Source: Actinoplanes octamycinicus (GTDB lineage Bacteria > Actinomycetota > Actinomycetes > Mycobacteriales > Micromonosporaceae). From it: a stretch of 64,000 nucleotides of DNA. The notes under the pieces are model-generated. The model did not search any database, was not told the DNA's origin, and saw only the letters and a list, made by a program, of their open reading frames with translations. This document shows, one piece after another, positions 1 through 64,000 of this stretch (the stretch's first letter is position 1; the number at the start of each line of letters is the position of its first letter). Where the stretch lies: positions 2,585,501 through 2,649,500 of the forward strand of contig NZ_JACHNB010000001.1 in NCBI RefSeq assembly GCF_014205225.1. Reading direction: 5' to 3'. A program made the translations under genes and the position numbers.

Positions 1-2564
1 GCGGCCGGGCCGCCGACTCCGGCCGGGTCGCCGACCTCACCGTGCTCGGCAACGACGTCGCCGAGCTGGCCCGGCTGGTGCACCGGGAACGGATGGCCGC
101 GGCCGGTTACCTGGCCGCGCCGGACGCGTCGCCGGACGGGTACCGGCAGGCCACCGCCGCGGTCGACGCGCAGATCACCACCTTCCGCGGGCACCGCGGC
201 GAGGCCGGCCGGATGCCGGCCCGGGTGCGCGACCGGCTGCAGCTGATCCAGGACCGGCTCGGCACGCTCGCCGGCACCCGGGACGAGGTGTCCGCCCGGG
301 AGAAGCTGACGGTGGCCTCCGCGGTCCAGCGGTACAACATGATCCTCGACGGCCTGTCCGATTATGACGAGTCGCTCAGCCAGGTCGCCGAGCCCGGCAC
401 GGTGGCCGACGGGCTGCGTACGCTCGCCGCGTTCAACCGGATCGAGGCGGCCGCCGCCGACCAGGAGGCCGCCGCCTACACCGTCAAGATCACCGGGCTG
501 CTCAGCGGGACCTGGCAGCAGGAGCTGATCGGCGCGCAGGCGGCCCGGCAGGAGGCGCTCGACGACCTCCGGCAGATCGCCACCGCCGACCAGGCCGGGC
601 TGGTCGAGGCCGCCCTGGCGAACGCCGTGGTGGCCCGGGCGGACGGCCTGGTCACCCGGCTGACCGGGCCGGCGGCGGTCTCGGCGGCCGAGCTGACCAC
701 GGCGTACCGGGAGGTCCTGAGCCTGCTCCGGGCCACCGGAACCCAGCTGGAGACGGACGCGGTCCGGCTCACCCAGGACGACAGCGACCGCACCACCCGG
801 CAGGCCACCGTCGAGTTCGTCGTGGTGCTGCTGGTCCTGCTCGCCGCGATCGCGTTCGGTGTCTACCTGGCCCGGACCCTGCACCTGTCGGTCCGCCGGC
901 TGCGCGAGGGCGCGCTCGCCGTGGCCAACCGGGACCTGCCGGACGCGGTGCACCGGCTGCAGGACGTGGACAGCCTGGACGCCGGCGTCGTCGACCAGAT
1001 CATCGCGCAGACCCGGGACCCGATCCGGCTCGCCGACCGGGACGAGTTCGGCCAGGTCGCCGAGGCGTTCAACATGGTGCACCGGGAGGCCATCCGGGTC
1101 GCCGCCGAGCAGGCCGCGCTGCGCACCAGCGTCTCCGCGATGTTCCTCAGCCTGGCCCGGCGCAGCCAGGCGCTGGTCGACCGGATGATCGGCGAGCTGG
1201 ACGGGATCGAGCGCACCGAGGAGGACCCGAAGCGGCTGGCCAAGCTCTTCGACCTGGACCACCTGGCCACCCGGATGCGCCGCAACGACGAGAACCTGCT
1301 GGTGCTGGCCGGCGCCGACGTGGGCGCCCCGCGCCGCGAGGACGCGCTGCTGATCGACGCGCTGCGGGCCGCCCAGTCCGAAGTGGAGCTGTACCACCGG
1401 ATCGAGTTCGGCGCGATCGACACCGACGTCTCGGTCACCGCGGCCGCGGTCAACGACGTGGTCCGGCTGGTCGCCGAGCTGCTCGACAACGCCACCCGGT
1501 TCTCCCCGCCGACCACCGTGGTGATGGCGCACGGCCGCCGCTCCGGCGACCACGCGGTGCTCCAGATCGAGGACCGCGGCCTGGGCATCACCCCGGAGCA
1601 ACTGGAGCTGATCAACCGGCGGCTGGCCGAGCCGGCCGAGGTCGACGCCAGCGCCTTCCGGCTGATGGGGTTCGCGGTGATCGCCCGGCTGGCGGCCCGG
1701 CACGGCATCGGCGTACGGCTGCTGCCCAGCCGGGACGGCGGGACGGTCGCCGAGGTCACCCTGCCGGCCGACATCGTGGTGCTGCCCGGGGCGCCGTCAC
1801 CGACGGCCGGGCGGGCAGCGAGCTGGACCCGGCCCGGTCCGGCGCCGCAGCCGGTCGACGGCCGCGCCCCGGAGGTCCGCGCCCCGGTGCGGTCCGCGCC
1901 GATGCCGGCGCAGACCACCCCGCGGTGGGCGCCGGCCGCCGCCGAACAGCCGGCCGAGCTGGACCTGCGGCCGACCCCGGACCGCCCGCCGCTGCCCACC
2001 CGCGTGCCGAAGCCCACAGTGGATCCCGGCTCCACTCCGCTGTTCAAGCAGCCGGTCCCGGCCCAGCCGGTCTCCGCCCAGCCGGTTTCCGCGCAGCCGG
2101 TCCCCGCGCATCCCCTGGGTGCCGCGATCCAGCTGGAGATGCAGCACACCTGGTTCACCGCCGAGACGGAGCTGCCGGAGATGCTGGGCATGCCGACCGC
2201 CGGTTACGCCCCGGAGCCGGTCCCGGCGGTGCCGGCCGGGCCGCCGCCGGAAGCGCCGCAGCAGGTCCCCAAGCCGCGGCCCGCCCTCGACGACGACGAC
2301 CGCTGGCGGACCGCCGCCGACGAGGGATGGCAGCGCGCGATGGCCGCCGCCGCCCCGCGGGACGCCGGGACCACCCGTTCCGGCCTGCCGAAACGGATCC
2401 CCCAGGCGCAACTCGTCCCGGGCGGGGTGCACGACCTGCCCCGGGCACAGAATCGTCGCAGCCCCGACGACGTACGCGGGCTTCTCTCCGCATACACCCG
2501 TGGGGTGCAGCGAGGGCGGACCGACGGCTCCGCCGACCAGGTTCCTAAGGAGAACGATCAGTGA
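1..2564 (+). CDS. Conservon-type sensor histidine kinase-like protein (5' end outside window)
   Basis: The frame is open from the first bases of the window and the first in-frame GTG (42) lies inside a helical region, so the true start is upstream. Visible parts: an extracellular all-alpha region of about 250 residues of the nitrate/nitrite-sensing type, one membrane segment (counted from base 42, residues about 257-278), a HAMP-like stretch, a helical region, and a HATPase domain with an N box (ELLDNATRF, about residue 478) and a G box (EDRGLGIT). The C-terminal 230 residues are a Pro/Ala-rich tail with short QPV-AQPVS repeats, ending in a conserved-looking segment (GLPKRIP, then RRSPDDVRGLLS). 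Roadblock, DUF742 and GTPase genes follow in overlapping or close order, the conservon (cvnABCD) arrangement, so it probably acts at the membrane as the sensor of that G-protein-like complex. Whether it autophosphorylates cannot be told from the sequence. Confidence 0.9.
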   Translation, partial: GRAADSGRVADLTVLGNDVAELARLVHRERMAAAGYLAAPDASPDGYRQATAAVDAQITTFRGHRGEAGRMPARVRDRLQLIQDRLGTLAGTRDEVSAREKLTVASAVQRYNMILDGLSDYDESLSQVAEPGTVADGLRTLAAFNRIEAAAADQEAAAYTVKITGLLSGTWQQELIGAQAARQEALDDLRQIATADQAGLVEAALANAVVARADGLVTRLTGPAAVSAAELTTAYREVLSLLRATGTQLETDAVRLTQDDSDRTTRQATVEFVVVLLVLLAAIAFGVYLARTLHLSVRRLREGALAVANRDLPDAVHRLQDVDSLDAGVVDQIIAQTRDPIRLADRDEFGQVAEAFNMVHREAIRVAAEQAALRTSVSAMFLSLARRSQALVDRMIGELDGIERTEEDPKRLAKLFDLDHLATRMRRNDENLLVLAGADVGAPRREDALLIDALRAAQSEVELYHRIEFGAIDTDVSVTAAAVNDVVRLVAELLDNATRFSPPTTVVMAHGRRSGDHAVLQIEDRGLGITPEQLELINRRLAEPAEVDASAFRLMGFAVIARLAARHGIGVRLLPSRDGGTVAEVTLPADIVVLPGAPSPTAGRAASWTRPGPAPQPVDGRAPEVRAPVRSAPMPAQTTPRWAPAAAEQPAELDLRPTPDRPPLPTRVPKPTVDPGSTPLFKQPVPAQPVSAQPVSAQPVPAHPLGAAIQLEMQHTWFTAETELPEMLGMPTAGYAPEPVPAVPAGPPPEAPQQVPKPRPALDDDDRWRTAADEGWQRAMAAAAPRDAGTTRSGLPKRIPQAQLVPGGVHDLPRAQNRRSPDDVRGLLSAYTRGVQRGRTDGSADQVPKENDQ

Positions 2565-2965
2565 TCAGGCCCACCATGCAGGACATGGGCTGGCTGCTCA
2601 ACAACTTCGCCGACAGCATCGCGGGCATCGCGCACGTGGTGGCGGTCTCCGCCGACGGGTTGTTGCTGGCATGCTCGCGCGATCTGCCAGCGGACCGGGC
2701 GGACCAGCTGGCCGCCATCACCTCCGGCGTGGTCAGCCTGACCGACGGCGCGTCCCGGATGTTCACCGCCGGGAAGGTGCAACAGACCATCATCGAAATG
2801 GACAGCGGTTATCTTTTCCTGATGTCCATCAGCGACGGTTCGTCGATGGCCGTGCTGGCGGCGCGCAGCTGCGACGTCGGCCAGGTCGGCTACGAGATGG
2901 CTCTGCTGGTGGAGCGTGTCGGCGCCGCGTTGTCGCCGGCGGCACGCGAGGCCGTCAGCCACTAG
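2561..2965 (+). CDS. Roadblock/LC7 domain protein (conservon second gene, MglB-like)
   Basis: A 134-residue protein made of a single Roadblock/LC7 fold, recognisable from LLNNFADSIAGIAHVVAVS followed by the SADGLLLA strand-turn. Roadblock proteins of this family are small cytoplasmic regulators that bind Ras-like GTPases and can act as GTPase-activating partners (MglB towards MglA). The GTG start overlaps the kinase stop as GTGA and is preceded by AAGGAG, so the two genes are translationally coupled. DUF742 and GTPase genes follow. The function is inferred from family and operon. Confidence 0.93.
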   Translation: MIRPTMQDMGWLLNNFADSIAGIAHVVAVSADGLLLACSRDLPADRADQLAAITSGVVSLTDGASRMFTAGKVQQTIIEMDSGYLFLMSISDGSSMAVLAARSCDVGQVGYEMALLVERVGAALSPAAREAVSH

Positions 2966-3009
2966 GCGCCAGGGTTGCCGTACCCCGGCGGAGATGAGGT
3001 GACCGCGAC

Positions 3010-3372
3010 ATGACAGAGCCGCACGATCCCCGGGGCAACCTGGTGCGGCCATACGCGGTGACCCGCGGCCGGACCGAGCCGATCCGGGACATCCCGATCG
3101 AAGCGATCCTGGTCGCCAGCGCGGCGGCCGTTCAGGAAGCGCGTTTCGCCGGACATGACAAGTACCGCATCGCCGTGCTGTGCGAGCCGAAGGCCTTGTC
3201 GCTGGCCGAGCTGGCGGCGCTCACCCGGTTGCCCCTCGGGGTGGCCCGGGTGCTCGTCGCCGACATGGTCACCGAGGGCCTGCTCGCGTTGCACAGCGCC
3301 GCTCCCAAGAAGGGTTTCACGGAGCGGATGGACCTGCTGGGAAGGGTTTTGAGTGGACTTCGCAAGCTCTGA
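3010..3372 (+). CDS. DUF742 family protein (conservon third gene)
   Basis: A 120-residue protein with the DUF742 hallmark LVRPYAVTRGRT near the N-terminus, followed by a winged-helix-like region (LSLAELAALTRLPLGVARVL). DUF742 proteins occur in conservon operons between the Roadblock and GTPase genes; their biochemical role is not settled, and the helix-turn-helix look suggests a scaffold or DNA-contacting role. ATG start with GAGATGAGGTG a few bases upstream. Its end overlaps the GTPase start by 20 bases. Confidence 0.92.
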   Translation: MTEPHDPRGNLVRPYAVTRGRTEPIRDIPIEAILVASAAAVQEARFAGHDKYRIAVLCEPKALSLAELAALTRLPLGVARVLVADMVTEGLLALHSAAPKKGFTERMDLLGRVLSGLRKL

Positions 3373-3967
3373 GCAGGCGGGGGCGCCTCCTTCGGAGATC
3401 GTCTCGGCGAAGATCGTCGTCGCCGGTGGGTTCGGCGTCGGCAAGACGACGCTGGTCGGCGCGGTCTCCGAGATCGAGCCGCTGACCACCGAGGCCGTGA
3501 TGACCGCGGCCGGCGCCGGCATCGACGACGCCTCCAAGGTGCCGGAGAAGGGCACCACCACGGTGGCGATGGACTTCGGCCGGATCACCATGGCCGAGGA
3601 CCTGATCCTCTACCTGTTCGGCACGCCGGGTCAGACCCGCTTCTGGTTCATGTGGGACGAGCTGATCCGGGGCGCGGTCGGCGCCGCGGTGATGGTCGAC
3701 ACGCGCCGGCTCACCGACGCGTTCGCGCCGCTCGACTACTTCGAGAACCGGCACCTGCCCTACCTGGTCGCGGTGAACTGCTTCGACGGCGCGCCCCGCT
3801 ACGAGCCGGAGGAGGTCCGCGAGGCCCTCGCCATCCCGGAGCGCGTCCCGCTGGTGATGTGTGACGCCCGCCACCGCGAATCGGTCAAGTCGGTCCTGAT
3901 CGGCGTGGTCGAACACGCCATGGCGACCCTGGTGGCCGAGCACGAACGCGGCGTCGCCGTCGGCTGA
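3353..3967 (+). CDS. MglA-like small GTPase (conservon fourth gene)
   Basis: A 204-residue P-loop GTPase. G1 is GGFGVGKTT (about residues 25-33), G3 is GTPGQ, and the G4 position reads NCFD rather than the textbook NKxD, as is common in this bacterial ATP/GTP-binding family. It is expected to be the switch component of the conservon complex, cycling with the Roadblock partner beneath the sensor. The GTG start lies inside the DUF742 gene. No cytochrome P450 gene follows, unlike some longer Streptomyces conservons; an IS110 element lies directly downstream. Confidence 0.93.
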   Translation: MDFASSEQAGAPPSEIVSAKIVVAGGFGVGKTTLVGAVSEIEPLTTEAVMTAAGAGIDDASKVPEKGTTTVAMDFGRITMAEDLILYLFGTPGQTRFWFMWDELIRGAVGAAVMVDTRRLTDAFAPLDYFENRHLPYLVAVNCFDGAPRYEPEEVREALAIPERVPLVMCDARHRESVKSVLIGVVEHAMATLVAEHERGVAVG

Positions 3968-4022
3968 TCCCCCGGCACGCCCACATCCTGAAGATCAACT
4001 TCAAGAACGGCATATATACGCA

Positions 4023-4042
4023 GGTCCGCCCGGGTGCGGACC
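4023..4042 (+). terminator. Hairpin after the conservon operon
   Basis: GGTCCGC (4023-4029) pairs with GCGGACC (4036-4042) across a 6-nt loop, 55 bases after the GTPase stop. There is no T-tract, so it may be a factor-assisted terminator or mRNA end. Confidence 0.4.
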
Positions 4043-4064
4043 GCATGCTCCCGGCACCCCTCTG

Positions 4065-5243
4065 TCAAGGGGTTGGTGTGAGGGGTGTTTTAGGGTGGTG
4101 GTTGGCGGGTCCGGGTTGTGACTTTTCCGAAGTGTCGATCTTGGGGTTTGGGTCGGCCGCGCTGGAGTTCAGAGTCGCCCCCGTGTGTCCTCCCGGACCC
4201 GTCGCTGTCTGTTGTGCCGTGTGGTCGTCTTTGATCATTTGGCGGTAGACGGTGTCGGACAGGCGTCGTTTCAACGCTCGCATGGCTTCCATCGCGGTTT
4301 TGCCTTCGGCGCGTTTGCGCTGGTAGTAGGCGCGGCCGGGGGTGTCGAAGCGGAGCTGGGTGATGGCCATGATGTGCAGGACCCGGTTGATGCGCCGGTT
4401 CCCGGCCCGGTTGAGCCGGTGATGATGGTTGTCGCCGGAGGACACGTCGATGGGGGCGGTGCCGTTCCAGGTGGCGAAGTGCCCGCGGGTCGGGAAGCGG
4501 CTGATGTCGCCGATGTCGCCGAGCAGGCGGGCGGCGCCGGAGGGGCCGATGCCGTTGAGGCTGGTCAGCTGGGTGCCGGTGGCGGCCAGCACGGTCTTCA
4601 GCTGCCGGTTGGCTGCTTTGATCTTGGTGTCCAGGGTGGTGAGCTCGTCGGCCAGGTCGCCGGCCAGCTGATAGCGGGTGGCGGTGACGATGTCGCCGGC
4701 CGGGACGCTGACGCGTTCGAGCAGGGTGCGGGCCTGGTCGGTGGTCAGGTTCTTCTTCGCGCCGCCGGGGATCAGTTCGAGCAGTAGCTGGTGCAGCCGG
4801 TTGATGGTCTCGGTGCGGGCGACACCGAGCTGGTCGCGGCGGTCGGCCAGCAGCCGCAGCGCGACGGTGGCGCCGTCGGCGTGAACGCGGCGCAGGCCCG
4901 GGGTGCGCAGGGCGGTCACCGCGATGTGGTGCGCGTCGTGACCGTCGGTTTTACGGCCGTGCCCGGTGTCAAAGTTGCGGGCTTTCGCGGCGAGTTTCGC
5001 CGGGACGTCCAGCACGGTTTCGCCGTCGGCGACCAGCCGCTGGGCCAGGTGCCGGCCGATGCCGTTACAGCCCTCGACCGCCCACACCCGGCCGGCGTGA
5101 CGGCGGCCGGCGGCGAGCATCTGCTGGTAGCCACCGGTGTCGGTGCCGTACCTGCCACGGGCCAGCACCTGTTCACGCTCGTTGATGATCTCGATCGTCG
5201 CGGACCGCTTGTGCGGATCGACTCCAATGATCAGCTGACCCAT
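4065..5243 (-). CDS. IS110-family transposase/recombinase
   Basis: A 392-residue DEDD recombinase that excises and inserts its element, guided in this family by a bridge RNA. The N-terminal RuvC-like domain has all four acidic residues: D9 (GVDPHK), E57 (AVEGCNGIG), D100 and D103 (KTDGHDA). The C-terminal Tnp_20 domain has NGIGPSGAA followed by DVSSGDNHHH, the expected place for the catalytic serine. I chose the ATG at 5243, just before the RuvC strand; an in-frame ATG 13 codons upstream (5282) is possible but adds no conserved sequence. No frameshift or stop is seen, so the gene looks intact. Confidence 0.93.
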   Translation of the reverse strand: MGQLIIGVDPHKRSATIEIINEREQVLARGRYGTDTGGYQQMLAAGRRHAGRVWAVEGCNGIGRHLAQRLVADGETVLDVPAKLAAKARNFDTGHGRKTDGHDAHHIAVTALRTPGLRRVHADGATVALRLLADRRDQLGVARTETINRLHQLLLELIPGGAKKNLTTDQARTLLERVSVPAGDIVTATRYQLAGDLADELTTLDTKIKAANRQLKTVLAATGTQLTSLNGIGPSGAARLLGDIGDISRFPTRGHFATWNGTAPIDVSSGDNHHHRLNRAGNRRINRVLHIMAITQLRFDTPGRAYYQRKRAEGKTAMEAMRALKRRLSDTVYRQMIKDDHTAQQTATGPGGHTGATLNSSAADPNPKIDTSEKSQPGPANHHPKTPLTPTP

Positions 5244-5297
5244 GTACCCGTTGACCTTCCCGTCGTCGCGGCAGAACCACACCGGCGGGAGGGCAAC

Positions 5298-5479
5298 GCT
5301 ACTTACAGCTGGGCAAACCCCTCTTCAGCCACTCCGCGCCACGGTGACCGGCAGGGTCCAAGCCGGGAGAGAGCCACACCCCGCCATCTGAGTGGGCAGC
5401 GCGGGCCTGAGCACCCTACCGATCACCTCGACCAAGCCTGGCCGGGCCGCGGTCGTACACCAAATTCTCTTTAAGTAGC
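5298..5479 (-). ncRNA. Candidate IS110 bridge RNA
   Basis: On the transposase strand, upstream of the gene, GCTACTTA and its complement TAAGTAGC enclose a 182-nt segment, near the size of the published IS621 bridge RNA. Inside it a CCGGC/GCCGG hairpin with a 9-nt loop is visible. No transcript evidence exists here, and the assignment rests on position, size and the closing stem only. Confidence 0.3.
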
Positions 5480-5483
5480 GCGG

Positions 5484-5845
5484 GCCGAGGGCGGCGATCT
5501 GGCCGCTGGCGCGTCCAGGGCGATCGCCGCCCTCTTCGCTGTCCGCTGCACTTCCGGAGATCAAGAGCACCGCCCGGTTCCAAGCGGGCCGAGTGCGTGA
5601 GTCGCGACCGGGCCTTGAGCGGCTTCGGTCTCCGGGGTTGGCGATCGGAGCCACCCTCGGGCGTCGCCCTTGCGGGCTGAGCGTTCTGGACGCGCCAGCG
5701 GCCAGCTCAGACCGGAAGGGTCCCTGGCGGGAGCGACGATCAGTGATCAGCGCGGACCCGAGTCAGCAATCTTCTGATCTTTGACCCGGGACGGGATGGA
5801 CTTCTGCCGGGCGGCCGCGGGTGGATGCCGGTGTGAGGCGGCGTC
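5484..5845. other. Non-coding stretch between the IS110 element and hemD
   Basis: About 360 bases with no gene I can support. It holds one copy of the structured dispersed repeat (5661-5758) and TGATCTTT just after it. The convergent hemD-like gene ends at 5846. Confidence 0.6.
5661..5758 (+). repeat. Dispersed hairpin repeat, copy A
   Basis: A 98-nt element whose second copy is at 41616-41712 (about 83 of 98 aligned positions identical by eye). Its main stem pairs 5667-5682 with 5705-5720 (16 pairs, two mismatches) around a 22-nt loop, which can form a smaller CTGG/CCAG hairpin. A second small stem, TCCC/GGGA (5721-5732), follows, then a conserved tail GAGCGACGATC and GATCAGCGCGGACC. It lies in non-coding sequence near the IS110 element. 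Confidence 0.75.
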
Positions 5846-6991
5846 TCAGGTGGGGATGCGGTAGCCGCGTTTGACGACGGTCTGGATGACGCCGGGGAGG
5901 GCCAGGCCGGCTCGGAGGCGGGCGACGGCCATCTCGACGGCGTGTTCGTCGGCGTGGCGGGGGAGGGCCTGCAGCAGGGCGGCGCGGGAGAGGACCCGGC
6001 CCGGTGAGGTGGCCAGGGCGCGCAGGACGGCCATCGGGCCGGGGGCGAGCTGGCGGAGTTCGCCGTCGACCACCGCGGCGTGCCCGCGCAGGGTGATCGA
6101 GTGGCCGTTGACCTGGATGGTGACCGCGCGCTTGGGCAGTTCGTCGACGAGGGTGCGGACCAGGGCGCTGAGCCGGGCGCGGTTCGGGGTGGAGACCGGG
6201 ACGTCGTGCCGGCGCAGCGGGGCGGCGGTGACCGGGCCCACGCAGGCGGCCAGCACGTCGGTGCGGAACGCCGCCAGCAGCGGATCGGTGGCCGGGCCGG
6301 CGGCGCGCAGCAGGGCCTGGACCGCGGCGGCCGAGGTGAACGTCACGGCATCGACGAGCTTGCCGGCGATGAGATCGACCAGGCGGTGCAGCGGGGCCGG
6401 GTCGGTGGGCGGCGCCCAGCGGTGCACCGGCACCTCGACCACCCGGGCGCCGGCCGCGGTCAGCGCCTCGGTGAACTCCGGCTGACTCTCGCCGTGCAAT
6501 TGGAGTGCGACGGTGAGCCCGGCGACACCCCGGCCGGTCAGATGCTCGACCACCTCCGTCGAGCCCTCGCCGTCCGGGGTCCACTGCTCGCGCAGGCCGG
6601 CGGCGCGCACCGCAGCCCGCGCCTTGGGGCCGCGAGCCACCAGGTAGGCGCGGCCGAGCACGGCGCGCAGCGGCTCGGCCAGGCCCCAGCCCTCCGCCGC
6701 CTCCAGCCAGCCGCGCATCCCGATCCCGGTGTTGACCAGCACGATGTCCGGGGGAGCGTCGAGGCAGGCGCGGGTCGCGGCGCGCAGCTCGGCGTCGTCG
6801 GCGATCGGCACGATGCGCAGCGCGGGGGCCAGCACGACGCGGGCGCCGCGGCTCTCCAGCAGGCCGGCCAGCTCGTCGCGGCGGCGGTCGGCGGTCACGC
6901 CGATGGTGTAACCGGAGAGGCTCGCGGCCGGGTCGTCCAGCGCGGGCGCGGACAGCGTGGGCCGCCGGGAACCCGGGATCCGGCCGGTCAT
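5846..6991 (-). CDS. hemD: Uroporphyrinogen-III synthase-like protein with C-terminal winged helix
   Basis: A 381-residue two-part protein. The first 270 residues look like a HemD (uroporphyrinogen-III synthase) bilobed fold, beginning GYTIGVTADRRRDELAGLL and with the TFTSAAAVQALL segment typical of the family. HemD cyclises hydroxymethylbilane to uroporphyrinogen III in heme/siroheme synthesis. The last 100 residues form an OmpR-type winged helix ending VVKRGYRIPT. Actinobacteria often carry this HemD-plus-DNA-binding fusion, which may link tetrapyrrole synthesis to gene control; whether it is catalytic or mainly a regulator is unclear. I chose the ATG at 6991; the longer open frame upstream is Arg-rich and not family-like. 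Confidence 0.85.
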   Translation of the reverse strand: MTGRIPGSRRPTLSAPALDDPAASLSGYTIGVTADRRRDELAGLLESRGARVVLAPALRIVPIADDAELRAATRACLDAPPDIVLVNTGIGMRGWLEAAEGWGLAEPLRAVLGRAYLVARGPKARAAVRAAGLREQWTPDGEGSTEVVEHLTGRGVAGLTVALQLHGESQPEFTEALTAAGARVVEVPVHRWAPPTDPAPLHRLVDLIAGKLVDAVTFTSAAAVQALLRAAGPATDPLLAAFRTDVLAACVGPVTAAPLRRHDVPVSTPNRARLSALVRTLVDELPKRAVTIQVNGHSITLRGHAAVVDGELRQLAPGPMAVLRALATSPGRVLSRAALLQALPRHADEHAVEMAVARLRAGLALPGVIQTVVKRGYRIPT

Positions 6992-7694
6992 CCGGCGGCG
7001 ATCCCGGCGCGGGGAGCGGCGGAGACGAGGTCGATCGCGCCGCGGAGAGAGGCTGAGGTCTGGTCGGGAGCGCCGCGGGACGCGGTACGAGTGAGGTCGA
7101 GAAGTCGCGGCGTGGCCGGGCGGTCCACCGAAGGGCACGCTCGAGAACCGTCGTCCTCAGCGTAGACCCGCTCCCATGTCACGCTTACGGTCCTCGCCAT
7201 GCCTCCGTCCGGGGCACGCCGCGACTTCTCCTCGCCACGCCGGCGAACCGGTGTGGCGAACACCGTCAGGTCCGTCCTCAACCCTGACGGTGGTCTTCCC
7301 ATGGTGCGCCCTGACACGCCGGGTCGGCCAATGCCGAGCCGCGTCGTCCGGGGTTCCGCACCGTTGGGCATGTCTGGAAGCGTGCCGGTGGGGAATTTCG
7401 GCCGGGCGTCCCTTTTGTTTCGAGCCTGCTAAGAGCCGTCCTGGCGCTGTTGACGAACCCGCGGCCGGGCGAGTCCAGACACCGAGTATGCTGGATACCG
7501 TTTGAGGTCCCGCCTCGGGCCATTCACCCAGGGGCAGCCTGTTTTGACCACGCGCCGCGCGGCCGGGTATTGTTGCCTGCTGTTGTGCGATAGCTGCGAG
7601 CGCTCCCCCTGGGGTGTGCTTGAAGTTCGTGTCGACTCCCTGTTCGACATGATCAGCGCGCGCCCCCAGACCGACGACGAGACAAGGTAATTCT
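6992..7694. other. Long intergenic region upstream of rplM
   Basis: About 700 bases between the divergent hemD-like gene and rplM. Open frames here are short, Arg-rich and unconvincing. The supportable item is a promoter-like pair at 7544-7573; the roughly 120 nt between it and the rplM start would be a 5' leader that could carry ribosomal-protein feedback control. Confidence 0.6.
7544..7573 (+). promoter_or_regulatory. Candidate housekeeping promoter of rplM-rpsI
   Basis: TTGACC (7544-7549) and TATTGT (7568-7573) are separated by 18 bases, close to the vegetative sigma consensus, about 120 nt before the rplM start. Confidence 0.45.
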
Positions 7695-8138
7695 GTGCGT
7701 ACGTACAGCCCGAAGCCGGGTGAGATCGAGCGTCAGTGGCACATTATCGACGCTTCTGACGTCGTTCTGGGCCGCCTGGCTACCCACACCGCGACCCTTC
7801 TGCGCGGCAAGCACAAGCCGACGTTCGCCCCGCACGTCGACACCGGCGACTTCGTGGTGATCATCAACGCGGGCAAGGTCGCGCTGACCGGCAACAAGCG
7901 GCAGACCAAGGTCGCCTACCGGCACTCCGGCTACCCGGGTGGTCTGAAGCAGGTCGGTTACGAGGAGCTGCTGACCAAGCGCCCCGAGAAGGCGATCGAG
8001 CTGGCCGTCAAGGGCATGCTCCCGCACAACAAGCTCGCGCGGCAGATCATCAAGAAGCTGAAGGTCTACCCGGGCGCTGAGCACCCGCACGCCGCTCAGC
8101 AGCCGCAGCCGTTCGAAATCAAGCAGATCGCGCAGTGA
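7695..8138 (+). CDS. rplM: 50S ribosomal protein L13
   Basis: A 147-residue L13, an early-assembling large-subunit protein. The N-terminal [18 protein letters not shown], the central [20 protein letters not shown] and the YRHSGYPGG segment are typical. GTG start with AAGG just upstream. It overlaps the frame leading into rpsI, the usual rplM-rpsI operon. Confidence 0.98.
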
Positions 8139-8158
8139 GCGCGGGAGAAGGCAGCAGC

Positions 8159-8674
8159 ATGACCGACATCATCGAGCCCGAGGCCGTCGAGACCGAGGCT
8201 GTCGTCGAGACCGTCGAGGAGCCCGCTGAGACGGTCGTTGTCGTCGAGACGCCCGCTCCGGCCCCGGTCCGCGCCCCGCGCCCCGGCGACCGCCCCGTCC
8301 AGACCGTCGGCCGCCGCAAGGAGGCCATCGTCCGGGTGCGCCTCGTGCCCGGCTCCGGCAAGATCACCTGCAACGGCCGTGACCTCGAGGAGTACTTCCC
8401 GAGCAAGGTCCACCAGCAGCTGATCCGCGAGCCGCTGGGCACCGTCGAGCGTGCCGAGCAGTTCGACGTCTTCGCGAACCTGCGGGGCGGCGGCATCACC
8501 GGCCAGGCCGGTGCGCTGCGTCTCGCGATCGCCCGGGCGCTGATCTCCAGCGAGCCCGACGACCGCCCGGCCCTGAAGAAGGCCGGCTTCCTGACCCGTG
8601 ACGCCCGGGTCAAGGAGAGCAAGAAGTACGGTCTCAAGAAGGCCCGCAAGGCGCCGCAGTACTCGAAGCGCTGA
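8159..8674 (+). CDS. rpsI: 30S ribosomal protein S9
   Basis: A 171-residue S9 with an acidic Glu/Val-rich N-terminal extension of about 40 residues, as in other actinobacteria, followed by the S9 core ([20 protein letters not shown]) and the basic tail [17 protein letters not shown] that reaches the decoding centre. I chose the ATG at 8159 because GGAGAAGG lies 7 bases before it; a GTG at 8135 overlapping the rplM stop would add eight residues and has a weaker ribosome site. Confidence 0.97.
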
Positions 8675-8682
8675 TTTTTCAC

Positions 8683-8738
8683 CGACGGCCGAGTGCGCCC
8701 CCGGTTTTCCGGGTGTGTGCTCGGCCGTCGTGGTTTTT
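8683..8738 (+). terminator. Rho-independent terminator of rplM-rpsI
   Basis: CGACGGCCGAG (8683-8693) pairs perfectly with CTCGGCCGTCG (8720-8730), followed by TGGTTTTT. Confidence 0.85.
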
Positions 8739-8842
8739 CCCGGCTCCATCCCCTCCCCCCAACTAGCCGTTTCGGTACTCCTGCCCTGGCCGCCTGCTGT
8801 TGCACGCTTGAGGGCACGTGTCACCGGCGAAAGGAAGCCGCC

Positions 8843-10195
8843 ATGGGGCGACTCTTCGGCACCGACGGCGTTCGCGGTCTCGCGAACGGCGACCTGCTCA
8901 CCCCGGAACTGGCCCTCTCGGTCGCCGTCGCGGCCGCCCGGGTCCTGGTCGAGACCGACAGCAGCCACCAGCCACTCGCCATCGTGGGCCGTGACCCGCG
9001 GGCCAGCGGCGAGATGCTGGAAGCGGCGGTCGTGGCCGGCCTGACCAGCGCGGGGGCCAACGTGGTCCGGGTCGGCGTGCTGCCGACCCCGGCGGTCGCG
9101 TACCTGGTGGGGCAGACCGGCGCCGACCTGGGTGTGATGCTCTCCGCGTCGCACAACCCCATGCCGGACAACGGCATCAAGCTCTTCGCGGCCGGCGGCA
9201 CCAAGCTGCCGGACGAGCTGGAGGAGCGGATCGAGAAGGCGATCGAGGACGGGCACGGCCTGGTCGGGCGGCCCACCGGCGCCAGCATCGGGCGAGTCCA
9301 CGATCTGCTGGACGGCGCTGAGCACTACGTCAAGCACCTCGTCGAGTCGATCCCGCACCGGCTCGAGGGCATCAAGGTCGTGGTGGACTGCGCGAACGGC
9401 GCGGCCAGCGAGGTCGGCCCGGTGGCGTACCGGGAGGCCGGCGCCGAGGTGATCGCGATCCACGCCGAGCCGGACGGGCTGAACATCAACGAGGAGTGCG
9501 GTTCGACGCACCTCGACAAGGTTCGCGCCGCGGTCCTGGAGCACGGCGCCGACCTGGGCCTGGCGCACGACGGCGACGCCGACCGCTGCCTGGCCGTGAC
9601 CGCGTCCGGCGAGGAGGTGGACGGCGACCAGATCATGGCGATCCTGGCGCTGGCCATGCGGGACGCCGGCACGCTGACCGACGACACCCTGGTCGCGACC
9701 GTGATGAGCAACCTGGGTCTGCGGATCGCGATGAAGCAGTCCGGCGTCAAGCTGGTCGAGACCAAGGTCGGCGACCGGTACGTGCTGGAGCACCTGCAGA
9801 GCAACGGGCTGGCCCTGGGCGGCGAGCAGAGCGGGCACATCGTGATGCCGGCCTTCGCCACCACCGGCGACGGCGTGCTGACCGGCCTGCACCTGATGGC
9901 GCAGCTCGCGGCGAGCGGCAAGTCGCTCGCCGACCTGGCCGCCGTGGTGCACAAGCTGCCCCAGCAGCTGATCAACGTGAAGGTCGGCGACCGGGAGGCC
10001 GGGGCGGCCGCGCCGACCGTGCAGGCCGCGGTGGCGCTGGCCGAGGCGGAGCTGGGCGAGACCGGCCGGGTGCTGCTGCGCCCGTCCGGGACCGAGCCGC
10101 TGGTCCGGGTGATGGTCGAGGCCGCCACCGAGGAGCAGGCGCGGGCCGTGGCCTCGCGCATCGCGGACGAGGTGCGGGCCGCCAGCCCGGTCTGA
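8843..10195 (+). CDS. glmM: Phosphoglucosamine mutase
   Basis: A 450-residue alpha-D-phosphohexomutase that converts glucosamine-6-phosphate to glucosamine-1-phosphate for UDP-GlcNAc and peptidoglycan synthesis. It begins [12 protein letters not shown], has the phosphoserine loop SASHNP (S103), the metal loop DGDADRC and the C-terminal phosphate-binding [15 protein letters not shown] start with AAAGGAAG 5 bases upstream. It follows rplM-rpsI and shares its pathway with glmS 2 kb downstream. Confidence 0.97.
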
Positions 10196-10196
10196 G

Positions 10197-11363
10197 CTAG
10201 GTGAGCGCCTTGAGGCGGTCGACGGCTTCGTCGATCACCTCGGGGCGCTTGCAGAACGCGAAGCGGATCAGGTGCCGGCCCGCGTCCTGGTGGTCGTAGA
10301 AGACCTGGGTCGGCACCGCGACCACGCCGCCCCGGCCGGGCAGCTCGCGGCAGAACGCGACGCCGTCGGTCCCGCCCAGCGGCCGGATGTCGGCGGTGAC
10401 GAAGTACGTCCCCTCGGCGTGCAGGACGTCGAATCCGGCCGCGGTCAGGCCGGTCACCAGGCGGTCCCGGTTGGCCCTGAGGGCGGCGGCGAAGCCGGTG
10501 AAGTACTCGTCCGGGAGGCCCAGGGCGACCGCCACGGCGGGCTGCAGCGGCGACGCGTTCACGAAGGTCAGGAACTGCTTGACCCGGAGCAGCGCGGACA
10601 CCAGCCGGGCCGGTCCGGTGGCCCAGCCGACCTTCCACCCGGTGCAGGAGAAGGTCTTGCCGGCCGACGAGATCCGCAGCGTGCGCTCCCGCATGCCGGG
10701 CAGGCCGGCCAGCGGGGTGTGCGTGCCCTCGAAGACCAGGTGCTCGTAGACCTCGTCGGTGACCGCGTAGGTGTCGTGCTCCTGGCACAGCTCGGCGATC
10801 AGCGCCAGCTCGGCCGGGGTGAACACCTTGCCGGTCGGGTTGTGCGGGGTGTTCAGCAGCACCAGCCGGGTCCGCGGCCCGAACGCGGCGCGCAGCTCCG
10901 CCTCGTCGAACCCGTACCGCCCGTCCGGGCCCGGCCGCAGCGTGACCGGCCGCCGGACCGCGCCGGCCAGGGTGATCGAGGCCGCGTAGGAGTCGTAGTA
11001 CGGCTCGAAGCAGACCACCTCGTCGTCCCGCTCGCAGAGCGCCAGGATGGCCGCCGCGATCGCCTCGGTGGCGCCGGCGGTGACCGCCACCTCGGTGTCC
11101 GGGTCCCGGGCCAGGCCCCAGAACCGCTGCTCGTGCGCGACGATCGCGTGCCGCAGCGCCGGGATGCCGGCCAGCGGCGGGTACTGGTTGGCCCCGCCGC
11201 GCAGCGCCTCGGCGGCGGCGGCCAGCATCGCGGCCGGGCCGTCGGTGTCCGGGAAGCCCTGTCCGAGATTGACCGCGCCGGTGCGGAGCGCGAGCGCGGA
11301 CATCTCGGTGAAGATCGTGGTACCGAACGGGCGCATCCGTGCGACCAGCGGGTCCGTGCTCAC
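10197..11363 (-). CDS. Pyridoxal-phosphate-dependent aminotransferase, class I/II
   Basis: A 388-residue fold-type I aminotransferase. The PLP lysine is in SSAGKTFSCTGWKVGW (about residue 230); NLGQGFPDTDGP, LLNTPHNPTGK and TDEVYEHLVF are the expected landmarks. The pattern resembles the YbdL/kynurenine-aminotransferase branch acting on methionine, aromatic or kynurenine-type substrates; the exact substrate cannot be read from the sequence. GTG start with GAGGAG upstream. Its stop is one base from the glmM stop (convergent). Confidence 0.92.
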   Translation of the reverse strand: MSTDPLVARMRPFGTTIFTEMSALALRTGAVNLGQGFPDTDGPAAMLAAAAEALRGGANQYPPLAGIPALRHAIVAHEQRFWGLARDPDTEVAVTAGATEAIAAAILALCERDDEVVCFEPYYDSYAASITLAGAVRRPVTLRPGPDGRYGFDEAELRAAFGPRTRLVLLNTPHNPTGKVFTPAELALIAELCQEHDTYAVTDEVYEHLVFEGTHTPLAGLPGMRERTLRISSAGKTFSCTGWKVGWATGPARLVSALLRVKQFLTFVNASPLQPAVAVALGLPDEYFTGFAAALRANRDRLVTGLTAAGFDVLHAEGTYFVTADIRPLGGTDGVAFCRELPGRGGVVAVPTQVFYDHQDAGRHLIRFAFCKRPEVIDEAVDRLKALT

Positions 11364-11422
11364 CTGGCTCCTCGGTCAGTCTCGGGTCGGTCTCCGGGCC
11401 GGTTCTCCGGCCGGTCCCGGCC

Positions 11423-12190
11423 TCAGTTGAAGATCAGCTTGTTGCAGGTGGCGGTGGCGGCCGGGCCGCTCTTGGTCTGCTCGGCGACGGTCGCGCCGTC
11501 GACGGTGACCTTGCAGCTGATGCTGCCGTCCTCCAGCGACTCGCGGATCCCGGTCACCGAGGCGAACGCCGCACCCTCCATGGAGAGCGTCATCTTCCAC
11601 GGCAGTTTCGTCTGTTTGATCGTCTTGGGCAGGTCGCCCAGCTTCTCGGCGTAGAGAATCGTGGCCGGACCGCTACCGGTCACCTCGTACTTCACGGTGA
11701 CCGGCTTGCCGTCGGTGAGGCCGGGCACCGCCGGGACGTCACTCGGCAGGGTGGTGGGGACCACGGTCGGCAGTGCGTCCGGGATCTTCGCGGCCGCCTC
11801 TTTCGCCTTGTCGGCGGCGCGCTGGACGAGCAGCACGCTGGTGGTCACCACGCCGCCGCAGAGCAGCAGGCCGACCGCCAGGATCAGGGCGATCAGCGGG
11901 GTGTTGCTGCGGCGCGGCGCCGGCGCGGGCGGATAGGCGCCCGGATAGCCGGGCGGCGGCGCCTGCGGGAACGGCGACTGCGGCGGGTAGCCGGGCGGTG
12001 GCCCCTGCTGATAGGCGTCCCGCGGCGGGTAGCCGGGCGGGGGCGCCTGCTGGTAGGGGTCCTGCGGCGGGTAGCCGACCGGCGGGAACGCCGAGGTGGG
12101 CGGGTACTCCGGGGGTGGCTCGTGGGGCGGCAGCGGGGCGTAGCCCGGGCTGAACTCCGGCGGCCGTGGTGGCTCGCGGTGATCGCTCAT
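11423..12190 (-). CDS. Proline-rich membrane protein with MmpS-like C-terminal domain
   Basis: A 255-residue protein. The first 95 residues are Pro/Tyr/Gln-rich with repeated PPPGYPP units facing the cytoplasm, then one membrane segment (LIALILAVGLLLCGGVVTTS) and an exported domain of about 130 residues. The VTVKYEVTGSGPATILYAEK stretch and the later LPWKMTLSMEG resemble the MmpS family of transporter accessory proteins; here no MmpL partner is adjacent. The conserved-looking C-terminus contains two cysteines (ISCKV and TATCNK) that could form a disulfide. ATG start with GGGAGG upstream. Function unknown. Confidence 0.75.
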   Translation of the reverse strand: MSDHREPPRPPEFSPGYAPLPPHEPPPEYPPTSAFPPVGYPPQDPYQQAPPPGYPPRDAYQQGPPPGYPPQSPFPQAPPPGYPGAYPPAPAPRRSNTPLIALILAVGLLLCGGVVTTSVLLVQRAADKAKEAAAKIPDALPTVVPTTLPSDVPAVPGLTDGKPVTVKYEVTGSGPATILYAEKLGDLPKTIKQTKLPWKMTLSMEGAAFASVTGIRESLEDGSISCKVTVDGATVAEQTKSGPAATATCNKLIFN

Positions 12191-12332
12191 CTTTCCCTCC
12201 CGGTGACCGATTGCCGACGGTACGCCAACCCCGCACCCGAGCGGGAGCGGCCCACTAGCGGGTCTATGTTTCCGATCACGTACGATGCTCGTAACGGTGC
12301 TTCTCGCGCATGACGTTTGAGCGAAAGTCGGC

Positions 12333-12338
12333 TACGCT
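12333..12338 (+). promoter_or_regulatory. -10 box for a probable leaderless glmS message
   Basis: TACGCT ends 7 bases before the glmS ATG and there is no Shine-Dalgarno sequence, so transcription may begin at the start codon. Confidence 0.4.
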
Positions 12339-12345
12339 GCCCGGC

Positions 12346-14229
12346 ATGTGTGGGATCGTGGGTTACGTAGGCAATCGTCCGGCCCTGAGCATCGTCCTCG
12401 ATGGTCTTCGCCGGCTGGAGTACCGCGGGTACGACTCCGCGGGCGTCGCCGTCATCGACAATGACGTCGTTCGCACCGAGAAGCGGGCCGGCAAGCTGGC
12501 CAACCTGGAGAAGGCCCTGGCCGAGCGCACCGCCGACGGGATCGCCGCGGGCAGCACCGGCATCGGGCACACCCGGTGGGCCACGCACGGCGGGCCGACC
12601 GACCGCAACGCGCACCCGCATCTCTCCGCCGACGGCCGGGTCGCCGTCATCCACAACGGCATCATCGAGAACTTCGCCCGGCTGCGCGCCGAGCTGGAGG
12701 CCGACGGCGTCGAGTTCCGCAGCGACACCGACACCGAGTGCGCGGCGCACCTGCTCGCCGCCGAGATGCGGGCGCTGCGCGAGGCCGGCGCGGAGAGCGG
12801 CCCGGCGCTGCTCGCCGAGGGCATGCGGCGCGTGGTGCGCCGGCTGGAGGGCGCCTTCACGCTGCTCGCCGTGGACGTCGAGGTGCCCGACGCGGTGGTC
12901 GCCGCCCGGCGCAACTCGCCGCTCGTGGTGGGCCGCGGCAACGGGGAGAACTTCCTGGCCAGCGACGTCTCCGCGTTCATCGAGCACACCCGGGAAGCGG
13001 TCGAGCTGGGCCAGGACCAGGTCGTCCTGATCACCCCGGCGGGGATCGAGATCACCGACTTCGACGGCGCCCCGGCGGCCGGCCAGGAGTTCCACGTCGA
13101 CTGGGACCTGTCCGCCGCCGAGAAGGGTGGCTACGAGTACTTCATGCTCAAGGAGATCGCCGAGCAGCCGCAGGCGATCGCGGACACCCTGCTCGGCCGG
13201 CTGAGCGACCGCGGCGAGATCATCCTCGACGAGGTCCGGCTCACCGACCAGGACCTGCGGGACGTGGACAAGGTGTTCATCGTGGCCTGCGGCACGTCGT
13301 ACCACGCCGGGATGGTCGCCAAGTACGCCATCGAGCACTGGGTGCGGATCCCCTGCGAGGTCGAGCTGGCCAGCGAGTTCCGCTACCGCGACCCGATCCT
13401 GGACCGGTCCACCCTGGTGATCGTGATCAGCCAGTCCGGCGAGACCATGGACACCCTGATGGCGCTCCGCCACGCCAAGGAGCAGAAGGCCCGGGTGCTG
13501 GCCATCTGCAACACCAACGGCTCCACCATCCCGCGCGAGTCGGACGCGGTCCTTTACACCCACGGCGGCCCGGAGATCGCGGTCGCCTCCACCAAGGCCT
13601 TCCTCACCCAGCTGGTCGCCTGCTACCTGATCGGCCTGCACCTGGCCCAGATCCGCGGCGTGATGTACGCCGACGAGGTGGCCGCCGTGGTGGAGAAGCT
13701 GCAGGCCACCCCGGACAGCCTGCGCACCCTGCTGGACGGGATGGAGGAGGTCCGGGCGCTGGCCCGGGACCTGCGGACCGCGTCCACGCTGCTGTTCATC
13801 GGCCGGCACGTCGGGTTCCCGGTGGCCCTGGAGGGCGCGCTCAAGCTCAAGGAGCTCGCCTACATGCACGCCGAGGGCTTCGCGGCCGGCGAGCTCAAGC
13901 ACGGCCCGATCTCGCTGATCGACCAGGGCACCCCGGTGGTCTGCATCGTGCCGTCGCCGGCCGGCCGCGGCGTGATGCGCGACAAGGTGGTCTCCAACAT
14001 CCAGGAGGTCCGCGCCCGGGGCGCCCGGACCATCGTGATCGCCGAGGAGGGTGACGAGGGCGTCGCCGCCTTCGCCGACCACCTGATCACCGTGCCGCCG
14101 ACGCCGACCCTGCTGGCCCCGCTGATGACCACGGTGCCGCTGCAGATCCTGGCCTGCGAGATCGCCGCCGCCCGCGGCAACGACGTGGACCAGCCGCGGA
14201 ACCTGGCCAAGTCGGTCACCGTCGAGTAG
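12346..14229 (+). CDS. glmS: Glutamine-fructose-6-phosphate aminotransferase (isomerizing)
   Basis: A 627-residue enzyme making glucosamine-6-phosphate from fructose-6-phosphate and glutamine, the first committed step to UDP-GlcNAc. The catalytic cysteine is residue 2 (MCGIVGYVG); the N-terminal glutaminase has GIGHTRWATHG and HNGIIENF. Two SIS sugar-isomerase domains follow, with CGTSYHAG, ISQSGETMDT and STKAF, and the C-terminus is PRNLAKSVTVE. The start is fixed by the need for Cys at position 2; longer upstream reading would bury it. No ribosome site is visible. Confidence 0.98.
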   Translation: MCGIVGYVGNRPALSIVLDGLRRLEYRGYDSAGVAVIDNDVVRTEKRAGKLANLEKALAERTADGIAAGSTGIGHTRWATHGGPTDRNAHPHLSADGRVAVIHNGIIENFARLRAELEADGVEFRSDTDTECAAHLLAAEMRALREAGAESGPALLAEGMRRVVRRLEGAFTLLAVDVEVPDAVVAARRNSPLVVGRGNGENFLASDVSAFIEHTREAVELGQDQVVLITPAGIEITDFDGAPAAGQEFHVDWDLSAAEKGGYEYFMLKEIAEQPQAIADTLLGRLSDRGEIILDEVRLTDQDLRDVDKVFIVACGTSYHAGMVAKYAIEHWVRIPCEVELASEFRYRDPILDRSTLVIVISQSGETMDTLMALRHAKEQKARVLAICNTNGSTIPRESDAVLYTHGGPEIAVASTKAFLTQLVACYLIGLHLAQIRGVMYADEVAAVVEKLQATPDSLRTLLDGMEEVRALARDLRTASTLLFIGRHVGFPVALEGALKLKELAYMHAEGFAAGELKHGPISLIDQGTPVVCIVPSPAGRGVMRDKVVSNIQEVRARGARTIVIAEEGDEGVAAFADHLITVPPTPTLLAPLMTTVPLQILACEIAAARGNDVDQPRNLAKSVTVE

Positions 14230-14252
14230 GACGAACCACCGGGAGCCGGCCC

Positions 14253-15719
14253 TCATGGCGTCCCGCCCAGCGTGATCCGGGCGAGGGCGTCCAGGGCCGG
14301 CCGGCCCGGCTCCCAGTAACCCAGGTGGCCGCCGTCCCACTGGGAGCCGAAGACCCGCGCGCCGAACGCCGGATCGCTCGGGTCGTGCCCGAACCACAGC
14401 TTCTCGGTCGGCATGAGCGGCGGCCGCGGCACCCGGACCGGGTTGACCGCGAGGTGCTGGATCGGATCGCTGAGCGACGTCGAGGCGAACACCCGGTCGG
14501 CCGGGACGCCGAGCTGCCGCACCGAGTCCACGCCGACGCCGGGCGAGCCGACGAAGACCACCCGATCCGCGTCCAGCGCCCCGGTTGCTGCCTTGCCCAC
14601 CACCAGCGACCCGTAGCTGTGCCCGAGCACGGTCTGCCGCGCCGCCGGGCCCTCGTGGGTGGCCCGCAGCCCCTCCTGGAAGCGCCGCAGCCCGCTCGCG
14701 CCGGCCTCGGCCTGCCGCGCCGACCACGCCTCGTGCAGGAAGTCCGGCGCGTCGTAGTCCAGCCACAGCACCGAGCTGGTCGCCGCCTCCGGCCCCAGCT
14801 CGCCGGCCCGCGCCGCGACCCGCTCGGCCCGGGTCAGCTCACCGCCCAGCCCGGCCAGGTCCGCGGTCATCCCGGGCACGTGGGTCAGCACGTTCGCCGC
14901 CCGGTCCGGGTCGCCGAGGGCGACCACCGCCCGGCCGTCGCCGGAGACGTCCAACCCGATCAGGTACGCCCGGGGACCGCGCTCGTCGGCCAGCCGGTCG
15001 GCGAGCCGGTCCAGCCCGCGCAGCGTGCCCGCGTCCGGGGCGGCGGCCGCGTGCCGCAGGCGGTCCCGCCGGTCGGCCAGCAGCAGCCGGTTGGCCAGGT
15101 CGCGGTCGGCCACCGGAACCCCGTCCAGCCCGGCCACCGCGCCTGGCTCGGTGGCCAGCAGCCACATCCGTTGGGCCGGGGACAGCCCGGCCCACCACTG
15201 CCGCACCCGCGCGGGCGTCGCGGTGCAGTCCGGCCGGTCCGGGCCGTCCGGCGCGGCCGGGGTGACGGCCAGCTCGGCCAGCCGGGCCGCGGCGCCCTGG
15301 TCGGCGGTGCCGGCCACGTGCAGCGCGGTGGCCAGCTCGGCGGCCGCCGGACCGGGCGCGACCCGGCCGGCGTCGTCGATGGTCAGGCCGGTCGCCCGCG
15401 CGGTGGCCCGGGCCCGGTCGAGCAGGGCCCGGGCCCGGGTCAGCGCCGCGGCGAACTCGCTGAGGATCTGGTCGGCCCGCCAGCAGAGCAGCCGGACCAG
15501 CACCAGCCGGCGGCGGACCGTGCCGAGCCGGGCGGCCGCGGCCTCGGCGGCGGCGCCCGACCAGGCGGCCCGCACCTTCGCCGCCAGCGGGCCGAACTCA
15601 CCGGCGAGCACGCCGAGCAGCGCGGCCCAGCGCCGCCAGGCGAGGGCGGCGGCGGACCAGCGGGCCGGGTCGGTGGCCCGGAGCCGGGTGTAGGTGACCC
15701 GGGCGGGGAGGACGGTCAT
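14253..15719 (-). CDS. Alpha/beta hydrolase of the DUF1023 type
   Basis: A 488-residue protein. The first 200 residues are Ala/Arg-rich helices resembling WXG100-like packing; the C-terminal half is an alpha/beta hydrolase with the nucleophile elbow VLGHSYGSLVVG and a VFVGSPGVGV strand. DUF1023 proteins are actinobacterial and of unknown substrate. The start is the ATG at 15719, sharing ATGA with the stop of the small upstream gene, so the two are co-translated. It converges on glmS. Confidence 0.85.
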   Translation of the reverse strand: MTVLPARVTYTRLRATDPARWSAAALAWRRWAALLGVLAGEFGPLAAKVRAAWSGAAAEAAAARLGTVRRRLVLVRLLCWRADQILSEFAAALTRARALLDRARATARATGLTIDDAGRVAPGPAAAELATALHVAGTADQGAAARLAELAVTPAAPDGPDRPDCTATPARVRQWWAGLSPAQRMWLLATEPGAVAGLDGVPVADRDLANRLLLADRRDRLRHAAAAPDAGTLRGLDRLADRLADERGPRAYLIGLDVSGDGRAVVALGDPDRAANVLTHVPGMTADLAGLGGELTRAERVAARAGELGPEAATSSVLWLDYDAPDFLHEAWSARQAEAGASGLRRFQEGLRATHEGPAARQTVLGHSYGSLVVGKAATGALDADRVVFVGSPGVGVDSVRQLGVPADRVFASTSLSDPIQHLAVNPVRVPRPPLMPTEKLWFGHDPSDPAFGARVFGSQWDGGHLGYWEPGRPALDALARITLGGTP

Positions 15720-16003
15720 CGCACGGCCCGCAGGCGGGTGGCGGCGCGGTGGTCGGCGGCGGCGTACGCCGAGAGGGTCGTCTCGATCTGATCCGCCGCG
15801 GCCGTGAGATCCGCGCCGGCCGCGAGCAGGCCCTGCCCGGCCGCGTCCGCGGCGGAGGCCGCGGCGTCGCACGACGCCCAGCGTGGACCGGGCACGGGCG
15901 GTGGCGCCGAGGCCACCGACGCCCGCACCCGGGATGCCGTCCCGAGCAGGGCCGAGGCGGCGCGTCGCAACTCCACGGCATCGACGTCGAGATCGGGATT
16001 CAT
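15716..16003 (-). CDS. Small WXG100-like helical protein
   Basis: A 95-residue, mostly helical, Ala-rich protein ([16 protein letters not shown] start; [10 protein letters not shown] in the middle near the turn). Size, helix-turn-helix hairpin form and partnership with a DUF1023 hydrolase recall the ESX/WXG100-associated modules of actinobacteria, but the W-x-G turn is not exact (WAS). It has no signal peptide. Coupled to the hydrolase by a 4-base overlap. Confidence 0.7.
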
Positions 16004-16120
16004 GGCGGCAGCCTCCTGCGCTCCGGGGGACGGGAGCGCCACGGTAGGCCGGATCGGAGCGGCCCGTGACCGCCCTGTGGACAACGCTCGCGGCCCGTCC
16101 ACAGGCTCTCCGGCTCGGGC

Positions 16121-16126
16121 TAGGGT
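16121..16126 (+). promoter_or_regulatory. -10 box for a probable leaderless acpS message
   Basis: TAGGGT ends 7 bases before the acpS GTG; no ribosome-binding sequence is present. Confidence 0.4.
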
Positions 16127-16133
16127 GTCCGTT

Positions 16134-16502
16134 GTGATCGTGTCTGTCGGCATCGACGTCGTCCTGGTGGACCGCTTCGCCCGCGCGCTGGACCGGACCC
16201 CGCTGCTCGGGGACCGGCTGTTCACCGAGGCCGAGCGCCTGACCGGCTCGGGCAACCCGCGGTCGCCCGAGTCGCTGGCCGCCCGGTTCGCCGCGAAGGA
16301 GGCGGTGGCCAAGGCGCTCGGCGCGCCGGTCGGGCTGCGCTGGCACGACTGCGAGATCGTCACCGACCCGGACGGCCGCCCCTGGTTGACCGTCTCCGGT
16401 ACGGTCGCCGCCGCCGCGTCCGAGCGCGGGATCAATCGATGGCACCTGTCGCTGTCCCACGACGGCGGGATCGCGTCCGCGATGGTGGTCGCCGAGCAGT
16501 AA
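16134..16502 (+). CDS. acpS: Holo-[acyl-carrier-protein] synthase
   Basis: A 122-residue AcpS that transfers 4'-phosphopantetheine from CoA to acyl carrier protein. The Mg-binding GIDVV (D8) and the [13 protein letters not shown] helix are typical, as is the terminal [16 protein letters not shown]. The GTG at 16134 is preferred; a GTG two codons later is an alternative. nnr follows 16 bases downstream. Confidence 0.95.
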
Positions 16503-16518
16503 CGCCGAAGGGGGAGAG

Positions 16519-17970
16519 ATGCGGCAGGCATGGCGGGTGGCCGACGTACGGGCGGCGGAGAAGACGCTGATGGCCACGCTGCCCGAGGGCGCGCTGATGC
16601 AGCGGGCCGCGGCCGGCCTGGCCCGGCGCTGCGCGCTGCTGCTCGGCGACACCGGCGGGGTCTACGGGGCCCGGGTGCTGCTGCTGGTCGGCAGCGGCGA
16701 CAACGGCGGGGACACGCTCTACGCCGGCGCCGCGCTGGCCACCCGCGGCGCGCAGGTGCGGGCGCTGCTGCTCACCCCGGAGCGGGTGCACCTGGCCGGG
16801 CTCGCCGCGCTGCGCCGGGCCGGCGGGTTCACCACCACCGACCTGCCCACCCGGGCCGACCTGGTGCTGGACGGGATCGTCGGGATCGGCGCGTCCGGCG
16901 GCCTGCGCCCGCCCGCCGCGGCGATCGTGCGGTCCCTGGGCGAGCTGCGCGGCCGGACCGGCGAGCGGGCCGTCGTGGTCGCCGTCGACGTGCCCAGCGG
17001 GGTGCGGGTGGACACCGGCGACGTGCCCGGCGAGGCGGTCACCGCGGACGTCACGGTGACCTTCGGCTGCCTGAAACCGGCGCACCTGGTCGGCCCGGCG
17101 GCGCCCCGGTGCGGGCAGGTCGAGCTGGTCGACATCGGGCTCGGCCCGGCGCTGGTCGCCGACCCGGCGGTCCGGGTGGCCGAGGCCGCCGACATCGCGG
17201 CCTGGTGGCCGGTCCCGGGCGCGACCTCGGACAAGTACTCCCGCGGCGTGGTCGGGCTGGCCACCGGCTCGGCGACCTACCCGGGCGCGGCCCTGCTCTC
17301 CACCGCCGGCGCGCTGGCCGGCCCGACCGGGATGGTGCGCTACGCGGGCAGCGCCCACCGGGAGGTGGTGCACGCCCACCCGTCGGTGGTGACCGCGCCC
17401 CGGGTGGCCGACGCCGGCCGGGTGCAGGCCTGGGTCTGCGGCTCCGGGCTGGGCACCGGCGACCAGGCCCGGACCGAGTTGCGCAGCGTGCTGGCCACCG
17501 CGCTGCCGGTGCTGCTGGACGCGGACGCGATCACCATGCTGGTCGGCGGCGAGCACGCCGAGGATCTGCGCCGGGACGCGCCGCTGGTGCTGACCCCGCA
17601 CGACGGCGAGTTCAAGCGGCTGGCCGGCGAGGCGCCGGGCGCCGACCGGATGGCCGCGGCCGCCAAGCTGGCCGCCTGGACCAACGCGGTGGTGCTGCTC
17701 AAGGGCGACCGGACGATCGTGGCGACACCCGGCGGCGACTTCTGGGCGAACCCCACCGGCTCCCCGGCGCTGGCCACCGCGGGCAGCGGCGACGTGCTGG
17801 CCGGGCTGCTCGGGTCGCTGCTCGCGGCCGGGCTGCCGCCGGTCCGGGCGGCGGTGGCGGCGGCCTACGTGCACGGGCTGGCCGGGCGGCGGGCGGCGCT
17901 GGACGGGCCGGTCACCGCGCCGGACGTGGCCGCCGCGGTGCGCCCGGCGCTGGCCGATCTGCTGGGCTGA
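16519..17970 (+). CDS. nnr: Bifunctional NAD(P)H-hydrate epimerase / ADP-dependent dehydratase
   Basis: A 483-residue fusion that repairs hydrated NAD(P)H. The N-terminal YjeF_N epimerase (residues about 1-210) has VGSGDNGGDTLYAG and LDGIVGIGASGG; the C-terminal ribokinase-like dehydratase (about 225-480) has LTPHDGEFKRLAGE, KGDRTIVATP and the catalytic TAGSGDVLAGLLG. ATG start preceded by GGGGGAGAG. Placement between acpS and alr is the standard actinobacterial order. Confidence 0.95.
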   Translation: MRQAWRVADVRAAEKTLMATLPEGALMQRAAAGLARRCALLLGDTGGVYGARVLLLVGSGDNGGDTLYAGAALATRGAQVRALLLTPERVHLAGLAALRRAGGFTTTDLPTRADLVLDGIVGIGASGGLRPPAAAIVRSLGELRGRTGERAVVVAVDVPSGVRVDTGDVPGEAVTADVTVTFGCLKPAHLVGPAAPRCGQVELVDIGLGPALVADPAVRVAEAADIAAWWPVPGATSDKYSRGVVGLATGSATYPGAALLSTAGALAGPTGMVRYAGSAHREVVHAHPSVVTAPRVADAGRVQAWVCGSGLGTGDQARTELRSVLATALPVLLDADAITMLVGGEHAEDLRRDAPLVLTPHDGEFKRLAGEAPGADRMAAAAKLAAWTNAVVLLKGDRTIVATPGGDFWANPTGSPALATAGSGDVLAGLLGSLLAAGLPPVRAAVAAAYVHGLAGRRAALDGPVTAPDVAAAVRPALADLLG

Positions 17971-17995
17971 ACCGGGGAATTGTCATACCCCTCAG

Positions 17996-18001
17996 TAGGG
18001 T
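17996..18001 (+). promoter_or_regulatory. -10 box for a probable leaderless alr message
   Basis: TAGGGT ends 7 bases before the alr ATG, the same box and spacing as before acpS. Confidence 0.4.
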
Positions 18002-18008
18002 GGATGGC

Positions 18009-19127
18009 ATGTGGCAGGCCGAAGTCCGCGTCGATCTGGACGCCATCCGGGACAACGTCGCGACCCTGCGCGCCGGCACCTCCGCCGAGGTGCTGGTCGC
18101 GGTCAAGGCGGACGGTTATGGGCACGGCATGGTCCGGTCCGCGCGGGCCGCGGTGGCCGGCGGCGCGACCTGGCTCGGCGTGGCCACCTTGGACGAGGCG
18201 CTGGAGCTGCGCCGGGCCGGGATCGAGGCGCGGGTGCTGGCCTGGCTGATCGCGCCCGGCCTGCCGCTGCACGAGGCGATCGCGGCCGGCGTCGATCTCA
18301 GCGCCGCCACCCCGGCCCTGCTCGACGAGCTGGTCACCGCCGCGCGGCGGGCCGGGCAGCCGGCCCGGGTGCACCTCAAGCTGGACACCGGGCTGTCCCG
18401 GGGCGGCGCGGTGCCGGCCGAGTGGCCGGCCCTGTTCGAGGCGGCGGCCAAGGCGCAGGCCGGTGGCGACGCCGAGATCGTCGGGGTGTGGAGCCACTTC
18501 GCCTGCGCCGACGAGCCCGGCCACGAGTCGATCGACCGGCAGCTCGCCGCCTTCACCGACGGCCTGGCCCTCGCCGGGCAGTTCGGCCTGGCCCCGAGAT
18601 ATCGGCACATCGCCAACTCGGCGGCCACCCTGACCCGGCCGGACGCGCACTTCGACCTGGTCCGGGTCGGCATCGCGGCCTACGGGCTGTCGCCGATCGC
18701 CGGGCGGACCTTCGGCCTGCGGCCGGCGATGACCGCCCGGGCCCGGGTCACCATGACCAAGCGGGTGCCCGCGGGGCAGGGCGTTTCGTACGGGTTGACC
18801 TATCACACCGCCGCCGAGACCACCCTGGCCGTGGTGCCGCTGGGCTACGGCGACGGGGTGCCCCGGCACGCGTCCAGCGCCGGCCCGGTGCGGATCGGCG
18901 ACGTCACCGCCCGGATCGCCGGCCGGGTCTGCATGGACCAGGTGGTGGTCGACGTGGGCGACGCCCCGGTGCTGCCCGGCGACGTGGCCACCCTGTTCGG
19001 CCCGGGCGACGACGGCGGGCCGACCGCCGACGACTGGGCGGCCGCCACCGGCACGATCAACTACGAGATCGTCACCCGGTTCGGCAGCAGCCGGGTGCCG
19101 CGGGTCTACACCGGGGAGGGTGCGTGA
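18009..19127 (+). CDS. alr: Alanine racemase
   Basis: A 372-residue PLP enzyme supplying D-alanine for peptidoglycan. The PLP lysine is in VAVKADGYGHG near residue 35; the second catalytic residue, a tyrosine, is in GVSYGLTYHT. HLKLDTGLSRGG and GRVCMDQVVVDVG are also typical. The start is the ATG 38 bases after nnr, preceded by TAGGGT and no ribosome site. Confidence 0.97.
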   Translation: MWQAEVRVDLDAIRDNVATLRAGTSAEVLVAVKADGYGHGMVRSARAAVAGGATWLGVATLDEALELRRAGIEARVLAWLIAPGLPLHEAIAAGVDLSAATPALLDELVTAARRAGQPARVHLKLDTGLSRGGAVPAEWPALFEAAAKAQAGGDAEIVGVWSHFACADEPGHESIDRQLAAFTDGLALAGQFGLAPRYRHIANSAATLTRPDAHFDLVRVGIAAYGLSPIAGRTFGLRPAMTARARVTMTKRVPAGQGVSYGLTYHTAAETTLAVVPLGYGDGVPRHASSAGPVRIGDVTARIAGRVCMDQVVVDVGDAPVLPGDVATLFGPGDDGGPTADDWAAATGTINYEIVTRFGSSRVPRVYTGEGA

Positions 19128-19164
19128 GCGGGCTGGTGCGCCGGCGGCCGGCGGGAGCGCGGGC

Positions 19165-20358
19165 ATGAGCCGGTCCAGGGCGGCCAAGCGGGCCGGGATC
19201 GCCGGCGCCGTGGTCGGTGTGGCGGCGGCCGGGCTGGCCACCGCGTTCGCCGTCGAGCGGGTGCTGGTCCGCCGCTCGGTCAACAAGCCCGGCGATCCCT
19301 ATGTGGACGAGCCGTTCGGCGACCAGCCGTTCGACGAGGAGCTGACGGTCACCGCGGCGGACGGCACCGACCTGCACGTCGAGATCGTCAACCCGCGGGT
19401 GCGGCCACCCTCTCCCGCGTCGCCGCCGGCGTCGGCATCGCCGGGGTCGTCAGCGGCCCGGAGATGGCTCGGCCGGAAAAAGGCCGGGAAATCGGATGCG
19501 GCGGCCGCCGGCCGGTCCGGCGAGGTCGCGGGCGGCAAGCCGACGATCGTCTTCGTGCACGGTTTCGCGCTCGACATGGGCACCTTCTACTTCCAGCGCA
19601 AGGCGCTCGCCGAGCTGGGCGAGCACCGCCTGGTCTTCTACGACCAGCCGGGTCACGGCCGCTCGTCGAAGCTGCAGTCCGGGACCTACGACATCGCCGC
19701 GCTCGGCCGGTCGCTGGCCGCGGTGCTCGACGCGACCGTGCCGGAGGGGCACATCATCCTGGTCGGGCACTCGATGGGTGGCATGACCATCATGGCGTTC
19801 GCCGAGCAGTTCCGGGAGTGGTTCGGCAACCGGGTGACCGGCGTGGTGCTGATGTCCACCTCGGCCGGCCTGTTCGACAAGGCCACCCTCGGCGTGACGA
19901 ACGTGGTGGCCCGGGTCAGCGCGCCGTTCTTCCCGCTCTGGGACAAAGCGGCCAAGCTCGGCGGCGGCACCATCGACCGGGCCCGGGTGGCCTCCTCCGA
20001 CCTGGCCTGGCTGCTCACCCGGCGGTACGGCTTCGGCGAGGCGAAACCCAGCCCGTCGCTGGTCACCTTCGTGGAGAGCATGAACTCGAAGACCTCGGTG
20101 GAGACCCTCACCAAATACCTGAACACGCTCTACCGGCACAGCCGGCTGCCCGCGCTCAGCGCGCTGCGCGGGGTGCCGGTGCTGGTGGTCGTCGGCGACC
20201 GGGACTATCTGACCCCGGTGACCCACTCCGAGGAGATCATCCAGCAGCTGCCCCAGGCCGAGCTGCTCAAGGTGGCGAACAGTGGTCACGTGGTGATGCT
20301 GGAGAAAGCCGACGAGGTCAACGCGGCCCTGATCCCGTTCCTGGAGAAGATCTCGTGA
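19165..20358 (+). CDS. Membrane-anchored alpha/beta hydrolase
   Basis: A 397-residue protein with one N-terminal membrane segment (AGIAGAVVGVAAAGLATAFA), a Pro/Ser linker and an alpha/beta hydrolase domain. The triad is visible: Ser in VGHSMGGMTI, Asp in VGDRDYLTPV, His in NSGHVVMLE. The substrate is unknown. It sits between alr and tsaE, a place where many actinobacteria carry such a hydrolase. ATG at 19165 with GGGAG upstream; it shares GTGA with tsaE. Confidence 0.88.
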   Translation: MSRSRAAKRAGIAGAVVGVAAAGLATAFAVERVLVRRSVNKPGDPYVDEPFGDQPFDEELTVTAADGTDLHVEIVNPRVRPPSPASPPASASPGSSAARRWLGRKKAGKSDAAAAGRSGEVAGGKPTIVFVHGFALDMGTFYFQRKALAELGEHRLVFYDQPGHGRSSKLQSGTYDIAALGRSLAAVLDATVPEGHIILVGHSMGGMTIMAFAEQFREWFGNRVTGVVLMSTSAGLFDKATLGVTNVVARVSAPFFPLWDKAAKLGGGTIDRARVASSDLAWLLTRRYGFGEAKPSPSLVTFVESMNSKTSVETLTKYLNTLYRHSRLPALSALRGVPVLVVVGDRDYLTPVTHSEEIIQQLPQAELLKVANSGHVVMLEKADEVNAALIPFLEKIS

Positions 20359-20804
20359 AGCTGACCACCGTCGAGCAGACCCAGGCCTTCGGCCGCCGGC
20401 TCGCCGCCGTGCTGCGCCCCGGCGACCTGGTGCTGCTCACCGGCCCGCTGGGGGCTGGCAAGACCGCGCTGGTGCAGGGCATCGGCGCCGGGCTGGGCGT
20501 GCAGGGGCCGATCACCTCGCCGACCTTCGTGATCGCCCGGGTGCACCGCGGGCCGGTGCCGCTGGTGCACGCCGACGCGTACCGGCTGGGCGACCGCCCC
20601 GACCCGCGCGCCGAGATCGACGACCTGGACCTGGACGCCGCCGCCGAGGAGGCGGTCACCGTGGTGGAGTGGGGCGCCGGTCTGGTCGAGCAGCTGAACG
20701 ACGAGTATCTGCTGGTCCGCATCGACCGGCTGGACGACGACACCCGAGTGATCGAACTGGTGCCGCACGGCGGCGACTGGGCCCGACGACTGGAGACAAT
20801 GTGA
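20355..20804 (+). CDS. tsaE: tRNA threonylcarbamoyladenosine biosynthesis ATPase TsaE
   Basis: A 149-residue P-loop protein needed for t6A37 modification of ANN-decoding tRNAs together with TsaB and TsaD, both encoded within 3 kb. Walker A is GPLGAGKTALVQG and SPTFVIARVH follows. The GTG start overlaps the hydrolase stop (GTGA) and the stop overlaps the ung start, so all three are coupled. Confidence 0.95.
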   Translation: MKLTTVEQTQAFGRRLAAVLRPGDLVLLTGPLGAGKTALVQGIGAGLGVQGPITSPTFVIARVHRGPVPLVHADAYRLGDRPDPRAEIDDLDLDAAAEEAVTVVEWGAGLVEQLNDEYLLVRIDRLDDDTRVIELVPHGGDWARRLETM

Positions 20805-21484
20805 ACCTGACCGAGCTGCTTCCCGCGCCGTGGCGCGCCGAGCTGGCCCCCTTCCTGGACGCGAAGGCGACGGCCGAGCTGGGTGAGTTCGTCGCCGCGG
20901 AGTACGCCGAGCACACCGTCTACCCGCCGGTGGAGGACCTGTTCTCGGCGTACCGGCTGTGCTCGCCGGAGCAGACCCGGGTGCTGATCCTCGGCCAGGA
21001 CCCCTATCACGGGGCCGGTCAGGCGCACGGCCTGAGCTTCAGCGTGCGGGACGGCGTCCGGGTGCCGCCGTCGCTGCGCAACGTGTTCAAGGAGCTCTCC
21101 GAGGACGTCAACATCGCGCCGCCCAAGAGCGGGAACCTGACCGGCTGGGCGGAGCAGGGTGTGCTGCTGCTCAACGCGGTGCTCACGGTCCGGGCCGGCA
21201 AGGCCGCCTCGCACGCCAACAAGGGCTGGGAGACGTTCACCGACGCCACCATCCGCGCGCTGAACGAGCGGGACGAGCGGGTCGTCTTCCTGCTCTGGGG
21301 CAACTACGCGAAGAAGAAGGCGGTCCTGGTCACCAACCCGGTGCACGCGGTGATCGAGGCCGGTCACCCGAGCCCGATGAACCCGGCCGGTTTCCTCGGG
21401 TCGCGGCCGTTCAGCGCGGCCAACAAGGCGCTCGCGGACGGCGGCCGCCCGGTGATCAACTGGGATCCCCGCCCGGCGGCCTGA
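20801..21484 (+). CDS. ung: Uracil-DNA glycosylase
   Basis: A 227-residue family-1 UDG that removes uracil from DNA. The water-activating loop GQDPYHG, the LLLNAVLTV strand and the AGHPSPMNPAGF minor-groove loop are present. The GTG at 20801 overlaps the tsaE stop. Finding ung inside the t6A gene cluster is a local arrangement, probably reflecting co-transcription only. Confidence 0.96.
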   Translation: MNLTELLPAPWRAELAPFLDAKATAELGEFVAAEYAEHTVYPPVEDLFSAYRLCSPEQTRVLILGQDPYHGAGQAHGLSFSVRDGVRVPPSLRNVFKELSEDVNIAPPKSGNLTGWAEQGVLLLNAVLTVRAGKAASHANKGWETFTDATIRALNERDERVVFLLWGNYAKKKAVLVTNPVHAVIEAGHPSPMNPAGFLGSRPFSAANKALADGGRPVINWDPRPAA

Positions 21485-21551
21485 GGCGGCGGGGCCGCGG
21501 GGGACGCGGCCGCGGCGAGCCGGATCCGCGCAGGCGGGCGGATCCGGCCCC

Positions 21552-21655
21552 GGTGTGGCGGCGTCCGGCGAACGGACGCGGCTGCGGTGTGGCGGCGTCC
21601 GGGGAGCGGGCGAACGCGGCCCGGGTGTGGCGGCGCCGGGGGAGCGGGCGAGAGG
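21552..21655 (+). repeat. Imperfect tandem repeats before tsaB
   Basis: The 12-mer GGTGTGGCGGCG occurs at 21552, 21586 and 21624, each followed by a similar CCGG-(C/G)GA-CGGGCGA-rich stretch, giving units of 34-38 bases in non-coding sequence. Confidence 0.6.
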
Positions 21656-21682
21656 TTCGGCTGGTCGGCGCCGGGCGGACGC

Positions 21683-21688
21683 TAAGGT
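21683..21688 (+). promoter_or_regulatory. -10 box for a probable leaderless tsaB message
   Basis: TAAGGT ends 7 bases before the tsaB GTG; no ribosome-binding sequence is present. Confidence 0.4.
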
Positions 21689-21695
21689 TTCAGGC

Positions 21696-22352
21696 GTGCT
21701 CGTTCTAGCTCTGGACACCGCCACGCCGGCCTCGACCGCGGCGCTCGTCGAGGTCACCGCCGACGGCCTGTTCGGGGTGGCGGAAAGCCGCACCGTCGAC
21801 CCCCGCGCGCACGGCGAGAAACTGGCGCCGGAGATCGCGGCGGTGCTCGCCGAGGCCGGCGTCCGGCCCCGCGACCTGACCGCGATCGTGGCCGGCCTGG
21901 GCCCGGGGCCGTTCACCGGCCTGCGGGTGGGACTGGCCACGGCGGCCGGCATGGGTCAGGCGCTGGGCATCCCGGCCTACGGGGTGTGCTCGCTGGACGC
22001 GCTGGGGCGGGCGGCCGGTCCGGGACGGGTGCTGATCGCCACGGACGCGCGGCGGCGCGAGGTGTATCACGCGACGTATGCGGACGGCGTACGGCAAACC
22101 GGTCCTGATGTTGCGAAGCCGGCCGATGTAGTGGTGAATGCAGACAAGGCGGCCGGTGAGGGTGCGCTGAAATACGGTGACGTCTTCGGTGTGCCGGTCG
22201 AGGAGCACCTGCTCTACCCGCCCGGCGCCGCGCTGGTGGCGATCGCCGCCGACCGGATCCGGGCCGGGGCCCCGGGCGAGATCCTCACGCCGCTCTATCT
22301 GCGTCGTCCGGACGCCGTCGAGCCGGCCGGCCGCAAGCCGGTACTGACGTGA
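21696..22352 (+). CDS. tsaB: tRNA threonylcarbamoyladenosine biosynthesis protein TsaB
   Basis: A 218-residue ASKHA-fold protein, the dimerisation partner of TsaD. It starts LVLALDTATPASTAALVE and contains GLGPGPFTGLRVGLATA, both diagnostic. The GTG at 21696 is where similarity begins. It overlaps rimI by 4 bases (GTGA). Confidence 0.95.
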   Translation: MLVLALDTATPASTAALVEVTADGLFGVAESRTVDPRAHGEKLAPEIAAVLAEAGVRPRDLTAIVAGLGPGPFTGLRVGLATAAGMGQALGIPAYGVCSLDALGRAAGPGRVLIATDARRREVYHATYADGVRQTGPDVAKPADVVVNADKAAGEGALKYGDVFGVPVEEHLLYPPGAALVAIAADRIRAGAPGEILTPLYLRRPDAVEPAGRKPVLT

Positions 22353-22786
22353 GGATCGAGCGGTTCCGCTGGTGGCACATCGCCGAGGTGCTCCCGCTGG
22401 AGGAGGATCTGTTCGGCGCCGAGAAGTGGTCGGCGGCGATGTTCTGGAACGAGCTGGCCCAGCGCAACCACTACGTGGTCGCCCTCGAAGGTGACGCGGT
22501 GGTGGGTTATGCCGGGCTCTCCATCGTGGACCGCGAGGAGTCCTGGGTGCAGAACATCGCGGTCCGGCGGGACGCCCAGCGGCTCGGCATCGGCCGCGCC
22601 CTGCTGGAAAATCTGCTGGCCGAGGCGGAGCGGAACCGGGTCGGCCGGATGCTGCTCGAGGTGGCGGTCGACAACCATCCGGCGCAGAAGCTGTACGCCA
22701 CCTACGATTTCGAGCCGGTCGGCATCCGGCGCGGCTACTACCAACCGAGCAACACGGACGCCCTGGTGATGATGCGAGATGCGTGA
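22349..22786 (+). CDS. rimI: Ribosomal-protein-S18-alanine N-acetyltransferase (RimI-like)
   Basis: A 145-residue GNAT acetyltransferase with the acetyl-CoA loop [14 protein letters not shown] preceded by VQNIAV, and the C-terminal [14 protein letters not shown]. RimI acetylates the N-terminus of S18; the assignment depends on its usual neighbours tsaB and tsaD, since GNAT substrates are hard to read from sequence. Overlaps tsaD by 8 bases. Confidence 0.92.
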
Positions 22787-23858
22787 CGACTCCCCGAAAC
22801 GCGGCACGAAGGACGAGCCGCTGGTCCTCGGGATCGAGACCTCCTGCGACGAGACCGGCATCGGGATCGTGCGCGGGCACACCCTGCTCGCCGACGCGCT
22901 GGCGTCCAGTGTGGAGCAGCATGCCCGGTTCGGCGGGGTGGTGCCCGAGGTGGCCAGCCGGGCGCACCTGGAGGCGCTGGTCCCGACCATGCAGCGGGCT
23001 CTCGACCAGGCCGGCGTCACCCTGGCCGACGTCGACGCGATCGCGGTGACCAGCGGTCCCGGCCTGGCCGGCGCGCTGCTGGTCGGGGTGGCCGCGGCCA
23101 AGGGTTACGCGCTCGCCGCGGAGAAGCCGATCTACGGGGTGAACCATCTGGCCGCGCACGTCGCGGTGGACACTCTGGAGCACGGGCCGCTGCCCGAGCC
23201 GGCGATCGCCATGCTGGTCTCCGGCGGGCACTCGTCGCTGCTGCTGGTCGACGACCTGACCGCGGGGGTGACCCCGCTCGGCGCGACCATCGACGACGCG
23301 GCCGGCGAGGCCTTCGACAAGGTGGCCCGGCTGCTCGGGCTGGGCTTCCCGGGCGGCCCGATCATCGACCGGTCGGCCCGCGACGGTGACCCGGCCTCGA
23401 TCGCCTTCCCGCGCGGCCTGACCGCGCCCAAGGACCAGGCCGCGCACCGCTTCGACTTCTCCTTCTCCGGGCTGAAGACCGCGGTGGCCCGCTGGGTGGA
23501 GGCGCGCGAGCGGGCCGGTGAGCCGGTGCCGGTGGCCGACGTCTCGGCCAGCTTCCAGGAGGCGGTCTGCGATGTGCTCACCGCCAAGGCGATCGACGCC
23601 TGCCGGAGCAACGGCGTGTCCACACTGGTCATCGGCGGTGGGGTGGCGGCCAACTCGCGGTTGCGGGTGCTCGCCGAGGAGCGTGCCGCAAAACACGGCA
23701 TTTCGGTACGGGTGCCCCGCCCCCAGCTGTGCACCGACAACGGGGCGATGGTGGCCGCGCTCGGCTCGCATCTGGTCGCGGCCGGCGTCGCGCCGAGCCG
23801 GCTGGATCTGCCGGCCGATTCCTCGATGAGTTTGACCGCGGTCAGCGTGCCGGGGTAG
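22779..23858 (+). CDS. tsaD: tRNA threonylcarbamoyladenosine transferase TsaD
   Basis: A 359-residue ASKHA ATPase that transfers the threonylcarbamoyl group to A37. [15 protein letters not shown], the metal-binding NHLAAH and [10 protein letters not shown] are characteristic, as is [10 protein letters not shown] near the C-terminus. The start overlaps the rimI end, so tsaB-rimI-tsaD form one translational unit. Confidence 0.97.
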
Positions 23859-23867
23859 GAAGCCTGC

Positions 23868-24122
23868 ATGATCGCGCGGATGTGGGAGGTGCGGGCCTCG
23901 CGCAGCGGCTTCGACGAGCTGCTGAGCTGGGTCTGCGACACGGCGGTGCCCTCGCTGGAGGTGCTGCCACAACATGTGTCGAGTGACGTCTATTCGTCCA
24001 CGGATCATCGCATCGTCGTCATCACCAAATGGCGAAACACCCCGGAGAGCCTGCCGGTGCCACCGGAGAAGCTGGTAGCACGCGCTCCGCACGTCTGGGA
24101 TTTCACTCCCGTCGATCGCTGA
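23868..24122 (+). CDS. Small conserved-looking protein of unknown function
   Basis: An 84-residue protein without signal or membrane segment. It begins MIARMWEVRASRSGFDELL and has alternating strands and helices (SDVYSSTDHRIVVITKW) that recall a single dimeric alpha/beta-barrel unit, but I do not recognise the family. GTAGGA lies before the ATG, nine bases after tsaD, so it is probably co-transcribed. Confidence 0.65.
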   Translation: MIARMWEVRASRSGFDELLSWVCDTAVPSLEVLPQHVSSDVYSSTDHRIVVITKWRNTPESLPVPPEKLVARAPHVWDFTPVDR

Positions 24123-24165
24123 GCGGTCGCAGCATCGCCATCCCGGCCTTACCGTCGGGATCCTG

Positions 24166-25851
24166 ATGCGCAGACTGCCCGTGGCCGATCCCGGCCTGCC
24201 CGACGCCCGGTCCGCCACCCGATACCTCAGCTGGCTGGTCCGGCGCTCCCGTATGACGATCATCACGGCGATCGCGCTCTCCGCCGCCTGGATGGGCTGC
24301 CAGTCGCTGGTGCCCGCGATGGTCGGCCGGGCCATCGACGCGGCCGCCACGGAGAACGGGCGGGCGCTGGCCGGCTGGGGACTGGCCCTGCTGGTGATCG
24401 GCGTGCTGCAGGCGCTCATCGGGATCACCCGGCACCGCTACTCGGTGGCGAACTGGCTCGGGGCGGGATTCCGTACCGTGCAGGTCACCGTGCGCCGGGC
24501 GAACCGGCTCGGATCGGCGCTCCCCGGCCGGCTGGAGGCCGGTGAGGTGGTGGCGATCGGCACGTCCGACATCAACCACATCGGTGGCGCCGTCGACGTC
24601 GCCGCCCGCGGCACCGGCGCGCTGCTCGCCGTCACCACGGTCACCGTGCTGCTGCTGCACACCTCGGTCCCGCTCGGGCTGGTGGTGCTGGTCGGCGTGC
24701 CGGTGCTGATGGTGGTCGTGGGTGGACTGATCCGGCCGCTGCACCGGCGCCAGCAGGCCTACCGTGAACAGCAGGGTCGGCTCACCGGCCGGGCCGCCGA
24801 CCTGGTCACCGGGCTGCGCGTGCTGCGCGGCGTGGGCGGCGAGGAGGTCATGGTGGCGCGCTACCGAGAACAGTCGCAGGCGCTGCGCGCGGCCGGGGTG
24901 CGCACCGCCGCGGTGGAGTCCCTTCTGGAGTCCGCGCAGGTGCTGCTGCCCGGCGCCTTCCTGGTCCTGATCACCTGGCTGGGCGCCCGGTTCGCGGCCG
25001 GCAACCGGATCACCGTGGGGCAGCTGGTCTCGTTCTACGCCTACGCGGCCTTCCTGGTGGCGCCGTTGCGGCAGCTCACCGACTCGATCGACAAACTGAC
25101 CCGGGGGCACGTCTCGGCCCGCCGGGTGATCGGCATGCTGCGGCTGCCGCAGGGGCTGGCCGACCCGCCCGACCCGCTGCCGATGCCGGACGGCGACCTG
25201 GCCGACCCGGAGTCCGGGGTGCGCGTCGCGGCCGGCCGGCTGACCGCGATCGTCGCCGAGGACCCGGCCGACGCGGCCCGGATCGCCGACCGGCTCGGCC
25301 GCTACGCCGACGGCGCCACCCTGGGCGGGGTGCCGCTCGCCGAGCTGCCGCTGGCGGCGGTGCGCCGGCGGATCCTGGTGGCCGAGAACGAGGCGCGGCT
25401 CTTCTCCGGCCGGCTGCGGTCCGATCTGGACCCGCACCGCAGCGGCCTGCTCCCGGCCGCCCTGGAGGCGGCCGCCGCGCAGGACATCGTGGACGGTCTG
25501 CCGGGCGGGCTGGACAGCGTGGTCGCCGAGCGGGGCCGGTCGTTCTCCGGCGGCCAGCAGCAACGCCTGCGGCTGGCCCGGGCGCTGGTCGCCGACCCGG
25601 AGATCCTGATCCTGGTGGAGCCGACCAACGCGGTCGACGCGCACACCGAGGCCCGGATCGCCGAGCGGATCAGCGTGCTCCGGGCCGGGCGCACCACCGT
25701 CGTCTGCACGTCCAGCCCGCTCGTGCTGGGCCACGCCGACCGGGTGCTCTACCTGGAGCAGGGCCGGGTGGTGGCCGCCGGCACCCATCACGAGCTGCTG
25801 GAGACCGAGCCGCGGTACGCCCGTGTGGTGCTCCGTGAGGAGCAGTCGTGA
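24166..25851 (+). CDS. ABC exporter half-transporter with degenerate ATPase
   Basis: A 561-residue type-IV ABC half-transporter: membrane domain to about residue 330, then a nucleotide-binding domain. The signature SFSGGQQQRLRLARAL is intact, but the Walker A site is absent (GRLTAIVAEDPAD in place of GxxGxGKST), Walker B reads ILILVEPTNAVD with Val for Asp, and the H-loop histidine is Ser (VVCTSSP). It can therefore supply only the signature motif to an ATP site. The next gene encodes the complementary half and starts inside this gene's stop, so the two form a heterodimer. The cargo is unknown; an efflux role is likely from fold. Confidence 0.9.
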   Translation: MRRLPVADPGLPDARSATRYLSWLVRRSRMTIITAIALSAAWMGCQSLVPAMVGRAIDAAATENGRALAGWGLALLVIGVLQALIGITRHRYSVANWLGAGFRTVQVTVRRANRLGSALPGRLEAGEVVAIGTSDINHIGGAVDVAARGTGALLAVTTVTVLLLHTSVPLGLVVLVGVPVLMVVVGGLIRPLHRRQQAYREQQGRLTGRAADLVTGLRVLRGVGGEEVMVARYREQSQALRAAGVRTAAVESLLESAQVLLPGAFLVLITWLGARFAAGNRITVGQLVSFYAYAAFLVAPLRQLTDSIDKLTRGHVSARRVIGMLRLPQGLADPPDPLPMPDGDLADPESGVRVAAGRLTAIVAEDPADAARIADRLGRYADGATLGGVPLAELPLAAVRRRILVAENEARLFSGRLRSDLDPHRSGLLPAALEAAAAQDIVDGLPGGLDSVVAERGRSFSGGQQQRLRLARALVADPEILILVEPTNAVDAHTEARIAERISVLRAGRTTVVCTSSPLVLGHADRVLYLEQGRVVAAGTHHELLETEPRYARVVLREEQS

Positions 25852-27644
25852 CCCAAGCGCTACCGGTCGCCAGCCGCTCCCAGGCCTGGCGGTACGCCCG
25901 ATCGTTGTTCCGCGCCCACCCCGGCATGTTCCGCGCCACCGTCGGCCTGCACCTGCTCGCCGCGCTGGCCGGGCTGGCCGGCCCCCGGCTGCTCGGCGAG
26001 CTGGTCCAGGAGGTGCAGCGCGGGACGCCGACCGGCCAGCTGGACCGGCTGGCCGCCACGCTGGCCGGGTTCGTGCTGCTGCAGTCGGTGCTGATCCGCT
26101 ATGCCTATCTCGCCTCGGCCCGGCTCGGTGAGCAGGTGCTGGCCCGGCTGCGCGAGGAGTTCATCGCCCGGGTGCTGAGCCTGCCGCTGGGCACCGTCGA
26201 GTCGGCCGGCACCGGGGACCTGCTGACCCGCACCACCCGGGACGTGGACGCGCTCTCCAAGTGCGTCCGGCTGGCCGTCCCGGAGACCACGATCGCGCTG
26301 CTCACCGGCGGGCTGGTGGTGGTCGCGCTGATCGCGGTGGACCCGGTGCTGGCCGCCCCGCTGCTGGTCGGCGTGCCGATCACGGTGGCCGGCACCCGGT
26401 GGTACGTGCGTCGTGCCCCGTCCGGCTACCTGCGGCAGAACGCGGCGTACTCGGAGGTGACCGACGGGCTCACCGAGACGGTCGAGGGGGCCCGGACGGT
26501 GGAGGCGCTGGGGCGGCAGGGGCAGCGGGTGGCGCGTACCGACCGGGACCTCTACCGGTCCTGGCGGGCCGAGCGGTACACGCTGTTCCTGCGCACCGTC
26601 TGGTGGCCGGTGATCGAGGTCAGCTACGTGATCCCGATGGTCCTCACGCTGCTCACCGGCGGCTGGATGTACCTGCGCGGCACGGTCACGCTGGGCGCGC
26701 TGACCGCCGCCGTGGTCTACGTCCAGCAGCTGATCCACCCGCTCGACCGGCTGCTCTCCTGGCTGGACGAGCTGCAGGTGGGCGCGGCGTCGCTGGCCCG
26801 GCTGCTCGGCGTGGCCGAGGCGCCGCAGCCGCCGCGGCGGGACGCGCCGGCGCCGGACGGCAGCCCGCTCGAGGTACGCGGTGTGCGGTTCGGCTACGTC
26901 GAAGGGCGCGAGGTGCTGCACGGCGTCGACCTGACCCTGCGGCCCGGCGAGCGGCTCGCCGTGGTCGGCCCGTCCGGCGCCGGGAAGTCCACGCTGGGCC
27001 GGCTGCTGGCCGGCCTGCACCAGCCCACCGAGGGCAGCGTCACGGTCGGCGGGGTGCCGCTGAGCGAGCTCGCCCCGGACCGGCTGCGGGCCGAGGTGGC
27101 GCTGGTCAGCCAGGAACACCACGTCTTCGTCGGGACGCTGCGGGACAACGTGGCGATGGCCCGGCCGCGGGCCCCGGAGCCGGACGTCCGGACCGCGCTG
27201 GCCGCCGTGCACGCCCTGGAGTGGGCGGACGGGCTGCCGGACGGGCTGGACACGGTGATCGGCGACGGCGGGCTGCCGCTGACCGCCGCGCAGGCGCAGC
27301 AGGTGGCGCTGGCCCGGCTGATCCTGGCCGACCCGCACACGCTGGTGCTGGACGAGGCGACCGCGCTGCTCGACCCGCGGGCGGCGCGGGACCTGGAACG
27401 CTCGCTCGCCGCGGTGGTGCACGGGCGGACCGTGGTGGCGATCGCGCACCGGCTCTTCTCGGCGCACGACGCGGACCGGGTCGCGGTGGTCGAGGACGGC
27501 CGGATCACCGAGCTCGGGTCGCACGACGAGTTGGTCGCGGCGAACGGGTCCTACGCGGCGCTGTGGCGGGAGTGGCAGGGCGAGGCCCCGGAGAAACCCC
27601 CGGACACGGCAAGGGCGCGCCCCCGGGAGGACGCGCCCTTGTGA
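25848..27644 (+). CDS. ABC exporter half-transporter with catalytic Walker motifs
   Basis: A 598-residue partner of the preceding gene. Walker A GPSGAGKST, Q-loop SQEHHVF, Walker B TLVLDEATALLD and the H-loop AIAHRL are intact, but the signature expected as LSGGQ is degenerate (LPLTAAQAQQ). Pairing the two proteins gives one normal ATP site (this Walker A/B with the partner's SGGQ) and one dead site. GTG start overlapping the upstream stop (GTGA). The last codons lie in a strong inverted repeat and the gene converges on groEL. Confidence 0.93.
   Translation: MTQALPVASRSQAWRYARSLFRAHPGMFRATVGLHLLAALAGLAGPRLLGELVQEVQRGTPTGQLDRLAATLAGFVLLQSVLIRYAYLASARLGEQVLARLREEFIARVLSLPLGTVESAGTGDLLTRTTRDVDALSKCVRLAVPETTIALLTGGLVVVALIAVDPVLAAPLLVGVPITVAGTRWYVRRAPSGYLRQNAAYSEVTDGLTETVEGARTVEALGRQGQRVARTDRDLYRSWRAERYTLFLRTVWWPVIEVSYVIPMVLTLLTGGWMYLRGTVTLGALTAAVVYVQQLIHPLDRLLSWLDELQVGAASLARLLGVAEAPQPPRRDAPAPDGSPLEVRGVRFGYVEGREVLHGVDLTLRPGERLAVVGPSGAGKSTLGRLLAGLHQPTEGSVTVGGVPLSELAPDRLRAEVALVSQEHHVFVGTLRDNVAMARPRAPEPDVRTALAAVHALEWADGLPDGLDTVIGDGGLPLTAAQAQQVALARLILADPHTLVLDEATALLDPRAARDLERSLAAVVHGRTVVAIAHRLFSAHDADRVAVVEDGRITELGSHDELVAANGSYAALWREWQGEAPEKPPDTARARPREDAPL
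27610..27641. terminator. Hairpin between the convergent ABC exporter and groEL genes
   Basis: CAAGGGCGCG (27610-27619) pairs perfectly with CGCGCCCTTG (27632-27641) around a 12-nt loop. It overlaps the ABC reading-frame end; there is no T-tract on either strand. Confidence 0.5.
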
Positions 27645-27653
27645 GACAACCGG

Positions 27654-29321
<1,668 letters not shown>

Positions 29322-29330
29322 TCACGCGCC

Positions 29331-29529
29331 GACGCCCTGCCCCGATCCAGGGCTTGCCCTGCCGATCACCCGGGGCTGCGGCGTGCCCCAGGCGGCGCCT
29401 GGCGGCGTCCGCGGAAAGGCCACATACAACACCGGTATGCGACCTTTCCGCAGCCGACGCCAGCCACCACCTGAGCCGCGCCTCGCACTCGGGTGATCGG
29501 CAGGACAAGCCCTGGCGGAACAGGGCGTC
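29331..29529. repeat. Near-palindrome between groES and groEL
   Basis: Nested inverted repeats fill the gap: GACGCCCTG (29331-29339) with 29521-29529; a 26-base arm (29347-29372) with 29490-29515, 25 of 26 paired; GCGGAAAGG with CCTTTCCGC nearer the centre; and CATAC/GTATG at the tip. Both strands fold alike. It could act as a processing or attenuation signal in the groES-groEL message or be a miniature inverted-repeat element. Confidence 0.8.
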
Positions 29530-29548
29530 TGCACAGTCGGTTTAGGTC

Positions 29549-29863
29549 TTACTTCTCGATGACCGCGAGGACGTCGCGGGCGGAGAGCACCAGGTACTCC
29601 TCACCGGCGTACTTGACCTCGGTGCCGCCGTACTTCGAGTAGAGGACCACGTCGCCGACCTTGACGTCGAGCGGGACGCGGTTGCCCTTGTCGTCGATCC
29701 GGCCGGGGCCGACGGCGAGGACGGTGCCCTCCTGCGGCTTCTCCTTGGCGGTGTCGGGGATCACGATGCCCGACGCCGTGGTGGTCTCGGCCTCGTTCGC
29801 CTGAACCACGATGCGGTCCTCGAGCGGCTTGATCGCAACCTTGGTCGCGGTAGTCACGGGCAT
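29549..29863 (-). CDS. groES: Co-chaperonin GroES
   Basis: A 104-residue 10-kDa chaperonin that caps Gro[17 protein letters not shown] at the start, the mobile loop [15 protein letters not shown] and the closing [16 protein letters not shown] are typical. First gene of the heat-shock operon; two HrcA operators lie upstream around its promoter. A potential ribosome site (GGAGGGTATG) precedes the ATG. Confidence 0.98.
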
Positions 29864-29989
29864 ACCCTCCTGGGTACAGGTTTCGCCGGCCTTGAACCAG
29901 GCCAGTCAATGCCTCATGCCACCGGGCGGGGCCGTCGTCGCGGGTGCCGGTCCGCCTGGTGCCTAACCGCCACGAGCAAGCCCGGGCGG

Positions 29990-30016
29990 CTGGCACCCTC
30001 ATGTTGAGAGTGCTAA
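29990..30016. promoter_or_regulatory. CIRCE operator 1 (promoter-proximal to groES)
   Basis: GAGTGCTAA (30008-30016) matches the right arm of the HrcA consensus TTAGCACTC-N9-GAGTGCTAA exactly; the left arm CTGGCACCC (29990-29998) matches 6 of 9. Confidence 0.8.
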
Positions 30017-30020
30017 TCGG

Positions 30021-30049
30021 AGATTATGCCGGAACTAGCACTCCGTCAA
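30021..30049 (-). promoter_or_regulatory. groES promoter embedded between the CIRCE operators
   Basis: On the minus strand TTGACG (30044-30049) and TAATCT (30021-30026) are 17 bases apart. The -35 box is in the spacer of CIRCE 2 and the -10 lies just before CIRCE 1, so bound HrcA would block RNA polymerase directly. Confidence 0.75.
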
Positions 30050-30061
30050 CCAGAGTGCCAA
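30035..30061. promoter_or_regulatory. CIRCE operator 2
   Basis: CTAGCACTC (30035-30043), a 9-base spacer, then GAGTGCCAA (30053-30061): 8 of 9 consensus matches in each arm, an excellent HrcA site. Confidence 0.9.
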
Positions 30062-30088
30062 CCTGTCACGCCGGGGAGAATGCCTGGT

Positions 30089-31258
30089 GTGACCCCTGAA
30101 CTCCTTGCTCTCCTGCAGACCCCGGAAGGGGCTCGTGCGCTGGCCGTGGCGGCCGAGGTCGGCGACGGTGAGCCGCTCGCCGCGGCCTCGGCCTTACGGG
30201 CCCGGGGCTTCGGCGCGGAGCTGGCCGCCGCCGCTCTCACCCAGGCTAGTTTGCGCCGCCGGGCAGCGATGAAGTTCGGCCCGGACGCCGCCGGAATGTT
30301 CTTCACCCGGAACGGTCTGGAGCAGGCGACCCGCGCGGTGGTCGCGGAGCGCCGGGCTGCCCGGCTGGCCGCCTCCGGCGTCGCGACCCTGGCCGATCTG
30401 GGCTGCGGGCTGGGATCCGACGCGCTGGCCGCGGCCCGGCAGGGGATCGCGGTGTACGCGGTGGACGCCGACCCGGGCACCGCCGCGCTGGCCGCCGCGA
30501 ACGCCGCGGCCGCCGGCCTGGCCGAGCTGATCACCGTGACCTGCGCCGACGCCACCACGGTCGAGGTGGAGAAGTTCGACGCGGTGTTCGCCGACCCGGC
30601 CCGCCGGCAGACCGGCCGGGGCCGGGTGTTCGACCCGAAGGCGTACTCGCCGCCCTGGGACTTCGTCGCCGGGCTGGCCGGGCGGGTGCCGCGGACGGTG
30701 CTCAAACTGGCCCCCGGCATCGACCACGCGCTGCTGCCGCCGGGCGCCGAGGGGGAGTGGGTGAGCGTCGGCGGGGACCTGGTGGAGGCCGCCTTCTGGT
30801 GCGGCCCGCTGGCGTCCGCGCCGCGCCGGGCCACCCTGGTCGGCCTCGGTGAGCTGACCGGCTCGGGTGTCGAGCGGGCCCCGGTCGGGCCGGTCGGCGC
30901 CTGGTTCTACGACCCGGACCCGGCGGTGGTCCGCTCGCACCTGGTGGCCGAGTTCGCCGCCGGGATCGGCGGGCGGCTGGCCGACCCGGAGATCGCCTAC
31001 GTCTACACCGACGACCCGGTGGACACGCCGTTCGCCCGGCGGCTGGCGGTGACCGACGTGCTGCCGTTCTCGCTGAAGCGGCTGCGCGCGCTGTTCCGGG
31101 AGCGCGGCGTCGGCACCCTGGAGATCCGCAAGCGCGGCTCTGCGCTGGTCCCGGACCAGCTCCGCAAGGATCTGAAGCTGTCCGGGCCGCACGCGGCCGG
31201 GCTGGTGCTGACCCGGGTGGACGGCGCGCCGACGGCGTTGGTGACCGCGCACTCCTGA
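30089..31258 (+). CDS. SAM-dependent methyltransferase with THUMP-like C-terminal domain
   Basis: A 389-residue class-I methyltransferase. Motif I is LADLGCGLGSDALAAA, followed by VYAVDADPGTAAL and the catalytic-loop-like AVFADPARRQTGRG; the last 90 residues (EIRKRGSALVPDQLRKDLK) form the THUMP-like domain found in this actinobacterial family, pointing to an RNA substrate that is not known. I chose the GTG at 30089; an ATG at 30080 in frame is an alternative. Its start is only 27 bases from CIRCE 2, divergent from groES, so HrcA or heat could influence it. Confidence 0.85.
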   Translation: MTPELLALLQTPEGARALAVAAEVGDGEPLAAASALRARGFGAELAAAALTQASLRRRAAMKFGPDAAGMFFTRNGLEQATRAVVAERRAARLAASGVATLADLGCGLGSDALAAARQGIAVYAVDADPGTAALAAANAAAAGLAELITVTCADATTVEVEKFDAVFADPARRQTGRGRVFDPKAYSPPWDFVAGLAGRVPRTVLKLAPGIDHALLPPGAEGEWVSVGGDLVEAAFWCGPLASAPRRATLVGLGELTGSGVERAPVGPVGAWFYDPDPAVVRSHLVAEFAAGIGGRLADPEIAYVYTDDPVDTPFARRLAVTDVLPFSLKRLRALFRERGVGTLEIRKRGSALVPDQLRKDLKLSGPHAAGLVLTRVDGAPTALVTAHS

Positions 31259-31319
31259 GGACGGAACGGAAACGTCGTAACGGGTCCGAATCGGGCGTTC
31301 GGGAAGATCGCCCCGGGAG

Positions 31320-31325
31320 TACCGT
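31320..31325 (+). promoter_or_regulatory. -10 box for a probable leaderless ybaK message
   Basis: TACCGT ends 7 bases before the ATG at 31333; no ribosome-binding sequence is present. Confidence 0.4.
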
Positions 31326-31332
31326 GCGACCC

Positions 31333-31815
31333 ATGCCGAAGAAGGCGGCCGGCACCCCGGCCACTGCGCTGCTGGCCGCGGAGCGGGTTCCGCACACCCT
31401 GCATCCGTACGAGGTGTCGCCGGACGCCCCGAACTACGGCGCCCTGGTCGCGGGGGCTCTGGGAGTGGCGCCGGAGCGGCTGTTCAAGACTCTGGTGGCC
31501 GAGGTGGACGGCCGGCTGGTGGTCGGCGTCGTGCCGGTCACCGGCGATCTCGACCTGAAGGCGCTCGCCCAGGCGGCCGGCGGCAAGCGGGCGGCGCTGG
31601 CCGACCGTGCCGCCGCCGAGCGCAGCAGTGGGTACGTGCGCGGCGGGATCAGCCCGCTCGGGCAGCGCAAGCGGCTGCCCACGGTGATCGACGAGTCGGC
31701 CACCGGTCTCGATTTGATGTACGTCTCGGCCGGCCGCCGCGGCCTCCAGGTCGCCTTGGCGCCCGCCGACCTGGTGCGCCTGACCAGCGCGACCGTCGCC
31801 CCGATCAGATCCTGA
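31333..31815 (+). CDS. ybaK: Cys-tRNA(Pro)/Cys-tRNA(Cys) deacylase YbaK
   Basis: A 160-residue YbaK/EbsC-type editing protein that hydrolyses mischarged Cys-tRNA(Pro) in trans. The fold is recognised from LFKTLVAEVDG, LAQAAGGKRAALAD and YVRGGISPLGQRKRLP. The ATG at 31333 is preferred over a GTG three codons earlier because the -10-like TACCGT sits 7 bases before it. Confidence 0.92.
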   Translation: MPKKAAGTPATALLAAERVPHTLHPYEVSPDAPNYGALVAGALGVAPERLFKTLVAEVDGRLVVGVVPVTGDLDLKALAQAAGGKRAALADRAAAERSSGYVRGGISPLGQRKRLPTVIDESATGLDLMYVSAGRRGLQVALAPADLVRLTSATVAPIRS

Positions 31816-31985
31816 CGAGGAGTTTCCGGGAATCTTGTGGGTTCCTGAGACCTTCGGAGTTGATCTTACTTAGCGTTACCTTGTGCCGTGGGTTTCGCGA
31901 CTTTCAGGGCCGCCTCGTCCGGGTTGGGTGGCGGCCGTGTTGCGCGATTGTTATCCCTCGTTACGAGATAGATCACTGAGGTGAC

Positions 31986-32015
31986 TTGTGTTCCAGGCCA
32001 CCGCCGGAATACGTT
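31986..32015 (+). promoter_or_regulatory. Candidate promoter of the sugar importer operon
   Basis: TTGTGT (31986-31991) and TACGTT (32010-32015) with an 18-base spacer, giving a leader of about 120 nt. Confidence 0.3.
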
Positions 32016-32092
32016 GCCGGGCACAACAAACCGGTTCCTGATCCATCGGCGCCCAGGGGAGCGACACTCCCAGGCACGCACCAACCCCTGAC

Positions 32093-32117
32093 AAATCCGA
32101 ACGAAGGCTCCGGATTT
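32093..32117 (+). promoter_or_regulatory. Leader hairpin before the sugar-binding protein
   Basis: AAATCCG (32093-32099) and CGGATTT (32111-32117) form a 7-bp stem directly upstream of the GAAAGGA ribosome site; it may act as an operator palindrome or translation-control stem. Confidence 0.4.
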
Positions 32118-32139
32118 ACCCCCCGAAAGGACATACGGA

Positions 32140-33246
32140 ATGCGTAAGGGACTGTTCGCCCTTGCCGCCGTCGGCCTCCTGGCCACCGGCAGCATGGCCG
32201 CCTGCGGCGACGACAAGAGCGACGACACCGCGACTGGCAGCGGCACCGGCGCGAAGGCCGGCAAGGTCGGCGTGATCCTGCCCGACACCAAGAGCTCGGC
32301 TCGCTGGGAGACGGCGGACACCAAGTACCTGACCGAGGCGTTCAAGGCCGCGGGCGTCGAGGCCGAGATCAAGAACGCTCAGGGCGACAAGAACTCGTTC
32401 CAGACCATCGCCGACGGCATGATCCAGAGCGGCGTCAAGGTTCTGATGATCGTCAACCTGGACTCCGGCACCGGTAAGAACGTCCTGGAGAACGCCAAGA
32501 AGGCCGGCATCGCGACGATCGACTACGACCGTCTGACGCTGAACGGTGGCGCGAACTACTACGTCTCGTTCGACAACAACGAGGTCGGCAAGCTGCAGGG
32601 CCAGGGCCTGGTGGACTGCCTCACCGCGGCCAAGGCGGTCAAGCCGGTCGTGTCGTACCTGAACGGCTCGCCGACCGACAACAACGCCACCCTGTTCAAG
32701 GAGGGCTACGACTCGGTCCTCAAGCCGAAGTTCGACTCGGGCGAGTTCGTCAAGGGCCCGGACGACGCGGTTCCGGACTGGGACAACGCCAAGGGCGGCA
32801 CCATCTTCGAGCAGCAGCTCACCAAGAACCCGAAGATCGCCGGCGTGCTCGCCGCGAACGACGGTCTCGGTAACGCGGCCATCGAGGTGCTGAAGAAGAA
32901 CAAGCTGAACGGCAAGGTCCCGGTGACCGGCCAGGACGCCACCGTGCAGGGTCTGCAGAACATCCTCGCGGGCGACCAGTGCATGACCGTCTACAAGGCG
33001 ATCAAGAAGGAGGCCGACGCGGCCGCCGAGCTGGCCATCGCGCTGGCCAAGGGCGAGAAGCCGACCACGGCCACCGGCACCGTCACCGACCCGGAGTCCA
33101 AGGCGACCGTTCCGTCCGTGCTGCTGAAGCCGGAGGCGATCACCAAGGAGAACGTCAAGAAGGTCGTCGACGACGGCTTCGTGACCAAGGCGGAGCTCTG
33201 CACCGCTGCGTTCGCCGACGCCTGCACCAAGGCGGGCATCAGCTGA
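32140..33246 (+). CDS. xylF: Sugar ABC transporter substrate-binding lipoprotein (XylF-like)
   Basis: A 368-residue lipoprotein with a signal peptide and lipobox SMAAC (Cys22), followed by an Asp/Thr/Gly-rich linker and a periplasmic-binding-protein type-1 fold. The segment IDYDRLTLNGGANYYVSFDN closely resembles the xylose-binding XylF pattern, so D-xylose or a similar pentose is the best guess. ATG with GAAAGGA upstream. A strong hairpin separates it from the ATPase gene, likely keeping the binding protein in excess over the transporter. Confidence 0.9.
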   Translation: MRKGLFALAAVGLLATGSMAACGDDKSDDTATGSGTGAKAGKVGVILPDTKSSARWETADTKYLTEAFKAAGVEAEIKNAQGDKNSFQTIADGMIQSGVKVLMIVNLDSGTGKNVLENAKKAGIATIDYDRLTLNGGANYYVSFDNNEVGKLQGQGLVDCLTAAKAVKPVVSYLNGSPTDNNATLFKEGYDSVLKPKFDSGEFVKGPDDAVPDWDNAKGGTIFEQQLTKNPKIAGVLAANDGLGNAAIEVLKKNKLNGKVPVTGQDATVQGLQNILAGDQCMTVYKAIKKEADAAAELAIALAKGEKPTTATGTVTDPESKATVPSVLLKPEAITKENVKKVVDDGFVTKAELCTAAFADACTKAGIS

Positions 33247-33276
33247 TCTGCCAGCACTCCTGCTGACACCGGCGAC

Positions 33277-33309
33277 GGCGCCGTCCACGCTCTTCGCGTG
33301 GGCGGCGCC
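33277..33309 (+). terminator. Intra-operon hairpin after the sugar-binding protein
   Basis: A 14-bp stem (33277-33290 with 33296-33309, one G-T pair) and a 5-nt loop. There is no T-tract, so partial termination or 3' stabilisation of the binding-protein message is likely. Confidence 0.65.
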
Positions 33310-33366
33310 TGAGTCGGTTCGGCAGACCCCCTGAACGGCCGGTCACCGAACGAAGGAGAAACATCC

Positions 33367-34170
33367 GTGGCCGCGACACCCCTCTTGGAACTGCGCGGGA
33401 TCGACAAGAGTTTCGGTCCTGTCCAGGTCCTCCACGATGTCGAGCTCAGCGTGTACCCCGGCGAGGTCACCGCCCTGGTGGGCGACAACGGCGCCGGTAA
33501 GTCGACGCTGGTCAAGTGCATCAGTGGCATCTACCCGATCGACGCGGGCACGGTGACCTTCGACGGCAAGCAGGTCGCCATCCACAGCCCCCGGGACGCC
33601 TCGGAGCTGGGCATCGAGGTCGTCTACCAGGACCTCGCGCTCTGCGACAACCTGGACATCGTCCAGAACATGTTCCTCGGCCGGGAGAAGAAGCGCGGCA
33701 TCGTGCTCGACGAGCCGACCATGGAGCAGATGGCCGGCGAGACGCTGGCCAGCCTCTCGGTGCGCACCGTCAAGTCGCTGCGCCAGCTCGTCGCCAGCCT
33801 CTCCGGTGGCCAGCGGCAGACCGTGGCGATCGCCAAGGCCGTGCTGTGGAACAGCAAGGTCGTGATCCTGGACGAGCCGACCGCCGCGCTGGGTGTGGCA
33901 CAGACCGCCCAGGTGCTGGAGCTGGTTCGCCGGCTGGCCGACAACGGCCTCGGCGTGGTGCTCATCTCGCACAACATGAACGACGTCTTCGCGGTCTCGG
34001 ACCGGATCGCCGCGCTCTACCTCGGCCGGATGGCCGCCCAGGTCAAGGCGAGCGACGTCACCCACTCGCAGGTCGTCGAGCTGATCACCGGCGGGCGCAG
34101 TGGCAACCTGGGCCTCCCGCCGGAGAAGCCCACCGACTTCGTCGAAATCATGCCGGGAGCCGAGCAGTGA
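33367..34170 (+). CDS. Sugar ABC transporter ATP-binding protein
   Basis: A 267-residue single-cassette ATPase: Walker A GDNGAGKSTLVKC, signature SLSGGQRQTVAIAKAV, Walker B VVILDEPTAALG, H-loop LISHNM. Escherichia coli XylG and RbsA are double cassettes, so this half-size form must act as a homodimer, as is common in actinobacterial pentose importers. GTG start with GAAGGAG upstream; overlaps the permease start as GTGA. Confidence 0.93.
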   Translation: MAATPLLELRGIDKSFGPVQVLHDVELSVYPGEVTALVGDNGAGKSTLVKCISGIYPIDAGTVTFDGKQVAIHSPRDASELGIEVVYQDLALCDNLDIVQNMFLGREKKRGIVLDEPTMEQMAGETLASLSVRTVKSLRQLVASLSGGQRQTVAIAKAVLWNSKVVILDEPTAALGVAQTAQVLELVRRLADNGLGVVLISHNMNDVFAVSDRIAALYLGRMAAQVKASDVTHSQVVELITGGRSGNLGLPPEKPTDFVEIMPGAEQ

Positions 34171-35426
34171 GCACCTCAACCCTCGAGACCGCCGGCGGCG
34201 TCAAGGTCGTCAAGCCGACGGTGGCCAGCCACTTCCGGGACTACTGGGGCCGGGTCCGGGGCGGTGACCTCGGCGCGCTGCCCGCCGTACTGGGTCTGGT
34301 CATCCTGATCCTGATCTTCGGCACCGCGCGGACCGACACGTTCTTCAGCGCCGGCAACTTCGCCAACCTGTTCAACCAGGCGGCCGGCGTCATCATGATC
34401 GCGATGGGCCTGATCTTCGTCCTGCTGCTCGGCGAGATCGACCTGTCCGCCGGTTTCGCCGCCGGTGTGTGCGGCGCCGTGATGGCGATCCTGCTCACCG
34501 AGCACGGCGTCAACCAGGGCCTCTCGCTGCTCGCCGCGCTGGCCACCGGTGTGGTGATCGGCCTGCTGCTCGGCTACCTGGTCGCCAAGGTCGGCATCCC
34601 GTCCTTCGTCGTCACCCTGGCCGCCTTCCTGGCCTTCCAGGGCGTGCTGCTGAACCTGCTCGGCGAGGGCAAGAACATCTCGATCCCGGACGGCTTCATC
34701 AAGTCGCTGAACAAGGACAGCCTCCCGGTCACCTGGAGCTGGATCCTGGCGATCGGCGCGGTCGCGGTCTTCGCGCTGGTCCAGTTCCTGCGGTACCGGG
34801 GCCGGGCCAAGCGCGGCCTGGTCACCGAGCCGATCGGCATCATGGCGCTGCGCATCGCCGGTCTCGGCGCGCTGCTCCTGATCACCACCGCGATCCTGAC
34901 CCAGGAGCGGGCGATCAACCCGGCCATCGCCTCCCTCAAGGGCGTGCCGATCGCGGCGCCGGTGATCGGCGGCTTCCTGGTGCTCTGGACGTTCGTCCTG
35001 GGCCGGACCACCTACGGCCGGCACGTCTACGCCGTCGGTGGCAACGCCGAGGCCGCCCGCCGGGCCGGTATCCCGGTCGACCTGATCCGCATCTCGGTGT
35101 TCGTGATCGGCTCGTTCATGGCCGCGGTCGGCGGCGTCATGCTGGTCAGCCGGGCCGGCTCGGTCGACCCGAACACCGGCGGCAGCACCACCCTGCTGTA
35201 CGCGGTCGGCGCGGCGGTGATCGGTGGCACCAGCCTCTTCGGCGGCAAGGGCAAGGTCATCCACGCGGTGATCGGTGGCGCGGTGATCGCGGTCATCGAC
35301 AACGGCATGTTCCTGATGGACGTCTCGTCCGGCAGCCGGTACATGGCCACCGGTGTCATCCTGCTGATCGCGGCGGGCGTGGACGCGCTGGCCCGGCGCC
35401 GGGCCGCCGCCACGGGCAACCGGTAA
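34167..35426 (+). CDS. Sugar ABC transporter permease (XylH-like)
   Basis: A 419-residue polytopic membrane protein with about ten hydrophobic segments, including LLLGEIDLSAGFAAGVCGA and the cassette-coupling region YAVGGNAEAARRAGIPVD typical of the RbsC/XylH branch. It forms the channel for the upstream binding protein and ATPase. The start overlaps the ATPase stop. Confidence 0.93.
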   Translation: MSTSTLETAGGVKVVKPTVASHFRDYWGRVRGGDLGALPAVLGLVILILIFGTARTDTFFSAGNFANLFNQAAGVIMIAMGLIFVLLLGEIDLSAGFAAGVCGAVMAILLTEHGVNQGLSLLAALATGVVIGLLLGYLVAKVGIPSFVVTLAAFLAFQGVLLNLLGEGKNISIPDGFIKSLNKDSLPVTWSWILAIGAVAVFALVQFLRYRGRAKRGLVTEPIGIMALRIAGLGALLLITTAILTQERAINPAIASLKGVPIAAPVIGGFLVLWTFVLGRTTYGRHVYAVGGNAEAARRAGIPVDLIRISVFVIGSFMAAVGGVMLVSRAGSVDPNTGGSTTLLYAVGAAVIGGTSLFGGKGKVIHAVIGGAVIAVIDNGMFLMDVSSGSRYMATGVILLIAAGVDALARRRAAATGNR

Positions 35427-35428
35427 CG

Positions 35429-36607
35429 ATGCGCGCGGGCCCCAGCCAGGAAGAGGTTCGCCGGCACAATCTCGGGACACTGCTCCGGTACGTCCACGTA
35501 CACGGCGCGACCTCCCGGGCGGAACTCACCAACCGGCTCGGCCTCAACCGCAGCACCATCGGGGCCCTCACCGCCGAGCTGATCAGCGCTGGGCTGGTCA
35601 GCGAGGCGGTGCCCAAGGAGACCGGCCGGGCCGGACGACCGTCACTGGTCGTCCGGCCCGAGTCGGACCGGGTCTTCGCCTACGCGCTCAGCATCGAGGT
35701 GGACCGGCTGCGCGCCGCCCGGGTCGGGCTCGGCGGGCAGATCCTGGAGCAGTACGAGACCGAACGCCCGCCCGGGATGAGCGCCGACGAGGCGGTCGAG
35801 CCGCTCGCCCGGTTCGTCCGGGCGATGCACGACCAGCTGCCGGACGACACCCGATGCGTGGGCAGCGGCCTCGCGGTGGCCGGCATGGTGCGCCGCGAGG
35901 ACGGCATGGTCCGGCTCGCCCCGACGATCGGCTGGGTCGAGGAGCCGGTCGGCGCCGCGCTGCGCGCCGAGCTGGGCGACCCGGGCACACTGAGCATCGG
36001 CAACCACGCCGACGTCTGCGCGCTCGCCGAGCACGCCCGGGGCGCGGCGGTCGGCTGCGACAACGTCATCTACCTGTACGGCGACGTCGGCGTGGGAGCC
36101 GGCATCGTGGCCGGCGGCCGCCGGGTGACCGGTCACGGCGGCTACGGCGGCGAGGTCGGCCACATGGTGGTCAACCCGTACGGCCGGCCGTGCGAGTGCG
36201 GCTCGCGCGGCTGCTGGGAGACCGAGATCGGCGAGCACGCGCTGCTCCGCCTCTCCGGCCGCGCCGACAAGACCGGCCGGGACGCGGTGCTCGAGGTGGT
36301 GGACGCCGCGGTCCGCGGGGACAGCCAGGCGCAGCACGCGCTGCGGCACGTCGGCGACTGGATCGGCTTCGGCGTCGGCAACCTGGTCAACATCTTCAAC
36401 CCCGAAGTGGTCATCTTCGGCGGCACTTTGCGCGACGTCTACCTGGTCTCGGCCGCCCAGATCCGCAGCCGGCTCAACTCGGTCGGGCTGCCGGCCTGCC
36501 GCGAGCACGTCCGGCTGCGCACCCCGGAGCTGGGCGCGGACGCCGCGCTGATCGGCGCCGCCGAGCTCGCCTTCGAGCACCTGCTCGACGATCCCCTGGT
36601 GAGCTGA
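35429..36607 (+). CDS. ROK-family transcriptional regulator (XylR-like)
   Basis: A 392-residue repressor with an N-terminal winged helix-turn-helix (SRAELTNRLGLNRSTIGAL) and a ROK sugar-sensing domain with the zinc motif CECGSRGCWE and GDVGVGAGIVAGG. It begins two bases after the permease stop, so it is made with the importer and probably represses it until the sugar binds. Confidence 0.93.
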   Translation: MRAGPSQEEVRRHNLGTLLRYVHVHGATSRAELTNRLGLNRSTIGALTAELISAGLVSEAVPKETGRAGRPSLVVRPESDRVFAYALSIEVDRLRAARVGLGGQILEQYETERPPGMSADEAVEPLARFVRAMHDQLPDDTRCVGSGLAVAGMVRREDGMVRLAPTIGWVEEPVGAALRAELGDPGTLSIGNHADVCALAEHARGAAVGCDNVIYLYGDVGVGAGIVAGGRRVTGHGGYGGEVGHMVVNPYGRPCECGSRGCWETEIGEHALLRLSGRADKTGRDAVLEVVDAAVRGDSQAQHALRHVGDWIGFGVGNLVNIFNPEVVIFGGTLRDVYLVSAAQIRSRLNSVGLPACREHVRLRTPELGADAALIGAAELAFEHLLDDPLVS

Positions 36608-36638
36608 GCCCGGCAGGCGCGGACCATTGCGGAAGATC

Positions 36639-36644
36639 TATGCT
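36639..36644 (+). promoter_or_regulatory. -10 box for a probable leaderless M16 peptidase message
   Basis: TATGCT ends 7 bases before the ATG at 36652; no ribosome-binding sequence is present. Confidence 0.4.
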
Positions 36645-36651
36645 GCCGCGC

Positions 36652-38136
36652 ATGTCCCCCCGCCATCCTGATTCACCGCTCGAGGTGGACGGCGTACCCG
36701 CGTTGCTCGCGCCGGTCACCGGCCCGCCGCACGCGGGCCTGGTCTTCCGGGTCGGCCTGGTGGACGAGCCACTCGCCCGGCGCGGCATCACCCACCTGCT
36801 GGAACATCTCGTGGCGCCGGGTCCGGCGCGGGCCGGGACGCACCGCGACAGCTCGACCGGGGTCGAGCACACCTACTTCCACGTGCAGGGCACCGACGAG
36901 GAGATCGCCGAGTTCCTGAGCGGGATCTGCGAGCGGCTGCGCGATCTGCCGGTCGGGCGGATCGCGCAGGAGCGGGAGACGCTGCGCGCCGAGGCGGCCA
37001 CCCGGCGGGCCGACTGGATGCCGATGTGGCGGCACGGCGCCCGTGACTTCGGCATGCCCAGCTATCCCGAGCTCGGCCTCGACCAGCTCACCGCCGACCA
37101 CCTGAACGACTGGGTGGCCCGCTACTTCACCAGGGAGAACGCCGCCCTCTGGGTGGGTGGCGAGGCGATCCCGGCCGGGCTCAAGCTGGACCTGCCCGCC
37201 GGGGTGCGGCGCCCGGCCCCGGCGCCGTCGTCGACGCTGCCCGCCACCCCGGCCTACTTCGTGGCCGGCGAGACCGACCTGGGCTGGGACACCGTGGTGC
37301 CCCGGGGGCCCGGCGCGGCGGTCTTCGCCAGTCTGCTGGAGCGCCGGATGACCCGGGAGCTGCCGGACGGGCCCGGCGACGCCGAGCGGATCCGGACCCG
37401 GTACGAGCCGCGCGCCGACGGCACCGCCCGGATCGTCGCCACCACCGAGGTCGAGCCGGACACCGCCGAGGCGGCGCTCGGCGCGCTGGTCGGCCTGCTC
37501 GGCGAGATGGGCGACGGGCGGATCGACGCGGACGACGTGGCGGCGGTGACCGAGCTGACCGCCGACGGCCTGCGAGCCGCCCGGCAGCGCGGCGCCCGGC
37601 TGCCCGGTCAGGCGTTCAACCTGCTCACCGGCCACCCGGTGCAGAGCCTCGGCGAGGCGGTGGCGGCGGTGCGCGAGGTGACCCGGGACGACGTGGCCGA
37701 GGTGGCGGCGGTGGCGTACCGGGCCGGGCTGCTGATGACGCCGGCCGGCACCGTGACCGAGCTGCCCGGCTACACCGCGGCGCCGGCCAGTTCCGCCGAG
37801 ACGGTGCCCGGCCGGGTGCATCGCGGCCGGGGCGACCGGGAGATCCGGCTGATCGCCGGGTCCGACGGGGTGAGCGCGGACGACGGCGAGACCGTCGCGA
37901 CGGTCCGGTACGACGCCTGCGCCACCCTGCTCGCCTGGCCGGACGGCGGCCGTCAGCTGATCGGCGAGGACGCCATCGTGGTGCGCGCCGAACCGACGCT
38001 CTACCGGCGGGCCGGCCGGGTGACCGCGGAGATCGACGCCCGGGTGCCGGCCGACCGGCGGATCGATCTGGCGGCCCGCGAGCCCGCCCTGATCCCGCAG
38101 CCGCCGCGCCGTCGCTGGTTCCGGTTCGGGGACTGA
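36652..38136 (+). CDS. M16-family metallopeptidase-like protein
   Basis: A 494-residue protein with the inverted zinc motif HLLEH (HxxEH) near residue 45 and a Glu in ERETLRAEA about 60 residues later as the third ligand, as in pitrilysin-type peptidases. It is a single-half protein of slightly more than usual length with a C-terminal region of 130 residues that is not M16-like (GDREIRLIAGSDG onwards). No signal peptide, so it is cytoplasmic. An ATG four codons upstream is possible. The substrate is unknown. Confidence 0.82.
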   Translation: MSPRHPDSPLEVDGVPALLAPVTGPPHAGLVFRVGLVDEPLARRGITHLLEHLVAPGPARAGTHRDSSTGVEHTYFHVQGTDEEIAEFLSGICERLRDLPVGRIAQERETLRAEAATRRADWMPMWRHGARDFGMPSYPELGLDQLTADHLNDWVARYFTRENAALWVGGEAIPAGLKLDLPAGVRRPAPAPSSTLPATPAYFVAGETDLGWDTVVPRGPGAAVFASLLERRMTRELPDGPGDAERIRTRYEPRADGTARIVATTEVEPDTAEAALGALVGLLGEMGDGRIDADDVAAVTELTADGLRAARQRGARLPGQAFNLLTGHPVQSLGEAVAAVREVTRDDVAEVAAVAYRAGLLMTPAGTVTELPGYTAAPASSAETVPGRVHRGRGDREIRLIAGSDGVSADDGETVATVRYDACATLLAWPDGGRQLIGEDAIVVRAEPTLYRRAGRVTAEIDARVPADRRIDLAAREPALIPQPPRRRWFRFGD

Positions 38137-38216
38137 GGACCCGGCAGACCTTACGGAGCGAGGAAGCCCACCACCCGTGACCGCCGTCCGCGCCATCCGC
38201 GCGGCAGGATGGCAGG

Positions 38217-39860
38217 GTGAGAACTTCGATCCGGGCCGGGCTGGCCGGCATCGCCGCGGCCGCGGCCGCGCTCGGGATCGCCGAGCTGCTGGCGGTCTTC
38301 GCCGGGCCGCGCTCGGCGCCGCTGGTCGCGGTCGGCGGCGTGGTGGTCGACCACGTGCCGGCCCCGGTCAAGGACTTCGGCATCGCGGTGTTCGGGGTGC
38401 ACGACAAGACCGCGCTGCTCACCGGGACGGCGATCCTTCTCGGCCTCTACGCGTTCGGGGTGGGCGTGCTGGCCCGGCGCCGGTGGCCGCCGGCGGTGGC
38501 CGGGATCGCGCTGTTCGGGGCGGTCGGCGTGGCCGCCGCGGTGACCCGCCCGGGCGCCGGCGTCGGAGCCGCGCTCCCGCCGCTGCTCGGCGCCGCCCTG
38601 GCCGTGCCGGTGCTCCAGCACCTGCTGCGGCTCGCGGTCCCCGGCTGGTCCCCAGGGGTGTCTCAAGGTGCCGGAGGCACCCTTGAGACCCAGCCGGCGA
38701 CCGTGAGCGCGCAGCGGACCGGAGACACCGGTGAGGCCCAGCCGGCCACGGTGAGCGCGCGGCGGGCCGGGAGCGCCACCGAGGCCCAGCCGATGACCGG
38801 AGAGGACCGCAGACGGTTCCTCAAACACCTGGGCATCGTGGCCGGCGTCGCCGCCGGCGGCGGCCTGGCCGGCCGCTGGCTGACCTCGCGCGGCGCGGTG
38901 ACCGACGCCCGGGCCGCGGTCGCGCTGCCACCCGCCGCCGGCCCGGCCCCGGTGGTCCCGGCCGGTGCGCAGGCCGACGGCGCGGTGCCGTACGTGACCC
39001 CGAACCGGGACTTCTACCGGATCGACACCGCGCTGATCACCCCGCAGGTGGATCCGGCCACCTGGACGCTGCGGATCCACGGGATGGTCCGCAACCCGAT
39101 CACGATCACCTGGGCCGAGCTGCTGCGCCGGCCGATGGTCGAGCGGTACGTGACGCTCGCCTGCGTCTCCAACGAGGTCGGCGGCGACCTGATCGGCAAC
39201 GCGCTCTGGCTGGGCACCCCGATCCAGGCGCTGCTCGACGAGGCCGATCCGCTGCCCGGCGCGGACCAGGCGGTGCAGCGCTCGGCGGACGGCTGGACCT
39301 GCGGCACGCCGACCGCGGCGCTGCGCGACGGACGGGACGCGCTGCTCGCGGTCGGGATGAACGGCGAGCCGCTGCCGGTGAAGCACGGCTTCCCGGTCCG
39401 GATGATCGTTCCCGGACTGTACGGCTACGTCTCCGCCTGCAAATGGATCACCGAGATCGAGCTGACCCGATTCGCTGACTTCGATGCCTACTGGGTGCCG
39501 CGGGGCTGGGCGGCGCAGGCCCCGATCAAGACCCAGTCACGGATCGACACGCCCCGCGACGGCGCCGCCCGGGAGGTCGGCCCGGTCGTGGTGGCCGGTG
39601 TGGCCTGGGCCCAGCACCGCGGGATCGCCAAGGTCGAGGTGCAGGTCGACGACGGTCCGTGGGAGGCGGCGTCGCTGGCGCCGGCGGTCTCCGCGGACAC
39701 CTGGCGGCAGTGGTCACATGTCTGGCAGGCGTCGCCGGGCAGGCACGTGCTGCGGGTCCGGGCGACCGATCTCGACGGGTACACCCAGACCTCGGAAACC
39801 GCTGATCCGGCCCCGGACGGGGCGACCGGATGGCATCAGGTGACCGTCGCCGTCGGCTAG
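38217..39860 (+). CDS. Membrane-anchored molybdopterin-dependent oxidoreductase
   Basis: A 547-residue protein: four membrane segments in the first 145 residues, a linker carrying a repeated unit of about 15 residues (AQPATVSARRAG and variants), a second hydrophobic stretch preceded by RRRFLKHLG, then a sulfite-oxidase-type Moco domain. The Mo-ligand cysteine is in TLACVSNEVGG, and WLGTPIQALLD and KHGFPVRMIVPGLYGY are typical; a C-terminal Mo-co dimerisation domain follows (KVEVQVDDGPWEAA). It is expected to oxidise or reduce a small substrate outside the membrane; the electron partner is not encoded nearby. Confidence 0.88.
   Translation: MRTSIRAGLAGIAAAAAALGIAELLAVFAGPRSAPLVAVGGVVVDHVPAPVKDFGIAVFGVHDKTALLTGTAILLGLYAFGVGVLARRRWPPAVAGIALFGAVGVAAAVTRPGAGVGAALPPLLGAALAVPVLQHLLRLAVPGWSPGVSQGAGGTLETQPATVSAQRTGDTGEAQPATVSARRAGSATEAQPMTGEDRRRFLKHLGIVAGVAAGGGLAGRWLTSRGAVTDARAAVALPPAAGPAPVVPAGAQADGAVPYVTPNRDFYRIDTALITPQVDPATWTLRIHGMVRNPITITWAELLRRPMVERYVTLACVSNEVGGDLIGNALWLGTPIQALLDEADPLPGADQAVQRSADGWTCGTPTAALRDGRDALLAVGMNGEPLPVKHGFPVRMIVPGLYGYVSACKWITEIELTRFADFDAYWVPRGWAAQAPIKTQSRIDTPRDGAAREVGPVVVAGVAWAQHRGIAKVEVQVDDGPWEAASLAPAVSADTWRQWSHVWQASPGRHVLRVRATDLDGYTQTSETADPAPDGATGWHQVTVAVG
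38660..38689 (+). repeat. Inverted repeat inside the oxidoreductase linker
   Basis: GTCTCAAGGTGCC (38660-38672) pairs with GGCACCCTTGAGAC (38676-38689) with one bulged base, inside coding sequence for the variable linker. Confidence 0.6.
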
Positions 39861-40019
39861 CCGAAAGCCGCACTTTCGGTCCGACTCGAAAACGCAAGTC
39901 GCTCATACGGTGGGTTGCATGTCCACCAATGCGGTTGAAGAACCGCTGAACCACTCGACACGGCCCCCCGGGGAGGACCGTGTCGCCAGTCGTGTGGTGA
40001 TGCCGCGCGCCGGGCGGCC

Positions 40020-40406
40020 TCAGGCCGCCGGTGCCTGCCGCTGTGCGGGCACTGCCGATTTGTGGGGCCGGCCGAGGCGCGCCTCGAGCCGGACCAGGTC
40101 GACCCGTCCGTGACGATCGGCCAGATCCTCCCAGCCGACCGCGAGCAGCCGCAGCCGCTCCGATTCGCTGAACCCTCCCCACACCCCGTACGGCTCGCGC
40201 ACCGCGAGGGCGTGGGCGGCGCACTCGGCCCGCACCGGGCACGCGCCGCACATGGTCTTGGCCTTGGCCTCGCGGCGATTGCGGGACGAACCGCGCTCGC
40301 CGTCCGGGTGGAAGAACTGCGCACTGTCCCGGCCCCGGCAGAGTCCGAGCCGCTGCCAGTCCCACAGGTCGGCAATGGGGCCGGGCAGCCTGCGAACGTT
40401 CGACAT
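40020..40406 (-). CDS. WhiB-family iron-sulfur regulator (WhiD/WhiB3 type)
   Basis: A 128-residue WhiB-like protein. The four cluster cysteines are in GLCRG and MCGACPVRAEC (CxxC-x5-C), followed by the GVWGG turn and a basic tail. LPGPIADLWDWQRLGLCRG and FFHPDGERG are closest to the WhiD/WhiB3 subgroup, [4Fe-4S] proteins that bind sigma region 4 and control sporulation or redox genes. The neighbour order, WhiB gene then BldM-like regulator then guaB, matches what I recall of the whiD-bldM region of Streptomyces. The ATG at 40406 has GAGGAGGG upstream. Confidence 0.92.
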   Translation of the reverse strand: MSNVRRLPGPIADLWDWQRLGLCRGRDSAQFFHPDGERGSSRNRREAKAKTMCGACPVRAECAAHALAVREPYGVWGGFSESERLRLLAVGWEDLADRHGRVDLVRLEARLGRPHKSAVPAQRQAPAA

Positions 40407-40531
40407 CAACACCCTCCTCACCGCGCGGCACCGCGGAGTGGTCGACATGGGGGCCTGGCGACAGGCCTCACGGCGGTGTACCCCGGCGATCGCCGGCTCA
40501 CACGCAACATGTCGATGTCTCTGCGGGTGGT

Positions 40532-40549
40532 GTGGCAAAGAGGTGGCAA
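40532..40549. promoter_or_regulatory. Phased direct repeats between the whiB-like and bldM-like genes
   Basis: GTGGCAA occurs at 40532-40538 and 40543-40549, 11 bases apart (one helical turn), in the 232-base divergent spacer. Possible activator site. Confidence 0.35.
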
Positions 40550-40638
40550 GTCATACCTTTCTTTCCCGTTTTTTCCATCTAAAGCGCGTAATGCTGCGGC
40601 CCTCGCGTGATCTCCTCTGAGAGAGAAGGAGGATCACT

Positions 40639-41487
40639 GTGCGTACCGTCCTCGTGTGCGTCCGAACCCCGCTGGCGGCCCAGACCGTCGCGTCGACCGC
40701 GGCCCGGCTCGGCATGACCGGCGTCGTCCGGACCGCGGTCAGCGAGACCGAGGCCATGATCCGACTGGCGGAACGGCCGGCCGAAGTGGTCCTGGCCGAC
40801 ACCGCCGTGACCCGACCCGACAGCGTCGGCTTCACCCGACGCGTGCTTGCCCGCTCGCCACAGGCCCAGGTGGTGCTCTTCGGCGCTGAAGATCCGCGGG
40901 TGGCGGCGGCGACCGTCGCCGCCGGGGCCCGCGGCGTGATCCGCGGTGTGGAACACGACCTGGTCAGCGTCGTCGCCAAGGCGCTGCTCCTGCTGCTGTT
41001 GCCGGTCCGCCCGCAGGGCATGCCGATCAACGGCAACGCGCAGCCGGCCGGGGTGGCCGGCGGGATGCGCAACAACAACTCGCCCGCCGCCCGCGGGCAG
41101 TACCGCGACGGGATGGGCATGGGCGTGCCGAACGCCGCGGCGGTGCCGGCCATGCTCGGGCCGAACGCGCCGATGGTGCCGGCGCAGCGCGGCGACGCCC
41201 CGATCGATCCGGCCACCGGGCGGCCGATGGTGGCCTGGCCGGGCAACGAGGCCGGTCCCGGAATGACCGACGCGCAGCCGGCCGGCCGTCGGCTCACCCT
41301 CACCGAGCGCGAGTTGCAGGTGCTCCGCGGCATGGCGGACGGCAAGAGCAACGCTGAGATCGGCCGCGAGCTGTTCGTCTCGGAGGACACCGTCAAGACC
41401 CACGCCCGCCGCCTGTTCCGCAAACTGGGCGCCCGCGACCGCGCCCACGCGGTGGCCGCCGGCTTCCGCGCCGGCCTGGTCGCCTAA
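40639..41487 (+). CDS. BldM-like orphan response regulator with atypical receiver
   Basis: A 282-residue LuxR/NarL-type regulator. The C-terminal HTH (LTERELQVLRGMADGKSNAE, then SEDTVKTHARRLFRKLGARD) closely resembles BldM. The receiver lacks the usual acidic pair at the start (VLVCVRTPLAA), has ADTAVT around the phosphoacceptor position, and Arg for the conserved Lys (GVIRG), so ordinary phosphorylation is doubtful. Between the domains lies a 95-residue Met/Asn/Pro/Gly-rich linker that makes the protein longer than BldM as I recall it (about 200 residues). GTG start with AAGGAGGATC. Divergent from the WhiB gene. Confidence 0.85.
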   Translation: MRTVLVCVRTPLAAQTVASTAARLGMTGVVRTAVSETEAMIRLAERPAEVVLADTAVTRPDSVGFTRRVLARSPQAQVVLFGAEDPRVAAATVAAGARGVIRGVEHDLVSVVAKALLLLLLPVRPQGMPINGNAQPAGVAGGMRNNNSPAARGQYRDGMGMGVPNAAAVPAMLGPNAPMVPAQRGDAPIDPATGRPMVAWPGNEAGPGMTDAQPAGRRLTLTERELQVLRGMADGKSNAEIGRELFVSEDTVKTHARRLFRKLGARDRAHAVAAGFRAGLVA

Positions 41488-41494
41488 ACGGCAG

Positions 41495-41521
41495 ATGCGG
41501 GGGCAGTCTCTGCCCCCGCAT
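41495..41521 (+). terminator. Terminator of the bldM-like gene
   Basis: ATGCGGGGGCAG (41495-41506) pairs perfectly with CTGCCCCCGCAT (41510-41521) around a 3-nt loop, 8 bases after the stop. Confidence 0.75.
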
Positions 41522-41615
41522 TCCGGTCAGCCGCGGCTTCGATCAAACCCGCTTCGGGTACGCGGTGAGCACTGCCGCTGCGGGTTGTGATCTGGCACGT
41601 CGCCACCACCCGCGG

Positions 41616-41712
41616 ACGCCGCCCTTGCGGGTTTCGCGTTCTGGGCGCGCCCGCGCCCTGCGAAGCCCGGAAGGGTCCCCGCGGGAGCGACGATCGGTGA
41701 TCAGCGCGGACC
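41616..41712 (+). repeat. Dispersed hairpin repeat, copy B
   Basis: A 97-nt element matching copy A at 5661-5758. The main stem pairs 41622-41637 with 41660-41675 (16 positions, one mismatch and one G-T) around a loop of the same 22-nt length. The inner stem reads TTTCGC/GCGAAG where copy A has CTGAGC/GCTCAG, so pairing is kept while the bases differ. TTTGATCTTC and GAAGTTGATC follow at 41727-41748. It fills the gap between the convergent bldM-like and DUF5319 genes. Confidence 0.75.
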
Positions 41713-41767
41713 GGGGCAATACAGAATTTGATCTTCGTGAAGTTGATCTCGCGAACGCCGGCCGCGC

Positions 41768-42172
41768 TCAGCTCTCCTCGTCGTTGCCCTCGGTCAGGGT
41801 GTCGTGGACGCCGTCGGCGTAGCCGCGGGCATACTCCCACGTGACGTAGTGGTCCGGGTCCGGGTCGTAGGCCGGCTCGTGCACGCGGGGGCGGCCGCTG
41901 CTCAACAGGTGGCGCAGGTTGCCGCGGAGCAGGTCCCAGTCGAAGTAGTGCGGCTCGTGGCAGTCCTCGCACTCGATGACCAGACCACGGATGCCGGTCG
42001 GGCTCAGCAGGGCCTGGTAGATCTCCAGGTCGGAGAGATCCTCCAGCACGTCCTGCCGCTCGTCCTCGGACAGCGGTTCGGTCTCGGCGTCCTCGTTGAG
42101 GTCGTCGAGTTCCGCGGCCGGGTCGGCGGGGTCGCCGTTGAACGGGTCGATCGGCTCTTCTTGCACCCCCAT
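41768..42172 (-). CDS. DUF5319 family protein
   Basis: A 134-residue acidic protein beginning MGVQEEPIDPFNGDP, with DCHEPHYFDWDLLRGNLRHL and HEPAYDPDPDHYVTWEYARG, the pattern of actinobacterial DUF5319. CEDCHEPH could bind a metal. Divergent from guaB, where this family is usually found. Function unknown. Confidence 0.85.
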   Translation of the reverse strand: MGVQEEPIDPFNGDPADPAAELDDLNEDAETEPLSEDERQDVLEDLSDLEIYQALLSPTGIRGLVIECEDCHEPHYFDWDLLRGNLRHLLSSGRPRVHEPAYDPDPDHYVTWEYARGYADGVHDTLTEGNDEES

Positions 42173-42282
42173 ACCGTACTCACCTCTCCCGGGGGTGTGC
42201 TGGCCCGCACGTTCTGTCCGCCGCCCGGGTGCCGCCTGTGGGATGGGTAGGATGATGAACTCCGCCTCTTCTCTAGGGATGA

Positions 42283-43773
<1,491 letters not shown>

Positions 43774-43792
43774 AAGAGGATCTGAAACCCCG

Positions 43793-44914
43793 ATGCGTGA
43801 CGTAGTGGAGATCGGCCTCGGTAAGACCGCCCAGCGCGGCTACCACCTGGATGACATCGCGATCGTGCCGAGCCGGCGGACCCGGGACGTCGACGACGTC
43901 TCGACCGAGTGGAAGCTCGACGCGTACCCGTTCAAGATCCCCTGCGTCGCGCACCCGTCGGACGCCACCCAGAGCCCGGACTCGGTGATCGCCCTGGGCC
44001 GCCTCGGCGGCCTGGGCGTGCTCAACGCCGAGGGCCTGTGGACCCGCTACGAGGACCCCACCAAGATCCTTGAGGAACTCGCCTCGCTGGACGAGGAGGC
44101 GGACGCCACCAAGCGGCTGCAGGAGGTCTACGCCGAGCCGATCAAGCCGGAGCTGATCGGGGAGCGGGTCCGCCAGATCCGCGAGGGCGGCGTGACCGTG
44201 GCGGTCCGGGTGTCCCCGCAGCACACCCTGGCGCTCGCCCCGGTGATCCTGGACGCCGGCGTCGACCTGCTGGTCATCCAGGGCACGCTGGTCTCCGCCG
44301 AGCACGTCTCGACCACCGACCAGCCGCTGAACCTCAAGGAGTTCATCGCCGACCTGGACCTGCCGGTCATCGTCGGCGGCTGCACCGACTACAAGACCGC
44401 CCTGCACCTGATGCGGACCGGCGCGGCCGGCGTGATCGTCGGGGTCGGCGCGGACGAGTGGTCGACCACCGACACCGTGCTCGGCATCCGGGTGCCGATG
44501 GCCACCGCGATCGCCGACGCGGCCGCGGCCCGCCGCGACTACCTGGACGAGACCGGCGGCCGCTACGTCCACCTGATCGCCGACGGCGGCATCGCCACCT
44601 CCGGCGACATCGCCAAGGCGATCGGCTGCGGCGCCGACGCGGTGATGCTGGGCGAGCCGCTGTCGCTGGCCGAGGGCGCGCCGGCCGGTGGCGCCTGGTG
44701 GCACTCGGCGGCCAGCCACCCGGCCCTGCCGCGCGGCGGGTTCTGCATCGCCGGCGAGCCGGACGGGTCGCTGGAGCAGCTGCTCTACGGCCCGGCGGAC
44801 CGCCCGGACGGTCAGCTGAACCTGTTCGGCGGCCTGCGGCGCGCGATGGCGAAGTGCGGATACCGCGACGTGAAGGAATTCCAGAAGGTCGCTCTGGTTC
44901 TCGACCGAGCCTGA
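43793..44914 (+). CDS. guaB3: GuaB3-family IMP dehydrogenase-related protein
   Basis: A 373-residue barrel protein related to IMP/GMP dehydrogenases but without CBS domains. DDIAIVPSRRTRD at the start and IADGGIATSGDIAKA near the end are typical. The loop that carries the catalytic cysteine in GuaB reads VGVGADEWSTTDTVLG with no Cys, so normal IMP oxidation is not expected. It follows guaB directly, as in other actinobacteria. The real function is unsettled. Confidence 0.92.
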   Translation: MRDVVEIGLGKTAQRGYHLDDIAIVPSRRTRDVDDVSTEWKLDAYPFKIPCVAHPSDATQSPDSVIALGRLGGLGVLNAEGLWTRYEDPTKILEELASLDEEADATKRLQEVYAEPIKPELIGERVRQIREGGVTVAVRVSPQHTLALAPVILDAGVDLLVIQGTLVSAEHVSTTDQPLNLKEFIADLDLPVIVGGCTDYKTALHLMRTGAAGVIVGVGADEWSTTDTVLGIRVPMATAIADAAAARRDYLDETGGRYVHLIADGGIATSGDIAKAIGCGADAVMLGEPLSLAEGAPAGGAWWHSAASHPALPRGGFCIAGEPDGSLEQLLYGPADRPDGQLNLFGGLRRAMAKCGYRDVKEFQKVALVLDRA

Positions 44915-44951
44915 CCGGGTTCGCTTCGTTCGGCGGCACAACGCCTGGTGA

Positions 44952-44979
44952 CCGGTGACGAGGCAGGCCTCGTCACCGG
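44952..44979. terminator. Terminator between convergent guaB3 and M1 peptidase genes
   Basis: CCGGTGACGAGG (44952-44963) pairs perfectly with CCTCGTCACCGG (44968-44979) around a 4-nt loop. Confidence 0.75.
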
Positions 44980-45005
44980 CGGCGTTTCGCGGCGCGGGGC
45001 GACCG

Positions 45006-46397
<1,392 letters not shown>

Positions 46398-46425
46398 ACC
46401 GCCGAGATTAGGACGGCCGCGCCCT

Positions 46426-47535
46426 TCAGCCCTTGTTGACCAGTTTCGGGTGTGCCTTCAGGTATGGCGCGATCTTGCCCTTGGCGACCGCGGTGAGGAA
46501 GCCGCGGGCCTCCGCGTTGAGCTGCTCGCCGAGGTAGCCGCCGCCGCTGCCGACCCCGCTGCCGTCCAGCTGGACCATGGTGACGCCGGCCGGCTGCAGG
46601 TTCCGCAGGGCGTACGCGTACTCGACCGGTCGCCGCCCCCCCACCGTGATCAGCGTCTTGCCGAGCGCGGTGATCAGCGCCTCCAGCTTGGCCGGGTCGC
46701 TGAGGTCGGCGGAGAGCGCCTTGCCGAGGATCGCCTTGACCAGCTGCCGCTGGTGCCGCTGGCGGTCGTAGTCCCCGTTCGGCAGGCCGTAGCGCTGCCG
46801 GGCGTAGTCGATCGCCTGCCACCCGGTCAGGTGCCGCTTGCCGGGCAGGTAGACCGCCTGCGGTCCGATGTAGTCGCCGCCGGACAGCTTGCGCATGGTG
46901 CCGTCCGGCTTGCGGTGCTTCGACTTCACCTTCTGGTCGATGGTGAGGTCGATCCCGCCCAGCTTGTCGACCAGCTTGTCCAGGCCGCCGAAGTTGAGGA
47001 TGGCGCCGGCCTGGATGGTCTTCACCCCGGTGTAGTTGCCGATCGCCTTGGCCAGCAGCTCGTACCCGTTCTGGATGTTCTTGGTCTTCTTGCCCGGCAC
47101 CCGGGAGCCGTAGGCCATCGCCTCGGTGATCTTGTACTTGCCGCCGGCGAACCCGGACTTCTTGTCCGCCGGGATCTGCACCCGCAGGTCGCGGGGGAGC
47201 GAGTAGAGGTAGCCGGACTTCAAGCCCGGTTCCACGTGCAACAGCATGATCGCGTCGGCGTGCGTCTGCCAGTCCGGGATGCTGACCCGGGTGTCCACCC
47301 CGACCAGCAGCAGGTCGAGCGGGCCGGTGAGGTCCGCGCCGGGCGACGGCGCCGCTGACGCCGACGGGCTGGGCGTGGTCTCCAGCACCGGCGCCGAGGC
47401 GCTCGGCGCGGCCGGGGCCGGCGTGGCCGCCGGGCTGGTGGAGCCGCGATTGACGGCGATCGCGACGCCGACGCCGGTGAGCACGGCGATCACCACGCCG
47501 ACGATCACCGCCCATGTGATCTTGCTGTTCCGCAT
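46426..47535 (-). CDS. LytR-CpsA-Psr (LCP) family protein
   Basis: A 369-residue protein with a short cytoplasmic start, one membrane segment (ITWAVIVGVVIAVLTGVGVA) and an extracellular LCP domain. LLVGVDTR, HADAIMLLHVEPG, YSLPRDLRV and YARQRYGLPNGDYDRQRHQR are family landmarks. LCP enzymes attach anionic polymers or arabinogalactan-like glycans to peptidoglycan from lipid carriers. Upstream of the M1 peptidase on the same strand. Confidence 0.93.
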   Translation of the reverse strand: MRNSKITWAVIVGVVIAVLTGVGVAIAVNRGSTSPAATPAPAAPSASAPVLETTPSPSASAAPSPGADLTGPLDLLLVGVDTRVSIPDWQTHADAIMLLHVEPGLKSGYLYSLPRDLRVQIPADKKSGFAGGKYKITEAMAYGSRVPGKKTKNIQNGYELLAKAIGNYTGVKTIQAGAILNFGGLDKLVDKLGGIDLTIDQKVKSKHRKPDGTMRKLSGGDYIGPQAVYLPGKRHLTGWQAIDYARQRYGLPNGDYDRQRHQRQLVKAILGKALSADLSDPAKLEALITALGKTLITVGGRRPVEYAYALRNLQPAGVTMVQLDGSGVGSGGGYLGEQLNAEARGFLTAVAKGKIAPYLKAHPKLVNKG

Positions 47536-47680
47536 AGCGGAACCCTAAATCACCCCCGTGACGTGCTCAATGCCTTCGCATCTCGCCAACTGGAAGAGGT
47601 ATTGCCAAATCCAAGATCACCAGTACGCTGGCCGGGCGATTCGCCGGTTCGCGGTGATCGCCCACGGGGAGGCATCACTC

Positions 47681-49504
47681 ATGAACCGTAAAGCCCGGCG
47701 GTGGGCCGTCGGACTTCTCTCCGCTGCTCTGATCACGGCCGTCGGCGGCGTCGCCGGCACGGCTGACGCGGCGGATTCCCTTCCGGTCCGGATCCTGGTC
47801 GGGCTCAAGCCCGGTTACGACGCGACCGCCCGGATGTCCACGCTCGCCGGCCTCGGCCTGCAGGGCGCCGAGGCGCAGGGCCACGCGCGCGGCAAGCTGC
47901 TGGCCCAGCTGGGGGCGAAATCCCTCAACGTGCCGAGCACCCGGGTGCAGACCACGCTGGCCGCGCTGCGCCGGGACCCGGCGGTGGCCTACGCGCAGGT
48001 CGACATCCAGCGCAAGATCACCGCGGTGACCCCGGACGACGAGCTGTACGTGCAGGGTCACCAGCCGGAGCTCGGCCAGATCAAGGTGCCGGACGCGTGG
48101 CAGACCACCACCGGCTCGAACGCGGTCACCGTCGCGGTTCTGGACAGCGGTGTGAATCCGGTCGACGAGCTGCGCGACAAGCTCCTGCCCGGGTTCGACT
48201 TCGTCACCTTCGACGACGACACCCGCGATCCGGGAGAGTATCCGCACGGCACGGTGGTGTCCTCGCTGATCGGCAGCGCGAGTAACAACGGCACCGGGAT
48301 GGCCGGGGTCTGCTGGCAGTGCCAGATTCTGCCGGTTCGAGTGATCGGCGAGGACGGCACCGGGTACGACTCGGACATCGTGGCCGGCATCATCTACGCG
48401 GTAAACAACGGCGCGCAGATCATCAACATGTCGCTCGGCGGCTACCAGTACGACCAGGCCTTGGCCGACGCGGTCGCCTACGCCAACGGTCGCGGGGTGC
48501 TGGTGGTGGCCTCGGCAGGTAACGAGAACACCTCGCAGAAGTCGTACCCGGCGGCGTTCCCGGACGTGCTCTCGGTCGGTGGCACCGACACCCGAGCCGG
48601 CGGCAACGAGCGGGTGTACTTCTCGAACTACTCGACCGACTGGGTGGACGTGGCGGCTCCGGCCATCACGGCCGCCATCTGGGGAGACGGCAAGCGCTGC
48701 TACGACGGTGACGACCCGCAGGGCCCGTGCCGGTACAACGACAAGAACGGCGTCAGCAAGTACCTGGTGCAGGGCACCTCGTTCTCCTCGCCGCTGGTCG
48801 CCGGCGTGGCCGGGCTGATCAAGTCGGCGCACCCGGAGTACTCCGGCTGGTCCGTGCAGCAGGCGATCACCAGCTCGGCGGTGCAGTCCGGCACCAAGTG
48901 GACCCGGTACGGCCTGGTCGACGCGGCCGCCGCGCTGACCAAGGGCACCGACGCCGGCCAGCCCACCATCACCGGGGTCGGCCCGGCGCAGTGGACGTGG
49001 GTGCGCGGCAACGTCGCGATCACGCCGTACGGCCTCAAGGACGACTGGTCCGGCATCCGCGCGGTGCAGCTCTACGTCGACGGCAAGTACCACAACTGGT
49101 CGTACAAGGCGCCGTTCGCGCCGACGCTGAACACCGGCGGCCGGAACGGCGCGATCGCCGTCCAGCTGCGGGTCTGGGACAAGGCCGGCAACACCTCCTG
49201 GTCCGGCGTCCGCACGGTGTGGGCGGACAACACCAAGCCGAAGGTCTCGGTCACCTCGTGGCCGAAGAACAAGGCGAAGGTCAGCGGCACCGTCACGGTC
49301 AAGGCCAAGGCCAGCGACGCGGCCGGGGTCGGCAAGGTCCAGCTGCTGGTCAACGGCAAGGTGGTGGCGACCGACACGAAGGCCGGCTACAAGCTGACCT
49401 TCAAGGTCAGCAAGCAGAAGAAGACCATGAAGGTCCAGGTCCGCGCGTACGACCGGCTCGGCAACTACACGGTCACCAGCTCGCGTACGTACTACCGGCG
49501 CTGA
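47681..49504 (+). CDS. Secreted S8 subtilisin-like serine protease
   Basis: A 607-residue secreted protease: signal peptide (to TADAAD), an I9-like propeptide of about 100 residues, the subtilase domain with Asp in AVLDSGVN, His in PHGTVVSSLIG and Ser in GTSFSSPLVAGVAG, and two C-terminal Ig-like domains that may bind the cell wall or substrate. ATG with GGGGAGG upstream. Divergent from the LCP gene. Confidence 0.95.
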   Translation: MNRKARRWAVGLLSAALITAVGGVAGTADAADSLPVRILVGLKPGYDATARMSTLAGLGLQGAEAQGHARGKLLAQLGAKSLNVPSTRVQTTLAALRRDPAVAYAQVDIQRKITAVTPDDELYVQGHQPELGQIKVPDAWQTTTGSNAVTVAVLDSGVNPVDELRDKLLPGFDFVTFDDDTRDPGEYPHGTVVSSLIGSASNNGTGMAGVCWQCQILPVRVIGEDGTGYDSDIVAGIIYAVNNGAQIINMSLGGYQYDQALADAVAYANGRGVLVVASAGNENTSQKSYPAAFPDVLSVGGTDTRAGGNERVYFSNYSTDWVDVAAPAITAAIWGDGKRCYDGDDPQGPCRYNDKNGVSKYLVQGTSFSSPLVAGVAGLIKSAHPEYSGWSVQQAITSSAVQSGTKWTRYGLVDAAAALTKGTDAGQPTITGVGPAQWTWVRGNVAITPYGLKDDWSGIRAVQLYVDGKYHNWSYKAPFAPTLNTGGRNGAIAVQLRVWDKAGNTSWSGVRTVWADNTKPKVSVTSWPKNKAKVSGTVTVKAKASDAAGVGKVQLLVNGKVVATDTKAGYKLTFKVSKQKKTMKVQVRAYDRLGNYTVTSSRTYYRR

Positions 49505-49518
49505 CCCAGCGCGACGAC

Positions 49519-49548
49519 GAGGGGCCGTTCCGTACGGGGCGGCCCCTC
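49519..49548 (+). terminator. Terminator of the subtilase gene
   Basis: GAGGGGCCG (49519-49527) pairs with CGGCCCCTC (49540-49548) 15 bases after the stop. Confidence 0.7.
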
Positions 49549-49575
49549 ACCGCGTTCCGGGCCGGATGGCGTCGG

Positions 49576-49581
49576 TAAACT
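49576..49581 (+). promoter_or_regulatory. -10 box for a probable leaderless guaA message
   Basis: TAAACT ends 6 bases before the guaA GTG; no ribosome-binding sequence is present. Confidence 0.4.
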
Positions 49582-49587
49582 CGCCGG

Positions 49588-51135
49588 GTGAGTACCCCGC
49601 GTCCCGTCCTCGTCGTCGACTTCGGCGCCCAGTACGCCCAGTTGATCGCCCGCCGGGTCCGTGAGGCCCGCGTCTACTCCGAGATCGTCCCGCACTCGAT
49701 GCCGGTGGCCGAGATGCTGGCGAAAAATCCCGCCGCGATCATCCTGTCCGGCGGCCCGTCCAGCGTCTACGAGCCGGGTGCGCCCACGCTCGACGCCGGC
49801 CTGTTCGACAGCGACGTGCCGGTCTTCGGCATCTGCTACGGCTTCCAGGCGATGGCCCAGGCGCTCGGCGGCACCGTCGCGCACACCGGCTCCCGGGAGT
49901 ACGGGCGGACCGTGCTGACCGCCCAGGGCGGCTCGCTGCTCCGCGACCTGCCGGCCGACCTGCCGGTCTGGATGAGCCACGGGGACAGCGTCTCGGTCGC
50001 CCCGGCCGGCTTCATGGTCACCGCGTCCACCCCCGGCGCCCCGGTCGCCGCCTTCGAGGACGTCACCACCAAGCGCGCCGGCGTGCAGTTCCACCCCGAG
50101 GTGGCGCACACCGAGCAGGGCCAGGAGATGCTCAAGCGCTTCCTGTACGACATCGCCGGCATCGAGCCCACCTGGACGCCCGGCAACATCATCGACGACC
50201 AGGTCGCGCTGATCCGCGAGCAGGTCGGCGACAAGCAGGTGATCTGCGGCCTCTCCGGCGGCGTCGACTCGGCGGTCGCCGCGGCCCTGGTCCACAAGGC
50301 CATCGGTGACCAGCTGACCTGCGTCTTCGTCGACCACGGCCTGCTCCGCGCGGGCGAGCGCGAGCAGGTGGAGAAGGACTACGTCGCGGCCACCGGCATC
50401 CGCCTGGTCGTCGTCGACGCCGAGGAGCAGTTCCTCGGTCACCTGGCCGGCGTCACCGACCCGGAGCAGAAGCGGAAGATCATCGGCCGGGAGTTCATCC
50501 GGACGTTCGAGGCCGCGGCCCGCGACCTGGACGCCGAGCGGCACATCGAGTTCCTGGTGCAGGGCACGCTCTACCCGGACGTGGTGGAGTCCGGCGGCGG
50601 CACCGGCACCGCCAACATCAAGTCCCACCACAACGTCGGCGGCCTCCCGGACGACCTGCAGTTCGCCCTGATCGAGCCGCTGCGCACGCTGTTCAAGGAC
50701 GAGGTGCGCGCGCTCGGCGCCGCGCTCGGGCTGCCCGAGGCGATGGTCCAGCGGCACCCGTTCCCGGGTCCCGGCCTGGCCATCCGGATCATCGGCGCGG
50801 TCGACCGGGAGCGGCTGGACATCCTGCGTCAGGCCGACCTGATCGCCCGCGACGAGCTCACCGCGGCCGGCCTGGACCGGGACGTCTGGCAGTTCCCGGT
50901 GGTGCTGCTGGCCGACGTGCGCAGCGTCGGCGTGCAGGGCGACGGCCGCACCTACGGCCACCCGGTGGTGCTGCGGCCGGTCTCCTCCGAGGACGCGATG
51001 ACCGCCGACTGGTCCCGCCTGCCCTACGACCTGATCGCCCGGATCTCGAACCGGATCACCAACGAGGTTCGCGAGGTCAACCGGGTGGTGCTGGACGTCA
51101 CGAGCAAGCCGCCGGGCACCATCGAGTGGGAGTGA
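49588..51135 (+). CDS. guaA: GMP synthase (glutamine-hydrolysing)
   Basis: A 515-residue enzyme converting XMP to GMP. The class-I glutaminase has VFGICYGFQ (nucleophile Cys) and [11 protein letters not shown]; the ATP pyrophosphatase has the P-loop [15 protein letters not shown]; the dimerisation domain ends [11 protein letters not shown]. It completes the branch begun by guaB 6 kb upstream. Confidence 0.98.
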
Positions 51136-51158
51136 CGCCCAGTAGTGGATCAATCGCC

Positions 51159-51180
51159 CAGGGCGGTTAAATCCGCCCTG
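51159..51180 (+). terminator. Hairpin after guaA
   Basis: CAGGGCGG (51159-51166) and CCGCCCTG (51173-51180) flank a TTAAAT loop, 23 bases after the stop. Confidence 0.65.
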
Positions 51181-51266
51181 AGCTGCGGTTACTCAGCGCG
51201 ATTCAACTGTCAGGAACCCGACACTCGGTCTGGATTAGTAACATAATCCGGGCAGAATGCCGCTTC

Positions 51267-52214
51267 GTGACCCCCGCACTGGAACCGCTCCGCAGGATCG
51301 CCGCCTACGCCGTCGCGACCGACGACGAGGGCCGCGTCCTCCTGGTCCGGGCGTCGGCCAAATCCGGGACCCCCGGAGTCTGGTCGCTGCCCGGCGGCGC
51401 CGTCGACCACGGCGAAGACCCGAACCACACCGTCGTCCGCGAGACCGCGGCGGAGACCGGCCTCTCCGTCGCGGTGACCGGGCTGCGTGACGTCCTGGCC
51501 GACATGCGCTCGCTGCCGCACCGAGGCGTCACCATCCACACCGACCGGCTGATCTATTCCGTGTCGGTCCGCGGCGGCACCCTGATCGACCGGGTCGGCC
51601 ACCCCACCGACCTGGCGCGCTGGCACACCCTGGAAGAGGCCGAGCGGCTGAAACTCCGCCCGTTCGCGGCGGCCGCGCTCGGGCTCAGCGCCGCCTCCGC
51701 CGACCTGCGCCCGGACGTGCCGCCCACCTTCCCGTCCTTCTATGCCTACGAGGGACCGGACGGGCTGCACCGGGCGCAGCGCTTCGCGGCGTACGCGATC
51801 GCCACCGACCCGCACGACAACCTGCTGCTCACCAAGATCGCCCCGGGCTATCCCGGCGGCGGCCGCTGGCACCTGCCCGGCGGTGGCACCGACTACGGCG
51901 AGCAGCCCGGCCCGGCGCTGCTGCGCGAGCTGGTCGAGGAGACCGGCCAGCGGGGCCGGATCGTCGAGCTGCTCGGGGTGGCCAGCCACCGCGACGCCGC
52001 CTCGCTCGGCCCGGAGGGCTACCCGATCGACTGGCACGGCGTCCGGGCGTTCTACCGGGTCGTCGTCGACCACCCGACCGAGGTGACCATCCACGACGTG
52101 GGCGGCTCGACCGACGACGCCCGCTGGATGCCGCTCAAGGACGTGGCGGCGCTCGCCGCCGACCAGCTCACCGAGGTGACCGCCGATGCGCTCCGGGCGG
52201 CCGGGCTAATCTAG
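51267..52214 (+). CDS. Tandem Nudix hydrolase domain protein 1
   Basis: A 315-residue protein with two Nudix folds. The first Nudix box is [17 protein letters not shown] followed by TAAETGL, where the first Glu of the usual EE pair is Ala; the second, [11 protein letters not shown] then LRELVEETG, is canonical. Catalysis is therefore expected mainly from the C-terminal domain. Nudix enzymes hydrolyse nucleoside diphosphates linked to other groups; the substrate is unknown. GTG start. A close paralogue follows immediately. Confidence 0.92.
52207..52212 (+). promoter_or_regulatory. -10 box for a probable leaderless second Nudix message
   Basis: TAATCT overlaps the last codons and stop of the first Nudix gene and ends 7 bases before the next GTG. 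Confidence 0.4.
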
Positions 52215-52219
52215 GGCCG

Positions 52220-53110
52220 GTGAAGATCAGAAGGGTGGCGGCGTACGGCGTGTGCCGCGCCGCCGACGGCAGCGTCCTGCTCACCCGCGGATCCGAGCTC
52301 AGCGCCTTCCCGGGCGTCTGGTCGCTGCCCGGCGGTGGTGTGGACCACGGCGAGCACCCGGCCGACGCGGTGGTCCGGGAGTTCACCGAGGAGACCGGCC
52401 TGTCCGTCGCCGTCGGCGGCGTGCGGGCCGTGCTCGCCGACGTCGTCGCCCTGCCGGACGGGCCGCTGGAGCACACCGACCGGATCGTCTACGACGTCAC
52501 GGTCACCGGCGGTGAGCTGCGCCCGGAGGCGGACGGCACCACCGACCTGGCCGAGTGGGTGTCCCCGGCCGCGGTGGCCGACCGGCCGCTGCTGCCGTTC
52601 ACCGCCCGGGCCCTGGGCGTCCCGTTCGCCGCGCCGGCCGACACCCCGATCAGCGACGAGCCGGTGCACCGCGCCGGCCCGGTCCAGCGCTTCGGGGCGT
52701 ACGGGCTGGTCACCGACCCGGCCGGGCGGATCCTGCTGGCCCGGATCAGCGAGGGCTACCCGGGCGGCGGCCGCTGGCACCTGCCCGGCGGCGGCACCGA
52801 CTACGGCGAGACCCCGGAGCAGGCCCTGCTCCGCGAGCTGGTCGAGGAGACCTCGCAGCGCGGCCGGCTGACCGGCCTGATCGCCGTCGGGCACCGCTAC
52901 GACCCGGCCGCTCTCGGCCCGGAGGGCGTCCCGATGGACTGGCACGTGATCCGGGTGGTGTACCGCGTGCGGGTGGACGATCCGGTCCCCGCGGTGGTCA
53001 CCGAGGCGGCCGGCGGATCCACCGACCGGGCGTCCTGGTTCACCCCCGCTGAGGTGGCCGGACTGCCGCTGACCGAGTTGGCCCAGGAGGCGCTCGCCAA
53101 CGCGGGCTAA
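52220..53110 (+). CDS. Tandem Nudix hydrolase domain protein 2
   Basis: A 296-residue paralogue of the preceding protein with the same two-domain layout. Its first box, [17 protein letters not shown] then FTEETGL, is canonical; the second, [12 protein letters not shown] then [10 protein letters not shown], has Ser for the usual Gly after EET. So the two proteins have kept complementary sets of intact boxes. It starts 5 bases after the first gene ends. A recent tandem duplication is the simplest origin. Confidence 0.92.
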
Positions 53111-53464
53111 AATCGTCACGAGGAATAACGCGGCGGCGACGTCGTTACAGGTAAGGACGCGAAGCGGCCGGTTGCACAGCGCAACCGAACGAACTCTCGC
53201 CAAGGCCGTTCCGCTGTGCGATGGTGTAACCCGCAATTTCGCCGGGCTCAGGGAAGACGCCGGTGACCACGAACTCCATGGAGGAAGCACGTGCCGAGTT
53301 CCCCTTGGCGCCGGCGTCGATCGACGGATAGCCCCCGTCCCGGCGGCCGGCGCTGGACTGGCCGCTTGCGTCGCGGCGGGACTCTCGCCCGGCAAGCCCT
53401 GCTGGTTCGGGTGGGTCGCCGCTCCGCCGAGACGAGCCGGGCCGCCACCGCGACCCGAGCCGAG
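53111..53464 (+). other. Long structured leader upstream of pssA
   Basis: About 350 bases with no convincing gene. CGGTTGC/GCAACCG (53169-53175 with 53181-53187) and GCACAGCG/CGCTGTGC (53174-53181 with 53212-53219) use the same bases, so only one can form at a time. A possible 22-codon leader ORF (GTG 53263 to TAG 53331, GGGAAG before it) and a strong GGAGGAAG-N3-GTG at 53291 are also present. This could be a riboswitch or attenuator; I could not match it to a named class. Confidence 0.4.
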
Positions 53465-54256
53465 GTGCTGTACACCGGGCTGGAGCCGGGGCTGACTCGT
53501 TCCATCCCCGCCCCCGGAGTTCCGCTGGACACCTCTACCACCCTCGACGACTCGGCCGTCCCGGCCACCATCCCGCTGCTCCCCGGCGAGCCGACGATGG
53601 CCCGCCGGATGCGGTTCGCCCTGGTCAACGCGTGCACCCTGAGCAGCCTCGGGCTCGGCCTGCTGGCGATCTTCCTGGCCATGGACGGCCACGCCAAGAT
53701 CGCCGCCGCCTGCCTGGTGGCCTGCGTGATCTTCGACGGCCTGGACGGCGCGCTGGCCCGCAAGCTCGGCGTCGCCAGCCCGTTCGGCGCGCAGATGGAC
53801 TCGCTCGCCGACATGTGCTCGTTCGGCCTGGCCGCGCCGGTCGTGGTCTACGCCTCGCTGGTCGACAAGGCGCCGCAGTCGGCCGCCGCGCTGGCCTGTG
53901 CCCTGGTGGCCGGGTGTGCCGCGATCCGGCTGGCCCGGTTCAACGTCTCGCCGAAAGACGGCCGGTTCTTCTGCGGCGTGCCGACCACGATGGCCGCCGC
54001 GGTGCTCGCCCTGGCCGTGCTGATCGGCCTGCCGCTGCCCGGCCTGGCGGTGCTGGCCGGTGTCGCGCTGATCGCCTTCGCCATGGTCTCCAGCTTCCCG
54101 TACGCGAAGCTGGCCCGGATCGTGAAGCTGCCGCCGTGGCTCTGGCTGCTCCCGGTGGTCGGCGCCCTGCTCCAGCCGAAGATGACGTTCGTCCTGGTCG
54201 TCGCGACGTACCTGGTCAGCGGCCCGATCCTGTGGGTCCGCGCCAAGCGCGCCTGA
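53465..54256 (+). CDS. pssA: CDP-diacylglycerol-serine O-phosphatidyltransferase
   Basis: A 263-residue membrane enzyme making phosphatidylserine. The CDP-alcohol phosphotransferase motif DGLDGALARKLG...GAQMDSLADM (DGxxAR-x8-GxxxDxxxD type) is clear, with about seven membrane segments. The start is uncertain: the frame stays open back to a GTG at 53291 with a strong ribosome site, but by hand count 13 of 58 codons before 53465 end in A or T against 5 of 45 after it, so coding character begins near 53465; an ATG at 53597 is the shortest option. psd, the next enzyme, is convergent. Confidence 0.88.
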   Translation: MLYTGLEPGLTRSIPAPGVPLDTSTTLDDSAVPATIPLLPGEPTMARRMRFALVNACTLSSLGLGLLAIFLAMDGHAKIAAACLVACVIFDGLDGALARKLGVASPFGAQMDSLADMCSFGLAAPVVVYASLVDKAPQSAAALACALVAGCAAIRLARFNVSPKDGRFFCGVPTTMAAAVLALAVLIGLPLPGLAVLAGVALIAFAMVSSFPYAKLARIVKLPPWLWLLPVVGALLQPKMTFVLVVATYLVSGPILWVRAKRA

Positions 54257-54268
54257 TCTCCGCAGCAC

Positions 54269-54306
54269 CGGAAAAGGCCGCCTCCCGTGGGAGGCGGCCT
54301 TTTCCG
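54269..54306. terminator. Bidirectional terminator between pssA and psd
   Basis: A perfect 18-bp inverted repeat (54269-54286 with 54289-54306) with A- and T-runs at both ends of the stem (GGAAAAGG and CCTTTTCC), serving both convergent genes. Confidence 0.92.
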
Positions 54307-54316
54307 TGCGTCGTTC

Positions 54317-55561
54317 CTACTTCCAGCGGGCGATGACCGTGGCGCCGCCGACCACCCGCTCGTCGACGGTGACCAGCGCCTCCGCCTTGTCGGCCGGGAG
54401 GTAGACGTCGGTGCGCGAGCCGAAACGGATCAGGCCGAAGCGCTCACCCTTGGCGACCAGCGTGCCGACCGGGGTGCGCTGCACGATCCGGCGCGCGATC
54501 AGGCCGGTGCGCTGGGCCACCACGACCGTGCCGTGGTCGGTGTCCAGGACGGTGTAGGCCGCGACGTTGTGCTCGGCGGCGGCGGTCGCCGCGTTCGCGT
54601 AGCCGCCCTCCTCGACGAAGTAGTCGGCGACCCGGCCGGCCACCGGCGAGCGGTTGACGTGCACGTCGAAGACGGACAGGAAGACCGCGATCCGGAGGAA
54701 CTCGCCCGGGCCGAACCGGTCGTCGTGCATCCGCTCGACCGAGAGCACCTTGCCGTCGGCGGCGGCGACCACGGCCGACGGGTCGGACGGCACGTCCCGC
54801 TCCGGGTCCCGGAAGAACGCCGCGACCGGCGCCGCGGCCAGCGCCGGGATCAGCCACAGCTTGGACTGGGGCCGTGCGCGGCGGGCCAGCGCGGCCAGGC
54901 CGAGCGCGATGCCGGCGGCGGCCACACCGTTCGAGTCGATGTGCATGCCGCGGGTCACCGGCACGCTGGACGGCCGGTACGCCGGGGCCAGGCCGGCGGC
55001 GGTGGACACGTCGGCCGGGGTGAAGCGCAGCTTGTGCACCCGCAGCGGCGGCTGGTTGCGGACCACCAGGTCGGACCCGACGCCGAAGAGCGCGCCCTGG
55101 CGGAACAGCTCGGCCGCGGCGCCCTGGGTGCGGCCCGGGCCGGCCGGGGTGGCGACGCTGAGCACGGCGCCGTCGCCCAGGTGTTTGGCCAACTTGTCGA
55201 TCAGGCCGCGGGTGTCCTCGGCGGTGCCGGTCAGCGGCTCGCCGACGATCACCACGTCGGCGGACGGCGCCTCGTCCAGCGACTCGACGATCCGCACCCG
55301 GTCGGCCACCCAGCTGCCCAGGCCGGTGATGTGGCCGCGGAGCAGGTCGGCGCTGCTGTGCTCGCCGGCCACCAGGACCAGGGTGTCACCGGGGAGCAGC
55401 GCCTCGACGGCGGCGGCCACCACGGCGGAGGCGTGGTCGGCCCCGATCAGCAGGGCGGTGGTGGCCGCGTTCTGCCGGGCGAACTCGGCGGTCAGGGCAC
55501 GAGCGGCCCGGGCTCCCACGGCCGGAACGGGCGTGGCGGACACGACGGGAAACTGGCTCAT
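54317..55561 (-). CDS. psd: Phosphatidylserine decarboxylase with N-terminal Rossmann-like domain
   Basis: A 414-residue fusion. The C-terminal 200 residues are a Psd that makes phosphatidylethanolamine: FFRDPERDVP, FLSVFDVHVNRSPVAG, and the self-cleavage site FGSRTDV, where Ser becomes the pyruvoyl group. The first 190 residues look like a degenerate class-I methyltransferase or other Rossmann fold (TTALLIGADHASAVVAAAVE, DVVIVGEPLTG). I know Psd proteins mostly without it, so its role is unclear. ATG at 55561; an ATG 19 codons upstream (55618) adds a Pro/Arg-rich stretch. Confidence 0.87.
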   Translation of the reverse strand: MSQFPVVSATPVPAVGARAARALTAEFARQNAATTALLIGADHASAVVAAAVEALLPGDTLVLVAGEHSSADLLRGHITGLGSWVADRVRIVESLDEAPSADVVIVGEPLTGTAEDTRGLIDKLAKHLGDGAVLSVATPAGPGRTQGAAAELFRQGALFGVGSDLVVRNQPPLRVHKLRFTPADVSTAAGLAPAYRPSSVPVTRGMHIDSNGVAAAGIALGLAALARRARPQSKLWLIPALAAAPVAAFFRDPERDVPSDPSAVVAAADGKVLSVERMHDDRFGPGEFLRIAVFLSVFDVHVNRSPVAGRVADYFVEEGGYANAATAAAEHNVAAYTVLDTDHGTVVVAQRTGLIARRIVQRTPVGTLVAKGERFGLIRFGSRTDVYLPADKAEALVTVDERVVGGATVIARWK

Positions 55562-55614
55562 TCCGCGAGCATATTGCCCCGCCCGCGGGCGCTGACCCGT
55601 GGGCGGGGCTTCGG

Positions 55615-55962
55615 TCACTTCTCCGACTGCCGATCGGCGTCCGGATGTTCCTTCTCGAAGCGCGCTCCGGGGTTCTCCAGGAGCTCCTGAACGATCGAGG
55701 CGTGTACCTCCGGGGGGAGGTCACCGGGGGTGCTGGGCACCTTGACCGGCTCCGCGGCCGGGATCGGCGGCTGGTCGCGGCGTCCGGAATTGATCGCGCC
55801 GAGCAGGCCCACCACGCCGAACAGGATCAGGCCGCCGGCCACCGTCCAGCCCAGCGCCGGCAGGTGCAGGGTGACCACCTGGGAGACCGCCCACCAGATC
55901 GCGATCAGCAGGAAGAGCAGGCCGAAGGTCAGCGAGACGCCGTCCAGGCGGTGCGGTTTCAT
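55615..55962 (-). CDS. Small membrane protein downstream of the PspC gene
   Basis: A 115-residue protein with two membrane segments (LTFGLLFLLIAIWWAVSQVV and LGWTVAGGLILFGVVGLLGA) and a charged cytoplasmic tail. It shares ATGA with the end of the PspC gene, so it is co-translated. The layout resembles LiaI/DUF-type envelope-stress accessories, but I do not recognise the family. Confidence 0.75.
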   Translation of the reverse strand: MKPHRLDGVSLTFGLLFLLIAIWWAVSQVVTLHLPALGWTVAGGLILFGVVGLLGAINSGRRDQPPIPAAEPVKVPSTPGDLPPEVHASIVQELLENPGARFEKEHPDADRQSEK

Positions 55963-57356
55963 CGGAGGACCTCCAGGTTCCCGGTGTCGAGGCGCAGGTC
56001 GAGGTGGAGCTGGCCGCCGCCGGCGCCGTCCCGGCCGAGGTCGGTGATCGACTGCGACTGGGCCTCGTTGCCGCTGTACTCCTGCCCGAAGACCTCGGCC
56101 CGGCCGCCGACCCGGACCTGGGTGGTGGTGTCCACCTCGTCCGGCAGCAGGACCCGCAGCTGGCCGACCTTCATGGTGACCGCGGTGACCTGCTCGGCGC
56201 CGGTGAAGTCCACCCCGCGCAGGTCGAGGGTGACGTTGCCGAGGGTGAACTCGTAGGAGTCGGCGACCTCGGCCAGGTTGGCCGGCCGGTAGACGCTGTC
56301 CCGGAACTCGCTGCCCCAGCGCTCGGTACCGGTGGAGACCACCAGACCGATAGTGGTCAGGAAGGCCAGGAAGATCAACCCGCGGGCCCGGCCGAACCAG
56401 GCACCGACCAGCAGGCCGAGCGCGATGGTGACCAGGGCGGCCGCGAAGTACGCCGAGACCGCCACGCTCAGCCCGGCCATGTCCAGCGCGGCCAGCACCC
56501 CGACCACCATGATCAGCGCGAAGAAGGTGAGCCGGCCCAGGATCGAGCGCTCCTTCGGCGGCTTGGGCGGTTTCGGCGGCTTGGGCGCGGCCGGCGGGTG
56601 CGGCGGGTACGCCCCACTGCCGGCGAACGGGCCGTGCGGCGCGAACGGCGGCCGGTAGCCCGACTCGCTCGGCGGGGTCCAGCGCGGCGGCTCGTAGGGC
56701 GGCGGGGCCGGCGGGGTCACCGGTTCGCCGGCCGGTGCGGCCGGGGCCGGCGCCGTGAACGCCATCGTGGGCTCCTCGGACGCCGGGGCGGGCGGCGGAC
56801 CGGCAGGTGCCGGGCCCGGCGGGGGCGGCGGAAAGGCGCCGGCCGGGGCACCTCGCTTGATCAGCAGGAACGCGCCGACCAGCACCGCGGCCGCCAGCAT
56901 GCTGGCCCGGGCGCCGTCGCTGACGACGAAGGAGAAGGTGAGCAGCGCGGCGCTGCCGAGCAGCACCACGGAGAGCGGCGACATCCCGGAGTGGCCCTTG
57001 CCGAGCAGCGACTCCACCGGCGAGGCGGAGTCCCCCTCGGACGGGATGATCAGCCAGCCGATCAGGTAGAACAGCACGCCCGCGCCGCCCAGCACGCCGA
57101 GCACCGCGAGCAGCACCCGCCAGAGCACCGGGTCGGTGTTGGTGCGCCGGGCCAGCGCGCCGCAGACGCCGGCGATGTACCGGCCCTCCCGCGGGCGGAT
57201 CAGCTGCTGCCGGGCGAAGGCGGCGCCGGCCGCGGAGAGCCACGGCGGCACGTTCGCCCCGGGCGGCGGCGGGGGCGGCGGGGCGGAGGCGGAAGGTGCC
57301 GGCCCGCCCTCGGGACCGGTACCCGGGGTACGGGGTTCGGCAGCTTCGTCGGTCAT
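55959..57356 (-). CDS. PspC-domain membrane protein with LiaF-like C-terminus
   Basis: A 465-residue protein. After a Pro/Gly-rich start comes a PspC domain (REGRYIAGVCGALARRTNTD then a membrane segment), a long Pro-rich cytoplasmic linker, several further membrane segments, and a C-terminal beta-rich domain (VRVGGRAEVFGQEY, LHLDLRLDTGNLEVLR) like the LiaF/DUF2154 type. PspC/LiaF proteins sense or modulate envelope stress. Divergent from a PspC-domain kinase that is probably its regulator. Confidence 0.88.
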   Translation of the reverse strand: MTDEAAEPRTPGTGPEGGPAPSASAPPPPPPPGANVPPWLSAAGAAFARQQLIRPREGRYIAGVCGALARRTNTDPVLWRVLLAVLGVLGGAGVLFYLIGWLIIPSEGDSASPVESLLGKGHSGMSPLSVVLLGSAALLTFSFVVSDGARASMLAAAVLVGAFLLIKRGAPAGAFPPPPPGPAPAGPPPAPASEEPTMAFTAPAPAAPAGEPVTPPAPPPYEPPRWTPPSESGYRPPFAPHGPFAGSGAYPPHPPAAPKPPKPPKPPKERSILGRLTFFALIMVVGVLAALDMAGLSVAVSAYFAAALVTIALGLLVGAWFGRARGLIFLAFLTTIGLVVSTGTERWGSEFRDSVYRPANLAEVADSYEFTLGNVTLDLRGVDFTGAEQVTAVTMKVGQLRVLLPDEVDTTTQVRVGGRAEVFGQEYSGNEAQSQSITDLGRDGAGGGQLHLDLRLDTGNLEVLR

Positions 57357-57390
57357 GCCTTCGATCCTGCGGCCCGGGCGGCCCGAGGCG

Positions 57391-57421
57391 CCTCAGGAGC
57401 CGACCCTGAGGCCACCCTGAG
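57391..57421. promoter_or_regulatory. Candidate operator between the PspC gene and the PspC kinase operon
   Basis: CCTCAGG (57391-57397) faces CCTGAGG (57405-57411) across 7 bases, and CCCTGAG recurs 11 bases on (57415-57421). It lies in the 133-base divergent spacer, a likely site for the LuxR-type regulator encoded alongside. Confidence 0.45.
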
Positions 57422-57489
57422 ATCCGGGCACCTGGTTACCGGGGAAGTTCCCCGTGGCCCGGGCTTGCCGGACGTGTGACGATTCGAGG

Positions 57490-58752
57490 GTGACTACCGC
57501 CGCCGTACCGCCGCAACCGCGCCGGTTGTATCGCCCCCGCGAGCACCGGATCGTGGCCGGTGTCGCCGCCGGGCTGGCCCGCCATCTCGGCGTGCCGGTG
57601 CTGGCCGTGCGCATCAGCCTGGTGGTGCTGCTCGGCTTCAACGCGCTCGGCCTGCTGCTCTACGCCGCCTACTGGGCGGTGCTCCCGCAGGAGGCGCGCA
57701 ACGACGAGCACACCGCCCGCCGCGACTTCGCCGCGCTGGTCCCGTTCGCGGCCATCGGACTGGGCGTGGTGCTGCTGCAGGCGCTGGTCTTCGGCGACCA
57801 GGTGGCCACCACGGTGGGCTGGATGATCGCGGTGGTCGCGGTCGGCGCCGGGGTGATCTGGCACCAGTCCGACCCGAGCCGCCGGGAGCAGTGGACCGAC
57901 GCCAACGCGCCGTCCGGCTGGATGGCCGCGATCGTCGGGGAGACCGACCGCCGCTCGTTCATGCTCCGCTTCGTCGGCGGCGGCGTGCTGGTCGCGATCG
58001 GCGTGATCGGCGTGGTGGCGATCTACTCGCCGGCCGGCTCGCTCTCCTCGGTGCTGAACGGCATGATCTTCGCGCTGGTCGGCCTGCTCGGCGTCGGCGT
58101 GGTGGTGGCGCCGCTGGTCTGGCGTACCTTCGGCCAGCTGCGCGCCGAGCGCGAGGGCCGGATCCGGGAGCAGGAGCGGGCCGAGGTGGCCGCGATGATC
58201 CACGACCAGGTGCTGCACACGCTGGCCCTGATCCAGCGCAACTCGGCGGACATCAAGGAGGTGCAGCGGCTGGCCCGCGGCCAGGAGCGCAGCCTGCGCA
58301 ACTGGCTCTACAAGCCGACCGCCTCGCCGACCGAGCGGTTCTCCGCCGCGCTCGAGCAGGCCGCCGCCGAGGTCGAGGACACCTACGCGATCAGCGTGGA
58401 GGCGGTGGTGGTCGGTGACACCCAGTGCGACGAGCGGGTGGCCGCGCTGGTCGCCGCGGCGCGCGAGGCGCTGGTCAACGCGGCCCGGCACGCCGGGGTG
58501 CAGACCGTGTCGCTCTACGCCGAGGTGGAGCCGGACGAGCTGAGCGTCTTCGTCCGGGACCGCGGCGCCGGGTTCGACCTGAGCGGCGTGGCCGAGACAC
58601 GGCACGGGGTCCGTGGTTCGATCATCGGGCGCATGCAGCGCCACGGCGGGCGCGCGGAGATCCGCAGCGCCGCCGGCAACGGTACGGAAGTGCGGCTCAC
58701 CCTCCCGGTGACCCGGGAGAGCGTGACCGCCGGTAAGGAGTCAGCACGATGA
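57490..58752 (+). CDS. PspC-domain sensor histidine kinase
   Basis: A 420-residue NarL-type kinase. It opens with a PspC domain (RPREHRIVAGVAAGLARHLG), has about five membrane segments, then a HisKA_3 helix with the phosphoacceptor in MIHDQVLHTLALIQ and a HATPase with AAREALVNAARHAGV and RDRGAGFDL. The fusion of PspC to kinase is the MacS type of actinobacteria, sensing cell-envelope stress. GTG start; the stop overlaps the regulator start (ATGA). Confidence 0.93.
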   Translation: MTTAAVPPQPRRLYRPREHRIVAGVAAGLARHLGVPVLAVRISLVVLLGFNALGLLLYAAYWAVLPQEARNDEHTARRDFAALVPFAAIGLGVVLLQALVFGDQVATTVGWMIAVVAVGAGVIWHQSDPSRREQWTDANAPSGWMAAIVGETDRRSFMLRFVGGGVLVAIGVIGVVAIYSPAGSLSSVLNGMIFALVGLLGVGVVVAPLVWRTFGQLRAEREGRIREQERAEVAAMIHDQVLHTLALIQRNSADIKEVQRLARGQERSLRNWLYKPTASPTERFSAALEQAAAEVEDTYAISVEAVVVGDTQCDERVAALVAAAREALVNAARHAGVQTVSLYAEVEPDELSVFVRDRGAGFDLSGVAETRHGVRGSIIGRMQRHGGRAEIRSAAGNGTEVRLTLPVTRESVTAGKESAR

Positions 58753-59414
58753 CCGAGCCCGTGACCCAGTCGGCCGGCCGGCTGACCGTCTTCCTGGTCG
58801 ACGACCACGCGATGTTCCGCGCCGGGGTGCGCGCCGAGCTGGGCCAGCACGTCGAGGTGGTCGGCGAGGCCAGCACGGTGGCCGAGGCGATCAGCCGGAT
58901 CGGCACCATCCAGCCGGACGTGGTGCTGCTCGACGTGCACATGCCGGACGGCGGGGGCCGCGCGGTGCTGGAGAGCATCCGGCGCTCCCATCCGCAGGTC
59001 AAGTTCCTGGCGCTGTCCGTCTCGGACGCGGCCGAGGACGTGATCGGCCTGATCCGGGCCGGCGCCCGGGGCTACGTCACCAAGACCATCTCGCCGGACG
59101 AGCTGGCCGCCGCGGTGCGCCGGGTGGCCGACGGGGACGCGGTGTTCAGCCCCCGGCTGGCCGGGTTCGTGCTGGACGCCTTCGCCTCCCGGCCGGACGT
59201 GCCGGTCGCCGACCCGGAGCTGGACCAGCTGACCAACCGGGAGCGGGAGGTGCTGCGGCTGCTCGCCCGGGGGTACGCGTACAAGGAGATCGCCAAGGAG
59301 CTCTACATCTCGATCAAGACGGTCGAGACCCACGTCTCCAACGTGCTGCGCAAACTGCAGATGAGCAACCGCTACGAGTTGTCACGCTGGGCAGCCGACC
59401 GACGGCTCGTTTGA
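58749..59414 (+). CDS. LuxR/NarL-family response regulator partner of the PspC kinase
   Basis: A 221-residue regulator: receiver with FLVDDHAMFRAGVR and phosphoacceptor in VVLLDVHMPD, and a LuxR HTH (LTNREREVLRLLARGYAYKE, then ISIKTVETHVSNVLRKL). Translationally coupled to the kinase. It is the expected binder of the CCTGAGG repeats upstream of the operon and may also drive the divergent PspC genes. Confidence 0.95.
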   Translation: MTEPVTQSAGRLTVFLVDDHAMFRAGVRAELGQHVEVVGEASTVAEAISRIGTIQPDVVLLDVHMPDGGGRAVLESIRRSHPQVKFLALSVSDAAEDVIGLIRAGARGYVTKTISPDELAAAVRRVADGDAVFSPRLAGFVLDAFASRPDVPVADPELDQLTNREREVLRLLARGYAYKEIAKELYISIKTVETHVSNVLRKLQMSNRYELSRWAADRRLV

Positions 59415-59423
59415 GCCCGCCTC

Positions 59424-59466
59424 CACCGAGCGTCACCGAAGTCCACACGAACGGCTGCGCTCGGTG
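59424..59466 (+). terminator. Hairpin after the response regulator gene
   Basis: CACCGAGCG (59424-59432) pairs with CGCTCGGTG (59458-59466) around a 25-nt loop. Confidence 0.45.
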
Positions 59467-59661
59467 TACGTTTGGCCACTACGTGGAGTACTCGCAGCTC
59501 AGACCCGCCGAATCAGCCGAAAGAACGATCTTTGGGAGTGCGTACGGACGTAAACGGCTAATATCGGCTTGATAACGGCGCTCTTTGGTTTCAGTGCCCC
59601 TGTGTCACAGTGGCAGCTACTCACACAACCCCTCGTGAGCGCCCCTGAAGGAGGCACTCCC

Positions 59662-61299
59662 ATGCCTGGGAAAAGCCCATGGAAGATGGCGGTCGGTGCG
59701 ACCGCCATCGCCTTGTTGGCCGCCGGTTGCGGTGGTGGCGGGTCGGAAGACTCGGACGCCACTTCGAATACGGTCGTTATCGGTATCGGTGAACCGCAGC
59801 ACCTGATTCCCTCCAACGCCACCGAGTCCAACGGTGCCGAGGTGCTGAGCTCGCTGTTCTACCCGCTGGTGGACTTCGACGCGCAGAACCAGCCGGTGCC
59901 GGTCGCCGCCGAGTCGATCACCCCCGACGCGAAGAACACCGTCTGGACGATCAAGCTCAAGCCGGGCTTCACGTTCAGTAACGGTGAGCCGGTCACCTCG
60001 GACAACTACATCAACGCCTGGAACTACGGCGCCTACGGCCCGAACGGCCAGGGCGGCTCGTACTTCTTCGAGCGCATCAAGGGCTACGCGGACCTGCAGT
60101 CCAAGGACCCGGATGGCGAGGAGGGCCCGCAGAAGGCCCCCGAGCCCAAGGCGAAGAAGCTGACCGGTCTGGAGAAGGTGGATGACACCACCTTCAAGGT
60201 GACCCTGTCGGCGCCGTTCGCCGGGTGGGAGTCCGTCATGGGCTACACCTCCTTCTACCCGCTGCCGAAGGCCGCCTTCTCGTCGGACGGCGTCATCGCC
60301 GACGGCTTCGAGGACGCCATCATCGGCAACGGCCCCTTCAAGCTGAAGGGCAAGTGGGAGCACGACTCGCAGATCGTCGTGGAGAAGGTCGCCGACTTCA
60401 AGGGCACCGTCCCGAAGATCGACGGCATCACCTGGAAGATCTACCAGGACCAGCAGGCGGAGTACGCCGACCTGATCTCGGGCACCGTCGACGTGCAGAC
60501 CACCATCCCGATCGAGAGCCTGTCCAAGGCTTCCGCCGACCTGGGTGACCGGTTCAAGAAGAGCCCGAACTCCGTCTTCCAGTTCGTCGGCTTCCCGACG
60601 TTCCAGAAGGAGTTCCAGAACGTCGACGTCCGCCGGGCGATCTCGATGGCGATCAACCGCCAGGAGATCACCGACCAGATCTTCCTGGGTTCGCAGTCGC
60701 CGGCCACCTCGTTCGTCTCCCCGGTCGTCGCGGGCTACCGCCCGAACACCTGTGGCGAGAACTGCGAGTACAACCCGACCAAGGCCAAGGACCTCTACAC
60801 CAAGGCCAACGGTCCCAAGGAAATCAAGATCACGTACAACGTCGACGGCAACCACAAGGCGTGGGTGGACGCGACGTGCAACCAGATCAAGGCTTCCCTG
60901 GGCGTCAACTGCGTCGGTGGCGAGGAGCCCAAGTTCGCCGACCTGCTGACCAAGGTTGAGAAGAAGCAGCCGGTCGGCCTGATCCGCCTCGGCTGGATCA
61001 TGGACTACCCGCTGATGGAGAACTACCTCGGCCCGCTGTACAGCACCGACGGTTCCTCCAACTACTACGGGTACAGCAACGCGACCTTCGACAACCTGGT
61101 GAAGGAGGGTTCCGCGGCGGCGACGCCGGAGGAGGCCATCGCCAAGTGGCAGGCCGCCGAGGACATCCTGGCCAAGGAGATGCCGGTCATCCCGCTGCGC
61201 GTCGGCCAGAACGTGTTCGGTTACTCCACCAAGGTCAGCAACGTGAATGTCGACCTGTTCCAGAAGGTCGACATCTACAAGATCGAAGTTGTCGGCTGA
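59662..61299 (+). CDS. Oligopeptide ABC transporter substrate-binding lipoprotein
   Basis: A 545-residue SBP family-5 protein (OppA/DppA fold). Signal peptide with lipobox LAAGC (Cys24), then GEPQHLIPSNATESNGAEVL and the EPVTSDNYINAWNYG segment typical of the family. ATG with GAAGGAGG upstream. First gene of an import operon; a long hairpin separates it from the permease genes. Peptide is the likeliest cargo, but this family also takes other substrates. Confidence 0.93.
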   Translation: MPGKSPWKMAVGATAIALLAAGCGGGGSEDSDATSNTVVIGIGEPQHLIPSNATESNGAEVLSSLFYPLVDFDAQNQPVPVAAESITPDAKNTVWTIKLKPGFTFSNGEPVTSDNYINAWNYGAYGPNGQGGSYFFERIKGYADLQSKDPDGEEGPQKAPEPKAKKLTGLEKVDDTTFKVTLSAPFAGWESVMGYTSFYPLPKAAFSSDGVIADGFEDAIIGNGPFKLKGKWEHDSQIVVEKVADFKGTVPKIDGITWKIYQDQQAEYADLISGTVDVQTTIPIESLSKASADLGDRFKKSPNSVFQFVGFPTFQKEFQNVDVRRAISMAINRQEITDQIFLGSQSPATSFVSPVVAGYRPNTCGENCEYNPTKAKDLYTKANGPKEIKITYNVDGNHKAWVDATCNQIKASLGVNCVGGEEPKFADLLTKVEKKQPVGLIRLGWIMDYPLMENYLGPLYSTDGSSNYYGYSNATFDNLVKEGSAAATPEEAIAKWQAAEDILAKEMPVIPLRVGQNVFGYSTKVSNVNVDLFQKVDIYKIEVVG

Positions 61300-61317
61300 T
61301 CTGACCGCACGACCAGT

Positions 61318-61354
61318 GGTGGCGTCACGGAGAATGTGAAACCGTGGCGCCACC
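61318..61354 (+). terminator. Intra-operon hairpin after the peptide-binding protein
   Basis: A 13-bp stem (61318-61330 with 61342-61354, one G-T pair) and an 11-nt loop, with no T-tract. It has the same place and form as the hairpin after the sugar-binding protein. Confidence 0.65.
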
Positions 61355-61426
61355 GTTGCGTTACCCCAACCTCCTCGTCGCCGAGCTCACGAGGCCGGCG
61401 CTCTTCCGCGGAAGAGGCAAACCCGT

Positions 61427-62353
61427 ATGTTCCGCTATATCGTGCGGCGCTTACTACAGATGGTCCTCACCTTCTTCGGGGCCACCTTCCTGGTATTCGC
61501 GCTGACGTTCGCCAACCAGACCGACCCGATCCAGGCGTTGGTCGGTGAACGGCCCATCTCCGAGAGTCAGCGCATCGCGCTGACCGAGCGGTACCACCTG
61601 GATGAAGGCTTCTTCATGCAGTACTGGTACTACATCAAAGGCGTCATGACCGGGGACTTCGGCACCTCGATGACCGGTCAGAAGATCGCGGACATGATGG
61701 CCAACGCCTGGCCGGTGACCGTCAAGGTCGCCCTCCTCGCCATGGTCATCGCCGTCGTCTTCTCCATCACCGTCGGCGTCTACTCCGCGCTCAAGCGGGG
61801 CGGCCTGTTCGACAACGCCTCGCTGATCCTCACCCTGGTCCTGCTGGCCATGCCGGTCGTCGTCATCGCTCCGCTGGCTCAGCTGATCTTCGGACTCCAG
61901 CTCGGCTGGTTCTCGCCCACCGCAACACGGGACGCGACTCTCTGGCAACTGCTTTTGCCGGCGATCGTGCTCGCCTGCATCGTGATCGCGCCCGAGATGC
62001 GGGTGACCCGGACCTCGGTCGTGGAGAACCTGCGCGCCGACTACGTGCGCACCGCGCGGGCCAAGGGCCTGGCCCGGATGCGCGTCATCTGGGTGCACGT
62101 CATGCGCAACTCGCTGATCCCGGTGGTCACCCTGATCGGTGTCGACCTGGGAACCCTGCTGTCCGGCGCCATCGTGACCGAGCACGTCTTCAACATCCCC
62201 GGGGTCGGCTTCAACCTCGCCCGTGCGATTCGTACCGAGGACGGCCCGCTCGTGGTCGGTTTCGTGAGCATCCTGGTGATCCTCGTTCTGGTCATCAACC
62301 TGCTCGTCGACCTGCTGTACGCCGCCCTCGACCCCAGGATCCGCTATGAGTGA
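61427..62353 (+). CDS. Oligopeptide ABC transporter permease (DppB/OppB type)
   Basis: A 308-residue permease with six membrane segments, starting MFRYIVRRLLQMVLTFFGA. The EAA-type loop VRTARAKGLARMRVIWVHVM, which contacts the ATPases, and the terminal DLLYAALDPRIRYE are typical of DppB. Overlaps the next permease by 8 bases. Confidence 0.95.
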   Translation: MFRYIVRRLLQMVLTFFGATFLVFALTFANQTDPIQALVGERPISESQRIALTERYHLDEGFFMQYWYYIKGVMTGDFGTSMTGQKIADMMANAWPVTVKVALLAMVIAVVFSITVGVYSALKRGGLFDNASLILTLVLLAMPVVVIAPLAQLIFGLQLGWFSPTATRDATLWQLLLPAIVLACIVIAPEMRVTRTSVVENLRADYVRTARAKGLARMRVIWVHVMRNSLIPVVTLIGVDLGTLLSGAIVTEHVFNIPGVGFNLARAIRTEDGPLVVGFVSILVILVLVINLLVDLLYAALDPRIRYE

Positions 62354-63287
62354 CTTGAACACCGTGACCGAGGCCGAGCTGCCGGGCGGTCAGCCGAACA
62401 ATCTCCCGCGCGGCCCGGTCAAGAAGGACAAGCCGCGCAGCCTCGCCGGCGACGCCTGGGCCGACCTGCGCAAGCGGAAGGTCTTCTGGACGGCCGTCGT
62501 CCTGGTGATCTTCGTTCTGACGATGGCGCTCTTCCCGAAGCTGTTCACCTCGGCCGACCCGGGCGCCTGCTCGCTGTCCAACCAGTTCAAGGGTCCGGCC
62601 GGCAGCGCGCTGTTCGGCTATGACTTCCAGGGTTGTGACATCTACGCCAAGATCGTCAACGGTGCCTGGAACTCGATCAAGATCGGCGTGCTGTCCACCC
62701 TGATCTCCGGCCTGATCGGCCTGATCTTCGGGCTGGCGGCCGGTTACTTCGGCGGCGCGACCGACGCGATCCTGTCCCGGATCATCGACATCATGCTGGG
62801 CGTGCCGTTCCTGCTGGCCGGCATCGTGCTGTCCCGCCGGCTGAGCTCCGACCCGAAGTCCGACGGCGTCCTCGCGGTCACCCTCACACTGGGCCTGCTG
62901 ACCTGGACCTCCGGGGCCCGCGTCATGCGGTCCGCGGTCATCTCGGCGAAGCAGCAGGACTACGTGGCGGCCGCCCGGATGCTGGGCGCCAAGCCGAGTC
63001 GCCTCATGCTGCGGCACATCCTGCCGAACTCCATCGCGTCCTACATCGTCATGCTGACCCTGCTCCTCGGCATCAACATCTCCAGCGAGGCGACCCTGTC
63101 GTTCCTCGGCGTCGGTCTCAAGAACGGCGCGATCAGCTGGGGCATCATGATCTCCGAGGGCACCCAGTTCGCCCGTACCCAACCGTGGCCGCTGGTCTGG
63201 CCGGCGATCTTCCTCGCCGTGACGGTGCTCGCGTTCATCATGCTCGGCGACGCCATCCGCGACGCCTTCGACCCGAAGTTGCGGTGA
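62346..63287 (+). CDS. Oligopeptide ABC transporter permease (DppC/OppC type)
   Basis: A 313-residue permease with the OppC N-terminal segment (WADLRKRKVFWTAVVLVIFV), an extracellular loop with paired cysteines (PGACSLS and FQGCDIY) and the EAA-type loop VAAARMLGAKPSRLMLRHIL. It pairs with the upstream permease to form the channel. Confidence 0.95.
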   Translation: MSDLNTVTEAELPGGQPNNLPRGPVKKDKPRSLAGDAWADLRKRKVFWTAVVLVIFVLTMALFPKLFTSADPGACSLSNQFKGPAGSALFGYDFQGCDIYAKIVNGAWNSIKIGVLSTLISGLIGLIFGLAAGYFGGATDAILSRIIDIMLGVPFLLAGIVLSRRLSSDPKSDGVLAVTLTLGLLTWTSGARVMRSAVISAKQQDYVAAARMLGAKPSRLMLRHILPNSIASYIVMLTLLLGINISSEATLSFLGVGLKNGAISWGIMISEGTQFARTQPWPLVWPAIFLAVTVLAFIMLGDAIRDAFDPKLR

Positions 63288-63291
63288 CCCT

Positions 63292-64000
63292 GTGACTGAT
63301 ATCAAGGCGCAACTGGACGTCCTACCGGGCGTCGACCCGCGCGCACCTCTGCTCGAAGTGACCGACCTGCACGTCGAGTTCCGCACCCAGTACGGCGTCG
63401 CCAAGGCCGTCAACGGCGCGAACTTCCGGCTGGCCCCGGGCGAGTCCCTCGCCATCCTGGGCGAGTCCGGCTGCGGCAAGTCGGTGACCGCGCAGGCGAT
63501 CATGGGCATCCTCGACACCCCGCCCGGCTACGTCACCCAGGGCGAGATCAACTACCGCGGCGTCGACCTGCTGAAGCTGAAGGAAGAGGACCGCCGCAAG
63601 GTCCGGGCCAACAAGATCGCGATGATCTTCCAGGACGCGCTCTCCGCGCTGAACCCGGTCTACACGGTCGGTTTCCAGCTCAGCGAGCTGTTCCGGAAGC
63701 ACCGCGGGATGTCCCGGGCCGACGCCAAGAAGCGGTCCATCGACCTGCTGGAGCAGGTGAAGATCCCGGCGGCGCGGACCCGCGTCGACGACTACCCGCA
63801 CCAGTTCTCGGGTGGTATGCGGCAGCGCGTCATGATCGCCATGGCGCTGGCGCTCGACCCCGAGGTGCTGATCGCCGACGAGCCCACCACGGCGCTCGAC
63901 GTCACCGTGCAGGCGCAGATCATGGGCCTGCTCGCCGACCTGCAGCGGCAGCGCAACATGGGCCTGATCCTGATCACGCACGACATGGGCGTGGTCGCCG
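63292..64000 (+). CDS. Oligopeptide ABC transporter ATP-binding protein (DppD/OppD type; 3' end outside window)
   Basis: The first 236 residues of an ATPase, running off the window with no stop. GTG start four bases after the permease stop. Walker A is GESGCGKSVTAQ, then FQDALSALNPVYTVGFQ (Q-loop), signature FSGGMRQRVMIAMAL, Walker B EVLIADEPTTALD and the H-loop LITHDMG. OppD-type proteins also carry a C-terminal oligopeptide/cluster domain that would be outside this window, as would the expected second ATPase gene. Confidence 0.95.
   Translation, partial: MTDIKAQLDVLPGVDPRAPLLEVTDLHVEFRTQYGVAKAVNGANFRLAPGESLAILGESGCGKSVTAQAIMGILDTPPGYVTQGEINYRGVDLLKLKEEDRRKVRANKIAMIFQDALSALNPVYTVGFQLSELFRKHRGMSRADAKKRSIDLLEQVKIPAARTRVDDYPHQFSGGMRQRVMIAMALALDPEVLIADEPTTALDVTVQAQIMGLLADLQRQRNMGLILITHDMGVVA

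Follow-up and report, generated by a model that had tools for sequence, protein, structure and literature searches.

The 64,000-nt stretch of Actinoplanes octamycinicus DNA analyzed here (the window) carries two similar non-coding segments 36 kb apart, W1 and W2, that had been predicted to form a hairpin selected for its folding rather than its sequence. This raises the question of whether such selection can be demonstrated and, if so, what kind of element the two segments represent. Both lie where they had been reported, are 86% identical over query positions 2 to 98, and belong to a dispersed repeat family whose members are about 150 bp long. A third copy, W3, lies about 120 bp from W1 (Table 1). 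That the repeat is dispersed, selected for folding, and REP-like is a conclusion that we hold with great confidence. Our fuller reading, to which we assign a probability of about one-half, is that it is a REP-like nonautonomous repeat in which the tip-bearing strand folds and the tip is read by a trans-acting, non-RAYT factor that uses a single-stranded DNA hairpin to mobilize or maintain the repeat.

Table 1. Features of the repeat copies and of the IS110-family element in the window, with the sites of head-to-head pairs
Feature	Position	Strand	Basis or remark
W1, whole repeat, subfamily A	5634..5782	+	approximate ends; judged by eye from conserved flanks in own-genome copies
W1 lower stem, 5' arm	5667..5682	+	alignment columns 7-22
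W1 conserved tip (GTTC bulge, upper stem TGG-A.G-CGC, GCCA loop)	5683..5704	+	folding and alignment
W1 lower stem, 3' arm	5705..5720	+	alignment columns 45-60
W2, whole repeat, subfamily A variant	41582..41752	+	approximate ends; flanking conservation, by eye
W2 lower stem, 5' arm	41622..41637	+	alignment
W2 tip	41638..41659	+	alignment; G-C instead of A.G mismatch, T.T instead of T-A pair
W2 lower stem, 3' arm	41660..41675	+	alignment
W3, third copy, subfamily B: hairpin and GGCCCGCGC as far as the IS110 insertion point	5478..5543	-	tip-pattern search
W3 3' remainder past IS110 (GGGAGCATGCG... through TTGATCTTC tail)	3988..4052	-	sequence comparison
IS110-family element within W3	4053..5477	-	Pfam PF01548, PF02371; ends to within shared core base; right end at fixed offset from 29/29 left ends
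IS110-family transposase (DEDD_Tnp_IS110 + Transposase_20), 405 aa	4065..5282	-	Pfam
IS110 upstream non-coding region, 195 nt, containing GGCCCGCGC identical to left target flank; possible guide	5283..5477	-	sequence comparison
Head-to-head pair sites	window 5478-5726; L015, L075, L133, L212, L215, L454-L466

The structure drawn in the original prediction needed amendment in several respects. The arms of the proposed 16-bp stem do pair, but not cleanly, with 14 of 16 positions Watson-Crick in W1 (the others being one G.A and one G.G) and 14 in W2 (with one T.G and one G.G). The inner six pairs had been described as differing completely between the two copies while staying paired; three of the six differ, two of them through compensatory double changes and the third through a wobble. 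The loop has the predicted length of 22 nt in both W1 and W2 but is not open, as it folds further into an upper stem. The stand-alone folding energy of the given strand was unremarkable for W1 (z = -1.22) and modest for W2 (z = -2.47), so that the case for folding is one of covariation and not of energy.

The prediction was to be abandoned if further copies were lacking or if the inner stem proved unpaired in them; we found many copies with paired arms, both in the A. octamycinicus genome and in Actinoplanes relatives. A 100-nt query gave 41 BLAST matches on the 10.28-Mb chromosome. A tip pattern without indels and with up to two mismatches matched this genome 54 times (3 times for the reversed control), and a pattern admitting both tip lengths matched 97 times (17 for the control). 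Among the pattern places that were read, out of totals of 97 in this genome and 88 in a relative, G035, we counted at least 89 and at least 80 copies with paired arms, respectively. W2 and the copy at locus L129 do not match the two-length tip pattern and are outside the 89, and L070 and a 36-nt partial copy beside L002 were excluded from the count; loci L031 to L060 duplicated others and were removed by sequence. The 89 copies fall into two subfamilies defined in this analysis, A (34 copies) and B (55 copies).

On the tip-bearing strand, each repeat begins with a head resembling CCACCCGCGG, followed by the 5' arm, the tip, and the 3' arm, which is complementary to the first; a GGGAGC block and a tail rich in TTGATCTT complete it. 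The lower stem, of 13 to 16 bp, is freely variable yet paired, whereas the tip, of 22 (or 21) nt and typically GTTCTGGACGCGCCAGCGGCCA, is near constant. Within the tip, an upper stem (TGG-A.G-CGC opposite GCG-CCA), closed by a GCCA loop, stands above a 4-nt GTTC-type bulge. Five of the seven tip pairs were invariant in the 64 distinct copies of our main alignment (68 of 69 copies; L065 was omitted because its outer arms are out of register). The remaining two vary together: in 57 of the 64 distinct rows, columns 30/41 contain A.G and columns 27/44 contain T-A, and in the other 7, columns 30/41 contain C-G, G-C, or A-T and columns 27/44 contain T.T (6 rows) or G.T (1 row). The two positions thus swap roles, such that one non-Watson-Crick tip position is retained. 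Most loci were found through the tip, and its constancy is therefore partly ascertainment, but the set found by whole-repeat BLAST shows the same tip. Two further helices that we considered, one forming an additional hairpin on the 3' side of the core in subfamily B and the other an outer CGTCG/CGACG helix in subfamily A, were only weakly supported.

The tips of the two genomes differ to a small extent. Tips of 21 and 22 nt occur in both, at 44 versus 5 in subfamily B of G035 and 23 versus 32 in subfamily B of A. octamycinicus, and a GTCCT tip variant is present in 12 of 31 subfamily A copies in G035 and in 0 of 34 in A. octamycinicus. With the same pattern applied to subfamily B of both genomes, Fst reached 0.24 in the tip, whereas the arms averaged 0.018 and did not exceed 0.10. 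An apparent genome-wide co-change of the tip (Fst of 0.71 at a B tip column) was largely ascertainment, the indel-free pattern being blind to 21-nt tips, of which the set of IS110 ends exposed ten copies in A. octamycinicus. We retain the between-genome difference in its weak version only. Separately, many near-identical copies in A. palleronii (on contigs among L179 to L293) have a hybrid form, with an A-like 5' arm and a B-like 3' hairpin; the repeat is modular.

Pairing of the arms was examined in the same 64 distinct copies, in which 14 of the 16 lower-stem pairs had changed on both sides. There were 238 double-changed cells, compared with a mean of 98 after shuffling (0 of 500 shuffles was as high) and with 14 to 65 in slid registers. 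Because the split between A and B accounts for part of this excess, we repeated the test inside each subfamily and obtained 34 double-changed cells versus 10 shuffled in A and 32 versus 8 in B, where 96.5% of the lower-stem cells were paired. Among the tip matches in the loci collected, 232 of 235 had 9 or more of the 13 arm positions paired and showed 56 distinct inner-six combinations, although these loci came partly from a whole-repeat DNA search and a model search, both of which favor paired arms; the subset from the tip-only scan held at least 104 copies with paired arms. Four tip matches outside the genus, among the matches listed, had only 3, 4, 4, and 4 of 13 positions paired. Furthermore, arms paired better with their own partners than with arms swapped within the subfamily (11.81 versus 8.76 of 13 positions in 167 distinct A copies; 12.63 versus 10.81 in 124 distinct B copies), and a direct pair change was seen at a site common to A. 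octamycinicus and G035, CTTGGC/GCCAAG versus CTTCGC/GCGAAG. These results strongly support the view that folding is selected rather than sequence, as had been predicted.

The mismatches that remain in the arms identify the folding strand. Across 291 distinct copies, the arm positions that are not Watson-Crick included 273 G.T and 7 A.C, these cells not being independent events; G.T was the commoner in 20 of the 21 columns in which the two differed, and G.G and G.A outnumbered C.C and C.T. For pairs 1 to 9 only, G.T led A.C by 25 to 2 in A. octamycinicus and by 25 to 1 in G035. Since G.T reads as A.C on the complement and G.T dominates, the tip-bearing strand is the one selected to fold, and it does so as RNA or as single-stranded DNA. 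DNA folding parameters made the sense core more stable than its complement in each of 169 copies; with RNA parameters this was true of 142 of them, the two being equal in 26 and the sense core less stable in 1. As G.T, G.G, and G.A are the stabler mismatches in DNA too, the asymmetry names the strand and does not decide between RNA and DNA. If the strand is exposed, cytosine deamination could contribute to the excess of G.T but not of G.G.

This asymmetry bears directly on the alternative that the copies are dispersed small structured RNAs, transcribed from their own promoter or processed from read-through, in which the hairpin would make an RNA-protein or RNA-RNA contact with the tip as its ligand face. 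The asymmetry would be expected equally from a selected RNA or, in part, from a strand that is often single stranded and deaminated. Strong covariation and wobble pairs on one strand only are the marks of a structured RNA, and the constant bulged tip with its single swapping mismatch is in keeping with one, but a single-stranded DNA hairpin would bear the same covariation and wobbles. Copies in tandem gaps of the A. octamycinicus genome lean toward the sense orientation (19 to 7), but those of G035 divide 17 to 14, and the bias is weak when these two genomes and the named contigs are pooled (sense 60, antisense 46). Rfam gave no family at the gathering score in the window, and a permissive Rfam search of four loci yielded a single, off-position match, to an miRNA with an E value of 2.8. 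Moreover, dozens of diverging copies that turn over are atypical of regulatory RNA. We regard a small RNA as somewhat unlikely, although it is the strongest of the competing readings.

Most repeat copies are located downstream of genes, many of them in convergent gaps. W1 and W3 sit between a plus-strand gene (3353-3967) and hemD (minus strand, ending at 5846), a gap that is convergent with the IS110 element set aside, and W2 sits between convergent luxR-type and DUF5319 genes. The 89 A. octamycinicus copies comprised 44 in convergent, 26 in tandem, and 3 in divergent gaps, with 15 at a locus edge and 1 inside a called gene, while the 80 G035 copies comprised 45 convergent, 31 tandem, 3 divergent, and 1 edge. 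For 104 copies on the named contigs, the counts were 35 convergent, 49 tandem, 7 divergent, 12 edge, and 1 inside a gene, and for 59 copies in other relatives (partly those of G035) they were 31 convergent, 23 tandem, 2 divergent, and 3 edge. Background gaps of at least 150 bp on the named contigs, repeat-bearing gaps included, were 58 convergent, 131 tandem, and 87 divergent. Gene orientation was taken from a home-made codon-usage gene caller and checked by eye in the window.

Such placement would also suit 3'-end elements acting on the neighboring genes, that is, bidirectional terminators, attenuators, or mRNA stabilizers between convergent genes. An element of this kind is difficult to reconcile with a wobble excess confined to one strand in copies that face genes both ways, and the luxR-type gene before W2 already has what looks by eye like a terminator hairpin of its own. 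The sites are, in addition, often empty of the repeat: only 4 of 29 relatives have a model match in the gap at the DUF5319 site and 11 of 29 at the GTPase site, with match-free gaps down to 30 and 5 bp, respectively. We consider a 3'-end role improbable. Relatives' copies at the two window sites belong to other subfamilies, lie in other orientations, or number two.

Neighboring copies tend to face each other. Among pairs no more than 8 kb apart in three genomes, 20 of 25 were head to head, and several pairs were common to genomes; two tail-to-tail pairs appeared in the DNA-search list, in genomes G032 and G021. The head-to-head facing persists at 5 to 7 kb, around a divergently transcribed block. 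Comparison of the number, size, and direction of called genes at eight loci revealed no gene shared by the stretches that head-in pairs enclose, and one head-in pair flanks a tRNA-Leu gene. At positions 1600-1840 of L015, the left half of the repeat is tandemly duplicated several times next to a copy, the partner copy lying across the tRNA-Leu gene.

In the searches made, the family was found only in Actinoplanes sensu lato. A DNA search detected it in 45 of 60 same-genus genomes, that of A. octamycinicus included. A model search of 200 genomes of the bacterial family found 22 positives, all among the 36 of this genus and none in 43 other genera. The strict filters of this model search may have overlooked weak copies, and its results disagree with those of the DNA search for some genomes. 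In a named collection, 116 of 120 stretches among the matches listed were from Actinoplanes, Paractinoplanes, or Symbioplanes. The near-identical cores of A. palleronii (at least 17 copies) have differing flanks, and the set looks as it might after a recent burst.

Comparison of A. octamycinicus with G035 revealed 34 sites with a copy in the same orientation and 3 with a copy in the opposite orientation only. At shared sites, the flanks were 91% identical, and arm likeness was 0.865 (32 same-subfamily pairs), compared with 0.847 for other pairs; the shared-site pairs had a mean percentile of 0.60, with 8 of 32 above 0.9. We read this as turnover or conversion at old sites, either of which would fit the likeness data equally well. 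The flanks at empty sites were too diverged for insertion ends and target duplications to be read.

Rapid matched-pair changes in the arms, shared-site copies only somewhat more alike than random ones, and the left-half tandem duplications would also be seen at a hot spot of recombination or conversion, in which a palindrome without any selected function is kept by template-switch correction of its arms. By itself, this would leave the constant tip, its single retained mismatch, and the purine-rich mismatches on one strand unexplained, and we consider it very unlikely. Chance similarity of W1 and W2 is ruled out by shuffling (the 22-nt motif GGGAGCGACGATCRGTGATCAG, with up to three mismatches, occurs twice in the window and in 0 of 100 shuffles), by the dozens of copies in the genome, and by the pairing of their arms.

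The prediction had suggested a REP-like element, and placement and IS110 targeting bear this out, but we found neither the GTAG tag nor the flanking RAYT that classical REPs have. Like the REPs, BIMEs, and REPINs of the GTAG superfamily, which are found mainly in Proteobacteria and are described as dispersed intergenic palindromes downstream of genes, in convergent and codirectional gaps, and often in head-to-head pairs (PMC3733652), the Actinoplanes repeat is palindromic, intergenic, high in copy number, enriched downstream of genes and in convergent gaps, and often paired head to head. REPs are also described as landing sites for insertion sequences (PMC1525189), including IS621 of the IS110 family (PMC11208160). 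The Actinoplanes repeat is far longer, however, at about 150 bp with a 13- to 16-bp stem, a bulge, and an upper stem; its host is an actinobacterium; and its paired copies, 0.2 to 7 kb apart, are spaced far more widely than BIMEs. An unpaired GTAG or GTGG at the hairpin foot was sought in 69 A. octamycinicus copies, over the 15 nt that flank the 13-bp stem on either side. On the 5' side it occurred in 3 of the 69 (L065, L066, and L067, those of L066 and L067 lying inside the stem in the fixed-offset register), and on the 3' side no repeat-derived tag was seen, the CTAC in 19 rows being the IS110 junction.

A search of the A. octamycinicus genome with the Pfam Y1 model gave no RAYT flanked by inverted copies: among the copies listed, the closest to any of the five Y1_Tnp matches lay about 20 kb off. 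We rejected a RAYT identity for these five, which look like IS200/IS605 copies; a second gene beside each is presumably the TnpB partner of IS200/IS605. Failing the tag and the RAYT, we call the repeat REP-like and do not file it as a REP. REPs without a dedicated transposase have been reported, these being the CGTC palindromes, mostly in head-to-head arrangement (PMC3733652). They have 8- to 9-bp stems and 4- to 5-nt loops, however, compared with the 13- to 16-bp stems found here, and CGTC is found ahead of the stem only in subfamily A and is missing from B, so that the repeat does not belong with them either. MITEs and PATEs are nonautonomous derivatives of insertion sequences and, like the Actinoplanes repeat, are small, non-coding, and dispersed; they depend on a trans factor, as the Actinoplanes repeat is proposed to do. 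No terminal inverted repeats or target duplications were seen here, where the repeat ends are approximate, and by eye the ends were unlike those of one IS200/IS605 copy from the same genome. No published description of the repeat was found in the literature searched, which took in few subscription journals.

Covariation, strand asymmetry, placement, spread in the searches made, and IS110 landing, all observed directly, are the basis of the mechanism that we propose for a REP-like repeat read in trans. The functional form would be the single strand that carries the tip, folded into a long hairpin. The lower stem would need only to pair, and the tip would be near constant because a trans-acting protein reads its bulged, once-mismatched shape. 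A non-RAYT factor may mobilize or maintain the repeat through the single-stranded DNA hairpin, and copies may persist mainly downstream of genes, often in convergent gaps, where they would be least harmful. Orientation relative to the replichores showed no bias in A. octamycinicus (225 of 300 permutations were as high), which is unlike lagging-strand transposition.

REPs have been tied to RAYT transposases, by which GTAG REPs are thought to be mobilized and which recognize REP DNA in single-stranded form (PMC3733652, PMC3116915, PMC2817692). According to one survey, the Actinobacteridae (high-GC Gram-positive bacteria) have RAYT-type enzymes of subclass 1.1 only (PMC6006769), and this, together with the resemblance of the Y1 matches to IS200/IS605, leads us to infer a different tip-recognizing trans factor. 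A large REP-like family with turnover in a group surveyed as having only another RAYT subclass (PMC6006769) would imply another mobilizer, and the covariation and strand asymmetry indicate the strand and the hairpin face that would serve as bait for it. More tentatively, the repeat may represent a RAYT-independent class of hairpin repeats in Actinobacteria, in which one strand folds, the arms vary as long as they pair, and a tip-reading protein spreads or maintains the repeat via single-stranded DNA or reverse-copied RNA; this generalization is possible but less probable than our reading of the Actinoplanes family itself.

The IS110 element that interrupts W3 inserts at one nucleotide position in the subfamily B repeat. 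All 29 exact left ends of the window-type element in the A. octamycinicus genome directly follow GGCCCGCGC, and all 29 right ends abut GGGAGC; the W3 counterpart in G035 is intact. A repeat tip lies within about 60 nt upstream of 26 of the 29 left ends. The three exceptions, L479 without the upper hairpin and L489 and L499 with the right arm only, suggest that the element may require no more than the right-hand portion of its target repeat. None of the 36 A-type rows in the whole-repeat BLAST set was interrupted by IS110; this set was used because an IS110 left end had served as one mark of B in sorting the 89 copies.

Specific insertion sequences have been described as landing in REPs (PMC1525189), IS110-family elements among them (PMC11208160, PMC11187229), so the targeting seen here adds one more case to an established pattern. 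As with IS621 and its bridge-RNA targeting of REPs, an IS110 element lies at one point beside a REP-like hairpin, and its upstream non-coding region contains GGCCCGCGC (20 of 500 mononucleotide shuffles were as good). Unlike IS621, the right-hand guide match in this 195-nt region was at chance level (320 of 500 shuffles were as good), and a bridge RNA role is putative. The 29 insertions at one target point nevertheless provide a naturally replicated set for tests of guide-RNA targeting outside Proteobacteria. An alternative version of the IS110 left end is present at L068 and L124. At L127, the repeat runs into TACTTA, a short piece of the IS110 left end, and then straight into later repeat sequence, which is perhaps the scar of an imprecise excision.
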